From Terracoccus sp. 273MFTsu3.1 (lineage in GTDB: Bacteria; Actinomycetota; Actinomycetes; Actinomycetales; Dermatophilaceae): 64,000 nt of DNA. The position numbers and the translations under genes were made by a program. Location of the stretch: the NCBI RefSeq assembly GCF_000383675.1, contig NZ_KB911826.1, positions 1 to 64,000 on the forward strand, read 5' to 3'. Below, piece after piece: positions 1 through 64,000 of the stretch (position 1 is the first letter of the stretch; each line of letters starts with the position of its first letter). The notes beneath the pieces were generated by a model. The model was given only the letters and a program-made list of their open reading frames with translations, was not told the origin of the DNA and did not search any database.

Positions 1-377
1 GGCTGCCGGGCCGGCGCGACGCCGCCACCGTCACCGACCGGCTCACCACGATGATCACCACGCTGCCCGCGCACCTGGCCAAGACCCTGACCTAGGACCA
101 AGGCGCCGAGCTGGCCGACCACGCCCGGTTCACCGTCGCGACCGACTGCAAGGTCTACTTCTGCGACCCGCACTCGCCCTGGCAACGCGGCACCAACGAG
201 AACACCAACGGCCTGATCCGCGAGTTCTTCCCCAAGGGCACCGACTTCACCACCGTCCCCGACGAGCAGATCGCCCACGTCGAACAGCTGCTCAACACCC
301 GCCCCCGAGCCACCCTCGGCTTCCACACCCCCGCCTCTAAACTCAACGCACTACTCACCGTTGCGCACACGCCCTGA
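1..377 (+). pseudogene. IS30-family transposase, C-terminal part, interrupted
   Basis: The frame beginning at base 3 encodes the end of an IS30-type DDE transposase. The family signature YFCDPHSPWQRGTNENTNGL starts at 156 and is followed by IREFFPKGTDF and a short tail ending at TGA 375-377. An in-frame TAG at 93-95 stands where IS30 members carry the Trp of an LTWDQG motif, so this copy is broken by a single nonsense change as well as cut by the window edge. I could not identify the right terminal inverted repeat of the element. It is the only mobile-element gene in the window. Family call is firm; loss of function is inferred from the stop. Confidence 0.85.
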
Positions 378-382
378 AACCG

Positions 383-450
383 CCGAGCGCTCCGTCCCAC
401 CCGACGTGTGACCGAGCGCTCACTCGACTGGGGCGGAGCGCTCACTCGAC
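383..450. repeat. 22-bp-phased intergenic repeat block A
   Basis: Two units starting GAGCGCTCACTCGAC begin at 414 and 436, exactly 22 bases apart. A degenerate unit (GAGCGCTCCGTCCCAC) lies just before, from about 384. The block sits between the 3' end of the transposase remnant and the 3' end of the polyprenyl synthase gene. The same unit recurs at 25543-25608 and 33758-33903. Confidence 0.8.
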
Positions 451-507
451 GGTCGTGACCACGCGTGCATGGCGGTGCGCTTGCTGTACGGGTGGGTGGA
501 GGCTCGG

Positions 508-1524
508 TCAGCCGACGCGGTCGACGACCGAGAGGGCCAGGGCCTGCAGGGCTGCCTTCGCGTCGCTGTCGGGCAGCGGGTCGAGCAGCGCCTGCGCCTC
601 GCGGGCGACGGCATACGTCTCGTCGCGGGCCACCGCGAGAGCCCGGTGGGACCGCAGCAGCCCGAGGGCCTCGGCGAGGGCGGCGTCGCCGGTGAGGTCA
701 CCGTCGAGGAGCTCGAGCAGACGGGCGTCCGACGCGTCGGCGGGATCGGCCATGGCACGGAAACGCAGCACGGCCAGGGTGTCGACACCCTCACGCAGGT
801 CGGTGCCGGGGATCTTGCCGCTGTCGTCGGCGTCGGACGCGATGTCGATGAGGTCGTCGGCGAGCTGGAAGGCGATGCCGAGCTTCTCGCCGTAGGACCG
901 CATGATCTCGACCGACTCGGGTGAGCCGCCGCTGAACATGACGCCGTAGCGTCCGGCCGTCGCGATGAGCACGCCCGTCTTGTCGGCGAGGACGCCGAGG
1001 TAGTAGTCGACGGGGTCGACGCCCTCGGGGCAGGGACGGTCGTCGCGGATCTGCCCGTTGCAGAGGCGCACGAACGTCTGGGCCTGGATGAGGACGGCCT
1101 CGGCGCCGAGACCCGCGACGAGCTCGGACGCCTTGCCGAAGAGCAGGTCGCCCACGAGGATCGCGGTCGAGTTGTCGTAGGCCGCGTTGACCGACGCGAC
1201 GCCGCGTCGCACGCTCGCCTCGTCCATGACGTCGTCGTGGTAGAGCGAGGCGAGATGGGTCAGCTCGACCCCTGCCGCAGCCGCGACGACGTCGTCGTTG
1301 ATGCCCTGCCCGAGCTCCGCCGCGAGGAGCGTCAGCAGCGGCCGGAACCGCTTGCCGCCCGCCGCCACGAGGTGTCCCGACGCGGCCGCGATGAACGGGT
1401 CGTCGTGGTCGACGACCTGCGTCAGCAGGGCGTCGACCCGGGCCAGCCCGTCACGCAGGCGCGACGACAGGTCCGCGGTGGCCCCGGGGATCCCGAGGAC
1501 CGGCGGGGTGGCGTGCGTCGTCAT
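508..1524 (-). CDS. Long-chain polyprenyl diphosphate synthase (trans type)
   Basis: A 338-residue trans-isoprenyl diphosphate synthase that condenses isopentenyl diphosphate onto allylic primers; in this context it most likely makes the menaquinone side chain. Visible motifs: GGKRFRP (about 56-62), first aspartate-rich motif DDVMD (97-101) and second DDLID (223-227). The residue five before the first motif is a small Ala, the pattern of long-chain rather than C15-C20 enzymes. It starts 46 bases after the nuoN stop on the same strand, so it is probably the last gene of the nuo operon, tying quinone tail supply to complex I. Product length (heptaprenyl to nonaprenyl) cannot be read from sequence. 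Confidence 0.93.
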   Translation of the reverse strand: MTTHATPPVLGIPGATADLSSRLRDGLARVDALLTQVVDHDDPFIAAASGHLVAAGGKRFRPLLTLLAAELGQGINDDVVAAAAGVELTHLASLYHDDVMDEASVRRGVASVNAAYDNSTAILVGDLLFGKASELVAGLGAEAVLIQAQTFVRLCNGQIRDDRPCPEGVDPVDYYLGVLADKTGVLIATAGRYGVMFSGGSPESVEIMRSYGEKLGIAFQLADDLIDIASDADDSGKIPGTDLREGVDTLAVLRFRAMADPADASDARLLELLDGDLTGDAALAEALGLLRSHRALAVARDETYAVAREAQALLDPLPDSDAKAALQALALSVVDRVG

Positions 1525-1570
1525 CGAGCCCCGTGACCGGACGAACGACCCTGCAGCAGTGGCTGAGCCG

Positions 1571-3184
1571 TCATCGGACGAACTGCGAGGCGCGGTCGGC
1601 CAGGTCGAGGAGCGCCGACGGCAGGACGCCGAGGGCGAGCGTCGCCAGGGTGCCGATGGCGATGGAGAACGTCGTCGACACCGACGGGATGACGACCTCG
1701 ACGGCGTCGTCGGGGGCGTCGCTGAAGAACATCAGGACGATGACCCGGGCGTAGACGAACACCGTGATCGCGCTGCAGAGGACGCCGACGACGGCCAGGA
1801 CGGTGCCGGTCGCGCCACCCGTGCCGATCGCCGCCGAGAAGACGCCGAACTTCGAGACGAAGCCCGAGGTCAGCGGGATGCCGGCGAAGGCGAGCATGAG
1901 GAAGGCGAACGCGCCGGCCACGACCGGGTAGCGCTTGCCGAGCCCGGCCCACTGCGACAGGTGCGTGGCCTCGGCGCCGTTCTGGCGCACGAGCGAGACG
2001 ATGGCGAACGCCGCGATCGTCGAGAAGCCGTAGGCGACGAGGTAGAAGAGCACCGCGCCCACGCCCTTGCGGTCGAAGGCGAGGACGCCGACGAGGATGA
2101 AGCCCGCGTGCGCGATCGAGGAGTAGGCGAGCAGACGCTTCATGTCGGTCTGCGTCACCGACAGCACCGAACCGACGACCATGGTGAGCAGGGCGACGAG
2201 GACGAGCGCGTTGGTCCACTCCCAGCGACCGGTGTCGAGGCCGACGTAGGCGAGGCGCAGGATCGCGCCGAACGCGGCGGCCTTGGTGCACGCGGCCATG
2301 AAGCCGGTGACCGGCGTCGGGGCGCCCTGGTAGACGTCGGGCGTCCACGCGTGGAACGGCACCGCACCGACCTTGAAGAGCAGGCCGACGAAGACGAGGA
2401 ACGCGCCGGGCAGCAGCAGTCCGTTCATCGCGAGCGGTCCGGAGGCGATCGCCTTGGACAGGTCACCGAAGTAGACCGAGCCGGCGTAGCCGTAGAGCAG
2501 GGCCGTGCCGAAGAGGAAGAAGGCCGAGCTGAAGGCACCGAGCAGGAAGTACTTCAGGGAGGCCTCCTGCGAGAGCAGGCGGCGACGGCGGGCCAGGCCC
2601 GAGAGGATGTAGAGCGGCAGCGAGAGCACCTCGAGGGCGACGAACATGCCGATGAGGTCGTTCGTCGTCGGGAAGAGCATCATGCCGAAGATCGCGAACA
2701 TCGTCAGCGGGAAGACCTCGGACGTCAGCGCGCCCGCGCGGGCCGCCGCCGTCTCGGTGGCCGAGCCCGGCGTCGAGGCACCGCTGGGGGTGAACGCGTC
2801 GGGGCCGACACCGCCGAAGCGCTCGGCCATCGTCAGGACGCCGAGGACACCCAGGAGCAGGATCGTGGCCTGCATGAACAGGGCCGGTCCGTCGACGGCC
2901 AGGGCGAAGAGCTGGCGGTTGGTCGAGCCGTCCGTCAGGCCCATCGTCAGGCCCTGGTGCTTGGCCGCGAGGATGATCGCCGCGGCGGCTGCGAGCAGGC
3001 CCACGACGGCGAGCGTCACCTGGATGGCGTGGCGACGCTCCCGCGAGGCGAACGCCTCGACGAGGACGCCGATGAGCGCCGTGCCGAAGACGATGAGCAA
3101 CGGCAGGATCGCGAGGTAGTCGACGTTCGACTGCTGGAACGCTGCGGGAAGCGTGGGCAGCGCCAGCGGAGCGACGGCGGTCAC
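1571..3184 (-). CDS. nuoN: NADH-quinone oxidoreductase subunit N
   Basis: A 537-residue antiporter-like membrane subunit of complex I, with about 14 hydrophobic segments and the proton-channel stretch that includes FKVGAVPFHAWTPDVYQGAP. It starts with GTG at 3184-3182, which overlaps the nuoM stop as GTGA, so the two genes are probably translationally coupled. The segment around residues 110-150 (FGGVGPDAFTPSGASTPGS) is a hydrophilic Gly/Ser/Ala-rich loop between membrane segments. Its closest paralogues are the nuoM and nuoL products just upstream. Identification is secure from motif and gene order. Confidence 0.97.
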   Translation of the reverse strand: MTAVAPLALPTLPAAFQQSNVDYLAILPLLIVFGTALIGVLVEAFASRERRHAIQVTLAVVGLLAAAAAIILAAKHQGLTMGLTDGSTNRQLFALAVDGPALFMQATILLLGVLGVLTMAERFGGVGPDAFTPSGASTPGSATETAAARAGALTSEVFPLTMFAIFGMMLFPTTNDLIGMFVALEVLSLPLYILSGLARRRRLLSQEASLKYFLLGAFSSAFFLFGTALLYGYAGSVYFGDLSKAIASGPLAMNGLLLPGAFLVFVGLLFKVGAVPFHAWTPDVYQGAPTPVTGFMAACTKAAAFGAILRLAYVGLDTGRWEWTNALVLVALLTMVVGSVLSVTQTDMKRLLAYSSIAHAGFILVGVLAFDRKGVGAVLFYLVAYGFSTIAAFAIVSLVRQNGAEATHLSQWAGLGKRYPVVAGAFAFLMLAFAGIPLTSGFVSKFGVFSAAIGTGGATGTVLAVVGVLCSAITVFVYARVIVLMFFSDAPDDAVEVVIPSVSTTFSIAIGTLATLALGVLPSALLDLADRASQFVR

Positions 3185-4791
3185 TTCGAGCTCCCTTCGG
3201 CCACGGTGCCGGCCGGGTTGAGGGTCGGAATGGCTTGCTGGACGTGCGACAGGGTCTTGTCGACGGCCGGGTTGATCACGTTGAGCGCGAGGTTCGGCAG
3301 GAAGCCGAGCACGACGAACGCGGCGATCAGCGGCGCCGCGACGAGCTTCTCGCGCGTCGTCAGGTCACGCACGGCGGTGAGGCCGCGACGGCCGGACTCG
3401 TCGAGCCGGTCGTGCTCGCGCTCGCCCACGAGGCCCTCGGGCTTCGGGCCGGTCATGACCCGCTTGTACATGAGCAGGATGTAGAGCGCGGCGAGGATGA
3501 TGCCGGTCGTCGCGATGACGGCGGCCACCGGCTGTGTCGGGAAGCTGCCCACGAGCACGAGGAACTCCGAGACGAAGCTCGACAGGCCCGGCAGGGCCAG
3601 GCCCGAGAGACCCGCGACGAGGAAGATGCCCGCGAGGGCCGGCGTGATGCGCTGCCAGCCACCGAAGTCGGGGATGCGCTTGCTCCCCCGACGCCGCACG
3701 AGCATGGCCGCGAAGAGGAAGAGCGCGGCCGTCGAGAACCCGTGGTTGACCATGTAGAGCGTGGAGCCGCCCTGACCGACGTTGGTGAAGGCGAAGATGC
3801 CCAGGACGATGAAGCCGAAGTGGCTCACGGACGTGTAGGACACGAGGCGCATCATGTCGGTCTGGCCGATCGCGAGGAGCGCTCCGTAGATGACGGAGAG
3901 CACCGCGAGGGCCACGACGACCGGCGTCGCCCACGTGCTGGCCTCCGGGAAGAGCTGGAGGCAGAAGCGGATCATCCCGAACGTGCCGACCTTGTCGAGC
4001 ACGCCGACGAGCAGCGTCGCCGTCGCCGGCGAGGACTCGGTGGCGGCGTCGGGCAGCCACGTGTGGAACGGCACCATCGGCGCCTTCACCGCGAAGGCGA
4101 AGAAGAAGCCGACGAAGAGCAGCCGCTCGGTGGTCGGGTCGAGCGAGAGACCGGTGAGGCGCTCGATGAGGAAGCCGTCGGTCCCGCCGGGGCCCTGCAG
4201 GTAGAGGGCGATGACGGCGACGAGCATGATGAGCCCGCCGGCCAGCGAGAAGAGGAGGAACTTCATCGCGGCGTACTGCCGGCGCGGCCCGCCGAAGCGG
4301 CCGATGAGGAAGTAGACCGGGATGAGCATGGCCTCGAAGAAGACGTAGAAGAGGAACACGTCGGTGGCGGCGAACACCCCGACCATGAACGTCTCGAGCA
4401 CGAGGATGAGCGCGAAGTACGTCTTGACGCGCTGGCCGCCTCGGGGGCCGACCTCCTCGGGCACGTCGTGCCAGGCGGCGAGCAGGCAGATCGGGGTCAG
4501 CACGAGCGCCATGAGGATGAGCACGAGCGCGATGCCGTCGACGCCGAGCGAGTAGCTGACGCCGAACTGCGGGATCCACGGGTGCTGCTCACCGAGCTGG
4601 AACTGCTTGGTCGAGGCACGGTCGAACTGCGTCGCGGCGATGATGCCGACGACGAGCGTGACGAGCGAGAACCCGATCGCCATCCGCTTGGCGTTCTCGG
4701 CGCTCCCCGGCACGAAGGCGACGACGAGCGCGCCCACGAGGGGGATGAGGCCGAGGATCGTCAGCCAGGGGACGGTGGACATTGCGGTCAT
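3181..4791 (-). CDS. nuoM: NADH-quinone oxidoreductase subunit M
   Basis: A 536-residue antiporter-like membrane subunit of complex I. The channel motif KAPMVPFHTWLPDAATESSP and the helix-rich layout are typical. I chose the ATG at 4791-4789 ([11 protein letters not shown]) because it overlaps the nuoL stop as TGATG; a second ATG three codons on (4782) is also possible. A cytosolic loop near the C-terminus, about residues 440-470, is charged (GEREHDRLDESGRRG). The stop overlaps the nuoN start. The same frame stays open far upstream inside nuoL, but that part reads as arginine-rich non-protein sequence and is not coding. Confidence 0.97.
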   Translation of the reverse strand: MTAMSTVPWLTILGLIPLVGALVVAFVPGSAENAKRMAIGFSLVTLVVGIIAATQFDRASTKQFQLGEQHPWIPQFGVSYSLGVDGIALVLILMALVLTPICLLAAWHDVPEEVGPRGGQRVKTYFALILVLETFMVGVFAATDVFLFYVFFEAMLIPVYFLIGRFGGPRRQYAAMKFLLFSLAGGLIMLVAVIALYLQGPGGTDGFLIERLTGLSLDPTTERLLFVGFFFAFAVKAPMVPFHTWLPDAATESSPATATLLVGVLDKVGTFGMIRFCLQLFPEASTWATPVVVALAVLSVIYGALLAIGQTDMMRLVSYTSVSHFGFIVLGIFAFTNVGQGGSTLYMVNHGFSTAALFLFAAMLVRRRGSKRIPDFGGWQRITPALAGIFLVAGLSGLALPGLSSFVSEFLVLVGSFPTQPVAAVIATTGIILAALYILLMYKRVMTGPKPEGLVGEREHDRLDESGRRGLTAVRDLTTREKLVAAPLIAAFVVLGFLPNLALNVINPAVDKTLSHVQQAIPTLNPAGTVAEGSSK

Positions 4792-6776
4792 CAGGACATC
4801 ACCCAAAGAGCACCGAGGATGGCGACGACACCAGCGAGCATCGTCAGGGCATAGGAGCGCGCGAAGCCGTTCTGCAGCTTGCGCAAGCGGGAGCTCGTCC
4901 CGCCGACGAGGGCGGCGAGGCCACCGGCCGCACCGTCCACGCCCTTGCTGTCGGCGAAGACGAGCGAGCGCGTGAGGTGGATGCCGGGTCGCATGAGGAG
5001 GGCCTCGTTGACCTGGTCCTGGTAGAGGTCCTTGCGCGCCGCCTGCGTCAGCAGCGACCCCGCCGGAGCCGTGACCGGCACGTCGTCGCGCCAGTAGCGC
5101 AGCCAGGCCAACGCCGCACCGGCGGCGACGAGGACGAGCGTCAGGGCCATGAGGACCGGCACCGGGATGACCGGGTGGGCACCCTCGGGCTCGGCGCCGG
5201 TGACCGGCTCGAGCCAGGAGGTGAACAGACCCGTCGGGCCGAGGATCAGACCGAGGAAGGCCGAGCCCACGGCGAGGACGATCATCGGGATCGTCATGAG
5301 CTTGCCCGACTCGTGGGGGTGCACGTCGTCCGTCCAGCGCTTCTTGCCGTGGAAGGTCATGAAGAACAGGCGCGACATGTAGAAGGCCGTGATGCCGGCA
5401 CCGATGAGGGCGGCCATCCCGAAGACCCACGGGCGCCAGCCCTCGCCGATGAAGGCGGCCTCGATGATCTTGTCCTTGGACCAGAAGCCGGAGAACGGGG
5501 GCACGCCGAGGATGGCGAGCCAGCCGACGGCGAACGTGGCCCACGTGAGCTTCATGGCGCCGGACAGCCCGCCGAAGCGGCGCATGTCGACCTGGTCGTT
5601 CATGCCGTGCATGACCGACCCGGCCCCGAGGAACATCCCGGCCTTGAAGAAGCCGTGCATGAGCAGGTGGAAGATCGCGAACGCGTAGCCGACCGGGCCG
5701 AGACCCGCGGCGAGCATCATGTAGCCGATCTGGCTCATCGTCGAGGCCGCGAGGGCCTTCTTGATGTCGTCCTTGGCGCAACCGACGATCGCACCGAAGA
5801 GCAGCGTGATCGCGCCGACGATGACGACGACGAGCTGGGCCGTGGGCGCCGCCTCGAAGATCGGCGCCGAGCGCACGACGAGGTAGACGCCGGCGGTGAC
5901 CATGGTCGCGGCGTGGATGAGCGCCGAGACCGGCGTCGGGCCGGCCATGGCGTCACCGAGCCAGCTCTGGAGCGGGAACTGCGCCGACTTGCCGCAGGCG
6001 CCGAGCAGGAGCATCAGGCCGATCGCCGTCATGAAGCCCTGGTTCGCGTTGCTGCCGGCCGCGCCGAGCACCGTCGCGAAGTCGACCGCGCCGAAGTGGA
6101 AGAACATCACCATGATCGCGATGGACAGACCGAGGTCACCGACGCGGTTGGCGACGAACGCCTTGTTGGCCGCGGTCGCGTAGGCCGGGTTGTAGTTCCA
6201 GAAGCCGATGAGCAGGTAGCTCGCGAGGCCGACGCCCTCCCAGCCGACGTAGAGCAGCAGGTAGGAGTTGGCGAGGACGAGCAGCAGCATCGCCGCGACG
6301 AACAGGTTGAGGTAGGCGAAGAAGCGCCGCTTGTCGACGTCGTGCTCCATGTACCCGATCGAGTAGACGTGGATGAGCGAGCCGACGAAGGTGATGAGCA
6401 GGACGAAGACCATGGACAGCTGGTCGACGAGCAGACCTGCGCTCACCTTGAACGAGCCGGCGGCGATCCAGTCGAAGAGGTCGATGCCGACGGCGCGGTC
6501 CTCGGCTCCACGGCCGAGCATCGCGAGGAAGACGAGCGCGCCGACGACGAATGCACCCCACGAGAGGGCGGTCGCGAGCACGGGCCCGAACCTGTCGGTG
6601 CGGCGGCCGCCGAGGAGGAGCACGGCGGCACCGAGCAGCGGCAGCGCGACGAGCAACCACGCGTATGCCGTCACCCCGGTGGCGGCGTGCGCCTCACCTT
6701 CGTGCGTGGCGAGGCCCGCGGCATACGTGCTCAGCGTGCTCGACGAGCTCGCGAGCGTCTGGACGAGAGTTCCCAT
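4791..6776 (-). CDS. nuoL: NADH-quinone oxidoreductase subunit L
   Basis: A 661-residue subunit, the distal proton pump of complex I with the long lateral helix at the C-terminus. Characteristic stretches: [19 protein letters not shown], the channel motif [20 protein letters not shown], and [21 protein letters not shown]. The ATG at 6776-6774 gives [12 protein letters not shown], preceded by a 15-base gap from nuoK. The end overlaps nuoM by one base. The length is normal for actinobacterial NuoL. Confidence 0.97.
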
Positions 6777-6791
6777 TCTGGCCGGCGCTCC

Positions 6792-7091
6792 TTACAGCTT
6801 CAGCAGGTTGGCGTCGTCGACCGAGGCCGAGCGGCGGGCGCGGAAGATCGCCATGATGATGGCGAGTCCCACGACGACCTCCGCGGCTGCGACGACCATG
6901 ACGAACAGGGCCATGACCTGCCCGTCGAGGGCGCCGTGCATCCGGGAGAAGGTGACGAGGGCGAGGTTCGTCGCGTTGAGCATGAGCTCGACGCCCATGA
7001 AGACGATGATCGCGTTGCGTCGCACCAGCACGGCAGCCGCGCCGATGGCGAAGAGCAGCACCGAGAGGTAGACGTAGTGCATCGGGCTCAC
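6792..7091 (-). CDS. nuoK: NADH-quinone oxidoreductase subunit K
   Basis: A 99-residue three-helix membrane subunit of complex I (NuoK/ND4L). It contains the conserved glutamate of the second helix in [16 protein letters not shown], which takes part in proton transfer in characterised complexes. The GTG at 7091-7089 overlaps the nuoJ stop as GTGA; an ATG three codons on (MHYVYLS, 7082) is an alternative. Small size and position between nuoJ and nuoL make the call secure. Confidence 0.96.
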
Positions 7092-7876
7092 TTGGACCGA
7101 CCTTCCTCGATCTCGCGCTCCATGTGGCGCTCGACGTCCTTGAAGCCGTCGGTCGTGGCGACCTGGTCACGGGCCACGAGGACACGCGAGACGGACAGGT
7201 CGCTCGGCGTGCCGTCGGGCAGCAGTGCCGGGGTGTCGACCGCGTTGTGGCGGGCGTAGACACCCGGCGCGGGCAGGCCCGCGACGTTCTTGTTGTCACG
7301 AACGCGCTTGGCGGCCCACTCGGCCTGCGTGATGCGCGGCGTCAGACGCTCGCGATGCGCCAGCACCATGGCGCCGAGGGCGGCCGTGATGAGCAGGGCC
7401 GAGGTGACCTCGAAGATCCAGACGTACTGGCCGAAGATCAGCTCGGCGATGCCGGTCACGTTGCCGGTCTCGGCGTTGGACGAGACGAGCTTGTCCATCC
7501 CCGTCTGCACGGTCTGCTCGTCCATGACGACGCGGCCCAGCGAGAAGACGAGGATGCCGGCAAGCCCGATGACGAGCAGCAGCGAGGCCCAGCGGTGGCC
7601 CTTGATCGTCTCGACGATCGAGTCGGACGAGTCGACGCCGACGAGCATGAGGACGAAGAGGAAGAGCATCATCACGGCGCCGGTGTAGACGAACACCTGC
7701 ACGATCCCGAGGAAGTCGGCCTTCTGCATGATGTAGAAGATCCCGAGGATCACCATGACGAGCGCCATGCCGAGGGCGGCGTGGACGGCCTTCTTGGCGA
7801 AGAGCAGGCCCAGCGCGGCGAGGACCGCGATCGGGGCGAGCAGCCAGAAGCCGACGGCTTCGGCGGTGGAGGTCAC
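7088..7876 (-). CDS. nuoJ: NADH-quinone oxidoreductase subunit J
   Basis: A 262-residue membrane subunit of complex I with five predicted helices, including the conserved [19 protein letters not shown] stretch. GTG at 7876-7874 ([13 protein letters not shown]) overlaps the nuoI stop as GTGA. After the last helix the protein has a soluble C-terminal tail of roughly 90 residues (from [12 protein letters not shown] to REIEEGRSK), longer than in enterobacterial NuoJ. The frame continues open upstream into nuoI, but that part is out of frame with real coding sequence there. Confidence 0.96.
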
Positions 7877-8682
7877 GGGTTGGCCCCTTCCCTGGTCTCT
7901 GCTGCGGTCGGGTGGGTGGAGTGCACGAGGTCGTGGGCCCCGGGCACCGCGGCCCCGACGTTGCCGGGCCCGCCGGCATACGCGTCGTCCTCGTCGTGCG
8001 CCGCGTCGCGGGCGTCGACGTAGGCGCGCTGCGCGGCGGTCGGCTCGCTGACCTTGCCCTGGTAGTAGTCGCGCTCCTCGAGCCCGTCGGACATCGGGAA
8101 GGGCGGCGGGAGCATGCCACTCTGGAGCGGGGCCAGCAGCTGGTCCTTGGTGAAGATCAGCTTGCCGCGGTCGTTGTCGGCGAGCTCGTAGAAGTTCGTC
8201 ATCGTCAGCGCGCGGGTCGGGCACGCCTCGATGCACAGGCCGCAGAAGATGCAGCGCAGGTAGTTGATCTGGTAGACGCGGCCGTAGCGCTCGCCCGGGC
8301 TGAAGCGGCCCTTGCCACCCTGGTCGAGCGGGGTGTCGTCGTTGTCGGCACCCTCGACGAGGATCGCGTCGGCCGGGCAGGCCCACGCGCACAGCTCGCA
8401 GCCGATGCACTTCTCGAGGCCGTCCGGGTAGCGGTTGAGCTGGTGGCGACCGTGGAAGCGCGGAGCCGTGGGGCGCGGCTTCTCGGGGTACTCCTCGGTC
8501 GCGACCTTGCGGAACATCGTGGAGAACGACACCCCGAAACCGGCCACCGGCGCGAAGAGCTCGGACAGGAAGCCCTTGCTGCGGTCGTCCTGACCGGGTC
8601 GCTGGTCACGGGGCGCGCCGACCTCCGAGCCCCTGGCGGGGCTCTTGGGTGACACGTCCTTGCCGACGGTGTCGTCAGCCAT
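7873..8682 (-). CDS. nuoI: NADH-quinone oxidoreductase subunit I (two 4Fe-4S clusters)
   Basis: A 269-residue peripheral-arm ferredoxin-like subunit of complex I. The two cluster motifs [12 protein letters not shown] and [12 protein letters not shown] each supply CxxCxxCxxxCP and carry electrons towards NuoB. The N-terminal 35 residues are charged and low in complexity, and the C-terminal 60 residues ([17 protein letters not shown] and beyond) form an acidic extension not needed for the ferredoxin fold. The start overlaps the end of nuoH and the stop overlaps nuoJ. Confidence 0.97.
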
Positions 8683-10096
8683 GGTCCTCCTCCTTGACGG
8701 CGGTCGAGGTGCTCGAGGTGCCGGCGGTCGTGAGCACGGGCTCGCGGGATGCCGCCAGCTGGTGGCCCGACCGGGTCGGCTCGTTGAGGCGCTGACCCGG
8801 CAGCGGCGGGACGGGGTAGCCGTCGCCGAAGGGGTCGATCTCCTCCGGCGGGGTCACGTCCTCGGCGGCGGCACGGGCGGCGCGCTTGTCGTCCCAGATC
8901 CACGCCGCGGCGAGGGCGATGACGGCGACGATGCTGACGATGACGACGGTCGCGACGGACAGCTCGCGGCCGGCGAAGGTCAGCTTGCTGTCACCGAGGA
9001 AGCCGAGCTGCGCGCCGCGGATGAAGGCGACGGCCACGACCCAGGCCAGCGTGATCGGGATGAGGAACTTCCAGCCGAAGCGCATGAACTGGTCGTAGCG
9101 GACGCGCGGCAGCGAGCCACGCAGCCAGACGAACAGGAACATGAAGAGCCACAGCTTGGCGGTGAACCACAGCAGGCCCCACCAGCCGCCGCCGAACATG
9201 TTGTCGTTGATCGCCGAGATGAACGGCGGGGCCTGCCAGCCACCGAGGAAGAGCGTGGTGGCCAGGGCCGAGACGGTGAACATGTTGACGTACTCGCCGA
9301 GGAAGAACATCGCGAAGCGCATCGAGGAGTACTCGGTGTGGAATCCACCGGTCAGCTCGCCCTCGCCCTCGGCGAGGTCGAAGGGCAGACGGTTGGTCTC
9401 GCCGACCATGGTGATGACGTAGACGGCGAAGCTGAAGAACGCCGGGAGGATGTACCAGAGCGAGCTCTGCGCCGAGACGATCGCCGACGTCGACATCGAC
9501 CCGCTGTAGAGGAAGATCGCGACGAGCGAGAGGCCCATGGCGATCTCGTAGCTGATGACCTGGGCGGTCGAGCGCAGGCCACCGAGCAGCGGGTAGGTCG
9601 AGCCGGAGCTCCACCCGGCGAGGATGATGCCGTAGACGCCGACCGAGGCGACGGCGAGCACGAGCAGGACGGCGACGGGGACGTCGGTGACCTGCAGCGG
9701 CGTCTCGTGACCGAACATCGAGACGGTGCCGCCGACCGGGATGATCGCGAACGACACGAAGGCCATCGTCGCGGCGATGAGCGGCGCGAGGGTGTAGATG
9801 AGCTTCTCGGCGTTGGCCGGCGTGATGTCTTCCTTGAGCATCGACTTCATGCCGTCGGCGAGCGTCTGGAGCAGACCGAACGGACCGTTGCGGTTCGGGC
9901 CCGGGCGCTGCTGCATGCGGCCGATGACGCGGCGCTCGAACCAGATGACGAGCAGCGTCGAGACGAGCAGGTAGACGAAGATGCCGACGGCCTTGATCAG
10001 GGCCACCCACCACGGGGTGTCGCTGAAGTCGGCCGTGGGGTTCTCGGACACGGGCAGCGTGGCTGCCACCCCGTATGCGGTCAGGGCGAGGCTCAT
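8675..10096 (-). CDS. nuoH: NADH-quinone oxidoreductase subunit H
   Basis: A 473-residue membrane subunit at the junction of the arms, lining the quinone chamber. It shows the conserved [20 protein letters not shown] loop and [20 protein letters not shown], which contributes to the quinone site. The start is ATG at 10096 ([13 protein letters not shown]), overlapping the nuoG stop as ATGA. The C-terminal 80 or so residues (from [15 protein letters not shown]) are a soluble acidic and Pro-rich tail. The upstream open stretch of the same frame inside nuoG is not coding. Confidence 0.97.
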
Positions 10097-12534
10097 GCCG
10101 CACCACCCTTCGTGACGTGGACGCGGCCACCGGCGTCGGTGCCGAGGCCCGAGCGGATCGAGCAGTCCTTGGCATTGGTCGGGACCCAGACGACGCCGTC
10201 GACCATGCCCTCGGTGACGACCGCGGGCAGCGTGACGCTGCCGGCCGGGCCGGAGACCGTGACGTGGTCGCCCTCGGCGAGCCCCAGGCCGGCGGCCGAG
10301 GCCTCGGACAGACGGGCCACGGCGAGCGGCGCGGTGCCGGCGAGGAACGGCTCGCCGTCCTGCATGCGGCCGGCGTCGAGCAGCGTGGCCCAGCTCGACA
10401 GGACGAAGTCGCCGCTGCCGTCGGGGGCCGTCGCGACGCGCTGGCCGTCGGGGGCGCTCGTGGCACGCGCGCCGCCCCACGGGCCGAGGGCCTCGAACTG
10501 GGCGTGGATCTCGCGCTGGGTGCGGGTCTCGAGGAAGACGCCCATCTCGCTCGCGAGCATGTCGAGGGCGCGGTGGTCGCTGACCGCGTTGGTCTCGAGG
10601 GCCTCCTCGAAGGCGCGGACGCGGCCCTCCCAGTTGACGAAGGTGCCGGTCTTCTCGGACTGCGAGGCGACGGGCAGCACGACGTCGGCGACAGCCGTGA
10701 CCGGCGACTCGCGCAGCTCGAGCGAGACGACGAACGCCTTCTCGAGCGCCGCGGCCGCGGCCGGGTCACCGAGGTCGTGCGGGTCGACACCACCGACGAC
10801 GAGGGCCTCGATGTCGCCGGCCGCAGCGGCCGCGACGATGCCGGCCGTGTCGCGGGCCGGGGTGGCCGGGACCTGGTCGACGTCCCACACGCGGGCGACC
10901 TCGGCACGGGCCGAGGCGTCGGAGACCGGGCGTCCACCGGGCAGGAGCGCACCGAGCGCACCGGCCTCGAGGGCACCGCGCTCCCCCGCCCGACGCGGCA
11001 CCCACGCGAGGCGGGCACCGGTGGCGGCGGCGAGGTCGGCCGCGGCGCGCAGGGCACCGGGCGAGGTGGCGAGGCGCTCACCGACGAGCACGACGCCACC
11101 GGCACCGAGGGCCTCGCGGGCCTTCGCGCCGAGCTCGGTCGAGCCGAGGTCGGTCAGGGCCGAGGCCTCGTGACCGGGGACGGTCGGCAGCAGCGTGCCG
11201 CCCACCTTGGTCAGGCCGCGCGTCGGGTGGGACGCGACGGCATACACCTGCGTCTTGTGCTTGCGGAACGCCTTGCGCAGGCGCAGGAACACGATCGGGC
11301 TCTCGTCCTCGGGCTCGAAGCCCACGAGCAGGACCGCCTTCGCGGCCTCGAGGTCGGCATACGTGACGGCGCCGCCATCGGGTCCCGTGGCGGCGACGTG
11401 CTCGGCGAGGAAGGCGACCTCCTCGGCCGAGTGCGGTCGCGCCCGGAAGTCGACGTCGTTGGTGCCGAGCACGACGCGCGCGAACTTGCCGTAGGCGTAG
11501 GCGTCCTCGGCGGACACGCGTCCACCGACGAGCACGCCGGCCCTGGCGCCGGCGAGACCGGCCGCCGCAGCGGCGAGGGCCTCGGGCCAGCCGACGACCT
11601 GCAGCTCGCCGTCGGCGTCACGCACCATGGGCAGCTCGACGCGGTCGGGCAGCGTGGCGTAGGTGAACGCCCAGCGGCCCTTGTCGCAGTTCCACTCCTC
11701 GTTGACGGCCTGGTCCTCGGCCGCCATCCGGCGCAGCACGACGCCGCGGCGGTGGTCGGTGCGGATCGCGCAGCCGCTCGCGCAGTGCTCGCAGACCGAC
11801 GGCGTCGACACGAGGTCGAAGGGCCGGCTGCGGAAGCGGTAGGCCGCACCGGTCAGCGCGCCGACCGGGCAGATCTGGACGGTGTTGCCCGAGAAGTAGC
11901 TCTCGAACGGCTTCTCCTCGTAGATGCCGACCTGCTGGAGCGCACCACGCTCGACGAGCGCGATGAACGGGTCACCGGCGACCTGGTCGGAGAAGCGGGT
12001 GCAGCGGGCGCAGAGCACGCAGCGCTCGCGGTCGAGCAGGACCTGCGAGGAGATGTTGACCGGCTTGGGGTAGGTGCGCTTGACGTCGTCGAAGCGCGAC
12101 ACCGGGCGGCCGGCGCTCATCGCCTGGTTCTGCAGGGGGCACTCGCCGCCCTTGTCGCAGACGGGGCAGTCGAGCGGGTGGTTGATGAGGAGCAGCTCCA
12201 TGACGCCCTGCTGCGCCTTGTCGGCGACCTTGGACGTGGCCTGCGTGTTGACGACCATGCCCTCGGACACCGCCATCGTGCACGAGGCCTGCGGCTTCGG
12301 CATGGGGCGGACGTTGCCCTCGCGGTCGGGCATCGCGACGTCCACGAGGCACTGGCGGCACGCGCCGACGGGCTCGAGCAGCGGGTGGTCGCAGAAGCGC
12401 GGGATCTCGACGCCGATCGTCTCGGCGGCGCGGATGACGAGCGTGCCCTTGGGGACGCTGACGGGCACGCCGTCGATCGTCAGGCTGACGTGGTCGGGCG
12501 CCGTGGGCGCCTTCGTCTCCGTCGTGGCGGTCAT
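10093..12534 (-). CDS. nuoG: NADH-quinone oxidoreductase subunit G
   Basis: An 813-residue peripheral-arm subunit of complex I with a chain of Fe-S clusters. N-terminal 2Fe-2S ligands are Cys48, Cys59, Cys62 and Cys85; the His-Cys3 cluster uses His119, Cys123, Cys126 and Cys132; the next 4Fe-4S site begins CVLCARC (172-178) and ends in VQICPVG. A further CEHCASGC set plus a distant Cys ([10 protein letters not shown]) is the extra N7-type cluster retained in bacteria, in front of a degenerate molybdopterin-oxidoreductase domain. The start overlaps the nuoF stop and the end overlaps nuoH. Confidence 0.97.
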
Positions 12535-13862
12535 GCGGACACCATCCCGCTGGACTCCTTGGTCTGGACGTCGAAGAGGACCGACTTCTCGGGCGGGAAG
12601 AGCTCGTGGGCCGGCGTGTGCATGCCGGCCTCGAACTCCTCGCGGAAGTACTGCACGGCCGAGGTGATCGGGCTCGTGGCCGCGTCACCGAGCGCACAGA
12701 AGCTGCGGCCGAGGATGTTGTCGCAGATGTCGACGAGCTTGTCGATGTCGTCCTGCGTGCCCTGGCCGTTCTCGATGCGGTTCATGATCTGGCGCAGCCA
12801 CCACGTGCCCTCGCGGCACGGCGTGCACTTGCCGCAGGACTCGTGGGCGTAGAAGTCGGTCCAGCGCGCGACGGCGCGCACGACGGACACGGTCTCGTCG
12901 AAGACCTGCAGCGCACGCGTGCCGAGCATCGAGCCGGCCGCGGCGACCGAGTCGAAGTCGAGGGGCACGTCGAGGTGCTGGTCGGTGAAGATCGGCGTCG
13001 AGCTGCCGCCCGGCGTCCAGAACTTCAGCTTCTTGCCGCCGCGCATGCCGCCGGCGAGGTCAATGAGCTCGCGCATCGTGATACCGAGCGGGGCCTCGAA
13101 CTGGCCCGGGTTGGTGACGTGGCCCGAGAGGCTGAAGATGCCGAAGCCCGTGGACTTCTCGGTGCCCATGCCCTTGAACCACTCGGAGCCCTCGAGGATG
13201 ATCCCGGGCACCGAGGCGATGGACTCGACGTTGTTGACCGACGTCGGGCGGGCGTAGAGCCCGGCGGCGCCGGGGAACGGCGGCTTGAGGCGCGGCTGGC
13301 CGCGACGGCCCTCGAGCGAGTCGAGCAGCGCCGTCTCCTCGCCGCAGATGTAGGCGCCGGCGCCGGCGTGCACGGTGATGTCGACCTTGACGCCCTTGCC
13401 ACCGACGTTGTCGCCGAGGTAGCCCGCGGCACGGGCCTCCTCGACGGCGCGCAGCAGGCGGCGGTAGACGTGGACGACCTCACCGCGGAGGTAGATGAAC
13501 GCGTGCTCGCAGCCGATGGCGTACGAGGAGATGGCCACCCCCTCGATGAGCGCGTGCGGGTTGGCCATCATGAGCGGCACGTCCTTGCACGTGCCCGGCT
13601 CGGACTCGTCGGCGTTGACGACGAGGTAGCGCGGGCCGCCGTCGGGCGGCGCCATGAACGACCACTTCATGCCGGTCGGGAAGCCGGCGCCACCGCGGCC
13701 ACGGATGCTGGAGTCCTTGACGGCGTCGATGATCGCCTGCGGCTCCATGTCGAGCGCCTTGGTGAGGGCCTTGTAGCCGTCGTGGCGCTCGTAGGTCGCG
13801 AGGGTCCAGGACCGCGGGTCGTCCCAGAACTTCGTGAGGATCGGGGTCAGGGTGTCGGTCAC
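12531..13862 (-). CDS. nuoF: NADH-quinone oxidoreductase subunit F (NADH/FMN site)
   Basis: A 443-residue subunit that binds NADH and FMN and accepts the hydride. It has [14 protein letters not shown] (nucleotide binding), [19 protein letters not shown] (FMN site) and [12 protein letters not shown] for the 4Fe-4S cluster. The start is GTG at 13862-13860 ([13 protein letters not shown]), overlapping the nuoE stop as GTGA. Open sequence before this point in the same frame lies inside nuoE and is a shadow. Confidence 0.97.
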
Positions 13863-14617
13863 TTCGATCCGTCCTTCCCGTCGGCCTGCGACGAGTGCGA
13901 GCCGTTGCGGTCGGCCCCGGGGGCGACCCAACCGCGGTCGTTGGCGATCTTGAGACCGAGCAGGGACGCCGGGCCGGCGCCCACACCCTCGTCGGCGCGG
14001 CCGTCCTCGAAGCCTGCGAGCACCCGCGAGACCTCCTTGAACGTGCAGACCTTGGCGGCGCCGCGCGTCGGCGCGACGTCCTTGCCGGCGCGGAGGTCCT
14101 CGACGAGGCCGATCGTGCTCTCCGGCGTCTGGTTGTCGAAGAACTCCCAGTTGGCCATGACGACCGGCGCGTAGTCGCACGCGGCGTTGCACTCGACCCG
14201 CTCGAGGGTGATCCTGCCGTCCTCGGTCGTCTCGTCGTGGCCGATGCCGAGGTGCTCGGAGAGCCGGTCGAAGATGAGGTCGCCGCCCATGACCGCGCAC
14301 AGCGTGTTCGTGCAGACGCCGACGGTGTAGTCACCGTTGGGGTGGCGCTTGTACTGCGTGTAGAAGGTGGCGACACCGCTCACCTCGGCCTCGGTGAGGT
14401 CGAGCACCTCGGCGCAGAAGCTCACGCCGCGGCCCGTGACGTAGCCGTCGACCGACTGCACGAGGTGCAGCAGCGGCAGCAGCGCCGAGCGCTTCTGCGG
14501 GTAACGCGAGATGACCTCAGCGGCGTCGACGTGCAGCTTCTCGAGGACGTCGGCGGCATACGGCGCCTTGGACTCGGGGCTGACGTGCAGGTGGCCTGAA
14601 GCGTCGTGACCGCTCAA
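13859..14617 (-). CDS. nuoE: NADH-quinone oxidoreductase subunit E (2Fe-2S)
   Basis: A thioredoxin-fold 2Fe-2S subunit working with NuoF. Ligand motifs are CTNTLC and, about 40 residues on, CNAAC. I place the start at TTG 14617-14615 ([12 protein letters not shown]), which overlaps the nuoD stop as TTGA in the style of every other junction here; no ATG or GTG lies between that point and the conserved region, so a CTG six codons in is the only other choice. Length is then 252 residues, with a poorly conserved C-terminal tail of about 30. Confidence 0.93.
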
Positions 14618-16002
14618 CGGTCCACACCTCCCATGACGGGGTCGATCGAGGCCACGGCGACGATGACGTCGGCGATCTGGCTGCCTTCGCACATCGCGGC
14701 CACGGCCTGCAGGTTGTTGAAGCTCGGGTCGCGGAAGTGCGCGCGGTAGGGGCGCGTGCCACCGTCGGAGACGACGTGGCAGCCGAGCTCGCCCTTCGGC
14801 GACTCGATGGCGACGTACGCCTGGCCCGCCGGCACCCGGAAGCCCTCGGTGACGAGCTTGAAGTGGTGGATCAGGGACTCCATCGAGGTGCCCATGATCT
14901 CGCGGATGTGGTCGAGGCTGTTGCCGAGACCGTCGCTGCCCAGCGCGAGCTGCGCCGGCCACGCGATCTTCTTGTCGGCCACCATGACCGGGCCCTCGTT
15001 CGCCTGGAGGCGGTCGGTCGCCTGCTCGATGATCTTCAGCGACTCGTACATCTCGTCGATGCGGATCCGCAGGCGGCCGTAGGCGTCCTGGCTCGTGCGG
15101 GTCTTGATCTCGAAGTCGTACGTCTCGTAGCCGCAGTACGGGTCGAGCTTGCGCAGGTCGTGCGGCAGGCCGGTCGAGCGGAGCACCGGGCCGGTGATGC
15201 CGAGCGCCATGCAACCGGCGAGGTTGAGCACCCCGACGTCGACCGTGCGGCCCTTGAGGATGGGGTTCTCGTTGAGCAGCGCCTCGAGCTCGCCGAGACC
15301 GCGCCGCACCTCGGGCACCATCTCGCGCAGCGCGTCGATGCAGCCGGGCGGCAGGTCCTGCGCGACACCGCCGGGGCGGATGTAGGCGTTGTTCATGCGC
15401 AGGCCGGTCACCATCTCGATGACGCGCAGCAGGCGCTCGCGCTCCCGGAAGGCGACGGTCATGACCGTCGTCGCGCCCATCTCCATGCCACCGGTGCCGA
15501 GGCAGATGAGGTGGCTGCTGATGCGCGTCATCTCCATCATGAGCACGCGGATGACGCTGGCCCGCTCGGGGATCTGGTCGGTGATGCCGAGCAGCTTCTC
15601 GATGGCGAGGCAGTAGGCCGCCTCCTGGAACATGGGCGTGAGGTAGTCCATGCGCGTGCAGAACGTGACGCCCTGCACCCAGGTGCGGTACTCCATGTTC
15701 TTCTCGATGCCGGTGTGGAGGTAGCCGATGCCCGCGCGGGCCTCGGTCACCGTCTCGCCGTCGATCTCGAGGATGAGGCGGAGCACGCCGTGGGTGGACG
15801 GGTGCTGCGGCCCCATGTTGACGACGATGCGCTCCTCGCCGAGCGAGGTGGCCTCGTCGACGAGGTCGTTCCAGTCGCCGCCGGCGGCGTTGAAGACGTG
15901 GGCGCCCTCGCTGGCCTGCTCGTCGGCCACGGACGTGGCGTAGACGTCGTTGGCGCCGGGCTCCGGCACCTCGGTCTGGGTGAACTCGGTGTGCGTGCTC
16001 AT
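14614..16002 (-). CDS. nuoD: NADH-quinone oxidoreductase subunit D
   Basis: A 462-residue 49-kDa-type subunit that forms the quinone pocket with NuoB. It contains [16 protein letters not shown], with the quinone-binding His of the HPSTHG loop, and the conserved C-terminal ending DPVMGGVDR. The ATG at 16002 ([11 protein letters not shown]) overlaps the nuoC stop. The first 55 residues are a variable acidic leader. The start is well supported by the overlap pattern. Confidence 0.97.
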
Positions 16003-16784
16003 CAGTTGTACGACCTCCGCTGGTCCGGCGGCGGGATGGTGGCGCCCTTGTACTCGACGGGGATTCCGCCGAGGGGGTAGTCCTTCCGCTGCGGGTGGCC
16101 CGGCCAGTCGTCGGGCATGAGGATTCGGGTGAGGGCCGGGTGGCCGTCGAACTCGATGCCGAACATGTCCCACGTCTCGCGCTCGTGCCAGTCGTTGGCC
16201 GGGTAGACGGAGACGATCGACGGGATGTGGCGGTCGTCGTCGGGGCACGAGACCTCGACGCGGACCCGCCGGCCGCCGTGGGTGATCGACAGGAAGTGGT
16301 AGACCGCGTGCAGCTCCTCGCCGGTGCGGTTGGGGTAGTGCACGCCGGAGACGCCGGTGACGATCTCGAAGCGCAGCGACGCGTCGTCGCGCAGGACGCG
16401 GGCGACGGCCACCAGGTGCTCGCGGCGGACGTGGATCGTCATCTCGCCCCGGTCGACGACGACGCGGTCGACGGCCTCGCCGTAGGAGGCGGTGCCGCCG
16501 ACGAGGCCACGCTCGAGGTTGTCGGCGATCTCGTCGAAGTAGCCGCCGTAGGGGCGCTCCGAGGCGCCGGCGACGAGGATCGGGCGGACGAGGCCGGAGT
16601 AGCCGGTCGTGTCGGCGCCCTGGGTCGCGCCGAACATGCCGTGACGGACGCCGACGACCTCGGGCTCGGACGCGCCGCCCGTCTGGGCGAGCTCGATCTC
16701 GTGGGGCGTCAGGCCGGAGGCCTGGTCCTTCGTCGTGTCGGCGTTCACGGCGTTCGTGTCGTCCTTCTTCTCGCCGTCGCTCAT
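16002..16784 (-). CDS. nuoC: NADH-quinone oxidoreductase subunit C
   Basis: A 260-residue 30-kDa-type subunit of the peripheral arm. The family signature [20 protein letters not shown] is present, followed by [16 protein letters not shown]. The ATG at 16784 overlaps the nuoB stop as ATGA. The first 75 residues are a hydrophilic extension absent from the shortest homologues. NuoC and NuoD are separate genes here, not fused as in Escherichia coli. Confidence 0.97.
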
Positions 16785-17335
16785 GCGAGGAGACCCTTCA
16801 TCTGGTGCGTCGGCGTCGCGGAGAGAGCCGCGGCCTCGGCGGCCTTGGCCGCCTCCTCGCGGTTGACGCCGAGCGGGGAGGTCTCGATCTGGTGGTGCAG
16901 CTCGATGATCGCGTTGAGCAGCATCTGGGGGCGCGGCGGGCAGCCGGGCAGGTAGATGTCGACCGGGATGATGTGGTCGACGCCCTGGACGATCGCGTAG
17001 TTGTTGAACATGCCGCCGGAGCTGGCGCACACCCCCATGGAGATGACCCACTTGGGGTTGGGCATCTGGTCGTAGACCTGGCGCACGACGGGGGCCATCT
17101 TCTGGCTGACGCGGCCGGCGACGATCATGAGGTCGGCCTGGCGCGGGGTCGCCGAGAAGCGCTCCATGCCGAACCGGGCGATGTCGTAGTCGGGCGTGCC
17201 CACTGCCATCATCTCGATGGCGCAGCACGCGAGGCCGAACGTGGCCGGCCAGATCGAGGCCTTGCGCATGTAGCCGGCGAGACCCTCGACGGTCGAGAGC
17301 AGGAACCCGGCTGGGAGCTTCTCTTCGAGACCCAT
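16781..17335 (-). CDS. nuoB: NADH-quinone oxidoreductase subunit B (cluster N2)
   Basis: A 184-residue subunit holding the terminal 4Fe-4S cluster N2 that reduces quinone. Tandem cysteines in [11 protein letters not shown] plus GVCASSGG and LPGCPPRP supply the ligands. The ATG at 17335 is preceded by AAGGAG at good spacing. It follows nuoA after 78 bases, the longest gap inside the operon. Confidence 0.97.
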
Positions 17336-17413
17336 TGCTTACTCCTTAACCTTTCCTGACGAACCCGGTGGACGCGTTCCCGCTCGTGCGGGTGCTCACG
17401 TGGTCATCTGGCG

Positions 17414-17773
17414 TCAGTCCCACTCGAGGCCGCCGCGACGCCAGACGTAGGCGTACGCGACGAACACCGTGAGGATGAACAGGACCATCTCGACCAGTGC
17501 GAAGAGGCCGAGCTTGTTGAAGGCCACCGCGAACGGGTAGAGGAAGACGGACTCGATGTCGAAGATGATGAAGAGCATCGCCGTCAGGTAGTACTTGATC
17601 GGCACGCGGCCACCGCCGGCGGCCTGGGGCGTCGGCTGGATGCCGCACTCGTACGCCTCGAGCTTGGCGCGGTTGTAGCGCTTGGGCCCGACGACGAGCG
17701 AGGTGAAGACCGACAGCGCGGCGAACGCGAAGCCGAGCCCCAGCATGAACAGGATCGGGACGTAGGAGTTCAT
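17414..17773 (-). CDS. nuoA: NADH-quinone oxidoreductase subunit A
   Basis: A 119-residue three-helix membrane subunit and the first gene of the nuo operon. KLEAYECGIQP carries the conserved Cys loop and the IKYYLTAMLFIIFDIESVFLYP segment is diagnostic (conserved acidic residues in the second helix). Upstream lie a TAGGAT -10-like hexamer (17845-17840) and a Rex-type operator (17861-17880). The Shine-Dalgarno is weak. Confidence 0.96.
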   Translation of the reverse strand: MNSYVPILFMLGLGFAFAALSVFTSLVVGPKRYNRAKLEAYECGIQPTPQAAGGGRVPIKYYLTAMLFIIFDIESVFLYPFAVAFNKLGLFALVEMVLFILTVFVAYAYVWRRGGLEWD

Positions 17774-17860
17774 CCGAGGTCACGTGCCTTTCGGTCGTGC
17801 TTGACGTGCGAAGCAGGGGCGCAGGTGCGCGGCGCACCCATCCTAGGGGCGTCGGCATCG

Positions 17861-17880
17861 ATTGTGCTCGGCGTCACAAT
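17861..17880. promoter_or_regulatory. Rex-type operator before nuoA
   Basis: ATTGTGCTCGGCGTCACAAT is a perfect 6-8-6 inverted repeat matching the Rex operator form TTGTG-N8-CACAA. It lies 88 bases before the nuoA start and just upstream of a TAGGAT hexamer at 17845-17840, covering the -35 zone. The rex gene itself is at 47733-48416. Streptomyces Rex is known to bind upstream of nuoA-N, which agrees. No binding data are available here. Confidence 0.82.
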
Positions 17881-17900
17881 GGCGCCGGCGGGCGGGTGGC

Positions 17901-19220
17901 TCATGCGCTCGGAGCCAGCCGCGAGAGGGTGGTGATGAGGCGGTCGCTCGCGCCCTTGCTCGTCGGGTCGGCGAGGTTGGCCATGATCTTGAGCAGGAGC
18001 GGCATGAGCTTCCTGCGGGGCAGTCCGTACTTCGTCGCGAGCCGCATGACCTCGGGGTTGCCGATGGCGTGGGCGAACCAGCGACCGAGGGTGAAGTAGC
18101 CGCCCAGCTCGTCCTTCATGACCTTGGGGTATGCCGCGAGCACCCGTTCGCGCGCAGCGTCGCTCGGGCGCGCCATGGCCTGGGCGACGAGCTCGGCGCC
18201 GAGGCGCGCGGCCTCGAGGGCGTAGTCGATGCCCTCGCCGTTGAAGGGGTTGACCATGCCGCCGGAGTCGCCCACGAGGAGCAGACCGTCGGCGTAGAGC
18301 GGGGTGCGGTTGAAGCCCATCGGCAGCGCGGCGCCCCGGATCGGACCGGCCGACTCGTCGTGCTCGAGCTGCCACTCGGGGTTGATGTCCTCGACCCAGC
18401 GACGCATGACGTCCTTGTAGTCGGTCTTCTGGAAGGCCGACGTCGTGTCGAGCGTGCCGAGGCCGACGTTGGTCCGGCCGTCCTCGAGCGGGAAGAGCCA
18501 GCCGTAGCCGGGCATGAGGATGCGGTTGCCGTCGTCGTCGCGGCTCCACAGCTCGAGGTGGCTCTCGAGGTAGTCGTCGCGCTTCGGCGTCGTGTAGTAG
18601 GCGCGGACGGCGACGCCCATGACGCGGTCCTCGCGCTTGGGTCGGCCGACGGCCGTGGCGAGGCGGCTCGAGACGCCGTCGCTCGCGACGACGACGGGCG
18701 CGCGGTAGGTGACGGTCTCGCCCGTCGCGCGGCCGGCGTCGTCGAGGCGCTTGGCCGTGACGCCGGTGACGCGGCCCGAGGAGTCCCGGAGCGGGGTGGA
18801 GACGCTCGTGCGCTCGTGGAGGCGCGCACCCCTGGACTCGGCGTGGCGGGCCAGGCTCTCGTCGAGCTGGGCGCGGGTGCGCACCATGCCGTAGCCCGGG
18901 AAGGCGTCGGACTCGGGCCAGTCGAGCTGCAGCGTGTGGCCGCCGCCCTTGATGCGCAGCCCCTTGGTGCGCTGCCACCCCGTCGTGTCGACGCCGAGGG
19001 AGATGAGCTCCTTGGTCGCGCGGGGGGTCAGGCCGTCACCGCAGATCTTGTCGCGGGGGAAGGCCGACTTCTCGAGGAGGACCACTTCGAGACCGTGGTC
19101 GGCGAGGTAGGCCGCCGTCGCACTGCCACCCGGACCGGCGCCGACGACGATGACGTCGGCCCGCTCGACGGGTGCAGCACCAGACCCCGAGGGGCTGGGC
19201 GCGACGCTCGAACTGGTCAT
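17901..19220 (-). CDS. Geranylgeranyl reductase family FAD enzyme (possible menaquinone side-chain reductase)
   Basis: A FAD-dependent oxidoreductase of about 439 residues. The N-terminal Rossmann motif VVGAGPGGSATAAYLADHG precedes VVLLEKSAFPRDKICGDGLTPRA, the pattern of the geranylgeranyl reductase family; LLVGDSGGMVNPFNGEGIDYA is the C-terminal FAD contact. In mycobacteria a family member next to men genes (MenJ) saturates one unit of the menaquinone tail; position between nuo and men genes supports the same role here, as inference. Start ATG 19220; a GTG four codons earlier (19232) is possible. A promoter-like pair (CTGACA 19305-19300, TAGACT 19281-19276) and a Rex-like site lie upstream. 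Confidence 0.85.
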   Translation of the reverse strand: MTSSSVAPSPSGSGAAPVERADVIVVGAGPGGSATAAYLADHGLEVVLLEKSAFPRDKICGDGLTPRATKELISLGVDTTGWQRTKGLRIKGGGHTLQLDWPESDAFPGYGMVRTRAQLDESLARHAESRGARLHERTSVSTPLRDSSGRVTGVTAKRLDDAGRATGETVTYRAPVVVASDGVSSRLATAVGRPKREDRVMGVAVRAYYTTPKRDDYLESHLELWSRDDDGNRILMPGYGWLFPLEDGRTNVGLGTLDTTSAFQKTDYKDVMRRWVEDINPEWQLEHDESAGPIRGAALPMGFNRTPLYADGLLLVGDSGGMVNPFNGEGIDYALEAARLGAELVAQAMARPSDAARERVLAAYPKVMKDELGGYFTLGRWFAHAIGNPEVMRLATKYGLPRRKLMPLLLKIMANLADPTSKGASDRLITTLSRLAPSA

Positions 19221-19245
19221 GTCTCCCTGCACGCTTCCGAACCGC

Positions 19246-19263
19246 TTGTGAAGATCTTCACGA
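19246..19263. promoter_or_regulatory. Rex-like operator before the reductase gene
   Basis: TTGTGAAGATCTTCACGA matches the Rex consensus TTGTGAAN4TTCACAA at every fixed position but one (G for A, second from the end). It lies 26 bases upstream of the chosen start and about 13 bases downstream of a TAGACT -10-like hexamer, where a bound repressor would block elongation. Spacing (5-8-5) equals that of the other two sites in this window. Confidence 0.65.
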
Positions 19264-19338
19264 ACTAACTTCGGGAGTCTATTCCCGCGATTTCGCGCTT
19301 GTCAGATAAGGCATGCCTAACTCTCGACAGGCCAGCGG

Positions 19339-20031
19339 TCAGCGCTTGGTGCCGTGGTGCAGCGCGACGATGCCGCCCGTCAGGTTGGTCCAACCGACCT
19401 GCTGCCAGCCGGCAGCCTCGACGACGCGGGCGAGCTCGCCCTGCGGCGGCCACGCGCGGATCGACTCGGCGAGGTAGACGTAGGAGTCGGGGTTGCTCGA
19501 CGTGCGCCGGGCGACCGGCGGGAGCGCGCGCATGAGGTAGTTCGAGTAGACGGTGCGGAAGACCTTGTTGACCGGCTGGCTGAACTCGCAGACGAGGAGT
19601 CGGCCGCCGGGCTTGGTGACGCGAAGGAACTCGCGCAGCGCCGTCTCGGCGTCGGCGACGTTGCGCAGCCCGAAGCTCATCGTGACGACGTCGAAGCTCT
19701 CGTCGGCGAACGGCAGGCTCATCGCGTCGGCGGCAGTGAAGGCCATGTCGGGACGACGCCGGCGGCCGACCCGCAGCATCCCGAGCGAGAAGTCGGCCGG
19801 GACGACCTCGATCTCCTGGTCGGCCCACGGCTCGCTCGACGTGCCCGTGCCCGCCGCGATGTCGAGGATGCGCTCCCCCGGCTTGGCGTCGACGGCCTTG
19901 ACGACGGCCCTGCGCCACAGCCGGTCCTGCCCGAGCGAGAGCACGTCGTTGGTCACGTCGTACTTCTCGGCGACGGTGTCGAACATCGACGCGACGTCGA
20001 CCGGCTTCTTGTCCAGCTGCGCACGGGTCAT
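19339..20031 (-). CDS. menG: Demethylmenaquinone methyltransferase
   Basis: A 230-residue SAM-dependent C-methyltransferase (UbiE/MenG), the last step of menaquinone synthesis. It has [20 protein letters not shown] at the N-terminus, the SAM motif [10 protein letters not shown] and the family motif [26 protein letters not shown] use ATG 20031 ([12 protein letters not shown]); the open frame before it crosses the divergent promoter region and is not protein-like. It is divergent from menF over a 94-base gap. Its stop lies 118 bases upstream of the reductase start on the same strand. Confidence 0.95.
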
Positions 20032-20125
20032 GCGCTCATCCTCGCACCCACGGCGGGTGTGGGTTGGGTCGCACCGGCGACCACGCGAGCAGGGTGGCAC
20101 GCGTTCGGCCGTAGAGTTGCCACCG

Positions 20126-21421
20126 ATGTCCACGCTTCCTGCCCCTGAAGCGCCGTCCCCCGCCGCGGGACCGACGGTCGTCGTCCGCACGGTGCCCCTC
20201 GAGGCAGCGGACCCCCTGCTGGCCTACCTCCCGGCCGACCTCCCGCACGACGAGCTGCTCTCGTGGGTGCGCCGGGGCGAGGGCCTCGTCGGCTGGGGTT
20301 CGGCTCTGACGTTCGAGGCCCACGGCGCCGACCGCTTCCACGAGGCTGAGGCCTGGTGGCGAGAGATCAGTCGTCACGCGGTCGTGCGCGACGAGGTCGG
20401 CCGGCCGGGCACGGGTCTCGTGTGCTTCGGCTCCTTCCCCTTCGCCTCCGACTCCGCCGAGGCAGCCCGGCTCGTCGTGCCGTCGACCATCGTCGGCCGT
20501 CGTGACGGCCAGACCTGGCTCACGACGGTCTCCCTCGAGCCGCAGCTCACGCTGCTTGAGAAGCCCTCTGTCGCAAGCGATCCCGAGCCTCCTCGTGACG
20601 TCGCGTTCGCCGACGGCCAGGTGTCGCCCGCCGACTACGCCCATGCGGTCGCCGAGGCCGTGCAGCGCATCGGGGCGGGTGAGGTCGACAAGGTCGTCCT
20701 TGCCCGCGACCTCGTCGCGACGGCCTCGGGCCCCATCGACCCGCGGTGGCTGCTGCGTCGCCTCGCCGAGCGCTACGAGAACACGTGGGTCTTCTCGGTG
20801 GCGGGTCTCGTCGGGGCCACCCCCGAGCTGCTCGTGCGACGCGACCAGGGACTCATCACCTCGCGCGTCCTGGCCGGCACGATCCGCCGCACCGGCGACG
20901 ACGCCAAGGACCTCGCGCTCGCGGCCTCGCTGGCTCGCTCGTCGAAGGACCTCGAGGAGCACGAGTACGCCGTGCGCTCCGTCGCCGAGGCCCTCGCCCC
21001 GCACTGCTCGTCGATGAACGTGCCCGAGGCACCCTTCGTGCTGCACCTGCCCAACGTCATGCACCTCGCGACCGATGTCGCCGCCGTGAGCGCCGACGAG
21101 GCCTCTGCCCTGACGCTCGCCGCGTCGCTGCACCCGTCGGCCGCCGTCGGTGGGACCCCCACGGCACGCGCGGTCGAGCTGATCGGCGAGCTCGAGCACA
21201 TGGACCGGGGGCGCTACGCCGGCCCGGTGGGCTGGATGGACGCGAGCGGGGACGGCGCGTGGGGCATCGCCCTGCGCAGCGGCGCCATCGACCCGGGCAA
21301 CCCGTCGCAGATCACGCTGTATGCCGGGTGCGGCATCGTCGCGGGGTCCGACCCCGAGTCCGAGGTGGCCGAGTCCAACGCCAAGCTCATCCCGATGCGC
21401 GACGCGCTCGCGAGCGACTGA
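20126..21421 (+). CDS. menF: Isochorismate synthase
   Basis: A 431-residue chorismate-binding enzyme converting chorismate to isochorismate, the entry to menaquinone synthesis. The C-terminal catalytic domain shows [38 protein letters not shown] and the ending [21 protein letters not shown]. The ATG is at 20126. A TAGAGT hexamer at 20112-20117 ends 8 bases before it, so the message may be leaderless. menD follows 11 bases after the stop, a normal menFD pair. A salicylate-forming homologue is less likely because of the menD neighbour. Confidence 0.94.
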
Positions 21422-21432
21422 CCGGGGCGACG

Positions 21433-23184
21433 GTGACCGGTCGTCGGAGTGCTCCGGAGGTCGCGCTGCACGTGCTCCAGCAGCTGTGGCTCGGCGGCGT
21501 GCGTGACGTCGTGCTCGCGCCGGGGTCGCGGTCGGCCCCCTTCGCCCTCGCCCTCGACGCGGCCGACCGGGCCGGCGACCTGCGGCTGCACGTGCGGATC
21601 GACGAGCGGTCCGCGGGCTTCCTCGCGCTGGGTCTCGCCACCGGGTCACGCCGACCGGTCGCCGTCGTCACGACGTCGGGCACGGCCGTCGGCAACCTGC
21701 TCCCGGCAGTGATGGAGGCGCACCACACGGGGCGTCGGCTGCTCGTCGTCAGTGCCGACCGGCCCGACCGCCTGCGGGGCACGGGCGCCAACCAGACGAC
21801 CGATCAGGCCGGCATCTTCGGCACCTTCGCGACGTGTCACGACCTGACGGCGGCCACCGCCGACGACGAGCGGGACGGCCTCGTGGCCGACGCCTGCGCA
21901 CGGCGCGGGCCGACCCAGCTCAACGTCCAGCTCGACGGCGACCTGCTGCCCCCGGACGCCGACCCCGACACGTGGTGGCAGCGCCCGGATGGGCCGGAAC
22001 CGCACGCCAACCCAGCCCCGGCGCAGACGGCGGACCGCAACGTCGACGCGTCGGTGTCCGTGCCGACCGACGGCGAGGTGCTGCCGCTCGGGCCGCGCAC
22101 GGTCGTCGTCGCCGGCGACGACGCCGGACCGGCAGCACGTCTGCTCGCCGAGGCCGCGGGCTGGCCCCTCGTCGCGGAGCCCACCTCGGGCGCGCGCATC
22201 GGACGGCAGGCCCTGCGCACCGGACGGCTGCTGCTCACGACCGACCTGCGCGGGGCCGTCGAGCGCGTCGTCGTGGTCGGCCACCCGACCCTGTCCCGCC
22301 CCGTCACGAGCCTCATCAGCGACCCGGCCCTCGAGGTCCTGTCCGTCCGAGGTCGTGACGGCGTGGCCACCGACCCGGGCCGGGTGGCGCGCGTGCTCGA
22401 CGTCGTGCCTCGGGTCGAGGCCGCCGACGACCAGGCCTGGTTCAACGCCTGGCACGTCGCCGACCAGCAGCTGGGCGGGCTCATCGACGCGGGACTCCTT
22501 GCGCCCGAGGCAGATCCGTCCCGGGCCATCGAGCACGGCGGACTGTCACCACTCGCCGTCGCGGCTGTCGTGGGGGCCGCCGTCGCCGCCGACACGACCC
22601 TCGTCGTCGGCTCGTCGAACCCCGTCCGCGACCTCGACGTCATGGCCACACCGTGGGCGCCGCTCGAGCACCGCTTCGTCGTCGGCAACCGTGGCCTCGC
22701 CGGCATCGACGGCATGGTCTCCACGGCCGTCGGCGTCGCCCTCGGTCGCCCGCGGGCCGCGCGCAGCATCGCCTACCTCGGCGACCTGACCTTCCTCCAC
22801 GACACGAACGGCCTGCTCACGGGCCGCGGTCAGCGGCGGCCCGACCTCACCTTCGTCGTCCTCAGCGACGACGGCGGAGCGATCTTCAGCACCCTCGAGC
22901 AGGGTGACAGCCGCTATGCGAGTGCCTTCGAGCGCGTCTTCGCGACCCCGCACGGCACCGACCTCGAGGCGCTGTGCGCGGCGCACCACACGGCATACGA
23001 ACGCGTCGAGGACCTCGGTCGGCTGGCCGAGGCGCTCACTGAGTCCCCTTCCGGCATCAGGGTCCTCGAGGTCCCCGTCTCGCGGGCAGACCGCCGGGCC
23101 GAGGCCGCCTGGCTGCGCGCGCTGGCCCAGCAGGTCGTGACCCACCGCGACGACCGCCGCTGGCCCCGGCGACACACCGAATAG
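21433..23184 (+). CDS. menD: SEPHCHC synthase (ThDP enzyme)
   Basis: A 583-residue thiamine-diphosphate enzyme that adds 2-oxoglutarate to isochorismate. N-terminal motifs DVVLAPGSRSAPFALAL and RIDERSAGFLALGLA are typical of MenD; the C-terminal domain has GNRGLAGIDGMVSTAVGVAL and LGDLTFLHDTNGLL for ThDP and metal. It begins with GTG at 21433-21435 (VTGRRSAPEVAL). The central domain is shortened relative to E. coli MenD and rich in Pro/Ala around residues 185-215. It is convergent with the BKACE gene. Confidence 0.96.
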   Translation: MTGRRSAPEVALHVLQQLWLGGVRDVVLAPGSRSAPFALALDAADRAGDLRLHVRIDERSAGFLALGLATGSRRPVAVVTTSGTAVGNLLPAVMEAHHTGRRLLVVSADRPDRLRGTGANQTTDQAGIFGTFATCHDLTAATADDERDGLVADACARRGPTQLNVQLDGDLLPPDADPDTWWQRPDGPEPHANPAPAQTADRNVDASVSVPTDGEVLPLGPRTVVVAGDDAGPAARLLAEAAGWPLVAEPTSGARIGRQALRTGRLLLTTDLRGAVERVVVVGHPTLSRPVTSLISDPALEVLSVRGRDGVATDPGRVARVLDVVPRVEAADDQAWFNAWHVADQQLGGLIDAGLLAPEADPSRAIEHGGLSPLAVAAVVGAAVAADTTLVVGSSNPVRDLDVMATPWAPLEHRFVVGNRGLAGIDGMVSTAVGVALGRPRAARSIAYLGDLTFLHDTNGLLTGRGQRRPDLTFVVLSDDGGAIFSTLEQGDSRYASAFERVFATPHGTDLEALCAAHHTAYERVEDLGRLAEALTESPSGIRVLEVPVSRADRRAEAAWLRALAQQVVTHRDDRRWPRRHTE

Positions 23185-23188
23185 GTCA

Positions 23189-23243
23189 CGACGCAACGGG
23201 ATCGGATCGCGGTGCGTCGCGACCTGCTCGGTGTGTTGCGTCG
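23189..23243. terminator. Possible bidirectional terminator between menD and the BKACE gene
   Basis: CGACGCAAC (23189-23197) and GTTGCGTCG (23235-23243) form a perfect 9-bp inverted repeat. The loop contains a second small palindrome, GTCGCGAC. It lies exactly in the 60-base gap between two convergent stops. No T-run is present, as is common in high-GC actinobacteria. Confidence 0.5.
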
Positions 23244-23244
23244 G

Positions 23245-24009
23245 CTAGCCCGGGGCGTCGGGGACCGGCCACTGGGACGGCGTGCCCGGCTGGGACCGCA
23301 CCGCCGCCGCGACGAGCTCGGCGCTGTCGCGCGCCTCCCGCCCGTCGGGCAGGTGGACGGTATCCTCGAGGCCGACGCGCACGTCGTAGCCCGCGGCCTG
23401 CGCCCAGCGCAGCACCCGCCAGGTCCAGCGCCCCTCACCGTGCACGAGGACCGGCACCGGCGACATGCCGAGTGCCGCGAGGATGCGCTCGGCCGCCCAC
23501 GGCCCGTCGGAGCCGGGGGTCACACCGGGGATGAGCTCGACGAGCACTCGCTCGACCTGCCACGGCCAGTTCGTCGCCACGAAGCGGCTGGTCGCCTGAG
23601 GCGTCCATATCCCCGCCTCGACGCCGGATCCGTTGTCCCGCAATGCTGTCGCGACGTCCACGGCGCCCTCCTCGTGCCAGTTGACGCTTGCGCAGTCCGG
23701 GCCGCCGAGGTCCGGCGACGGCCACTCCGAGACGTGGGCGAGCTTGCGGCGGGCACTGTCGACGATGCCGTCACGCGTCGAGACGCTGACGCGGAGCCCC
23801 GGCGTCGCAGCCCGGATCGCGCTGACCGCGTCGACGACGTGCCGCGTCTCGAGGGTCTCGCGGCCGGACTCGTCACGCGGGTGCACGTGCACCATGAAGG
23901 CTCCCGCCGCCACGGCGTCGGCCGCGGCCCGTGCGAGCTCGTCGGGCGTCTGCGGAACCGTGCGGTGCTGGCCTCGGGTGCGGTCGCCGTTCAGGCAGGC
24001 CTGGATCAT
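23245..24009 (-). CDS. BKACE / 3-keto-5-aminohexanoate cleavage family protein
   Basis: A 254-residue TIM-barrel protein of the beta-keto acid cleavage enzyme family (formerly DUF849). These zinc enzymes condense a beta-keto acid with acetyl-CoA to give acetoacetate and a new CoA ester. The metal motif HVHPRD (His41, His43) is intact, with SVNWHEEGA and VRVGLEDT further on. ATG 24009 overlaps the menC stop as ATGA, so it is probably translated together with menC. Substrate is unknown; nothing in menaquinone synthesis requires this reaction, which makes the coupling worth note. It is slightly shorter than many members. Confidence 0.85.
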   Translation of the reverse strand: MIQACLNGDRTRGQHRTVPQTPDELARAAADAVAAGAFMVHVHPRDESGRETLETRHVVDAVSAIRAATPGLRVSVSTRDGIVDSARRKLAHVSEWPSPDLGGPDCASVNWHEEGAVDVATALRDNGSGVEAGIWTPQATSRFVATNWPWQVERVLVELIPGVTPGSDGPWAAERILAALGMSPVPVLVHGEGRWTWRVLRWAQAAGYDVRVGLEDTVHLPDGREARDSAELVAAAVRSQPGTPSQWPVPDAPG

Positions 24010-25010
24010 CCGGCACTCCCCTCGGCGAGCACGGCGTGGCAGCGCACGAGCCGGTCGCGCCACCACCTCTGCCGGTCCGGCGGAGCCGTGAGGTCCGCGA
24101 GCGCCTCGGAGTCGGCGGTCGCGCGTCCGAGCCTCAGGAGACCGCCGGACGGACGCCACGGGTCCGCCGAGACGTCGCGCTCGAAGAGACCCACCGTGCC
24201 GAGGCCGCACGCATGCTCGAGCGACGGCAGGGCCGCGGCGAGGGCCACCCCAGCAGCGATGCCGACGCTCGTGTCGAGCGCCGACGACACGACGGCGGGC
24301 AGGCCGCACGCCTCCACGACCCCGAGCGCCGACCCGACGCCACCGAGGGGCGCGACCTTGACGACGACGAGGTCCGCGGCGCCGAGCCGGGCCACACGGA
24401 TCGGGTCCTCGGCCTTGCGGATCGACTCGTCGGCCGCGATGAGCACGTCGATCCCGTTGCGTGCCAGAGCAGTTCGCAGCTCGACGAGCTCCTCGACGCT
24501 GGCACAGGGCTGCTCGGCGTACTCGAGGTCGTATGCCGTGAGCCGCCGCAGCGCCTCCGTGGCGGTCGCGACGTCCCACCCACCGTTGGCGTCGACCCGG
24601 ATGCGCGCCGACGGACCCATCACGGACCGGACCGACGCGATCCGGTCGATGTCGTCGTCGAGCGTCTGGCCGCGCTCGGCGACCTTGACCTTCGCCGTCG
24701 TGCACCCGTCGAAGCGCGCGAGGACCTCCGGCACCCGGTCGGGACCGACGGCCGGCACGGTCGCGTTGACGGCCACGGCGTCGCGCACCGGCGCGGGCCA
24801 CTCGGCATACGCCGCCTCGAGGGCCGCGGACAGCCAGCGCGCGGACTCGCGATCGTCGTACTCGACGAACGGGCTGAACTCACCCCAGCCCGAAGGGCCC
24901 TCGAGGAGCAGGGCCTCGCGCGCGTCGACACCGCGGAATCGCACTCGCATCGGCAGGGCGACGACGTGGGCCCGGGCGAGGAGCTCGTCGACAGGAGGCG
25001 GCGTCGTCAT
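24006..25010 (-). CDS. menC: o-Succinylbenzoate synthase
   Basis: A 334-residue enolase-superfamily enzyme dehydrating SHCHC to o-succinylbenzoate. The catalytic lysine motif KVK (107-109), metal ligands Asp140 (RVDANGGW), Glu166 (AEQPC) and Asp194 (AADESI), and second lysine Lys218 (VVVKVAPLGG) are all visible. Start ATG 25010 (MTTPPPVDELL); the open frame before it is not protein-like. It heads a two-gene unit with the BKACE gene and is convergent with menD. Confidence 0.94.
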   Translation of the reverse strand: MTTPPPVDELLARAHVVALPMRVRFRGVDAREALLLEGPSGWGEFSPFVEYDDRESARWLSAALEAAYAEWPAPVRDAVAVNATVPAVGPDRVPEVLARFDGCTTAKVKVAERGQTLDDDIDRIASVRSVMGPSARIRVDANGGWDVATATEALRRLTAYDLEYAEQPCASVEELVELRTALARNGIDVLIAADESIRKAEDPIRVARLGAADLVVVKVAPLGGVGSALGVVEACGLPAVVSSALDTSVGIAAGVALAAALPSLEHACGLGTVGLFERDVSADPWRPSGGLLRLGRATADSEALADLTAPPDRQRWWRDRLVRCHAVLAEGSAG

Positions 25011-25171
25011 GCCTCCATCATCACCGACGACGGTCTCCGGACAGGACGGGTGCTCCCGGGGGTGGCGATTGCCCTGCGAGTGGACGGATGACACGGCATA
25101 CCCGGGACTTCGTGCACTCACGGGGCAGTCGGCCACGGAAGGCCAGTCGTGGCCCGGGACGCGAGGACGGG

Positions 25172-25420
25172 CTAGCGAACCGGGAAGGCCTCGTGCCGGT
25201 CCTGCGTCGGGTCCGGCTGTCCGACCGCCGCGTCGGCCGACGACGTGTCCTCGCGACTGCGGCGGGCACGGTGGCCGCCGCGGCAGACGTGGCTGCGTCC
25301 GGCGGCGTGCGGGAGCACCCAGAAGAGCCCGAAGAGCCACCAGAAGCCGTGGCCCGACGACCCGAGCGCGACGGCGATGAGCACGGCTCCGGCGATGATG
25401 AGGTTGCGTGGCGAGAACAC
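25172..25420 (-). CDS. Small membrane protein of unknown function
   Basis: An 82-residue frame starting with GTG at 25420-25418. An N-terminal hydrophobic stretch (NLIIAGAVLIAVALGSS) is followed by an aromatic segment (FWWLFGLFWVLP), giving one or two membrane passes, then a basic tail with His, Cys and Arg. I do not recognise a family. It fills the gap upstream of menC on the same strand, with about 160 bases between. Membrane pattern and third-position GC make it plausible, but short length leaves doubt. Confidence 0.5.
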   Translation of the reverse strand: MFSPRNLIIAGAVLIAVALGSSGHGFWWLFGLFWVLPHAAGRSHVCRGGHRARRSREDTSSADAAVGQPDPTQDRHEAFPVR

Positions 25421-25502
25421 GTCGGTCTCCTCCGTCCGCGGGACCGGTCGGCCCCGTACTCCCTCGACCGTAGGCGCGGGACGCCCGGCGGACCCGGCCC
25501 CT

Positions 25503-25525
25503 CTGTCAGCGACTCCCCCTGACAG
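25503..25525. terminator. Hairpin downstream of the NUDIX gene
   Basis: CTGTCAG (25503-25509) and CTGACAG (25519-25525) form a perfect 7-bp stem with a 9-base loop. It lies just beyond the repeat block that ends the NUDIX gene and before the small membrane gene on the same strand. No T-run follows. Confidence 0.4.
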
Positions 25526-25542
25526 ATGTCACGTCCACCGAA

Positions 25543-25608
25543 TGGGGCGGAGCGCTCACTCGAGTGGGACGGGGCGCTCACTCGAGTGGGGCGGGGCGCT
25601 CACTCGAG
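25543..25608. repeat. 22-bp-phased intergenic repeat block B
   Basis: Three perfect-length 22-bp tandem units begin at 25543, 25565 and 25587, each ending in GCGCTCACTCGAG. Only two positions differ among them. The NUDIX coding frame runs into the block, so its stop codon (25578-25580) lies inside the second unit. Confidence 0.9.
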
Positions 25609-26096
25609 TGGGCGAGGGGGCCGAGGACGACGTCGCGCGGGTCGTCGACGGCCACGGCGATGCGGTCGCGGAAGACCTGGCCCATCTGCGGCAGGGCGTC
25701 GAGGCTGAAGAACCGCGCCTCGGTCGACTCGTCGTCACCGGGTCGCGGCTCGCCCGAGACCCAGCGGCACCGGAAGGTGTGGTCGAGGTACTGCCCGAGG
25801 TCGCCGTTGTCGTGCGTCACGACGCCGCTCGCCGAGACCCAGACGAGCCGCTCGACCTCGGCGACGACGCACGCCTCCTCCTCGACCTCCCGGACGGCGG
25901 TGACGTGCGGGTCCTCGCCCGGGTCGACGATGCCGGTGACGGGCGTCCACGCGCCGTTGTCCGAGCGCTTGACGAGCAGCACCTCGTCGGCGCCGTCCGC
26001 GACCTCGCGCAGCACGACGGCCGTGACCCCGGGCATCCAGAGCAGCTCCCGGCCGACCATGGTGCGCAGGTGGGAGACGTACGGAGGGATGGGCAT
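25578..26096 (-). CDS. NUDIX hydrolase
   Basis: A 172-residue NUDIX-fold protein that would hydrolyse a nucleoside diphosphate linked to another group; the substrate cannot be read. The Nudix box is GIVDPGEDPHVTAVREVEEEACV, with both catalytic glutamates of REVEEE present. The ATG at 26096 (MPIPPYVSHLRTM) lies only 35 bases from divergent menB. The last ten residues (HSSERPAPLE) and the stop are encoded by the 22-bp repeat units, so the C-terminus is repeat-derived. Confidence 0.88.
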   Translation of the reverse strand: MPIPPYVSHLRTMVGRELLWMPGVTAVVLREVADGADEVLLVKRSDNGAWTPVTGIVDPGEDPHVTAVREVEEEACVVAEVERLVWVSASGVVTHDNGDLGQYLDHTFRCRWVSGEPRPGDDESTEARFFSLDALPQMGQVFRDRIAVAVDDPRDVVLGPLAHSSERPAPLE

Positions 26097-26131
26097 ACGG
26101 CCGACCCTAACCCCGCCGATAGGGTCGGTCC

Positions 26132-27103
<972 letters not shown>

Positions 27104-27107
27104 CGCC

Positions 27108-28088
27108 TCAGAGCCCGTCGAGCAGGGCGACGGTGGCGGCCACGATCTGAGGCTGCGCCTCGGCCCGGCTGACCGTCGGGGTGCCGTCCCCGGGCTGGTC
27201 GCCGTAGTCGCCGAAGTAGGAGTGCACGGCCCCCGCGACGGCGGTGTATGCCGTGTCGCCGGGCAGGAGCGGCCGGCTGGCCGCGATGTCGGCGGGCGTC
27301 GTGAAACCGTCGCTGGTGCCGCTCACCGAGGCCACGGTGAGGTCGGTACGGTCGGCCAGGGAGTCGACCGGATAGGACGCCCAGAGCACGAGTCCCCGGA
27401 CGACGCCGGGGTGGTCGTGGGCGAAGCCGGCCGCGACGACGCCGCCGAGACTGTGCCCGGCGATCGTCCACGAGGTCACCTCGGGATGACGGTCGATGAA
27501 GGCGTGCGGCGCCGTCGTCGCGAGGAAGCCGATGCCGAACGGCTGCTTGACGACGAAGACGATGACCCCCTGCCGGCTCACCTCGGAGAGCATGGGCACG
27601 TAGGCGCGCGGGTCGACGCGGGCGCCGGGCTGGAAGATCAGGCCGCGAGTCGGAGTGCCGCTCGTGGGCGCGATGACGATGTGGGCCGGCGCGTCCATGA
27701 CGCGCACGTCGGCGCTGCCGGACATCGCGGCCACGGCCTCCGGGGTCGCCCCGAAGGGCCGGAGCCAGACGAGCGCCCCGAGCACGACGACCGTGACGAG
27801 GACCCCGGCCACCCGGCCGAGGGCACGAAGCACCGGTCGCGCCTTGCGAGGTCGTGGGTTCGGCGCCGAGCGGTCCCGCACGAGGAGCACGACGCCGATG
27901 AGGCCGCTCGCCGCGAGCGCGATGACCTGGGCCGGGTTGCCGGCCAGCAGGACGGAGTGGTCGAGCAGGAAGAGCACGAGCGGCACGACGAGCCAGAGGA
28001 TCCCGAGCACGACGGTGAAACGCGCGCGAGGGCGCCGTCGGCCCCCGGCCCCGGTCCCCGCCAGTCCCTCGTCCGGCACGGTCGTCAC
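27108..28088 (-). CDS. Membrane-anchored alpha/beta hydrolase
   Basis: A 326-residue protein. Residues 25-115 hold three hydrophobic segments (VVLGILWLVVPLVLFLLDHS; VIALAASGLIGVVLLV; VAGVLVTVVVLGALVWLRPFG), followed by an alpha/beta hydrolase domain with nucleophile elbow GHSLGG and a late His in AGAVHSYFGDYG, where the catalytic His is expected. The domain probably faces outside. GTG 28088 is the start, with another GTG three codons on. The window has no menH or menI, but the membrane anchors make this a poor candidate for either. Substrate unknown. Confidence 0.8.
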   Translation of the reverse strand: MTTVPDEGLAGTGAGGRRRPRARFTVVLGILWLVVPLVLFLLDHSVLLAGNPAQVIALAASGLIGVVLLVRDRSAPNPRPRKARPVLRALGRVAGVLVTVVVLGALVWLRPFGATPEAVAAMSGSADVRVMDAPAHIVIAPTSGTPTRGLIFQPGARVDPRAYVPMLSEVSRQGVIVFVVKQPFGIGFLATTAPHAFIDRHPEVTSWTIAGHSLGGVVAAGFAHDHPGVVRGLVLWASYPVDSLADRTDLTVASVSGTSDGFTTPADIAASRPLLPGDTAYTAVAGAVHSYFGDYGDQPGDGTPTVSRAEAQPQIVAATVALLDGL

Positions 28089-28219
28089 GACCTGAGGGTA
28101 ACCACGTGGGAGGGCGCAGCGGCGGCGTGGACGCCGGCGTTCCGGAGGAAGGACGCCCCGGTCACGGCGAAGCCGGTGTCGGTCGCCCACCGGGCAGCGG
28201 GACAGGGCAGGATGTTGGA

Positions 28220-29971
28220 GTGGAACCGAGTGACGACCGCCGCGCCAGCCCGGGCCGTCGTGCGCCCGGTGCCGCGCCCGGTGCCGCGCCCGGTGCCGCG
28301 CCCAGTCCCGCGCCCGGTCCCGCGCCCGGTCCCGCGACCGGTGCTGCGCCACGCCATCGCGGCGCGGCACGCGCCCCGCACGGGACCGGAGGGTCGGCCG
28401 CTCCCCCTCCCGCACCCGAGACCCCGGACGTGCCCGAGGGGGGCCGGCCCGCGGACTTCCGCCAGCCACCGCGCACGACCGCGGCCAACGCGACCCGCGC
28501 CGTCGGGCGCGGGCTCGGGCGGGCGGCCACCGGCACCGCCCGCCTGACCGCGCGCTCGGGCCGCTTCGCCGCCGCGAAGGCGCACGCGTACACCCACTCC
28601 GGCGGGGCCGGCGAGAGCGGTCTGGCCCGGATGACCGAGCTGCACGCGAGCCACACCGCAGGCGACACGATCATGACCCTGGCCCTGGCGGGCACCCTCT
28701 TCTTCAACCCGCAGACCGCCCAGGCCCGTGGCGACGTCGCGACGTTCCTGCTGCTGACGATGGTGCCGTTCGTCCTCGTCGCGCCGCTCATCGGACCGCT
28801 CCTCGACCGCTTCTCCCACGGCCGGCGCTGGGCCATCGGCACGACGCTCGCCGTCCGGGCCTTCCTCTGCTGGGTGCTCGCCGAGGCCATCACCCACGAC
28901 AGCAGCTGGCTCTTCCCCGCCGCGCTCGGGTGCCTCGTCGCCTCCCGGGCCTACACCATCACGCGCGCGGCAGCGGTCCCACGGCTGCTGCCACCGGGCA
29001 CGACCCTCGTCAAGGCCAACTCGCGGGTCTCGATGGCCGGAGTCGTCGGTGCGGTCGTCGGCGGCGTCCTGGGCGGGGTGGCGATGCTCGCCGGACCCTC
29101 CTGGGCCCTTCGCGTCGGCTTCGTCATCTTCGTCGTCGCCACCGTCCAGGCGATCCGCCTGCCGGCGCGCGTCGACAGCTCGCTCGGCGAGGTCTCCATC
29201 GAGGACACGACCCCGATCCCGGTGCGAGGCGCCCACGACGACGCGAGCGCACCCGGGGCCGGCTCGCTCCGCGGCACCCGGCGCGGCTGGGGCGACGACC
29301 CGGCCCGGCGGCATACGCCCTCGGAGGGCGAGGCGCTCACGGTCGACTCGCTGGGCCCGCTCGGGCGCTTCCGCCGACGCAAGCAGGCGATCCCGTGGCC
29401 CGTCATGCACGCCATGTGGTCGACGGGTGGCACCCGGGTGCTCACCGGCTTCCTCATCCTCTTCATGGCGTTCCTCGCCAAGGAGCACCCCATCGACGGC
29501 ATCCGCGGCGAGCTCGTCCTCGCCTTCATCGCGGTGGCCATCGGCGTCGGCAACGGCATGGGCAGCGTCGTCGGCAACGTCGTGCGCGACCAGCGGCCCG
29601 AGCGGATCGCCATGGTGTCGGTGCTCGCCGCGACCGTCTGCTGCGTCGCGACGGGCATCTGGTACGGCGTGTGGACGCTCGTCGTGCTCGGCTTCGTCCA
29701 GGGCATGTCGGCGCAGCTGTCCAAGCTCGGCTTCGACGCGCTCGTGCAGCGCGAGGTCCCCGAGAACGTCCGCACGTCGGTCTTCGCGTGGTCCGAGACG
29801 ATGCTCCAGGTGCTGTGGGTCGTCGGCGGCACCCTCGGAATCGTGCTCCCGCTCAACCCCTACGTCGGCTTCCCCGTCTGCGCGGTCGCGCTCGTCTGGA
29901 CCGTCGCCATGGCCGCACGCCAGCGCCGGCGCGCCGCCCCCACCGCACCCCCGAGAGCGAGACGTGCCTGA
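28220..29971 (+). CDS. MFS-type membrane transporter
   Basis: A major-facilitator-like protein of 583 residues if translation begins at GTG 28220 (VEPSDDRRASPGRR). The first 150 residues are disordered and include an Ala-Pro-Gly repeat coded by seven 12-bp units. Twelve or so membrane segments follow from TIMTLALAGTLFFNP, with a charged central loop of about 80 residues (DTTPIPVRGAHDD to RRRKQAIPWP). I see no substrate signature. The stop overlaps the menE start as TGATG, so menE is probably translated with it. Start position is uncertain because the frame stays open to 28106. Confidence 0.8.
   Translation: MEPSDDRRASPGRRAPGAAPGAAPGAAPSPAPGPAPGPATGAAPRHRGAARAPHGTGGSAAPPPAPETPDVPEGGRPADFRQPPRTTAANATRAVGRGLGRAATGTARLTARSGRFAAAKAHAYTHSGGAGESGLARMTELHASHTAGDTIMTLALAGTLFFNPQTAQARGDVATFLLLTMVPFVLVAPLIGPLLDRFSHGRRWAIGTTLAVRAFLCWVLAEAITHDSSWLFPAALGCLVASRAYTITRAAAVPRLLPPGTTLVKANSRVSMAGVVGAVVGGVLGGVAMLAGPSWALRVGFVIFVVATVQAIRLPARVDSSLGEVSIEDTTPIPVRGAHDDASAPGAGSLRGTRRGWGDDPARRHTPSEGEALTVDSLGPLGRFRRRKQAIPWPVMHAMWSTGGTRVLTGFLILFMAFLAKEHPIDGIRGELVLAFIAVAIGVGNGMGSVVGNVVRDQRPERIAMVSVLAATVCCVATGIWYGVWTLVVLGFVQGMSAQLSKLGFDALVQREVPENVRTSVFAWSETMLQVLWVVGGTLGIVLPLNPYVGFPVCAVALVWTVAMAARQRRRAAPTAPPRARRA
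28262..28345 (+). repeat. 12-bp tandem repeat inside the MFS gene
   Basis: Seven consecutive 12-base units related to GCGCCCGGTGCC, the first three identical and the rest with one to three changes. They encode Ala-Pro-Gly-Ala repeats in the N-terminal disordered part of the transporter. Copy number is likely to vary between strains. Confidence 0.85.
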
Positions 29972-31155
29972 TGGCCGCGCCGTCCCCCCGCCCGCTGGCG
30001 ATCCCCGCCGGACCGGCCGTCCTCGACGTGCTGCCCACTCTCGAGGCGGCCCTGACCGGCCGCTCCCCGGTGCTGCCGTATGCCGCCGACGCGCCGCCGC
30101 CGTCGGTGCCGTTCCACGACCCTGCCGAGCTGCCGGACGGTCTCGCGGTCGCGATCGGCACCTCGGGCTCGACCGGTCGGCCCAAGCGCGCGCTGCTGAC
30201 GGCCGACGCCCTCGAGCGGTCGGCCTGGGCCACCCACCAGGTCCTCGGCGGGAGCGGTGCCTGGCTGCTCGCCATGCCGGCCCACCACGTCGCGGGGCTG
30301 CAGGTCCTGCTGCGGTCGCTCGCGTCGGGCGTCACGCCGGAGGTGCTCGACCTGCGCGACGGCTTCTCGGTCGCGGGCTTCGCGGAGGCTGCGGCTCGGG
30401 TGCGGCCCACGAGCGCGGCACCCCGGCGCTACACCGCGCTCGTGCCGACGCAGCTGTCCCGTCTCGTCGACGACCCCGCCGGGCTCGACGCCCTGCGCAC
30501 CTTCGACGGGGTGCTCGTCGGCGGCGCGGCCACACCCCCGGCCCTCGTCGAGCGCTGCCGCGCGGTGGGCGTCGCGCTGAGCCTCACGTACGGCATGAGC
30601 GAGACGGCCGGCGGCTGCGTCTACGACGGCATCCCGCTGCCCGTCAGCCGGGTCCACGTCGACAACGACCGACACGTCGTGCTCGGCGGCGACACCGTCG
30701 CGCACGGCTACCTCGGCGAGGCGCGCCTCAGCCGTGACGCCTTCACCGTCGACCCCGACGGCGTCCGCTGGTTCCGCACCGACGACCTCGGCCATTTCGA
30801 CGACGACGGTCTGCTCGTCATCGACGGCCGCGCCGACGACGTCATCAACACCGGCGGCCTCAAGATCAACCCCGGGGTCGTCGAGGACGCCATGACCCGG
30901 CACCTCGACGACGTCCTCGACGTCGTGGTGCTCGGCCTTCCTGACCCCGAGTGGGGCGAGGCCGTCTGTGCCGCAGTGACGCTCGTCGACCCGACCGGTC
31001 ACCTGACGACCCGCGCCGTCCGCGAGCGCCTGCGCGGCATCCTCCCGGACGCGGCACTGCCGCGGCGGGTCCTCGTGCTCGCCGAGATCCCCCAGCGCGG
31101 GCCCGGCAAACCCGATCGAGCCGCCATCCGACGCGCCGTGCAGGGCCTCGCCTGA
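29971..31155 (+). CDS. menE: o-Succinylbenzoate-CoA ligase
   Basis: A 394-residue adenylate-forming enzyme activating o-succinylbenzoate with CoA. The P-loop is GTSGSTGRPKRALLT; later motifs are LTYGMSETAGGCVYDG, FRTDDLGHFDDDGLLVIDGR and DDVINTGGLKINP, with the C-terminal catalytic lysine in GPGKPDRAAIRR. It is shorter than Bacillus MenE, as is common in actinobacteria. The ATG overlaps the MFS stop. It is followed by a small membrane gene and menA on the same strand. Confidence 0.94.
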   Translation: MAAPSPRPLAIPAGPAVLDVLPTLEAALTGRSPVLPYAADAPPPSVPFHDPAELPDGLAVAIGTSGSTGRPKRALLTADALERSAWATHQVLGGSGAWLLAMPAHHVAGLQVLLRSLASGVTPEVLDLRDGFSVAGFAEAAARVRPTSAAPRRYTALVPTQLSRLVDDPAGLDALRTFDGVLVGGAATPPALVERCRAVGVALSLTYGMSETAGGCVYDGIPLPVSRVHVDNDRHVVLGGDTVAHGYLGEARLSRDAFTVDPDGVRWFRTDDLGHFDDDGLLVIDGRADDVINTGGLKINPGVVEDAMTRHLDDVLDVVVLGLPDPEWGEAVCAAVTLVDPTGHLTTRAVRERLRGILPDAALPRRVLVLAEIPQRGPGKPDRAAIRRAVQGLA

Positions 31156-31202
31156 GCGGTGGCAAGATGGGGGTGTCCCACCCGTCGCCGAAGGAGGTCG
31201 CC

Positions 31203-31484
31203 GTGCTGCGCGTCGTGCTGATCGCCCTCGTCGTCTTCGCCACGATCTACGCGCTGGTCGACTGCCTCCAGACCGATCGTCGGCTCGTGCGGATCATGCC
31301 CAAGACCGTCTGGCTGCTCGCGGTGCTCGTGCCGGTGCTCGGCCCGGTCTTCTGGCTCGTCGCCGGGCGCAGCGACGCCCGGGGCGGACCCGGTCCCGCG
31401 TCGCGCGGGCCCGGCCGCCGTCCACCCGGGCCCCGAGGCCCCATGGGCCCCGACGACGACCCCGACTTCCTCCGCAAGCTGTAG
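31203..31484 (+). CDS. PLDc_N-type small membrane protein
   Basis: A 93-residue protein with two hydrophobic segments (LRVVLIALVVFATIYALVDC and TVWLLAVLVPVLGPVFWLVAGR) joined by a short basic loop, then a Gly/Pro/Arg tail ending DDDPDFLRKL. This is the layout of the phospholipase D N-terminal-like (PLDc_N) domain occurring alone in many actinobacteria; function unknown. GTG 31203 is chosen because AAGGAGG ends 5 bases before it; an upstream ATG at 31168 lacks such a site. It sits between menE and menA. Confidence 0.75.
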   Translation: MLRVVLIALVVFATIYALVDCLQTDRRLVRIMPKTVWLLAVLVPVLGPVFWLVAGRSDARGGPGPASRGPGRRPPGPRGPMGPDDDPDFLRKL

Positions 31485-31503
31485 AAGGACCCTCCGGAAC
31501 TCC

Positions 31504-32379
31504 ATGGCCACCCTGTCCCAGTGGATCGAGGGCGCTCGCCCTCGCACGCTCCCCGCCGCCGTCTCGCCCATCCTCGTCGGCACCGGCGCCGCCTACCAGA
31601 CCGGTCACGTCGTCTGGGCGTATGCCGTCCTCGCCCTCGTCGTCGCCCTGGCCCTGCAGGTCGGGGTCAACTTCGCCAACGACTACTCCGACGGCATCCG
31701 CGGCACCGACGAGGTGCGCGTCGGGCCGGTGCGGCTCGTGGGCCAGCGCCTCGCCGCACCCCGCTCGGTCAAGATCGCGGCCTTCGCGTGCTTCTTCTTC
31801 GCCGCGCTCATGGGACTCGCGCTCGTCGGTCTGTCGGAGCTGTGGATCATGATCCCGATCGGAGCGGCGGCGATCGTCGCGGCCTGGTACTACACCGGAG
31901 GCAAGCGGCCCTACGGCTACCTCGGCCTCGGCGAGGTCTTCGTCTTCGTCTTCTTCGGGCTCGTCGCGACCCTCGGCACGATGGCGACGATGACCCCACC
32001 CACCGCCGCGGGCTGGTGGGGCGCCATCGGCGTCGGGTCGCTCGCCTCGGCGATCCTCGTCGCCAACAACCTGCGCGACATCCCGACCGACCGCGAGCAC
32101 GGCAAGCGCACGCTCGCCGTGCGGATGGGCGAGTCGGGCACCCGCGCCTTCTACGTCGCGCTGATCGCCGTCGCCTTCGTCATGACCGGCCTCGCCTCGT
32201 TCACGTCGCCGTGGGCCCTGCTCGCGCTCCTGTCGGCGCCGCTCGTCGTGCGGCCGATGCAGGCAGTCGTCGGGCGCGCCACGGGGCCGGGCCTCATCCC
32301 GGCCCTGGCCGGCACGGGGCAGTTCCAGCTCGCGTGGTCGCTGCTGCTCGCCGTGGGCCTCGCGCTCGGCCGCGCCTGA
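31504..32379 (+). CDS. menA: 1,4-Dihydroxy-2-naphthoate polyprenyltransferase
   Basis: A 291-residue UbiA-family membrane prenyltransferase that joins the polyprenyl tail to DHNA. The two aspartate-rich motifs are NFANDYSDGIRGTD and NNLRDIPTDREHGKRTLAVRMG. About eight or nine membrane helices are visible. Its isoprenoid substrate would come from the synthase at 508-1524. ATG 31504 follows AAGGACCCTCCGGAACTCC, with an AAGGA 12 bases upstream. Final gene of the menE-menA group. Confidence 0.95.
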   Translation: MATLSQWIEGARPRTLPAAVSPILVGTGAAYQTGHVVWAYAVLALVVALALQVGVNFANDYSDGIRGTDEVRVGPVRLVGQRLAAPRSVKIAAFACFFFAALMGLALVGLSELWIMIPIGAAAIVAAWYYTGGKRPYGYLGLGEVFVFVFFGLVATLGTMATMTPPTAAGWWGAIGVGSLASAILVANNLRDIPTDREHGKRTLAVRMGESGTRAFYVALIAVAFVMTGLASFTSPWALLALLSAPLVVRPMQAVVGRATGPGLIPALAGTGQFQLAWSLLLAVGLALGRA

Positions 32380-32510
32380 TCCGGTGAACCGCCGGCCCAC
32401 TGGGCAGACGCGGGTCGCCGTGGTCCTGCGGGACCCGGTGCTGCGGCCGTCCGACCGGGTGGGTGTGGCATTCGGCTGACGGGCGGGCCTCCCGGTGCCA
32501 CGGTGGACGG

Positions 32511-33734
32511 ATGACCGAGGAGATCGACGTCGTCGTCGTCGGGGCGGGGCAGGCGGGCCTCGCGACGAGCCACGAGCTCGACCAGCGCGGCGTCGAGCAC
32601 GTCGTCCTCGAGGCGAGCGTGCCCGGGTCCTCGTGGCTCGGCCGGTGGGACAGCTTCACCCTCGTCGGCCCCAACCACACCGTCCGCCTGCCGGGCGCGG
32701 CCTACGACGGCGACGACCCCGGGGGCTTCATGACCCGCACGGAGGTGGCCGGGCACCTGCAGGCGTATGCCGGCCGGCTCGGTCGGGTGCGTGAGGGGGT
32801 CCCCGTGCACGGGCTCTGGAGACGCGACGGCGCGTTCGAGCTGCGCACCGACGCCGACACGATCCGCAGCCGCATCGTGGTCGTGGCGACGGGCGCGTAC
32901 CAGCAGCCGCTCCGACCGACGGCCGTGGCCGGACTCTCGCCGGACGTGACGTGCGTCGACGTCCTCGGCTACCGCAACCCGGGCGCGCTGCCCAACGGCG
33001 CGGTGCTCGTGGTGGGGAGCGGACAGAGCGCCTGCCAGATCGCCGAGGAGCTCGCGCTGTCGGGGCGAGACGTCGTCATGGCGTGCGGCAGGGCGCCGTG
33101 GTTCCTCCGGCGGGTGGGCGGCCGCGACCTCTTCGAGTGGCTGCTGGACTCGAGCTTCTACGAGCAGACGCCCGACCAGCTTCCGAGCCCTGCGGCGCGG
33201 CACGGCGCCAACGTCCAGGCGACCGGCGCTGGCGGCGGGCACGACCTGCACTACCGGACCCTCGCCGTGCTCGGCGTGCGTCTCGTGGGGCACCTCGTCG
33301 ACATCGACGGGCACACGGCGCGGTTCGCGCCCGACCTCCCCGAGGTCATCGCGGCCGGCGATGCCGGGTTCGCGTTCGTGCGCGACACGATCCTCGCGGG
33401 CTGCCGGGATCGCGGTGTCACGCCGCCCGAGATCCCGGAGCCCGGACCTCTCGACACGTCGGCGCCCACCGAGCTCGACCTGCGTGGCTTCGGAGCGGTC
33501 GTCATGGCGACGGGCTTCCGCTCGCGCTACACCGAGTGGGTCGACGTGCCCGGGCTCGTCGACGAGCAGGGCTTCCCCGTGCACGTCGACGGCGAGAGCG
33601 TCGTGGCGCCGGACCTGCACTTCGTCGGCGTCCACTTCCTGCGCCGGCGGCGCTCGTCCCTGCTCTTCGGCGTCGGGGACGACGCCGCGGCCACGGCGAC
33701 CCGCATCGCCGCCCGCCTGGGCACCACGGCCTGA
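32511..33734 (+). CDS. FAD/NAD(P)-dependent flavoprotein, monooxygenase-like
   Basis: A 407-residue two-dinucleotide-binding-domain flavoprotein. The FAD motif is VVGAGQAGLATSHEL, the NADPH motif VVGSGQSACQIAEEL, and the late ATGFRSRY matches the ATG motif of flavin-containing monooxygenase and CzcO-like proteins. TLVGPNHTVRLPGAAYDGDDP lies where substrate-side loops occur. It ends 24 bases before a repeat block and is convergent with the DUF4229 gene. Substrate unknown. Confidence 0.85.
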   Translation: MTEEIDVVVVGAGQAGLATSHELDQRGVEHVVLEASVPGSSWLGRWDSFTLVGPNHTVRLPGAAYDGDDPGGFMTRTEVAGHLQAYAGRLGRVREGVPVHGLWRRDGAFELRTDADTIRSRIVVVATGAYQQPLRPTAVAGLSPDVTCVDVLGYRNPGALPNGAVLVVGSGQSACQIAEELALSGRDVVMACGRAPWFLRRVGGRDLFEWLLDSSFYEQTPDQLPSPAARHGANVQATGAGGGHDLHYRTLAVLGVRLVGHLVDIDGHTARFAPDLPEVIAAGDAGFAFVRDTILAGCRDRGVTPPEIPEPGPLDTSAPTELDLRGFGAVVMATGFRSRYTEWVDVPGLVDEQGFPVHVDGESVVAPDLHFVGVHFLRRRRSSLLFGVGDDAAATATRIAARLGTTA

Positions 33735-33757
33735 GACCACACCCGCCCGCAAGCCCA

Positions 33758-33903
33758 CTCGAGTGAGCGCCCCGTCCCACTCGAGTGAGCGCTCGGTCAC
33801 ATGCTCCGGGACCGGTGTGACGGCGTACTCACTCGACTGTGATCGGGCGCTCACTCGACTGTGGTTGGGCGCTCACTCGACTGTGGTTGTGCGCTAACTC
33901 GAG
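33758..33903. repeat. 22-bp-phased intergenic repeat block C, with inverted arms
   Basis: Two units in reverse orientation start at 33758 and 33780 (CTCGAGTGAGCGC). After a 24-base spacer there is a partial forward unit (33826-33837) and three full forward 22-bp units at 33838, 33860 and 33882, mostly ending GCGCTCACTCGAC. The array fills the gap between convergent stops at 33734 and 33909. The two arms could pair to form a large hairpin in either transcript. Confidence 0.88.
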
Positions 33904-33908
33904 TGGGG

Positions 33909-34232
33909 TCAGCGGTCGGCGTTGCGGGGGTCCTCGGTGGCCGCACCCGTGGTGTCGGCGTCGCGGACCGGGCGCTCGTCCTCGAGGTCCTCGGCGAACT
34001 CGTCGCTCGTCGGGTCGACCGCGTGCTTGGCCTCGAGCTTCGCCTCGTGGCGCTCGACGAGCTTGGCCGTGATCTCGTCACGCATGCCGCGCAGCAGGAT
34101 GTAGGACGCGGCCGCCGAGGCGATCGCCGAGGCGCCGAGCAGGAGCACGGGGTTGTTGCGCAGGCCGATGAGCCAGAAGAGGAAGAGGAAGCCGAAGAAG
34201 ATAAGGATGCGGAGCAGGGAGTAGCGGACCAC
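33909..34232 (-). CDS. DUF4229 family membrane protein
   Basis: A 107-residue protein with two N-terminal membrane segments (ILIFFGFLFLFWLIGL and VLLLGASAIASAAASYILL) followed by MRDEITAKLVERHEAKLEAK, then an acidic tail. This is the layout of DUF4229, a small actinobacterial family with no known function, often near cytochrome c maturation genes. GTG start at 34232, 12 bases after ccsB ends, so it is probably in the ccs operon. Confidence 0.82.
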   Translation of the reverse strand: MVRYSLLRILIFFGFLFLFWLIGLRNNPVLLLGASAIASAAASYILLRGMRDEITAKLVERHEAKLEAKHAVDPTSDEFAEDLEDERPVRDADTTGAATEDPRNADR

Positions 34233-34244
34233 GTCAGACCACCG

Positions 34245-35243
34245 TCACATGCCCGAGTAGTTGTGCATGCCGACGAAGGTCGAGACGAGGTTGACCAACG
34301 TGAAGTTGATGATCACGGCGACGTAGCCCGCGAGCGCGATGTACATCGACTTGCGGTGGTCGACCCCGGCCGTCGCGCGGCCGTGCATGTAGGCGGCGTA
34401 GACCGTCCAGATGACGAAGGTCCAGACCTCCTTGGGGTCCCACTGCCAGTAGGCGCCCCAGGCCTGCTTGGCCCAGATGGCTCCCGCGATGAGCGTGAAC
34501 GTCCAGAGGATGAAGGCCACCATGTTGAGGCTGTATGCCGTCCGCTCGAGTGAGGCGGACGACGGCAGCGACTCGATGAAGGTGGGCTTGACCGGCGGCT
34601 TCTCCTCGCGGCGCAGGCGCACGAGGTAGAGGAGGCCGACCGCGAAGGCCAGCGTGAAGAAGGCGACGGCGAGGAAGGCCACCGAGACGTGGATGCCGAG
34701 CCAGTAGGACTTGAGGGCCGGCATGAGCTCGCCGGCCTCGGTGTAGAGCACCGTCAGCGCGAGGCCGAGCACGAGCAGGATGGGCGTGACGATGAAGACG
34801 CCGAGCCACTGCCAGTTGTTGCGCTTGGCGAGCACGCTGTAGGCGGCCCCGACCGCCGCGGCGGCGGCCGTCGCGAACTCGAACATGTTGCCCCACGGCG
34901 GGCGGCCCACGGCGAGGCCGCGCATGAGCACCGACGCGACGAGCAGCGCCGACGCGAGGTAGGTGAGCATCAGGGCGATGCTGCCGCGCTGGCGGCTCTT
35001 GAGGCTCTCCTCGAAGCCCGGCCCGGCGGCATACGGCGTCGCAGGGCGGCGCTCGGCCGGAGTAGGTGCGCCGGAACCGACGAGGACGCCCTCGCGCTCG
35101 TTGGCGCCGACCTCGGCGACCGCCTTCGAGTCGGCCACCTTGGGGGCTCGTGCGGCCAGGTGCCAGGTGAAGGCGAGCATGGCGAGCGTGTAGACGATCA
35201 TCGACGCGTAGAGCGCTGCGTTGGCGTTGGCTGCGAGGTTCAC
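34245..35243 (-). CDS. ccsB: Cytochrome c biogenesis protein CcsB (CcsA/ResC type)
   Basis: A 332-residue heme-handling membrane protein of system II cytochrome c maturation, homologous to CcsA/ResC. The tryptophan-rich heme motif WGAYWQWDPKEVWTF is intact, and conserved histidines flank it (GIHVSVAF, GVDHRKSMY). The start is GTG 35243-35241, overlapping the resB stop as GTGA. Together with ResB it exports heme and joins it to apocytochromes outside the membrane. Confidence 0.94.
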   Translation of the reverse strand: MNLAANANAALYASMIVYTLAMLAFTWHLAARAPKVADSKAVAEVGANEREGVLVGSGAPTPAERRPATPYAAGPGFEESLKSRQRGSIALMLTYLASALLVASVLMRGLAVGRPPWGNMFEFATAAAAAVGAAYSVLAKRNNWQWLGVFIVTPILLVLGLALTVLYTEAGELMPALKSYWLGIHVSVAFLAVAFFTLAFAVGLLYLVRLRREEKPPVKPTFIESLPSSASLERTAYSLNMVAFILWTFTLIAGAIWAKQAWGAYWQWDPKEVWTFVIWTVYAAYMHGRATAGVDHRKSMYIALAGYVAVIINFTLVNLVSTFVGMHNYSGM

Positions 35244-36988
35244 GAGCGGTCGGTCCGTTCTGCAAGGCGGTCGTGCACGCCGGTCGTGATCGCGGTGACG
35301 ATCGCGGCGAGCCCGGGGTCGGAGTCCTTCGAGAGGCCACCGATGGTGACCACGGTAGCCGGTCGCCCGTCGGCGCCGGCAGGGCCGTCAGGCGTGCCGC
35401 CGCCGGGGCCGCCGGGGCCGTCGCCCGCGGCTGCCGGGGCCGGGCGCACGCGGACGAAGACGCGGCGGCGCTTGATGGTGAGGCCGAGGATCAGGCTGAG
35501 CGTCGCGAGGATGGCGCTGACGAGGCTGATCGGCGCGCCGGGGTCGGTGCGCACCGACAGGCCGGCGAAGCGCTTGACGCTGTCGAAGGTGATCGAGCCG
35601 CGGTCGCCCGGGAGCTGGTAGGTCTGGCCGGGCTTGAGGCGGATGAGGGCGGGCGAGCCGTCGGCCTTGGTGACCTGCTTCATCTCGTCGGTGTTGAGCG
35701 TGTAGACCGACTGGGGGGCGCCGCCCGGGAAGAGGTTGCCCTCCCAGACCGAGAGCGCCACCTCGGGGTTGTTGGTGTCCGGGAAGATCGACACCGGCCC
35801 GTTGGTGAAGGTCGGCTCTGCGGTCGGCAGGAAGAAACCGGTGAAGCCGAGCTGCTTCGGCGAGGCCGACGGCACCTTGATGACGCCGACCGAGCGGTAG
35901 TTGCCGTCCTGCGGCAGGAACGGCGTCGCCTCGCGGTAGAGCACGGAGCCCTTGGCGTCCTTGACCGTGATGACGGGCGTGTAGCCGTTGCCGAGCAGGA
36001 AGATGTCGGCGCCGTCGACGGTGATGGGGTGGTTGACCGAGACGTTCTCGCTGCTCTTCGGGGCACCGGGCGAGCTCTGCAGCGTCGTCTGCGCGTCGAA
36101 GAGGCGCGGCGTGCCGAACGAGCGGCCCGGCGTCTCGTTGAACTCGACGTGCAGCTGGTCGAGCGAGAGGACGAAGGGCGGCAGGGTCTCGGTGTCGACC
36201 CACGGCCCGGGCGAGATCGTGTTGTACGTGCCCGCGGACGACGCGAACTTGTCGCCCTCGGCGAGGATGATGTCGCCGCGCCAGCCGAGCAGGTGGCCGA
36301 CCGCCATGCCGATGATGATGCCGGTCAGGGCCAGGTGGAAGAGCAGGTTGCCGGTCTCGCGGAGGTAGCCGGACTCGGCGGAGACGCTCGTCGCGTCGTG
36401 CGAGTGCAGCCGGAACCGCTTGCGCTTCAACACGGCTCGCGCGGCCGACAGGGCTTCGTCGGGCGAGAGGCTCGTCGTGATCTCGGCGTGCTCGTCGAGA
36501 CGCGCGAGCCGAGCGGGGGCGCGCGGCGGCCGCGAGCGCAGCGCCGACAGGTGCACCTTCGTGCGCGGCACGATGCAGCCGACGAGGGAGACGAAGAGCA
36601 GCAGGTAGATCGCCGAGAACCACGGTGACGCGTAGACGTCGAAGAAGCCGAGCTTGTCGAGCCACGGCGAGCTCGTCGGGTTCTGGGCGATGTAGTCGGC
36701 GACCCGGCCGGCGTCGATGTTGCGCTGCGGGAAGATCGAGCCCGGGACAGCGGCGATGGAGAGCAGCAGGAGCAGGAAGAGCGCCGTGCGCATGCTCGTC
36801 AGCTGCCGCCAGCCCCAGCGGAGCATCCCGATCGCGCCCAGGGTGGGGAGCGTCGGCTCCTGCCGGTCGGGACGCATCCCGGTGCGTATGCCGTCACGGC
36901 CCGGCGCGCCCGACGTGGGCTTCGCACCCGGCGGGGTGTGCTCCGTGCTCTCGGTGCTCTCGGTCGCGGGGTTGGTGTCGGTGCTCAT
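35240..36988 (-). CDS. resB: Cytochrome c biogenesis protein ResB (Ccs1)
   Basis: A 582-residue partner of CcsB. The N-terminal 45 residues are hydrophilic; membrane segments at MRTALFLLLLLSIAAVPGSIFPQ and WFSAIYLLLFVSLVGCIVPR lead to a large extracytoplasmic domain and a last helix (ISLVSAILATLSLILGLTI). The pattern SIFPQRN and GNLLFHLALTGIIIGMAVG is typical of ResB. The tail is Pro/Gly-rich. The ccdA stop lies one base from its start, so the four genes form one unit. Confidence 0.93.
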   Translation of the reverse strand: MSTDTNPATESTESTEHTPPGAKPTSGAPGRDGIRTGMRPDRQEPTLPTLGAIGMLRWGWRQLTSMRTALFLLLLLSIAAVPGSIFPQRNIDAGRVADYIAQNPTSSPWLDKLGFFDVYASPWFSAIYLLLFVSLVGCIVPRTKVHLSALRSRPPRAPARLARLDEHAEITTSLSPDEALSAARAVLKRKRFRLHSHDATSVSAESGYLRETGNLLFHLALTGIIIGMAVGHLLGWRGDIILAEGDKFASSAGTYNTISPGPWVDTETLPPFVLSLDQLHVEFNETPGRSFGTPRLFDAQTTLQSSPGAPKSSENVSVNHPITVDGADIFLLGNGYTPVITVKDAKGSVLYREATPFLPQDGNYRSVGVIKVPSASPKQLGFTGFFLPTAEPTFTNGPVSIFPDTNNPEVALSVWEGNLFPGGAPQSVYTLNTDEMKQVTKADGSPALIRLKPGQTYQLPGDRGSITFDSVKRFAGLSVRTDPGAPISLVSAILATLSLILGLTIKRRRVFVRVRPAPAAAGDGPGGPGGGTPDGPAGADGRPATVVTIGGLSKDSDPGLAAIVTAITTGVHDRLAERTDRS

Positions 36989-36989
36989 G

Positions 36990-37733
36990 TCAGATCGCCA
37001 CCTGGAAGCCGTTGACGAGCCGCACCTGGAGCCAGACGATGACGTCCTCCCAGACCCCGGTCAGCATGAGCAGGCCCACGGCGACGAGGAGCAGTCCGCC
37101 GACGTTCTGGAGGGCGCGGCGGTGCCGACGCAGCCAGTCGCTCGCCGTGCCGGCGCGCTCCCACAGCGCCGCCATGAGCACGAACGGCAGACCCAGTCCG
37201 ATCGAGTAGACGGCGGCGAGGGCGAGGCCGCGTCCGATCGAGCCCGACTCGGCCGAGATCGGGGCGGCCATGGCCTGGATGGCTCCGAGCGTCGGGCCCA
37301 TGCACGGCGACCAGCCGATGGCGAAGGCGGCGCCGAGCAGCGGGGCCCCCGCGAGTCCGGCACGCGGTCGCCAGCTCACCGGGGCGGCATACGACCGGCC
37401 GAGCCCGAGGAAGAGCAGACCCATGATCAGGACCACGGCACCGCCGACGCGCATCAGCGCGCTCTGGTGCTCGCGAAAGGCGAGGCCGACGGCCGAGACG
37501 GCGGCGGCCGCGACGAGGAAGACCACCGTGAAGCCGAGGACGAAGAGCAGCGCCCCGACGACGAGTCGGCCGCGCGACCGCTTCTCGAGCGACACGTCGG
37601 ACAGACCGGTGACGTAGCCGAGGAAGCCGGGCACGAGGGGCAGCACGCACGGTGAGGCGAACGAGACGAACCCGGCCACGAGGGCGACGAGCCCCGCGGC
37701 GAGGAGTGACCCTGAGGCAAGCTCGGTAGCCAC
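36990..37733 (-). CDS. ccdA: Cytochrome c biogenesis thiol transporter CcdA
   Basis: A 247-residue six-helix membrane protein moving reducing power across the membrane to keep apocytochrome cysteines reduced. The two redox cysteines lie in [20 protein letters not shown] and [16 protein letters not shown], both intact. GTG 37733 ([14 protein letters not shown]) is the start, 7 bases after the tlpA stop. It would reduce the TlpA-like lipoprotein encoded just upstream. Confidence 0.94.
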
Positions 37734-37740
37734 GAGGACC

Positions 37741-38355
37741 TCAGGCCTTCTCGGCGAGGACGTCGTCGATGAGGCCGAGCAGGGTCGTCGTCGAGACGGG
37801 ACCGGAGACACGGGCCGCGATGCGGGCCTGGTGGTCGAGCACGAGCGTCGTCGGGGTGGCCGAGGCCTTGCCCTGGAGGGAGAGGATCGGGACGCCGCCG
37901 TCGTAGGCCAGCGAGGGGTAGGTCACCTTGTTGGCGGTCTGGAAGGCGAGCCCGGTCTCGGGGCCCTCGAGCTTGTCGAGGCCGATGAACTCGACCTTCT
38001 TGCCCTTCGCCTGCACGGTCTCCCACGCCTTCTGCAGCGCGGGCGTCTCCTCGATGCAGGGCGGGCACCACGAGCCCCAGACGTTGACGACGAGGACGGT
38101 GCCGGCGCGCTCGGCGCTGCTCCACGGCTTGCCCTCGAGGGTCGTGCCGGCGAGCTCCACCGGCTCGCCACGGTCGGTGGAGGGCAGCTGCTCGATGGAG
38201 CCGTCGCCCGCGACGTAGCCCTTGCGGTCACCTGAGCGGGCTTGGTCCGCAACGGAGTTCGGGTCGGACGAGCAGGCGGCCGCGAACGTCACGAGGCCTC
38301 CGGCCATGGCGACGACGCCCCACCGCAGTGCGGTGCGTCGGTCGAGGTGGTCCAT
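37741..38355 (-). CDS. TlpA/ResA-like thioredoxin lipoprotein
   Basis: A 204-residue exported thioredoxin-fold protein. The signal region [20 protein letters not shown] ends in TFAAACSS, a lipobox-like site that would place it as a lipoprotein; the active site is WGSWCPPC. In system II maturation this protein receives electrons from CcdA and reduces the heme-attachment cysteines. The ATG at 38355 overlaps the phosphatase stop as TGATG. Confidence 0.9.
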
Positions 38356-39023
38356 CAGGCGCCCACGCTCTTGCTCGCCCTCGCGAGCAGCTCGGCGGCC
38401 GGCTCGGAGTACGTGATCGAGGCGAGCTCGTCGCCGCGGTAGGTCAGCGACGTCAGCGAGGCGAGCGTGCACTCGCGCTTGCGCGGGTCGTGCCAGAGGC
38501 GGCGTCCCTCGAGCTTGTTGCGTGCGGTCCAGACCGGCAGCTGGTGGCTGACGACGACCGCCTCGTGCCCGCGAGCGGCGTCGCGCGCGTCGGCGACGGC
38601 TGCGAGCATCCGGGTCGCGATGTCCTCGTAGGGCTCGCCCCAGGAGGGCTTCGTGACGTCGCGGAAGAGGTGCCAGTTGCGCGGGTGGAGCAGGTCCGTG
38701 AGGCCGACCGACCGTCCCTCGAACTGGTTCTCGGACTCGATGACGCGCACGTCGGTGGCGATCTCGACGCCGTGGTCGGCCGCGATGGGGGCCGCGGTCT
38801 CCTGCGCGCGTTCGAGCGGCGAGGCGACGACGTAGGTGATGTCGTTGGCCTCGAGGTGGGCCGCCACGAGGCGCGCCATCTCCTGGCCGAGGTCGGAGAG
38901 GTGGAAGCCGTCGAGGCGCCCGTAGAGCACGCCGTCGGGGTTGTGGACCTCACCGTGTCGCATGAGGTGCACGACCGTGAGGTCGTCGGCGCCCGGCGCC
39001 ACCCCGCTCGTGCTCTCACCCAT
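38355..39023 (-). CDS. Histidine phosphatase family protein
   Basis: A 222-residue phosphoglycerate-mutase-like phosphatase. The catalytic RHG motif occurs as HLMRHGEVHNPDG, and the second catalytic His follows as VVVSHQLPVWTARN. SPLERAQETAAPIA is the usual acid/base region. It is the first gene of a unit running into tlpA-ccdA-resB-ccsB. Substrate unknown; the link to cytochrome maturation is by position only. Confidence 0.88.
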   Translation of the reverse strand: MGESTSGVAPGADDLTVVHLMRHGEVHNPDGVLYGRLDGFHLSDLGQEMARLVAAHLEANDITYVVASPLERAQETAAPIAADHGVEIATDVRVIESENQFEGRSVGLTDLLHPRNWHLFRDVTKPSWGEPYEDIATRMLAAVADARDAARGHEAVVVSHQLPVWTARNKLEGRRLWHDPRKRECTLASLTSLTYRGDELASITYSEPAAELLARASKSVGA

Positions 39024-39232
39024 GCTCGACAGTCTCTCAAACGTCGTGCTCAGGACCGAATCCGCACCTGAGCCTGTGCACCCCCTGTGACGTGCAGCGA
39101 CACCGAGCAGCGCCCCGCCGACGCGGCCCCACGCGTACGCCGTCGGTAGCGGTCCCCGGCACCCGTGGCCGACGTCACGTCGTCCGTGGGACGACCGGCG
39201 CCACGGACGGGGGTCGCCCTACACTCCGTGAC

Positions 39233-39850
39233 GTGTCGTGGTCACTCTGGCTGACGCTCGTCGCGACGGGCGCGCTCATCTCCTTCACCCCCGGCGCCGG
39301 GGCCATCAACACGATGGCGAACTCGCTCGGTTCCGGCTGGACGCGCTCGATCTGGGGCATCCTCGGCCAGCAGGTCGCGCTGCTCGCCCACATCGCCGTC
39401 GTGGCCGCCGGCGTCGGCGTCCTCGTCGCGGGCTCACCAGTGCTCTTCACCGTCATCCGGTACGCCGGCGCCGCGTACCTCGTCCACCTCGGGATCCGGC
39501 AGTTCCGGTCGCGCGCGGCTGCGGCACGGGTGGGTGAGGTGCAGCGGGAGCCGGCGTGGTCGATGTTCCGCCGCGGGCCGCTCGTCAACCTCACCAACCC
39601 GAAGGCCGTCGTCTTCTTCCTCGCGTTCACGCCGCAGTTCATCCGGCCGGAGCAGCCCCTGCTGCCGCAGTACGCCGTGCTCGCCGCGACGGTGATCGCC
39701 ATCGACGTCATCGTCATGTGGTTCTTCTTCGCCGCGGCGGCACGCGGGCTGGGGCGGCTGACCCAGCGCGAGTCGGGCCAGCGCACGCTCAACCGCGTCT
39801 TCGGCGGGCTCTTCGTCGGCGTCGGCGTGCTCCTCGCCGCCGTCCACTAG
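39233..39850 (+). CDS. LysE/RhtB-type amino-acid exporter
   Basis: A 205-residue six-helix membrane exporter. LysE-family traits are FTPGAGAINTMANSLGSG near the N-terminus and FRRGPLVNLTNPKAVVFFLAFTPQFI in the middle. I use GTG 39233 (VSWSLWLTLVATG). A TACACT hexamer at 39220-39225 ends 7 bases before it, so the transcript is probably leaderless. It is divergent from the phosphatase gene. Transported compound unknown. Confidence 0.88.
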   Translation: MSWSLWLTLVATGALISFTPGAGAINTMANSLGSGWTRSIWGILGQQVALLAHIAVVAAGVGVLVAGSPVLFTVIRYAGAAYLVHLGIRQFRSRAAAARVGEVQREPAWSMFRRGPLVNLTNPKAVVFFLAFTPQFIRPEQPLLPQYAVLAATVIAIDVIVMWFFFAAAARGLGRLTQRESGQRTLNRVFGGLFVGVGVLLAAVH

Positions 39851-39868
39851 GCCCGGGGACGACCGGCG

Positions 39869-40489
39869 TCAGACGAGCTCGGGCACGTCGAGGTGTGCAA
39901 TGGCGAGGGAGAACTCGCCGATCTGGGTGATCCTCATGCCGGTCTCCTGCACGAGGTCGGCCCGCAGGCCCATCGCCGCGTTGCGGGTCGCCATCATCGC
40001 CTGCGGGGAGTCGTACGTCGCGGTGACGCACGCCCGTCCGGAGGCACGGTCGACGAAGAGGCTGGCGCTGCAGAAGCCCTCGAGCTGCTCGACCCGCGGC
40101 ATGATGCCCATCCTGAAGGCGTCGAGCATCCGGTCGACCATGGCCGGGTCGCCGTCGGTCCACGTGACCCGGGCGGCGCAGCCGTCGGCGACGCGGTGGT
40201 CACGGTGGAGGTAGGCGATCTCCCACTCCTCGACGGTGGCCTCACCGCCGAGGAGGTCGGCCGCCTGCCGACGCAACGGGACCACGGTGTCGGCGGTGGC
40301 GCGCATCGCGGCCTCGTCACGCCACGCCGTCGTGACGATGCACTGGCCGCTGACACGGTCGGCGACCATGGACAGGCCGACGCAGCCGTCCATCGCCCTG
40401 ACCTGCGGCATCACCACGTCCTGCACGTGTGCGATGCCGCTCTCGATCATGCCGGGACGGCCCAGGACCGTCGTGGAGCGTGCGTGCAC
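39869..40489 (-). CDS. Protein with two tandem ABM-like (dimeric alpha/beta barrel) domains
   Basis: A 206-residue protein made of two similar halves of about 100 residues. Both read as antibiotic-biosynthesis-monooxygenase-type ferredoxin-like folds: half one VMPQVRAMDGCVGLSMVADR..CIVTTAWRDEAAMRAT, half two IMPRVEQLEGFCSASLFVDR..CVTATYDSPQAMMAT. Such domains occur in cofactor-free oxygenases and heme-degrading proteins, but no catalytic residue lets me choose. GTG 40489 is preceded by GGGAGGT at 7 bases. Placement beside heme genes may be coincidence. Confidence 0.72.
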   Translation of the reverse strand: MHARSTTVLGRPGMIESGIAHVQDVVMPQVRAMDGCVGLSMVADRVSGQCIVTTAWRDEAAMRATADTVVPLRRQAADLLGGEATVEEWEIAYLHRDHRVADGCAARVTWTDGDPAMVDRMLDAFRMGIMPRVEQLEGFCSASLFVDRASGRACVTATYDSPQAMMATRNAAMGLRADLVQETGMRITQIGEFSLAIAHLDVPELV

Positions 40490-40624
40490 GACCCCACCTC
40501 CCTCGGTCGGGGCGGCACCCCGACGGCGCCGCCGTCACCGACCAGCGTCCTCCTCGTGGGTCGAGGCCACAATCCCCGCTGCCGTATGCCGGGCGAGCCG
40601 CGAGCAGGGTGCCTGGTCGCGGCC

Positions 40625-40706
40625 CTGTGCACTGGGTCACTCCGTGACCCAAGGCCGCCTCGTCCGGCTCCCGGGCAGCCGAGTCACCCCCTGACCCAAT
40701 GCACAG
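40625..40706. repeat. Nested inverted repeats (possible operator)
   Basis: CTGTGCACTGGGTCA (40625-40639) and TGACCCAATGCACAG (40692-40706) are inverted copies with one mismatch in 15. The first arm can instead form a local perfect hairpin, TGGGTCAC-TCC-GTGACCCA (40633-40651). Between the arms CGGCT and AGCCG (40665-40681) make another. The competing structures lie upstream of the ABM gene. Confidence 0.6.
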
Positions 40707-40751
40707 CGCGTGGTCCGTGCCGTATGCCGTGTCGCCCGCTCCCCCACGCCC

Positions 40752-40798
40752 GTCCGGGGTGATCGCGGCTGGCCGTGTCGGCCGCGATCACCTCGGAC
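40752..40798. terminator. Strong hairpin downstream of hemL
   Basis: GGTGATCGCGGC (40758-40769) pairs perfectly with GCCGCGATCACC (40781-40792); beyond a G-T step, GTCCG and CGGAC extend the stem to 18 pairs around an 11-base loop. It starts 63 bases past the hemL stop. It is most simply a U-less terminator of the rex-hem operon, protecting the ABM gene from read-through. Confidence 0.65.
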
Positions 40799-40861
40799 CG
40801 GTTGCGCGACGGGTGGCGCGGGGTCGGTGTGCGGGTCAGTCCGCCGGATCAGTCCGCCGGA

Positions 40862-42199
40862 TCAGTCCGCGGAGGCAGCCGCGCGGGCGGCGGCCGGCAG
40901 GGCCGCCAGCACGTGGTCGACGGCCTCGTCGTCGTGCGAGGCCGAGACGAACCACGACTCGAAGGCGCTCGGCGGGAGGTGCACGCCCTGGCTCAGCATC
41001 GAGTGGAAGAACCGCCGGAAGGCGTCGGTGTCCTGGTCCTTGGCGTCGTCGTAGTTCGCGACGGCCCCGTCGCGGAAGAAGACGGAGAACATCGAGCCGG
41101 CCCACTGGATCGTGTGCGGCACCGAGGCCGCGGAGAGCTCGCGCGCGACGGCGTCGGCGATCGTGTGCGAGACGACGTCGAGGCGCTCGTACACGGCGGG
41201 CGTGCAGCCCTGGAGCGTCGCGAGGCCCGCGGCGGAGGCGACAGGGTTACCGGACAGCGTGCCGGCCTGGTAGACGGGCCCCAGCGGAGCGAGGAGCGCC
41301 ATGACGTCGGCACGGCCGCCGAAGGCCGCCGTCGGGAAGCCACCACCCATCACCTTGCCGAAGGTGAAGAGGTCGGGCGCCCCTGCGGCATAAGGGCCCT
41401 CGAGGCCGTAGAAGCCTGAGGCGCTGCACCGGAAGCCGGTCATCACCTCGTCGGAGACGAGCAGCGCGCCGTGCGCCCTGGTGACGCGGAGCAGTGCCTC
41501 GGTGAAGCCGGGAGCCGGCGGGACGACGCCCATGTTGCCGGCCGCAGCCTCGGTGATGACGGCGGCGATCTCGTGTCCGCGCTCGGCGAAGGCTGCCTCG
41601 AGGGCCGGGACGTCGTTGTAGGGCAGGACGATCGTCTCGCCGGCGCTCGAGCGCGGCACGCCGGCCGAGTCGGGGAGGGCGAAGGTCGCGACACCCGAGC
41701 CCGCCGAGGCGAGGAGGGCGTCGACGTGACCGTGGTAGCAGCCGGCGAACTTGACGACGACGTCGCGGCCGGTGAAGCCGCGGGCGAGGCGGATGGCCGA
41801 CATCGTCGCCTCGGTGCCGGAGTTGACGAGGCGGACCTGCTCGACGGGCTCGACCCGCCGCACAATCTCCTCGGCGAGGCGCACCTCGTTCTCGCTGGGC
41901 GTGCCGAACGAGAAGCCGCGAGCAGCCGCCTCGGTGACGGCCGCGAGGACGTCGGGGTGCGCGTGGCCGAGGATCATCGGGCCCCACGAGCAGATGAGGT
42001 CGACGTAGCGCTTGCCGTCGGCATCGGTGAGCCACGGACCGGCCCCGCTCGCCATGAAGCGCGGCGTGCCACCGACGGCCCGGAAGGCGCGCACCGGCGA
42101 GTTGACCCCACCGGGGATCACCTCGCTGGCCCGGGCCAGGAGCGCGGCGGACGCCGGGGCGTCGGTGGTCGTCTGGACGGTGACGGGCTGCGAGCTCAT
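40862..42199 (-). CDS. hemL: Glutamate-1-semialdehyde 2,1-aminomutase
   Basis: A 445-residue PLP enzyme converting glutamate-1-semialdehyde to 5-aminolevulinate. PLP-binding lysine lies in [36 protein letters not shown] and [10 protein letters not shown] are the other cofactor contacts. N-terminal [17 protein letters not shown] is typical. It works directly after HemA (46354-47736). ATG 42199, 44 bases after the marR stop; probably the last gene of the rex-hem operon. Confidence 0.97.
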
Positions 42200-42243
42200 G
42201 CACCCAGTCTCTCAACCGATGCTGGGTGCGCCCCGTCGGGTCG

Positions 42244-42729
42244 TCAGTGGCCGCTCGTGCCGTTCGGGTCGAGGTGGTCACGCACGATGGCCATGGCGTC
42301 GCCGATCGCCGTGAACTGCGTCGGGGTCATGATGTCGACGAGGTTGGCGCGCACGCTCTGCACGTGGACGCGCGCGATGTCGCCGACGGCGGCCAGACCA
42401 CCGGTGGTCAGGACGAGCTCGACGCCGCGCTTGTCGTCGGAGCACTGCTCGCGCGTCACCCAGCCGCGGTCCTCGAGCCGCTTCGCGGTGTGCGTCAGCC
42501 GGCTGCGCGACTGGACGACCATGGCCGCGAGCTCGGACATCCGCAGCCGGTGGTTCGGGCTCTCGGAGAGCATCGAGATGATCTCGTACTCGCTCAGCTG
42601 CAGACCGGCGTCGCCGAGCGCGTCGTCGAGCGCACGCTCGAGCAGCCTCGTGCCGCGCAGGATGGCCCGCCACGACGCCTGTTCGGCATCGGTGAGCCAC
42701 CGCACGCCGTCATCCCCTGTACCTGACAT
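42244..42729 (-). CDS. MarR-family transcriptional regulator
   Basis: A 161-residue winged-helix regulator. The HTH runs through SEYEIISMLSESPNHRLRMSELAAMVVQSRSRLTHTAKRLEDRGWVTREQ, with the wing at CSDDKRGVELVLT. ATG 42729 is preceded by AGGAGGT at good distance. It lies inside the heme operon between hemB and hemL. MarR proteins usually bind small aromatic or oxidising ligands; no ligand can be read here and no obvious palindrome was found in the short flanking gaps. Confidence 0.92.
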   Translation of the reverse strand: MSGTGDDGVRWLTDAEQASWRAILRGTRLLERALDDALGDAGLQLSEYEIISMLSESPNHRLRMSELAAMVVQSRSRLTHTAKRLEDRGWVTREQCSDDKRGVELVLTTGGLAAVGDIARVHVQSVRANLVDIMTPTQFTAIGDAMAIVRDHLDPNGTSGH

Positions 42730-42764
42730 GTCAACCTCCTGCGATTGCACAGATGGTAGTGGTG

Positions 42765-43730
42765 TCAGGCGGTCCATTCGGTCACGTCGAGCGCGAAGTA
42801 CGTCAGCACGACCTGGGCACCGGCGCGGCGGATCGAGGTGAGGGACTCGATCGCGGCGGCCCGGAGGTCGATCCAGCCGTTCGCGGCGGCCGCGTGGATC
42901 ATCGAGTACTCGCCCGACACCTGGTAGGCCACGACCGGCACCGACGACCGCTCCGCCGCGGCCGCGACGACGTCGAGGTAGGACATCGCGGGCTTGACCA
43001 TGACCATGTCGGCGCCCTCGGCGATGTCGAGGTCGATCTCGCGGAGGGACTCCACGATGTTGGCCGGGTTCTGCTGGTAGGTGCGGCGGTCGCCCTGCAG
43101 GCTCGACTGGACGGCCTCGCGGAAGGGCCCGAAGAAGGCCGAGGCGTACTTGGCCGAGTAGGCGAGGATCACGGTGTCGGTGAGGCCCTCGGCGTCGAGC
43201 GCCTCACGGATGACGGCGACCTGCCCGTCCATCATCCCGGAGGGCGCCACGACGTGGGCGCCCGCCCGAGCCTGCGCGACGGCCATCTCGGCATAGAGGA
43301 GGTTGGTGGCGTCGTTGTCGACGCGACCGTGCTCGTCGAGCACGCCGCAGTGCCCGTGGTCGGTGAACTCGTCGAGGCACGTGTCGGCCATGACGACGAG
43401 GTCGTCACCGACGGCGTCGCGCACGGCACGCAGCGCGACGTTGAGGATGCCGCCGGGGTCGACGGCCCCCGATCCGGTCGCGTCCTTGTCCTGCGGCACC
43501 CCGAAGAGCATGATCCCGCCGAGTCCGGCCGCGACGCAGCGGTGGGCCACCTCGACGACGCTCTCGAGCGTGTGCTGGTCGACGCCGGGCATGCTCGTGA
43601 TCGGGCGCGGCTCCGTCAGACCCTCCCCGACGAAGACGGGCAGCACGAGGTCGCGCGGGTGCAGCCGGGTCTCGGCGACGAGGGATCGCAGGACGGGGGT
43701 CTGGCGCAGGCGACGGGGACGCTCGATCAT
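42765..43730 (-). CDS. hemB: Delta-aminolevulinic acid dehydratase (porphobilinogen synthase)
   Basis: A 321-residue enzyme joining two ALA molecules. Schiff-base lysines are in [11 protein letters not shown] and [13 protein letters not shown]. The metal site reads [14 protein letters not shown], Cys-Asp-Cys, between the all-Cys zinc form and the all-Asp magnesium form. [10 protein letters not shown] is the usual substrate-side motif. It starts 12 bases after cobA/hemD ends. Confidence 0.96.
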
Positions 43731-43742
43731 CAGGGCCTCGTC

Positions 43743-45392
43743 TCAGCGGGCGCGGCGGCGCGAGGCCGGACGCTTGTCGCTGGGACGCTGCACCGCCTGG
43801 CCCGCCTCGGCCGCGGCGACGGCGAGGCCGACGCCGTGGCCGGCGAGCGCATCGACGAGGCTGAGGGCCGAGGCCTCGGGCGCGAGGACGTCGACCCGGA
43901 GGCCGTGCTCCTGCGCCGTCTTGGCCGTGGCCGGCCCGATGCACGCGACGACCGTTGCGGCGTGGGGCTTTCCGGCGATGCCGACGAGGTTGCGCACCGT
44001 CGAGCTCGACGTGAAGAGCACGGCGTCGTAGTCGCCGCCCTTGATGGCGTCGCGGATCGACGCGGCGGGCGGGGCGGCGCGGACCGTCCGGTAGGCCGTG
44101 ACGTCGTCGACCTCCCAGCCCATGTCGCGCAGTCCGGCGACGAGCGTCTCGGTCGCGATGTCGGCGCGGGGCAGCAGCACGCGGTTGATCGGGTCGAGGA
44201 CCTCGTCGAACTCGGGCCACGACTCGAGCAGGCCGGCGGCGGACTGCTCGCCCGCCGGCACGAGGTCGGGGTTGATGCCCCACTCGCGGAGAGCGGCGGC
44301 GGTGACGCCTCCGACCGCGGCGACCTTGAGGCCGGCGAAGGCCCGGGCGTCGAGACCGAACTCCTCGAAGCGCTCGCGCACGGCGCGCACGGCGTTGACC
44401 GAGGTGAAGCCGACCCACTCGTAGCGTCCGGTGACGAGGCCCTTGACGGCCTTCTCCATCTGCTGCGGCGTACGCGGCGGCTCGACGGAGATGGTCGGCA
44501 CGACGTCGGCCGTGGCGCCGTAGCCGGCGAGCCGGTCGACCATGGAGCCGGCCTGGGCCTGCGTGCGCGGCACGAGCACCTTCCAGCCGAAGAGCGGCTT
44601 GGACTCGAACCACGAGAACTCGTCACGCAGCCCGACGTTGGGGGACACGACGGCGAGCGACACCTGCAGGGGCTCCTTGCCACCGAAGACCCCGTCGGCG
44701 TCCCCGAGGGTCGTCGCGACCGAGGACTGGCGCACGGTGGTGCCGTATGCCGTCAGCGCCACGAGGGCGTCCGCCGGACGTCCCGCAGCGCGCAGCGCGG
44801 CGAGGGCGGCGCGGATGCCCTCGGTGCCGCCGAGCAGCACGAGAGTGTCCGTGTCGGCCGCGTAGGCCGACCAGTCGACGCCGGAGCGGTCGACCCCGAC
44901 GACGTGGACGGCCCCGGTCGACTTGGACGTCAGGGGCACGCCGGCATACGTCGGCCCGGCCGTGAGCGCGGACACCCCCGGCACGACGTCGTAGGTGATG
45001 CCGGCCTTGCGGCAGGCACGCACCTCCTCGACGAGGCCGTTGAAGGTCGCGGGGTCCCCGTCCATGAGGCGCACGACGAGGCCGCCGGGGGCGACCGACT
45101 TCGCAGCCTTGACGACGAGCTTGGCGCGCACCGCGTGGGTGAGCTCCTGGCCCTGCTCGCCGTGGCCGGCGTCGATGATCTCGACGTCGGGGCGGGCGTG
45201 CTCGAGCACGACGTCGTCGCGGGCGATCCGGTCGAGGATCACGACGTCGGCGGCGGCGAGCAGGTCGCGGCCGCGCAGTGTCATGAGGCCGGGGTCGCCC
45301 GGTCCGGAGCCGACGAAGGCGACACACGCCGGCGTCGTCGCGTGGGTGGGAGTCGAGTCCGTCTGCTCTGACGGCTGGCGGGAAGGAGTCAC
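43743..45392 (-). CDS. hemD: Bifunctional uroporphyrinogen-III methyltransferase / uroporphyrinogen-III synthase
   Basis: A 549-residue fusion. Residues 20-265 are a SUMT-type (CobA) methyltransferase with [20 protein letters not shown] and [19 protein letters not shown]; residues 270-520 are the uroporphyrinogen-III synthase (HemD) with [17 protein letters not shown] and [11 protein letters not shown]. It therefore both closes the tetrapyrrole ring and can send it towards siroheme or cobalamin. GTG 45392 overlaps the hemC stop as GTGA. The C-terminal 30 residues are basic and Arg-rich. Such fusions are usual in actinobacteria. Confidence 0.94.
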
Positions 45393-46357
45393 GAAACTTG
45401 CTCCGGTTGGTGTGGGGCGTGGTCTGGGGCAGGTCCAGCTGACGTGGCGACCTGGAGGTCGGCGGCGCCGTCCTCCAGCAGGATTCGGGCCAGGCGCGAG
45501 CCGAGAACGGCCGGCTCGTCGTAGGGCCCGACGAGTGAGCGGCGCAGCTCGACGGAGCCGTCCTCCGCACCGGCGAAGGCACGCAGCGACAGCTCGAGGC
45601 CGTCGTCGCCCTCGACGACCTCGGCGAGCGCCCCGACGGGGGCGGTGCACCCGGCCTCGAGCGTCGCGAGCAGCGAGCGCTCGGCCTCGACGCAGGCCCG
45701 CGTGTCGGGGTCGTCGAGCACGGACACGGCGGCCACGACGTCGTCGCGGTCGGACCGGCACTCGACGGCGAGGGCGCCCTGGCCGGGCGCCGGCAGCACC
45801 TGGATCGGGTCGATGACCTCGGTGGCCTCGTCGAGACGCCCGAGCCGTGCGAGTCCGGCGCGCGCCAGCACGACGGCGTCGAGCGCACCGGAGGAGACGA
45901 ACCCGATTCTGGTGTCGACGTTTCCACGGATCGGACGGATCTCGATGCCGAGCCCGAGCGCTGCGATCTGTGCGGTGCGACGCGGCGAGCCGGTGCCGAC
46001 GACGGAGCCCGCGGGCAGCTCGCCGAGAGTCAGCCCGTCGCGAGCCACGAGCACGTCGCGGCTGTCCTCGCGCACGGGTACCGCGGCGACGACGAGCCCC
46101 GGTTCGGGTGCCGTCGGGAGGTCCTTGAGCGAGTGCACGGCGACGTCGATGCGACCGTCGAGCAGGGCTCGTCGGATGGCTGCGGCGAAGACGCCGGTGC
46201 CACCGATCGCCGTGAGCAGCTCGCCCGAGACGTCGCCCTCCGTCGTGATCTCGACGAGCTCGACCTCGTGGCCGGCCTCGCGCAGCCGGTCGGCCACCCA
46301 CCCGGACTGGGTGGTGGCGAGGGCCGATCGGCGCGTCCCGAGACGCAGGGCGGTCAT
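45389..46357 (-). CDS. hemC: Porphobilinogen deaminase (hydroxymethylbilane synthase)
   Basis: A 322-residue enzyme polymerising four porphobilinogens. The N-terminal [11 protein letters not shown], the [12 protein letters not shown] motif with the catalytic Asp region, and the dipyrromethane-attachment Cys237 in [11 protein letters not shown] are all present. It overlaps hemA upstream (ATGA) and the fused hemD downstream (GTGA). Tail of about 15 residues ([14 protein letters not shown]) is variable. Confidence 0.97.
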
Positions 46358-47736
46358 GGCTGGGCCCGCTTCGGCGGCGTGGACACGTTGGCGACGTCCT
46401 TGGGCTCGAGGTCGAAGAGCTCGCGCAGGGCGGCCGCGTAGTCGTCGCCGCTTCCCTCCATCGCGAACTCCTTGACCCGCATGGTCGGCGTGTGGAGCAG
46501 CTTCTCGACGATGCGGTGCACGGCGAGGCCGACCTCGGCACGGGTGGCCTCGTCGAGGCCGGGCAGCCGCTGGTCGAGCCGCTCCATCTCGGTCGCCACG
46601 AGCGCGGCGGCTCGGGCGCGCAGAGCGGCGACGGTGGGCGCCACGGACTTCTCCATGCGGCGCGTCAGGTAGTCGGCGACCTCACCGGTCACGAGCTCGC
46701 GCACTCGGACGACCTGGGTGGTGTCGGCGCGACCCTCGAGCAGGAGCCCCAGCGACTGGAGGTCGACGAGCGAGACGCCCGGGACGGCGTGTGGCCAGGA
46801 GACGACGGGCTCGACGTCGCGCGGGAGGGCGAGGTCGACGACGACCTGGGGTCGACCCCCGCGGCGGCTCGCGCTCGCGGCCAGCATGTCGGCCGTGATG
46901 ACGTGGCCGACCGCCCCGGTGCACGTGACGACGAGGTCGCTCTCGGCGAGGACGGCGGCCAGGTCGTCCCAGGGACGGGCGACACCGGACGTCGTCGCCG
47001 CGAGGCGCTCGGCACGCTCGGGCGTGCGGTTGACGATGGTGAGGGACCCGATGCCCTGGCGGCGGACGGTCGCGGCCGCAAGGCCGCTCATGCCACCGGC
47101 CCCGACGACCGCGGCGGCGACACCCTCGAGCGGGCCGAGGACCGCGGCGGCCTCCTCGAGGGCGATCTGCACGAGCGAGACGCTGTGCTGGTCGATGTCG
47201 GTCTCGGTGTGCGCCCGCTTGCCGACGCGCAGGGCGCCCTGGAAGAGCGCGTTGAGCGACTCCCCCACCTGACCGCGGCCCTGGGCCCCGGCGAGCGCGT
47301 CGCGCATCTGACCGAGGATCTGGGCCTCGCCGACGGCCATCGAGTCGAGCCCGCAGGCGACGGTGAAGGCGTGGGCGATGGCAGCGTCGTCGTAGCGCAC
47401 GTAGAGGTGGTCGGCGAGCGCCTCGGCCCGGGCGGCGAGGGCGTCGGCGGGGTCGCCCGGCGGAAGGTCGGCGACGCGACGCACTCCCTCGGGCTCCTCG
47501 ACGCCGGCAGCGAGGGCGAGCGCCTCACCGATGGCGGCGACGGCCGGGTGGAAGGCGGGCACCGACGCGTAGACCTCGAGGCGGTTGCACGTGGAGAGCA
47601 CGACGGCCTCGGTGGCCGTGGCCGAGCTGAGCACGGAGGCGGCGATGGCCTCGGCGCGGCCGGGGCGCTCCGAGAGCGCCTCGAGCACCGACAGCGGGGC
47701 GGTGTGGTGGGACAGGCCGATGACGAGAAGGCTCAT
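46354..47736 (-). CDS. hemA: Glutamyl-tRNA reductase
   Basis: A 460-residue enzyme making glutamate-1-semialdehyde from glutamyl-tRNA, the first committed step of C5 heme synthesis. Catalytic Cys50 lies in [13 protein letters not shown]; the NADPH domain shows [19 protein letters not shown] and [12 protein letters not shown]; the C-terminal dimerisation helices follow. ATG 47736 overlaps the rex stop, giving the rex-hemA order known from Streptomyces. Redox control by Rex would therefore set heme precursor flux. Confidence 0.97.
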
Positions 47737-48416
47737 GGCGCGGCCACCGCCGACCGGAGGTCGCCCGCGGCCAGCGACTTGCGCTGGGCGTGGAAGGCGA
47801 GGATCTGCAGCTCGGTCGAGAGGTCGACCCGGCGTACGTCCACGCCGCTCGGGACGGAGAGCACCGCGGGCGCGAAGTTGAGGATCGAGCTGATGCCGGC
47901 GCCGACGAGGGCGTCGCAGACGGCCTGCGCGGCGGGTGCCGGCGTCGCGATGACGCCGATGGCGATGGGGTCGACGGCGTGGTGCTCGGTGAGCTCGGCG
48001 AGCGGGCGGATCGCCACACCGACGATCTTCTCGTCGGCGAGCGCGGGGTCGTCGTCGTAGAGACCGACGATGCGGAAGCCCTTGGTGACGAAGCCGGAGT
48101 ACGAGGCGAGCGCGTGCCCGAGGTTGCCCATCCCGACGATGGCGACGGGCCAGTCCTCGGTCAGGCCGAGGGCACGGGAGATCTCGAGGGCGAGCGTCTC
48201 GACGTCGTAGCCGACGCCGCGGACCCCGTAGGAGCCGAGGTGGCTGAGGTCCTTGCGCAGCTGCGCGGAGCGCACCCCGACCTCGGCCGCGAGCTCTTCC
48301 GACGAGACCGACAGGACGCCGTCCTCAGCGAGGCGCGAGAGCGTTCGGAGGTACTCGGGAAGCCGCGCGACGGTTGCGTCGGGGATCTCGCGACGCAGTG
48401 CTGGGTCGGCGGACAC
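47733..48416 (-). CDS. rex: Redox-sensing transcriptional repressor Rex
   Basis: A 227-residue regulator that senses the NADH/NAD+ ratio and leaves DNA when NADH rises. The winged helix is N-terminal (ARLPEYLRTLSRLAEDG..ELAAEVGVRSAQLRKDLSHLGSYGVRGVGYD), and the Rossmann fold has VAIVGMGNLGHALASY. The C-terminal helix for domain swapping is present. GTG 48416. Its own promoter carries a perfect operator at 48492-48511, and two more sites occur before nuoA and the reductase gene. Confidence 0.96.
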   Translation of the reverse strand: MSADPALRREIPDATVARLPEYLRTLSRLAEDGVLSVSSEELAAEVGVRSAQLRKDLSHLGSYGVRGVGYDVETLALEISRALGLTEDWPVAIVGMGNLGHALASYSGFVTKGFRIVGLYDDDPALADEKIVGVAIRPLAELTEHHAVDPIAIGVIATPAPAAQAVCDALVGAGISSILNFAPAVLSVPSGVDVRRVDLSTELQILAFHAQRKSLAAGDLRSAVAAP

Positions 48417-48481
48417 TCTTGCTCACCGGCTCCTCTCGAACGAGGCGTTCTCCCACACGTGGAGCACGTGGGGACCCGATC

Positions 48482-48511
48482 AGGCTAGACGTTTGTGAAC
48501 CCATGCACAAA
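48482..48511 (-). promoter_or_regulatory. rex-hem promoter with Rex operator
   Basis: TTTGTGAACCCATGCACAAA (48492-48511) is a 6-8-6 inverted repeat of the Rex form. On the minus strand TTGTGC (48510-48505) and TAGCCT (48487-48482) are spaced by 17 bases as -35 and -10 hexamers, so the operator covers the -35 and spacer. Rex would thus repress its own operon. Confidence 0.8.
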
Positions 48512-48559
48512 GTTGACTTAAACGGCCTACCACGGCATGGGATGCCCCGGTGAGGCAGG

Positions 48560-48853
48560 TCACCGGAGCGCGGCGCGCAGGCGTGCCTCGTCGACCCGCC
48601 AGAAGTCGTGGCGTCGCCCGTCGACGAACGTCACCGGGATCTGCTCGGCGTAGCGCCGCAGCAGCTCCGGGTCGTCATCGACGGACTGCTCCTGCCAGCT
48701 CACGCCGAGCTCGCCCGCCACCCGCTCGACGACGGCGCGCGCCTCGTCGCACAGATGGCATCCGGCGCGCCCGAGGAGGACGACCCGCGGTGGGACCCCG
48801 GCAGCCGGGACAGCAGGAGGGTCTGGAGCGTCGAGGGGCTGCTCGCTCGTCAT
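48560..48853 (-). CDS. Glutaredoxin-like protein
   Basis: A 97-residue thioredoxin-fold protein with a CxxC site in LLGRAGCHLCDEARAVV and the cis-proline loop as EQIPVTFVDGRRHD. ATG 48853 gives a 25-residue Pro/Ala-rich leader before the fold. This DUF836/Grx subgroup is common in actinobacteria. Its partner (mycothiol or thioredoxin system) cannot be read. It is transcribed towards rex. Confidence 0.85.
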   Translation of the reverse strand: MTSEQPLDAPDPPAVPAAGVPPRVVLLGRAGCHLCDEARAVVERVAGELGVSWQEQSVDDDPELLRRYAEQIPVTFVDGRRHDFWRVDEARLRAALR

Positions 48854-49027
48854 GCCGACCACTGTAGGCACGCGCACGGCGCCTGACGTCGGGTGCACCA
48901 CAAAACGTCATGGGGGTCCCATGCGCGGGCGCATTCCGACAGACTGTCCACAATGCGCGCGAACAGGACGTCGGGTCGTCGGCCCCCACCTGTCCTCGCA
49001 CCGGGAACGACCCCGGGGCGGGTGTCG

Positions 49028-49783
49028 ATGACGCCTGCCTGCGCGGCACTCCCGGGCACGGTCCCGGCGATCCTCGCGCCCACGGCATACGCCCTGCCGA
49101 CGTGGCGCTCGGCGCTCGACGCCATCTGGTCGGCCCTGGCCGACGCGGGCGCCGAGGGCGGTGGCCTGACCCGCACCTCCCCGGGCTCTCCGGGCACAGC
49201 CGGCTGGCGGCGGCACCCGGAGCGCGACGCCGACGAGCAGGCCCGCATCGCGGCCCTCGTCGAGCTCGCCCAGGGCGGCGACAAGGAGGCCTTCGCGCAG
49301 CTCTACGACGTCTACGTCGACACGGTCTTCCGCTACGTCCTCGTCCGGGTCGCCAACCGTGCGCTCGCCGAGGACCTCACGTCCGAGACCTTCCTCCGGG
49401 CGATGCGCCGGATCGACTCGTTCACGTGGCAGGGCAAGGACATCGCGGCGTGGTTCGTCACCATCGCGCGCAACCTCATCGCCGACCACGTGAAGTCGGC
49501 GAAGTTCCGCTTCGAGGTGGCGACCGCCGACATGCGTGACGCCGACGAGCGGGTCGACGCCCCCGACACCGAGGTGCTGACGCGGCTGCGCGACGAGCGC
49601 CTCGTCTCGGCGATCAAGGAGCTCGGTTCCGACCAGGCCGAGTGCATCACCCTCCGCTTCCTCCAGGGTCTCAGCCTCGCCGACACCGCGAAGGTCCTCG
49701 ACAAGTCCGAGGGAGCCGTCAAGCAGCTCCAGCTACGGGCGACCCGGGCCCTGCGCAAGGCCCTCGAAGGAGTCGAGCTGTGA
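49028..49783 (+). CDS. ECF sigma factor, BldN-like
   Basis: A 251-residue sigma factor if started at ATG 49028, with ATG 48953 as an alternative. Region 2 (about 83-155) contains EAFAQLYDVYVDTVFRYV, AEDLTSETFLRAMRRI and FTWQGKDIAAWFVTIARNL; region 4 (about 190-245) contains ECITLRFLQGLSLADTA. These blocks and the N-terminal PTAYALP motif closely resemble, from memory, Streptomyces BldN, which is made as a pro-protein. A membrane protein of the RsbN type is encoded downstream and is the likely anti-sigma factor. Any processing of the N-terminus is inference. Confidence 0.87.
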   Translation: MTPACAALPGTVPAILAPTAYALPTWRSALDAIWSALADAGAEGGGLTRTSPGSPGTAGWRRHPERDADEQARIAALVELAQGGDKEAFAQLYDVYVDTVFRYVLVRVANRALAEDLTSETFLRAMRRIDSFTWQGKDIAAWFVTIARNLIADHVKSAKFRFEVATADMRDADERVDAPDTEVLTRLRDERLVSAIKELGSDQAECITLRFLQGLSLADTAKVLDKSEGAVKQLQLRATRALRKALEGVEL

Positions 49784-50145
49784 TGCGCGTAACCCCACCG
49801 GCACCCTCGTCGTTCTCATGGCGTAGGGACGGTGCGTGTGGGCCCGGACCGACACTCGGCGCGCTGACCGGCGCGACCGTGGAACGTGTGAACGCAGGCG
49901 GCGGGGTGGCAGCGATGGCGGTGCTCCGGCCCCTGACGAACGACCCGCACCACCCACCCCTCGCCGCACCACGTGTCGTATGCCGTGCCGTGCCGTCCCA
50001 GCCGGGGCCGCCGGGTCGGGCGAGGGCGTCCGACCCGCCCTGACGGGACGACCGACGAGCAGGACCAGCACGACCAGACCAGCGAGCACGACCAGCCAGC
50101 ACACCAGCACGACGGACCCACGGACTCGAGAGACGGAGGAGGGAC
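49784..50145 (+). other. 362-base leader between sigma and anti-sigma genes
   Basis: No convincing gene. A short open frame starting at ATG 49783 would give 86 residues but its third-position GC is too low for this genome. The gap contains a possible BldN-type promoter at its left end (49788-49816), one GTATGCC word near 49978, a C-rich run with repeated ACGACCAG/CACCAGCACGAC elements (about 50057-50115), and a good ribosome-binding site GGAGGAGGGAC before the anti-sigma start. Confidence 0.6.
49788..49816 (+). promoter_or_regulatory. Candidate BldN-type ECF promoter
   Basis: CGTAAC (49788-49793) and CGTTCT (49811-49816) are separated by 17 bases. As I recall, the Streptomyces BldN promoter is CGTAAC and CGTTGA with about 16 bases between. 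It lies just after the sigma gene and would drive the anti-sigma gene through a roughly 320-base leader. Spacing and the last two bases are off, so this is tentative. Confidence 0.35.
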
Positions 50146-51453
50146 ATGGACATCGGGGCGAACGCCGACGGCGAGCTCCTCCAGCGCGCCCTCGAGGGCG
50201 AGCAGGTCTCCGAGCCCGGCATCCTCGAGCTCGTGGCGGTGCTGCACGCCGTGCAGGCCGTAGACCAGGCCGGCCTGGCGCCGCGGGCCGAGTTCGTCTC
50301 CGACCTGCGCGCCCGTCTGCTCGCCGACGACGCCACCGCGGTCACTCCGCTCCTCCCCCTCGCGCCCCCGGACCCGGACGACGGCGACGAGGGCGGACCC
50401 GCCGGGGCCGATGCCCTCGGTGACGGTCCGCGCGACGGTGGCACCGTGTCGATCCTGCGCGTCGCGGCGCGACCGCTGAAGTTCATCGCGACCGCGGCCG
50501 CCAGCATCCTCGTCATCGGCGGCGCCCTCGGCTTCGCGTCCCGCTCGGCCGTGCCCGGCGACGCCCTCTACGGCGTCAAGCAGCTGCTCGACCGGGCCGC
50601 AGTCCAGCTGGCGGGCTCCCGCTACGACGAGGGCCTGACCTACCTCGCCCAGGCGCAGGAGCACATCGCCGACGCCCGCGACCTCATCGACGGCGGCTCG
50701 CCGTCGACCCACGATCTCGACACGGCCTACGACGCCGCGACGGACGCGACCGGGCGCGCCCAGACCATCCTCATGGAGGTCTACCGCACCGAGCACCGCG
50801 CTGAGGCGTTGACCGAGCTGGCCGACTTCTACACCCGCGCCATCCCGCAGGTCGACGCGATGCGACCCCGGGTGCCCGCCGACTCGCTCGCGTCCTGGCA
50901 GCGTCTGCGCGACCTCCTCGGCGCGGGCCAGGTGGCCACCCTGAGGGAGCTGGCCGCCTGCGGTGTCTGCGGCGACCGGGCCACCCAGGCCCGGCAGACA
51001 CTGGCACGACTGCCCGGTGCGGTCCGGCCCAGCAGCCCGGTGAGCGGCACGTCCGCCCCGGGCCCCGCGGCGTCCCGACCCGGGGCCACGACGACCCCAC
51101 GGCCCACCGGTTCGGCACCGCGGCCCCCGGTGGTCTCGGTGACCGTCCCGGGCGGCGTGCCGGTGCCCGGTGTCTCCGTGCCCGGCGTCACCGTCACCGG
51201 CCGCGTCACCCTGCCCGGCGGCACGATCAACCTGCCCGGCGTCGGGGTGACGAGCTCGTCCGTGGGCGTCGGTGGCGGCGGCGTCACGCTCCCCGGTGCC
51301 ACGGTCAGCCTGCCGGGGGTGGGCGTCACCTCCTCGACGATCGGGGTCGGCGGCGGCGGCGTCACGCTTCCCGGCGTGACGGTCTCGCTGCCGTCGGTGC
51401 CCATCGGCGTCCCCACGGTCCCGTTGCCGCTGCCGACCAAGGTCCTGCCCTGA
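50146..51453 (+). CDS. RsbN-type membrane anti-sigma factor, DUF5667 domain, repeat tail
   Basis: A 435-residue single-pass protein. Residues 1-60 (ELLQRALEGEQVSEPGILELVAVLHAVQ..DLRARLL) are the cytosolic part expected to bind the sigma factor; a hydrophobic segment spans about 112-131; residues 135-240 (SAVPGDALYGVKQLLDRAAVQLAGSRYDEG..) are a DUF5667 region outside. The tail is Pro/Ser-rich then Gly/Val-rich, with two similar 27-residue repeats (LPGVGVTSSSVGVGGGGVTL and LPGVGVTSSTIGVGGGGVTL). ATG 50146 has a strong ribosome site. Anti-sigma role is inferred from position and layout. Confidence 0.8.
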   Translation: MDIGANADGELLQRALEGEQVSEPGILELVAVLHAVQAVDQAGLAPRAEFVSDLRARLLADDATAVTPLLPLAPPDPDDGDEGGPAGADALGDGPRDGGTVSILRVAARPLKFIATAAASILVIGGALGFASRSAVPGDALYGVKQLLDRAAVQLAGSRYDEGLTYLAQAQEHIADARDLIDGGSPSTHDLDTAYDAATDATGRAQTILMEVYRTEHRAEALTELADFYTRAIPQVDAMRPRVPADSLASWQRLRDLLGAGQVATLRELAACGVCGDRATQARQTLARLPGAVRPSSPVSGTSAPGPAASRPGATTTPRPTGSAPRPPVVSVTVPGGVPVPGVSVPGVTVTGRVTLPGGTINLPGVGVTSSSVGVGGGGVTLPGATVSLPGVGVTSSTIGVGGGGVTLPGVTVSLPSVPIGVPTVPLPLPTKVLP

Positions 51454-51482
51454 CCTGAACCCGTCCGGGTCGCTGCGCGTTT

Positions 51483-51507
51483 CCGCCGTGACCGGCGGTC
51501 ACGGCGG
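51483..51507. terminator. Hairpin between convergent anti-sigma and acyltransferase genes
   Basis: CCGCCGTGACC (51483-51493) and GGTCACGGCGG (51497-51507) form a perfect 11-bp stem with a 3-base loop. It lies between the stops at 51453 and 51515 and can serve both strands. No T-run. Confidence 0.7.
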
Positions 51508-51514
51508 GCACCGG

Positions 51515-53406
<1,892 letters not shown>

Positions 53407-53410
<4 letters not shown>

Positions 53411-54453
53411 GGCTGGATCCTGTCGAAGACGCGGGAGAGGGCTGCGGCGGTGCCGCCGGCAGCGTCGCTGACGACCTCGCCGACACCTTCGACGCCGGGC
53501 ACGGCGGGCCGCAGGTGACGCGCGTAGTCCTCGAAGGCCTCTCGCGTGGTGAAGTGCGGCTCGAACTCGAGGACGGAGCGCATCCGGGTCGTGTCGAGAC
53601 CGCGGCCGAAGGCGAGGAAGGTCAGCTGGTCGGAGGAGAAGTCGGCGAAGCCGCTGCGCTTGACGATGTTGCCGATGAGACCGGCGGCCGAGAGCGGCAC
53701 CGGGACGACCGGGCGCCGAGCGATGGCGGTGCACTGCGTCACGGTGAGGAATCCGTCGCCGGCGACGTTGACGATCCCGGCGGGGGGCCCTGTGGTCGCG
53801 AGGATCATGGCTGCCGTGGCGTCGTCCTCGTGGATGAACTGGAAACGGGCGTCGTAGCCGAGCGGGATCGGCACGAGTGGCAGCGAGAAGTAGTCGGTGA
53901 TGGCCGTGTGGATGCTCGGTCCCACGACGTTGGCCAGGCGCAGCATCGTGATCTCGACGTCGGGCCGGCGCCGCGAGAAGCCCCGGACGTAGCCCTCGAC
54001 CTCGACGGAGTCCTTGCCGAAGCCGGTGCGCGGCAGGGTCTTGGGGTTCATGTCCTCGCTGAACATCGCCGGGTCGCGGGGCGAGGAGCCGTAGACGGCA
54101 GCGGAGGACTTCACGACGAGCCGCGAGACCGACTCGGACTTCTGGCACGCAGCGAGCAGCTGCATCGTGCCGATGACGTTGATCTCCTTCTGGGTCACCC
54201 GGCCGCCGGAGTCCTTGGGCGTCGCGATGACGTTCATGTGCACGACCGTGTCGACCTCGGCCTGCGCCATGATGCGCCCGATCATGGGGTTGCGGATGTC
54301 GGCGCGCACGAACTCGGCACGGCCGATGGAGTGCTTCGGTGGCACGACGTCGACGCCGAGGATGCGCTCGATCGACGGATCCGTCGAGAGCCTGCGGGCG
54401 TAGAGGCCACCGAGGTAGCGGGACACCCCCGTGACCAGGACGACCTTGGCCAT
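53407..54453 (-). CDS. NAD-dependent epimerase/dehydratase (GalE2-like SDR)
   Basis: A 348-residue extended short-chain dehydrogenase. NAD motif VLVTGVSRYLGGLYARRL is slightly unusual (TGVSRYLG in place of TGGAGFIG); VVKSSAAVYGSSPRDP stands where the catalytic Ser/Tyr region lies, but the usual YxxxK is replaced around GFGKDSVEVEGYVRG, so sugar epimerase activity is doubtful. The order epimerase-acyltransferase after an HTH gene and bS22 matches mycobacterial Rv0500A-Rv0502. ATG 54453 has CAGGAGG upstream. Confidence 0.87.
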
Positions 54454-54677
54454 CGGATCCTCCTGTCGTCGGTCGGTGCGGACGTCGTGCACGGGCGCTG
54501 CTCGAGCGAACTCGAGGGTGGCGCGGGCTGCGGAGGAGTTCTCGCTCCCCCGCCCTCGCAGCCTACCGAGACCCTGCTCGATCCGTACCCGGGCGCGGCC
54601 CCGGATGGTCCGATGTGTCGAGGCTCTCCATGGGCGTTCGTCGAGGCTCGGTGTCCGACCGACCCCGGGAACGCGAA

Positions 54678-54702
54678 CGACCCCCACCGGAGGTGAGGGT
54701 CG
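54678..54702. terminator. Hairpin downstream of bS22
   Basis: CGACCCCCACC and GGTGAGGGTCG form an 11-pair stem with one mismatch and a 3-base loop. It lies 45 bases past the bS22 stop and before the epimerase gene's promoter region. Confidence 0.55.
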
Positions 54703-54746
54703 AGAGCGTGCGGGGCGATGCCGCCGGTCTACCTGAGCTGGTCAGG

Positions 54747-54845
54747 TCACTTCTTGTTGCGACGCTGGTGGCGCGTCTTGCGCAGCAGCTTGCGGTGCTT
54801 CTTCTTCGCCATCCGCTTGCGGCGCTTCTTGATGACAGAACCCAT
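54747..54845 (-). CDS. Small ribosomal protein bS22 / AURKAIP1-COX24 domain protein
   Basis: A 32-residue, very basic protein, MGSVIKKRRKRMAKKKHRKL followed by LRKTRHQRRNKK. This sequence is almost invariant across Actinomycetota and corresponds to the AURKAIP1/COX24 domain; in mycobacterial ribosomes it has been seen as an extra small-subunit protein (bS22). ATG 54845, stop TGA 54747. A GC hairpin (ACCCCTC-GGA-GAGGGGT, 54903-54919) lies in its upstream region. Too short for routine gene calling, but sequence and neighbours make it certain. Confidence 0.95.
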   Translation of the reverse strand: MGSVIKKRRKRMAKKKHRKLLRKTRHQRRNKK

Positions 54846-55010
54846 GTTTGTCCTTGTCGTGAGACGTGTCCTCGAACTGAGCTGGTGCCGACCTGCGTCG
54901 ACACCCCTCGGAGAGGGGTAGGTCGAACTTCACGAGCCGAACAGGCTCACAGGGTAGCGCGTGCGGGCTCCCTACCCCAAAAGCATCAACGAGCCCACCT
55001 GCGCCGACGC

Positions 55011-55051
55011 CGAGGGGGCGGCCGGACCGGGTGGTCGCGGCCGCCCCCTCG
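55011..55051. terminator. Strong hairpin after the HTH gene
   Basis: CGAGGGGGCGGCC (55011-55023) and GGCCGCCCCCTCG (55039-55051) form a perfect 13-bp stem with a 15-base loop, 21 bases past the HTH stop. It separates that gene from bS22. Confidence 0.75.
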
Positions 55052-55071
55052 GGTGCGTGGTGACGCTGCTG

Positions 55072-55272
55072 TCACGCGGTGTCGATGTAGGACGTCTGGA
55101 GGTACTTGTGCACCGCATCCTCCGGAACCCGGAAGGAGCGGCCGACGCGTACGGCCGGAAGGTCTCCGCCGTGGACGAGCCGGTAGACGGTCATCTTCGA
55201 CACGCGCATGATCGAGGCGACCTCGGCGACGGTCAGAAACCGCACCTCGGCGAGCTGGCGCTCATTCGACAT
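55072..55272 (-). CDS. Excisionase-family helix-turn-helix protein
   Basis: A 66-residue DNA-binding protein: FLTVAEVASIMRVSKMTVYRLVHGGDLPAVRVGRSFRVPEDAVHKYL is a complete MerR-like/excisionase winged HTH and nothing else. It is the counterpart of mycobacterial Rv0500A and a distant relative of BldC. Targets unknown. ATG 55272. The 184 bases before it carry a TAATGT hexamer near 55360 (minus strand) as a possible -10. It is transcribed towards bS22 but a strong hairpin intervenes. Confidence 0.9.
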   Translation of the reverse strand: MSNERQLAEVRFLTVAEVASIMRVSKMTVYRLVHGGDLPAVRVGRSFRVPEDAVHKYLQTSYIDTA

Positions 55273-55456
55273 GTGTTACCCCGATCTTCGGTGGGTTTGC
55301 ACCCGCGCGTCGACGGCTTCCCCTCCGGCGAAACTGCACGCAGGTGCAAGAAGCAACATTAGGGGCAGATGTGACTGGAGGGGAAGCGAACGAGAGAACG
55401 AATCGATCACGCGCAACTCGACACGCCGGTGGGATCACTGTGGATCTCCCGGCTCG

Positions 55457-56773
55457 TCATGGCTCCAGGCGATGGAGGTCGCGCGGGAAGAGGGTCACCT
55501 CGCGGATGTTCTCGGCACCTGTCAGCCGCCCGACCCACCTTTCCAGACCGATGGCGAACCCGCCATGCGGAGGCATGCCGTGGGCGAAGGCGTCGAGGTA
55601 GCCGGCGAGGACCGCGGGGTCGGTCCCCGTGCGAGCCATCGCCGCTGCGTAGTCCGAGGGTCGGTGCAGGCGCTGCCCTCCGGTCGTCAGCTCGAGCCCG
55701 CGGAAGAGCAGGTCGAAGCTGTTGCTCCACCGCTCGTCGCCCGGCTGCGGGTGCGTGTAGAACGGCCGCTTGCCCATCGGATAGCCCTCCACCGCAAGGA
55801 AGTCCGAGCCGTATGCCGTCTTCGCCCACTCGCTGAGCGCGCGTTCGTGCGCGGGGCTGAGGTCGGGCTCGTCCGGGTCCGCGCCGACCTTCGCGAGGGC
55901 GTCGCTGAAGTGGATGACGGGGAACTGCTCCGGCACTTGCGGCAGCTCGACGCCCAGGAGCGCAGCGGCGTCGGCGGCATACTCCCGAATGCCCTCGACC
56001 ATGCCCGCGATCGCCTCGCGCAGGACGGCGAGCACGTCGTGGTGGTCACGGATGAAGCCGAGCTCGGCGTCGAGCGAGGTGTACTGCGCGAGGTGGCGCA
56101 CCGTGTCGTGCGGCTCGGCCCGGAAGACCGGGCCGACCTCGAAGACCCGCTCGAAGACCCCGACGAGCATCTGCTTGTAGAGCTGCGGGCTCTGCGCGAG
56201 GTAGCCCGTGCGTCCGAAGTAGTCGACCGTGAAGACGTTGGCGCCCGACTCGGTGGCCGTGCCGACGAGCTTCGGGGTGGCGATCTCGGTGAACTCGAGG
56301 CCGCCGAGCGCCGCCCGGAAGCCGCGCATCGACGCGCTCGCGAGCTGCCAGGCAGCCCGGTGGCGCGGATGGCGCAGGGTCACCGCCGCGTGGTCGAGGT
56401 GGGTGGGCAGCCCGGCGCCGAAGGTCGGGCGCCACAGCTCGGTCGGCGGGGCGACCGCCGGCTCGGTGAGCGCGGTGACCGCGGGTTCGACGACCTCGGC
56501 ACCGCCGGGGGCCGACGCGTTGGCCGACACGGTGCCGGTCACCTCGACGACGGTCTCCTCGGGCAGACCCGAGAGCTGGTCGACGGTCTCGCGGTCCTTG
56601 ACGACGACCTGGGCCAGGCCCGAACGGTCGCGTAGCACGAGGAACGTGACGCTCGCGAGGACGCGGCGCCGGTGGATCCAGCCGGCGAGGGTGACCCGCT
56701 CGCCGGGCTCGACGGACGCGAGGTCCCGCGCGAGCACGCGCGGAGCAAGGGTCGTGGGTTGGGTCGGTTGCAT
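55457..56773 (-). CDS. aspS: Archaeal-type aspartyl-tRNA synthetase (aspartate-tRNA(Asn/Asp) ligase)
   Basis: A 438-residue class II synthetase without the large insertion of the bacterial AspRS. It has an OB-fold anticodon domain (VTLAGWIHRRRVLASVTFLVLRDRSG), motif 2 FEVGPVFRAEPHDTVRHL, the flipping-loop region IATPKLVGTATESGANVF and motif 3 GFAIGLERWVGRLTG. This AspRS2 type is generally non-discriminating or serves Asn-tRNA formation with GatCAB. ATG 56773 is preceded by GGAGG at 8 bases. The leader looks like a translational T-box (see 56774-56914). A bacterial-type AspRS is expected elsewhere in the genome. Confidence 0.9.
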   Translation of the reverse strand: MQPTQPTTLAPRVLARDLASVEPGERVTLAGWIHRRRVLASVTFLVLRDRSGLAQVVVKDRETVDQLSGLPEETVVEVTGTVSANASAPGGAEVVEPAVTALTEPAVAPPTELWRPTFGAGLPTHLDHAAVTLRHPRHRAAWQLASASMRGFRAALGGLEFTEIATPKLVGTATESGANVFTVDYFGRTGYLAQSPQLYKQMLVGVFERVFEVGPVFRAEPHDTVRHLAQYTSLDAELGFIRDHHDVLAVLREAIAGMVEGIREYAADAAALLGVELPQVPEQFPVIHFSDALAKVGADPDEPDLSPAHERALSEWAKTAYGSDFLAVEGYPMGKRPFYTHPQPGDERWSNSFDLLFRGLELTTGGQRLHRPSDYAAAMARTGTDPAVLAGYLDAFAHGMPPHGGFAIGLERWVGRLTGAENIREVTLFPRDLHRLEP

Positions 56774-56914
56774 TCCGTTCACCTCCAGAGGGTTGGTGCC
56801 CCGGAGGTGTGGGCGATGGGGAATGTCGCTGTGCCACCACACCTTCGCCGCCGCGGATCGCGGTCGGCCTCTGGTTGTGCTCGGCTCAGGATCGTCAGGC
56901 CCGTCGTCGCCGTG
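56774..56914 (-). promoter_or_regulatory. Candidate T-box riboswitch leader, translational, before aspS
   Basis: Minus-strand leader. Helix A1: AGGTGTGG (56844-56837) pairs with CCACACCT (56812-56805). A 7-base bulge TGGCACA (56836-56830) follows, then helix A2 GCGA/TCGC closing a 9-base loop. This is the T-box antiterminator plan, with bulge UGGNACC in one mismatch; the fourth base C suits the G73 of tRNA-Asp and tRNA-Asn. The 3' strand can instead pair CACCTCC (56809-56803) with the Shine-Dalgarno GGAGGTG (56786-56780), hiding it. A CCGCG-ATC-CGCGG hairpin (56863-56851) precedes as a stem III. Stem I and the specifier are not resolved, though GAC triplets occur. Confidence 0.6.
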
Positions 56915-56919
56915 CGCCA

Positions 56920-56949
56920 AGGTTAGGCGCAACACGCACGCCCAGCCAA
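56920..56949 (-). promoter_or_regulatory. aspS promoter candidate
   Basis: On the minus strand TTGGCT (56949-56944) and TAACCT (56925-56920) are separated by 18 bases. Transcription would begin near 56913, giving a leader of about 140 bases that just contains the T-box-like structure. Confidence 0.5.
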
Positions 56950-57013
56950 CCCGGTTACCAGGCGGCGGCGCCGGCGAGCGGGACCTAAACCACCACGCGG
57001 AGGCGCCGGCGTC

Positions 57014-57274
57014 GCCTGGACGCAGCGCAGGGAGCGAGGAACGAGCGAGCGAAGCGGAGGAAGGCGACGCCACCGGGCGCCGCCGCCCGCGCCGGAACGG
57101 AGTGAGGCGCAGAGGACCCAGAGCCGCGGCGCCGACGGTGCCTGGACGCAGCGCAGCGAGCGAGGAACGAGCGAGCGGAGCGGAGGAAGGCGACGCCTGA
57201 CGGGCGCCGCGGCACGCGCCGCAGCGAAGCGAGGCGCCGACAGCAGGGCACGCGCCGCAGCGAAGCGAGGCGCC
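57014..57274. repeat. Direct repeats (58 bp twice, 28 bp twice) in the aspS-acuC gap
   Basis: A 58-bp unit occurs at 57014-57071 and 57140-57197 with two mismatches; its centre is GCGAGGAACGAGCGAGCG. A 28-bp unit occurs identically at 57211-57238 and 57247-57274 and contains CGCAGCGAAGCGAGGCGCC. The region 56950-57280 holds no gene. Similar GAGCGAGGAACGAGCGAGCG stretches are widespread in actinobacterial intergenic DNA. Confidence 0.9.
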
Positions 57275-57280
57275 AATAAC

Positions 57281-58477
57281 TCAGTCGAAGTGGACGTCGA
57301 GCCCGTGCAGCGGGAAGACGGCCGTGCGGGTGGCCATGACGGCGCGGTCGACCTCGCTCGCAGGGTCGTAGCCCATCTCCCACGAGCGCCACCAGAGCGG
57401 CCCGTCCTCAGCGGTCAGGTCGCCCATCCGTCGCGGACCCGGACGGCCGAAGATCTGCTCGACGTGGGCGCGCCAGTCCTCGGGGACCGCGGTGCTCGTC
57501 GGGATCGGGGCGTGGGCTGCGATGGCGGTCAGGTGCGTCCACGTGCGGGGCACGACACCGATGACCTCGTAGCCGCCACCGCCGAGGGCCACCCAGCGGC
57601 CCTCGCACACCTCGTGCGAGAGCCGGTGGAGCGCGTCGGCCGCCGCCCGCTGGGCGTCGACCGTGACGGCGAAGTGCGCGAGGGGGTCCTCCGCGTGGGT
57701 GTCGCAGCCGTGCTGGGTGACGAGCACGTCGGGTTTGAAGGCACGGATGAGCGGCATGGCGACGGCGTGCAGGGCGCGCAGCCAGCCGGCGTCGCTGAGG
57801 CCGGGCGGCAGCGCGACGTTGACGGCGGTGCCCTCGGCGTCGGGGCCGCCGACGTCGCTCGGCCATCCGGTGCCCGGGAAGAGAGCTCGGCCGGTCTCGT
57901 GGACCGAGATCGTCAGCACCCTGGGGTCGTCCCAGAAGATCCGCTCGACGCCGTCGCCGTGGTGCACGTCGACGTCGACGTAGGCGACGCGTTCGGCGCC
58001 GTGGTCGAGGAGCCACTGGATGCCGACGGCGATGTCGTTGTAGACGCAGAAGCCGCTCGCCTTGCCCCGCATCGCGTGGTGCAGGCCGCCGGTGAAGTTC
58101 ACGGCGTGCTCGGCCTCGCCCTCCCAGACGGCGCGACAGCTGTCGACCGTCCCCGACACGACCCGGGCGCTGGCATCGTGCATGTCGACGAAGGCCGGGT
58201 CGTCCTCGGTGCCGAGGCCGTAGGCCTCGTCGGCGGCAGAGGGATCGGTCGACGCGGCCTTGACCGCGGCGACGTAGTCGTCGTCGTGGACGGTGGCCAG
58301 CAGCTCGTCGGTGGCCACCTCGGCACCGACCACCTCGACGCCGTCGACGTCGAAGACCCCGAGGGCGTCGCAGAGCCGGGCCGTGAGGTCCAGGCGAGCG
58401 GGCGCCATCGGGTGCGTGGGGCCGAAGTCGTACCTCGTGAAGGAGGCGTCCCAGACGACCCGGGCCTGAGTTGGCAT
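57281..58477 (-). CDS. acuC: AcuC-type class I deacetylase
   Basis: A 398-residue arginase/deacetylase-fold enzyme of the AcuC group, which removes acetyl groups from lysine, classically from acetyl-CoA synthetase. The zinc/active-site motifs are NFTGGLHHAMRGKASGFCVYND, AYVDVDVHHGDGVERIFWDD and VTQHGCDTHAEDPLAH, with GGGGYEVIGVVPRTW late. ATG 58477 (MPTQARVVWDAS). It is divergent from the TrkA/RCK gene with 50 bases between. No acuA or acs lies in the window. Confidence 0.93.
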   Translation of the reverse strand: MPTQARVVWDASFTRYDFGPTHPMAPARLDLTARLCDALGVFDVDGVEVVGAEVATDELLATVHDDDYVAAVKAASTDPSAADEAYGLGTEDDPAFVDMHDASARVVSGTVDSCRAVWEGEAEHAVNFTGGLHHAMRGKASGFCVYNDIAVGIQWLLDHGAERVAYVDVDVHHGDGVERIFWDDPRVLTISVHETGRALFPGTGWPSDVGGPDAEGTAVNVALPPGLSDAGWLRALHAVAMPLIRAFKPDVLVTQHGCDTHAEDPLAHFAVTVDAQRAAADALHRLSHEVCEGRWVALGGGGYEVIGVVPRTWTHLTAIAAHAPIPTSTAVPEDWRAHVEQIFGRPGPRRMGDLTAEDGPLWWRSWEMGYDPASEVDRAVMATRTAVFPLHGLDVHFD

Positions 58478-58527
58478 GATTGAGACGCTATCGCGGAAAC
58501 GCGCCACGGACGACGGAGGTAACACCC

Positions 58528-59196
58528 ATGGGCCGCAACCGGCTCTTCGACGACGACGTCATCGTCATCGGGCTGGGACGCTTCGGCTCGGCCGTCGCTC
58601 TCGAGCTCACCAAGCTCGGCCACCGGGTCATCGCCGTCGAGCGCGACAACGCCATCGCCGAGAGCTACGTCAACAAGGTGGCCAAGGTCGTGCACGCCGA
58701 CATGGCGCAGTCGACGGCGCTCGACATGATCCGCCACGCGGAGCCGCGGATCGCGATCGTCGGCATCGGCTCGTCCGTCGAGTCGTCGGTCCTCGCGGCT
58801 GCCAACCTCGTCGACGCGGGCGTCCCCTCGATCTGGGCGAAGGCCCTGTCCCCCGAGCACAAGCGCATCCTCGACCGCATCGGGGTGCACCACGTCATCT
58901 CGCCCGAGGCCGACTCCGGTCGCCGCGTGGCCCACCTCGTCAACGGCAAGATGCTCGACTACATCGAGTTCGACGACGGTTTCGCCATCGTCAAGCTGAA
59001 GCCGCCGGCCGAGACGATCGGCTTCACGCTCGAGCAGAGCCAGATCCGCCGCAAGTACGGCGTCACCGTCGTCGGCGTCAAGGCTCCCGGCGAGGACTTC
59101 ACGTATGCCGTCCCGCAGACGAAGATCTCGGCGCACCACATGCTCATCGTCAGCGGGCCCGTCGAGCTCATCGAACGCTTCGCCGCGCGCCCCTGA
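58528..59196 (+). CDS. TrkA/RCK potassium-channel regulatory protein
   Basis: A 222-residue KtrA/TrkA-type cytosolic regulator. The RCK_N Rossmann domain starts VIVIGLGRFGSAVALELTKLGH with the acidic ribose contact in VIAVERDN; the RCK_C domain (about 140-222) follows at YIEFDDGFAIVKLKPP. ATG 58528 is preceded by GGAGGT. Such proteins gate a separate membrane subunit (TrkH/KtrB), which is not in this window, so the partner must be encoded elsewhere. Confidence 0.92.
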   Translation: MGRNRLFDDDVIVIGLGRFGSAVALELTKLGHRVIAVERDNAIAESYVNKVAKVVHADMAQSTALDMIRHAEPRIAIVGIGSSVESSVLAAANLVDAGVPSIWAKALSPEHKRILDRIGVHHVISPEADSGRRVAHLVNGKMLDYIEFDDGFAIVKLKPPAETIGFTLEQSQIRRKYGVTVVGVKAPGEDFTYAVPQTKISAHHMLIVSGPVELIERFAARP

Positions 59197-59219
59197 GGAC
59201 GGGCTCGCCTCCGGCACAG

Positions 59220-59258
59220 ACGAACCCACCGTCCCGAGCGCGGGGGCGGTGGGTTCGT
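59220..59258. terminator. Bidirectional hairpin between the TrkA and GNAT genes
   Basis: ACGAACCCACCG (59220-59231) and CGGTGGGTTCGT (59247-59258) form a perfect 12-bp stem with a 15-base loop, between convergent stops at 59196 and 59292. Confidence 0.8.
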
Positions 59259-59291
59259 GACGTGCCTGGTGGCCGGGGGCGCGCCGCCGGC

Positions 59292-59819
59292 TCAGAGGCG
59301 CAGCGTCGGTCCGTTGTCGGCGCCGAGCGGCAGGACCATGGCGATCTCCTCCTCGCCGTCCTCCTCGCTGACGACACCCATCGGCCGGCGGTAGTCGGTG
59401 GGGCGGAACCCCATCCCGCTCGCGAAGGCGACGGCGCGGCCGTTCTCGGTGCCGACCCAGTAGACGAGGTGGGAGTGGCCGCGCTCGGCCGCGAGCGAGG
59501 CGCCGTCCTTGACGAGGTGGGTGGCGACGCCGGAGCCGCGGGCCTCGGGACGCACCCACAGCCCGAAGAGCTCGCCGGCCGAGCCGTCGCTCTCCTTGGC
59601 GGTGCCCACGCTGACCACGCCGACGGCGCGGCCGTCGCGCTCGGCCACGAGCCGTGCGGAGCGCTGCATGCGTTCACGCCAGAAGTCCTCGTCGTAGGAC
59701 TCTTCCTCGTCGACCGAAGCCACGAATGCCTCGGGCGATTCACGCAGTGCGGCGAGGCGGACGGAACGGTAGTCCTCCCAGTCGTCCTCGCCGAGGGGAC
59801 GCACGGTGATGTCGCTCAT
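59292..59819 (-). CDS. GNAT family N-acetyltransferase (1)
   Basis: A 175-residue acetyl-CoA-dependent transferase. The acetyl-CoA motif A is LFGLWVRPEARGSGVATHLVKDGASLA, with motif B at HLVYWVGTENGRAVAFASGMGFRPT. ATG 59819. The N-terminal half (WEDYRSVRLAALRESPEAFVASVDEEESYDEDFWRERM) closely parallels the neighbouring GNAT at 59912-60424, suggesting a tandem duplication. Substrate unknown. Confidence 0.9.
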   Translation of the reverse strand: MSDITVRPLGEDDWEDYRSVRLAALRESPEAFVASVDEEESYDEDFWRERMQRSARLVAERDGRAVGVVSVGTAKESDGSAGELFGLWVRPEARGSGVATHLVKDGASLAAERGHSHLVYWVGTENGRAVAFASGMGFRPTDYRRPMGVVSEEDGEEEIAMVLPLGADNGPTLRL

Positions 59820-59911
59820 GGGTCCACCTTCGCACGACAGCCTGTCGGACCGCACCCGCGGGCCGGTGAACGTTCGGGTGCGCCTCGGGACCGACTGGCC
59901 GACAGGGTGAC

Positions 59912-60424
59912 TCAGAAGCGGTGGACCATCTCGATCTCGCGCAGGTCCGGGCGCCGCGGGTGGTCGTGGACCGCGCCGGTGCGCACGAACCCGCACCGAG
60001 CGTACAACCCCTCGGCGACCGTGTTGGAGCTCGTCACCTCGAGCACGACCTCGGTCTTGCCGAGGCGCCTCGCCTGCTCGAGGACGGCCCGGACCAGCGC
60101 CTCGCCGACACCGCGACCGCGGGCCTCGGGTGCGACGTACATGCCGAACAGCGTTGCGGTCGTGGCCCGTTCGGGCTCCCAGTGGGAGCCGAGCCCCGCG
60201 CTGCCGAGCACCCCCGAGGCGTCGCGGGCCTGCACGAGCCAGGCGCCCTCGATCCGCTCGCGCCAGTCGGCCTCGTCGTAGGCGGCCTCGTCGGCGTAGG
60301 TGAACCAGAAGGCGTCGGGGGCCTCCTGAAGCATCGCGAGCCGGACGTCGCGGTGCGACTCCCAGTCCTCCGGCGAGACGGGGTGCAGGTGCAGACGCTG
60401 GTCGTGGGTGTGAGGCTCGGCCAT
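59912..60424 (-). CDS. GNAT family N-acetyltransferase (2)
   Basis: A 170-residue paralogue of the preceding GNAT. Shared pattern: WESHRDVRLAMLQEAPDAFW..DEADWRERIEG; acetyl-CoA motif LFGMYVAPEARGRGVGEALVRAVLEQA; motif B VVLEVTSSNTVAEGLYARCGF. ATG 60424, with a GTG one codon earlier. It starts 15 bases after proC ends and may be co-transcribed. Substrate unknown. Confidence 0.9.
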   Translation of the reverse strand: MAEPHTHDQRLHLHPVSPEDWESHRDVRLAMLQEAPDAFWFTYADEAAYDEADWRERIEGAWLVQARDASGVLGSAGLGSHWEPERATTATLFGMYVAPEARGRGVGEALVRAVLEQARRLGKTEVVLEVTSSNTVAEGLYARCGFVRTGAVHDHPRRPDLREIEMVHRF

Positions 60425-60439
60425 CACCCCACGATGCCT

Positions 60440-61246
60440 TCAGACCTGGCCGGACGCCAGCTGTTTCGAGCGCGCCGCCGCAGCCTCGATGGCCGTGACG
60501 AAGGCGGCCCGGACCTTGTGGTCGTCGAGCTGGCGCAGCGCCGCCACCGTCGTGCCGCCGGGCGAGCTGACCTGCTCGCGCAGGACCGTCGGGTGCTCGC
60601 GGGTCTCCTTGAGCATCGTCGCCGCCCCGTAGAGCGTCTGGACGACGAGCTCGGTGGCCGTGGCGCGCGGCAGACCGAGCACGACGCCGGCCTCGATCAT
60701 CGCCTCGACGACGTAGAAGATGTAGGCGGGGCCGCTGCCGGAGATCGCCGTGACGGCGTCGAGGTGCTTCTCGGCGAGCCGGACGACCCGGCCGCACGAG
60801 CTGAGCAGCGCCTCGGCCTCGGCGAGGTGGTCGTCTGTGCAGTGGCTGCCGGGCGAGATGCCGGCCATGCCCTGGTCGACGAGCGCCGGGGTGTTGGGCA
60901 TGACGCGGATGACCGACGTGCCCTCGGGCAGCCGCGACTCGAGGAACTCCGTCGTGATGCCGGCAGCCAGCGAGATGACGGCGTTGCCGGGGGCGACGTG
61001 GTCGTGGATCTCGTCGAGCAGCGCCGCCATGTCCTGCGGCTTGACGCAGAGCACGAGCGTGTCGGCGACGTCGGCCGCCTCGGGGTTGGCCAGCACGCGC
61101 ACCCCGTGACGCTCGGCGAGCGCGTTGACCTTCTCGGGCGTGCGTCCCGTGACGAGGAGGTCGCCGGGCGTGCGGCCCGAGCGGATGAGGCCGGAGACGA
61201 GGGTCTCGCCCATGACCCCCGCACCGAAGATGGCCGTCGTCGTCAT
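60440..61246 (-). CDS. proC: Pyrroline-5-carboxylate reductase
   Basis: A 268-residue NAD(P)H enzyme making proline from P5C. The N-terminal FGAGVMGETLVSGLIRSG is the dinucleotide motif; VMPNTPALVDQGMAGI, AISGSGPAYIFYVVEAMIEAGV and VSSPGGTTVAALRQLD are ProC signatures. ATG 61246. It lies 13 bases after proline dehydrogenase on the same strand, so synthesis and breakdown enzymes for proline sit together. Its closeness to the HTH-bS22-epimerase block recalls mycobacterial proC-Rv0500A. Confidence 0.95.
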   Translation of the reverse strand: MTTTAIFGAGVMGETLVSGLIRSGRTPGDLLVTGRTPEKVNALAERHGVRVLANPEAADVADTLVLCVKPQDMAALLDEIHDHVAPGNAVISLAAGITTEFLESRLPEGTSVIRVMPNTPALVDQGMAGISPGSHCTDDHLAEAEALLSSCGRVVRLAEKHLDAVTAISGSGPAYIFYVVEAMIEAGVVLGLPRATATELVVQTLYGAATMLKETREHPTVLREQVSSPGGTTVAALRQLDDHKVRAAFVTAIEAAAARSKQLASGQV

Positions 61247-61259
61247 CGTGGGTCTCCGC

Positions 61260-62210
61260 TCAGCTCTTGGTCGCGACGCCGCGCAGGAAGAACATGACAT
61301 TGGCGGGCTTCTCGGCCATCCGGCGCATGAGGTAGCCGTACCACTCCTGGCCGTACGGGATGTAGACGCGCATCTGGTCGCCGCGGTCGGAGATGCGCTT
61401 CTGCTCCTCGGGCCGGATGCCGTAGAGCATCTGGTACTCGAACGACCTCGGGTCGCGACCGGCCTGGCCCGCGAGCGCCCCGGCGATCTCGATGAGCCTC
61501 GGGTCGTGCGAGGCCACCATCGGGTAGCCCTCGCCCTGCATGAGGATCTTGAGGCACCGGACGTAGGACTTGTCGACGTCGGCCCCGGACTGGAAGGCGA
61601 CCGACTCGGGCTCCTTGTAGGCGCCCTTGCAGAGACGGACGCGGGACCCGGCGTGGGCGAGGTCCCGGCAGTCGGCCTCGGTGCGGTAGAGGTAGGCCTG
61701 CAGCACGGCCCCGACGGTCGGGAAGTCGGCCCGCAGGTCACGCAGCGCGTCGAGGGTCAGGTCGGTCGTCGTGTGGTCCTCCATGTCGAGGGTCACGGTC
61801 GTGCCGGCCTGACGGGCCAGCTCGCAGATCTCACGGGCGTGGTCGAGCGCGATGGCGTTGCCGTCACCCGGCAGCGCCTGCCCGAGCGCGCTCAGCTTGA
61901 GCGAGACCTCGACGGAGCCACCCTCGGTGAGGCCCTGGTCGCGCAGCGCGGTGAGCAGCGAGAGGTAGGCGTCGCGCGTGTTCCGGGCCTGGGCGAGGTC
62001 GGTCGTGTCCTCGCCGAGGTAGTCGATCGTCGAGAGGCGGCCGGACGCCGCGATCTCGGAGGCGGCCCCGACGACGTCGGCACGCTCGGCACCGGGCACG
62101 AAGCGCTTGACGACCGAGCGCGACACGGGCGCCTTCTCGATGACGTCTCGGATCTTCTCCTGCTTGGACAGCTGCAGGAGCGAGTTGCGCAGCAGGTCGC
62201 TGGCGTCCAC
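61260..62210 (-). CDS. Proline dehydrogenase (PutB type)
   Basis: A 316-residue monofunctional FAD enzyme oxidising proline to P5C. TIM-barrel motifs include VSLKLSALGQALPGD, VTLDMEDHTTTDLTLDALR, GAVLQAYLYRTEADC, RVRLCKGAYKEPESVAFQ and EYQMLYGIRPEEQ, with YIPYGQEWYGYLMRR at the end binding substrate. GTG 62210. The P5C dehydrogenase partner is not in this window. Confidence 0.94.
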   Translation of the reverse strand: MDASDLLRNSLLQLSKQEKIRDVIEKAPVSRSVVKRFVPGAERADVVGAASEIAASGRLSTIDYLGEDTTDLAQARNTRDAYLSLLTALRDQGLTEGGSVEVSLKLSALGQALPGDGNAIALDHAREICELARQAGTTVTLDMEDHTTTDLTLDALRDLRADFPTVGAVLQAYLYRTEADCRDLAHAGSRVRLCKGAYKEPESVAFQSGADVDKSYVRCLKILMQGEGYPMVASHDPRLIEIAGALAGQAGRDPRSFEYQMLYGIRPEEQKRISDRGDQMRVYIPYGQEWYGYLMRRMAEKPANVMFFLRGVATKS

Positions 62211-62397
62211 GGGGGCCTCCGGGTGGTGCTCGGGATGTCGCTCGGGTCACGGCGGCGGACGGTGGTGACCGTCCCGCCGGGCAAATCTACCGCCGCCGGC
62301 AGCCGGCGCCCGCCGGTCCCCTCCGCTCCTCCGGCACGCATGCGGCCCGCCCGGTCCCTCGGGCTCGTCCTCGGGCCCATGGGGCAGACTCGCTGCC

Positions 62398-63138
62398 ATG
62401 GCTCGCCCGACCGCCACCCGACGACCCGTGCCCGCCGCCCTCGCCGCCGTGGCACTGCCTCTCGTGCTCGCCGCCTGCGGCCAGCCGACCGCGACGCCGT
62501 CTGCCGCCACCAGCCCGGTCGGCTCGGCCGGAACGGCAGGCGCCACCGGTGCCTCGACGAGCCCCGCCGCCGACGACCCGCCGCTCACCCCGCCGTCGAG
62601 CGTCGTGCCAGCCCGCGTGCACGCCACCGCAGCCGTCGCCGCCTACTTCCGTGGTCACGACCTCCGGGGGCTGACCCGCACGGACGACGAGTCGGTGACC
62701 GAGGCCGTCCTCACGTCGTGCCCCGCCGGGCCCACCGTGGCCCGGGACGCCGGCCCGACGGCATACGCCCGCTCCTGGGAAGGACCGGGAGGCGTCCGCG
62801 CCGACGTCGCCGCGATCACCTACCCCGACCTCGCGTCCGCGGCGCAGGCGGCCGAGCCGCTGCTCGCCGCGGCGCAGGCCTGTCGGGCACCCCGGCCGGC
62901 CAAGGGCATCACGACGACCGTCGCCAACCAACGCCGCGACGTGGCGGAGGGTATGCCGCTCGGCCGGGTCGACGTGACCCGGACCTCCCCGGACGAGACC
63001 CGCCACGACTACGTCGGCGTCGTGCAGGTGGGCAACGTGCTCGTGCGCCTCACCTACTCGTCCGTCGACGCGAAGGTCGCCACAGAGAAGGGGTCGACGG
63101 CGCTCGCGCTGCTGGCCCGGGACGTGCAGAGGCTCTGA
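62398..63138 (+). CDS. Exported lipoprotein of unknown function
   Basis: A 246-residue protein with a lipoprotein signal: basic start ARPTATRR, hydrophobic core and lipobox LVLAACG (Cys at about 27). A Ser/Thr/Ala/Pro linker of about 35 residues leads to a soluble domain (VVPARVHATAAVAAYF..). No family recognised; the domain resembles generic actinobacterial sensor-like lipoproteins. Two GGCATAC/GTATGCC words lie in the gene. The stop overlaps the next gene as TGATG, implying shared translation. Confidence 0.82.
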   Translation: MARPTATRRPVPAALAAVALPLVLAACGQPTATPSAATSPVGSAGTAGATGASTSPAADDPPLTPPSSVVPARVHATAAVAAYFRGHDLRGLTRTDDESVTEAVLTSCPAGPTVARDAGPTAYARSWEGPGGVRADVAAITYPDLASAAQAAEPLLAAAQACRAPRPAKGITTTVANQRRDVAEGMPLGRVDVTRTSPDETRHDYVGVVQVGNVLVRLTYSSVDAKVATEKGSTALALLARDVQRL

Positions 63139-63962
63139 TGCCCACGATCGACGACGCCGCCCTCGCCGCGCCCGGACCGCTCGGCGTCACCCTCGACGAC
63201 CTCGGCGAGGCCCTCGGGGGCGCCGCGACCGTGCTGCGCGCCAACGCGATGGCCGCCGGCCTCGACTCGCCCGTCCCGACGTGCCCCGACTGGACGGTGC
63301 TCGACCTCGTCGTCCACCAGGGCATGGTCCACCGCTGGGCCGCGAGCCACCTGCGCGGCGAGCCCGTCGAGCCACCGGAGCCGCTCGAGCGTGAGGGCCG
63401 CGAGTCCTCCGACCTGCTCGGCTGGTTCGACGACGGGGCGACGGCGCTGCTCCAGGCCATCGTCGATGCGCCGGACGACCTCGACGCGGTCGTGTTCCTC
63501 AAGGACGCGCCTGCCCCACGGCTCTTCTGGACGCGCCGGCAGTGCCACGAGACGACGGTCCACGCCGTCGACGCGCTCGGGGCCCGGCTCGGACGGCCCG
63601 CGCGCGCCGACGAGACGTGGATCCGGCCCGCCGTCGCGCTCGACGGCATCGACGAGCTGCTCGTCGGCTTCGTCACCCGCCGCAAGGAGGGAGCCTCACC
63701 CGGCGCTCCGACCCGGCTGCTCGTGCGCCCCGACGGCGCCGACGTCGCGTGGCTCGTCGACCTCGACACCGGCCGGCCGATCCGGACCAGCCGGGTCCGG
63801 TCGGGGTCCGGTGGTTCCGGCGGTGCCGACGCCGACCACGTCCTGACCGGCGACCCCGTCGACCTCTACCTGCGACTGTGGAGCCGCGGCGCTACCGAGC
63901 CGGCGGAGCCCGTCACGGAGCTCGAGCGCTGGTGGCGCGAGAACATCTCGATCTCGTGGTGA
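63138..63962 (+). CDS. Maleylpyruvate isomerase / mycothiol-dependent (DinB-like) family protein
   Basis: A 274-residue protein of the TIGR03083 actinobacterial group. The N-terminal MDMPI domain has the characteristic PTCPDWTVLDLVVHQGMVHRW with the metal-binding His, and a second His in QCHETTVHAVDALGA; a smaller C-terminal domain follows. Members are thought to use mycothiol, but the reaction is unknown for most. ATG 63138 overlaps the lipoprotein stop. The remaining 38 bases of the window hold nothing recognisable. Confidence 0.85.
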   Translation: MPTIDDAALAAPGPLGVTLDDLGEALGGAATVLRANAMAAGLDSPVPTCPDWTVLDLVVHQGMVHRWAASHLRGEPVEPPEPLEREGRESSDLLGWFDDGATALLQAIVDAPDDLDAVVFLKDAPAPRLFWTRRQCHETTVHAVDALGARLGRPARADETWIRPAVALDGIDELLVGFVTRRKEGASPGAPTRLLVRPDGADVAWLVDLDTGRPIRTSRVRSGSGGSGGADADHVLTGDPVDLYLRLWSRGATEPAEPVTELERWWRENISISW

Positions 63963-64000
63963 CCCCCGGGTCGGCCGCGTAGCAGGATGGGCGCAGCACC

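Follow-up and report, generated by a model that had tools for sequence, protein, structure and literature searches.

How might an actinobacterium control an archaeal-type aspartyl-tRNA synthetase (AspRS) through a leader of only about 140 nt? The window analysed here, a stretch of 64,000 nucleotides from Terracoccus sp. 273MFTsu3.1, carries such a gene, aspS2, behind a leader that reads from 56913 to 56774 on the minus strand. The original prediction took this leader for a compact T-box-like riboswitch that hides the Shine-Dalgarno (SD) sequence. From structures of the ileS T-boxes came the view that the codon-anticodon pairs on a short stem I must be held by stem II; in the accessible part of one review, stem II is deemed essential when stem I is short (PMC7583486), and the accessible text of another paper likewise stresses this dependence for ileS (PMC10651847). 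As detailed below, the window leader is very probably a translational T-box riboswitch for tRNA-Asp, which would bind the tRNA and switch in response. It looks like a known kind of switch on an unexpected gene, without two parts that were thought to be needed. Its features are as follows.

56920-56925, minus strand: putative -10 element TAACCT, at the TANNNT position of related leaders
about 56913, minus strand: predicted transcription start, placed from the putative -10 element
56883-56911, minus strand: ultrashort stem I, GGC / GACGA (K-turn-like) / CGGG, loop CCUGACGAU, CCUG / A / GCC
56894-56896, minus strand: specifier codon GAC (Asp), read from UGAC in short leaders and GAA-GAC in long leaders
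56869-56882, minus strand: 14-nt linker GAGCACAACCAGAG, read from sequence, at the site where stem II and IIA/B would fall
56847-56868, minus strand: stem III, with four outer pairs, every one with a two-sided change among 35 leaders
56805-56844, minus strand: antisequestrator (A1, T-box bulge, A2), from sequence and covariation
56843-56837 with 56812-56806, minus strand: A1, GGUGUGG/CCACACC, with A56844-U56805 as eighth pair
56830-56836, minus strand: T-box bulge UGGCACA, whose UGGC can pair with GCCA of tRNA-Asp
56829-56826 with 56816-56813, minus strand: A2, GCGA/UCGC, from sequence
56780-56809, minus strand: sequestrator hairpin hiding the SD, from folding of related aspS2 tails
56809-56803, minus strand: anti-SD CACCUCC, full complement of the SD
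56780-56786, minus strand: SD GGAGGUG, from sequence
56773-56771, minus strand: ATG of aspS2, from sequence
55457-56773, minus strand: aspS2, archaeal-type AspRS of 438 aa, probably non-discriminating (NF003483; closest solved chain 1n9w)

The letters bear out the architecture first proposed. A1 (8 bp), the 7-base bulge and A2 (4 bp) are all present on the minus strand, and the bulge is one base off UGGNACC, its last base being A in the window and C in many relatives, which carry the canonical UGGCACC. The 3' strand of A1 indeed overlaps an anti-SD that is fully complementary to GGAGGTG, with the five positions 56809-56805 common to both; the anti-SD/SD hairpin extends to 11 bp in the window. 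At the base of stem I, the drawn fold places GACGA opposite a single A, and by this drawing and by alignment it resembles the corresponding region of the RF00230 consensus. Stem I is conserved among relatives' leaders, and the arms of its apical hairpin covary.

Rfam does not recover the window leader. The scan of the window reported no T-box at E<=10, only chance matches; RF00230 run across the genome gave a single weak place elsewhere, at 15.1 bits. The RF00230 gathering cut-off (93 bits), which the window does not reach, reflects the limits of detection and does not define a T-box. Since Rfam misses the leader, T-box identity was tested by kinship with longer leaders. Across named genomes, orthologous genes have leaders that range by degrees from full T-boxes down to the form found in the window, and RF00230 matches 21 of 24 longer-leader loci at E<=0.1. 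Nine of the first 10 were matched at this threshold, namely L053 (94.4 bits, above the cut-off), L051 (64.5), L059 (55.6), L049 (52.8), L047 (49.8), L062 (48.9), L052 (48.6), L043 (43.7) and L044 (28.0), with L056 missed. Fourteen further loci yielded 12 matches at E<=4.2e-5, the best being L060 at 92.6 bits; L163 and L160 reached only E 0.31 and 0.42. Among the relatives scanned, L053 alone exceeds the cut-off, L060 lying just below it, and eight related loci, two with a longer stem I included, went unseen by Rfam at E<=1.

The strongest single test of T-box identity is a hold-out search with model R2, which describes stem III and the antisequestrator and was trained on the same 24 longer leaders, none of them from the window's family. 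In the 4.94 Mb genome, the top match of R2 is the window leader (73.3 bits, E 1.5e-12), and the runner-up scores 22.6 bits. The training leaders had been found with model R1, itself trained on the window family too (11 of 24), or through protein search (13 of 24). Leaders were chosen on the bulge motif, and in most of them the inner part of A1 was paired; this selection inflates the percentage paired and affects two-sided change less. This homology to accepted members, through R2 and the RF00230-matching longer leaders, is joined by three traits of the leader itself: A1, a 7-nt bulge starting 5'-UGGN and A2, with N matching the tRNA discriminator; a specifier codon for the amino acid of the downstream gene; and an SD sequestrator that shares the 3' arm of A1.

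These results bear on the simplest alternative, a plain SD-masking hairpin that binds no tRNA and resembles a T-box by chance. High GC makes hairpins common, and the folding energy of the leader is not unusual, with modest z-scores (z -1.55 and z -1.26); the R2 scores nevertheless already disfavour such a coincidence, and the Rfam matches to orthologous leaders and the covariation described below make it exceedingly unlikely. Separately, a few model matches were discarded as chance: L164 and L165 (class-level R1 matches, 31 bits) lack the bulge motif and, by tblastn, an AspRS, and L222 (R2 match, 33 bits) lacks the T-box bulge and antisequestrator, its frames being not synthetase-like by eye.

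In leader alignments, A1, A2, stem III and the stem I hairpin all covary, the sequestrator weakly. Alignment A1 (a label distinct from helix A1) holds 35 of 40 leaders, identical ones dropped, and excludes the Chloroflexi/Firmicutes leaders L051, L053, L055, L057, L060, L061, L063, L064 and L066. Of its 524 cells, 98.1% are paired, and two-sided change is seen at 7 of 15 pairs; the observed values were reached by 0 of 500 shuffles. Alignment A3 consists of 24 leaders, 8 of them in common with alignment A1 and five of them from the nine Chloroflexi/Firmicutes leaders (L061, L063, L064 and L066 are in neither alignment). Here, two-sided change occurs in 7 of 11 pairs (28 cells), with a covariation score reached by 0/500 shuffles and a number of further pair types not clearly above shuffles (81/500).

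For stem I, 108 of the 125 cells in the arms around N2-UGAC-N3 of short leaders are paired, where re-dealing the 3' arms gives 89.2 (sd 3.8; 0/5000), in a test where slides of +1 to +3 were uncountable. It drew on the 51 of 78 short leaders that have just one TGAC, amounting to 25 distinct strings; the 27 with several TGAC were set aside to prevent choice by pairing. The third stem I pair is seen as C-G, G-C, U-A, A-U and G-U, with two mismatches. On the sequestrator side the signal is modest: the pair beside the SD core forms in 11 of 17 distinct forms, against 7.6 shuffled, with 64 of 5000 shuffles as good, and the core itself, being invariant, cannot be judged by covariation. Of the competing helices, A1 and A2 covary, and the SD-pairing one does so modestly, at the pair beside its core. 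Together, the R2 search, Rfam on relatives and covariation support the T-box identity, the SD-hiding logic and the very short stem I of the original prediction.

Folding of related tails points the same way for the sequestrator. Forty-three of 44 distinct tails (45 aspS2 loci) fold with the SD paired to a strand overlapping A1, the set leaving out L052, L059, L142, L148-L150, L153-L155 and L157-L163, which have different actinobacterial tails, as well as the non-actinobacterial loci. The one tail of the 44 scored as unsequestered is that of L140, in which the script had taken a later GGAGA for the SD. In the window, the drawn ON and OFF states have energies of -34.6 and -39.9 kcal/mol, respectively, an order that is expected if bound tRNA must pay for ON. 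Apart from the SD hairpin and stem III, the unconstrained minimum-energy fold (-63.8) matches neither state, and it pairs the antisequestrator strands differently, so energies alone prove nothing.

Other expression platforms may occur elsewhere. By eye, the Chloroflexi aspS2 leaders L051, L053, L057 and L060 show terminator-like hairpins after A1, so aspS2 may be controlled at transcription in that group. The bacterial aspS leaders L022, L023, L025, L028 and L030 have a conserved CCGCGCGUNCGGCG..CCGACGAGAGG between stem I and stem III and a start codon well downstream of the antisequestrator, and their expression platform is hence probably unlike the aspS2 one.

Which tRNA would such a leader sense? 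UGAC is found at least once upstream in 78/78 short leaders, and the long leaders aligned to Rfam carry GAC, never AAC, after GAA (9/9), a place that we take to be the specifier position. ARAGORN read 35 tRNA genes in 20 stretches, out of 50 Rfam tRNA matches; at least one tRNA-Asp gene of the genome has anticodon GUC and G73, and G73 is also present in both tRNA-Asn genes read. The bulge C can therefore face G73 in tRNA-Asp and tRNA-Asn alike, as had been claimed, and with G73 of tRNA-Asp the bulge UGGC can pair with GCCA. The specifier GAC indicates that the sensed tRNA is Asp, not Asn. A serS leader is a natural control for reading GAC in this way: L156 (G423:C45, about 63063-63148, minus strand), from a 9.4 Mb genome of the class draw, matches RF00230 at 62.8 bits and precedes a serine--tRNA ligase gene (TIGR00414 362.6 bits, cut-off 301.65), and its specifier place reads UCC, a Ser codon.

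The downstream enzyme raises the question of tRNA-Asn from another side. The archaeal type of the aspS2 product is confirmed by its match to NF003483, 'aspartate--tRNA(Asn) ligase' (523.9 bits, cut-off 353), and by its nearest solved chain, the AspRS2 1n9w (E 7e-107); the stricter TIGR00458 gives 340.5 bits, under its cut-off of 368.4. In an alignment, the window protein shares the His in GWIH and the Pro in SAPGG with 1n9w; the archaeal chain 3nel carries Trp and Lys there. We take these two positions to separate non-discriminating from discriminating AspRS enzymes. The encoded AspRS is probably non-discriminating. The genome also encodes a bacterial AspRS and has no asnS-model match above that model's cut-off. 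A leader sensing tRNA-Asn, or the Asp and Asn tRNAs both, would suit an enzyme that charges both, a genome without such a match and the G73 of the tRNA-Asn genes, yet it is at odds with UGAC in every short leader and with GAA-GAC, not AAC, in every long leader aligned. We rejected Asn sensing on the specifier GAC and regard it as very improbable; of the Asp/Asn-responsive leader first envisaged, the Asp half stands and the Asn half does not.

The element had also been proposed to control AspRS2. It does precede aspS2 here, but it is not confined to that gene and in related genera precedes bacterial aspS. Across 186 genomes of the family, R1 gave one strong match (57.2 to 91.5 bits) in 70 and no strong match in 116, the remaining matches at E<=0.1 scoring 29.4 bits or less. 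AspRS2 is encoded at E<=1e-80 in 26 of the 186, with the element directly upstream in 26/26; 43 of the other 44 strong matches precede bacterial aspS, and for one the contig ends too early to tell. The bulge motif occurs in none of the bacterial aspS leaders read from 15 family genomes with aspS2, and it is also missing from that of G049, a genome of the same order with aspS2. By the placement of matches and these bulge-less leaders, the element in our sample sits on one AspRS gene or the other, or on neither. In a class draw of 394 genomes, 27, counting that of the window, had a match at E<=0.001. AspRS2-type genes follow 22 of these matches (one just 39% identical), bacterial aspS follows 2 and serS 1, and 2 weak matches have neither AspRS nor serS downstream.

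As a separate observation, the interval 56997-57274 of the window, between aspS2 and the next gene, holds GC-rich direct repeats: a 75-nt unit occurs twice (91% alike, 126 nt apart) and a 28-nt unit three times. A 91-nt repeat query matches just those two places genome-wide, and similar stretches are seen by eye upstream of aspS2 in other Terrabacter genomes.

The Terrabacter-type leaders, the window's included, lack distal stem I and stem II. The double T-loop of distal stem I (AGAGA / GNUG regions) is absent from all of these, and the AGAGA region is present in L043, L052, L059 and others; the stem II S-turn and the IIA/B pseudoknot are absent from the window, which has the 14-nt linker only. 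The spacing from specifier to stem III, read from the sequence, is 25 nt in the window. It is 24-28 nt in L043, L047, L049, L056, L062, L017 and L145, which have a long stem I and no room for stem II, and 86 and 76 nt in L052 and L053, whose Rfam alignment includes stem II and IIA/B. Automatic stem III placement mis-set the start in several leaders, the window's among them. In short leaders of bacterial aspS, and in those of certain other genera, stems I and III are separated by a longer insert, which measures about 40-108 nt in the cases with a plausible stem III placement; the minimal form is thus one of several. By eye, L161 (G272) is a possible intermediate, with a short stem I (GGAGCAGACACUCC) followed by a long region resembling stem II and IIA/B.

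This layout resembles two known ones in different respects. Like the window leader, the translational ileS T-boxes of Nocardia farcinica and Mycobacterium tuberculosis have, in the accessible parts of the sources, a stem I without the elbow-binding motif, a specifier in the apical loop of this short stem and an antisequestrator set against an SD sequestrator (PMC7583486; PMC1262725). The window leader differs from them in reading Asp rather than Ile and in having the 14-nt linker in place of the stem II S-turn and IIA/B pseudoknot. Glycyl T-boxes (glyQS), as far as the accessible text of the review goes, share the lack of a stem II domain (PMC7583486); they keep a long stem I with double T-loop and act on transcription, whereas the window has neither a long stem I nor a terminator-like site. 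RF00230 matches longer leaders of orthologous aspS2 genes, and the window leader goes unreported even at E 10.

Without elbow contact and stem II, tRNA affinity could be too low. The leader might accordingly be a decayed T-box that lost stem II and distal stem I and binds no tRNA, its SD hairpin alone still lowering translation. Parts considered essential in the accessible portions of two sources are indeed missing (PMC7583486; PMC10651847), and the drawn ON state is less stable than the OFF hairpin by 5.3 kcal/mol. Decay is hard to reconcile, however, with a loop GAC and a bulge UGGCAC that stay unchanged across 14 Terrabacter-type leaders despite divergence of the DNA immediately upstream, or with the recurrence of similar spacing in other lineages, and we consider it improbable. 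A substitute for the missing parts further upstream was also weighed. A consensus scan found no full sigma-70 site at the window leader, and a terminator scan no terminator-like site; among 19 related, non-independent leaders, 16 have a TANNNT that begins 12-14 nt before ACGGCG, the first bases of stem I. This placement would put the RNA start at stem I, so RNA upstream of it is unlikely to stand in for the missing domains.

From the sequence elements, alternative pairings, covariation, specifier and discriminator match and gene association we infer how a T-box for tRNA-Asp would bind tRNA, sense its charging and switch, and what it would be for. Uncharged tRNA-Asp would pair with the leader at both ends, the anticodon GUC binding the loop codon GAC of the very short stem I and the free GCCA end binding the bulge UGGC. 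This pairing would stabilise the antisequestrator and free GGAGGUG, and aspS2 would be translated. Charged tRNA-Asp would be unable to hold the antisequestrator; the anti-SD would then take the SD, and translation would stop. The cell would accordingly make AspRS2 when charging of tRNA-Asp by the housekeeping AspRS falls short, as a back-up enzyme induced by lasting uncharged tRNA-Asp under Asp shortage or an AspRS inhibitor. Self-resistance through a second synthetase is known for other synthetases, according to the accessible part of one paper (PMC9437257).

On balance, we lean towards a working T-box without elbow contact or stem II, in which a 29-nt stem I, the 14-nt linker and the discriminator domain would be enough for specific control. 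It would derive from glyQS-like layouts still found on aspS2 in Nocardioides relatives, with their similar 24-28 nt specifier-stem III spacing, and would alternate between two unlike AspRS genes, AspRS2 serving as the starvation- or inhibitor-induced back-up. In the accessible text of a 2005 survey, actinobacterial T-boxes stand before ileS, with no others (PMC1262725); the part seen of Wels 2008 counts 32 T-boxes in Actinobacteria and puts eighteen in Symbiobacterium (PMC2494555), and TBDB, by its accessible description, searched Actinobacteria with its own class II model (PMC7778990). The literature searched, as far as its text was accessible, holds no report of an Asp T-box in Actinobacteria, although some such leaders may be listed in TBDB, of a T-box alternating between two unlike AspRS genes, or of a layout from which stem II and the elbow-binding part of stem I are both absent.

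A conserved natural leader that has neither allows a direct test of the view that a short stem I depends on stem II, and the window leader could supply a very small T-box module for engineering. For the Actinobacteria, T-box control, in a short form that Rfam misses, is extended to aspS and, in one case, to serS.
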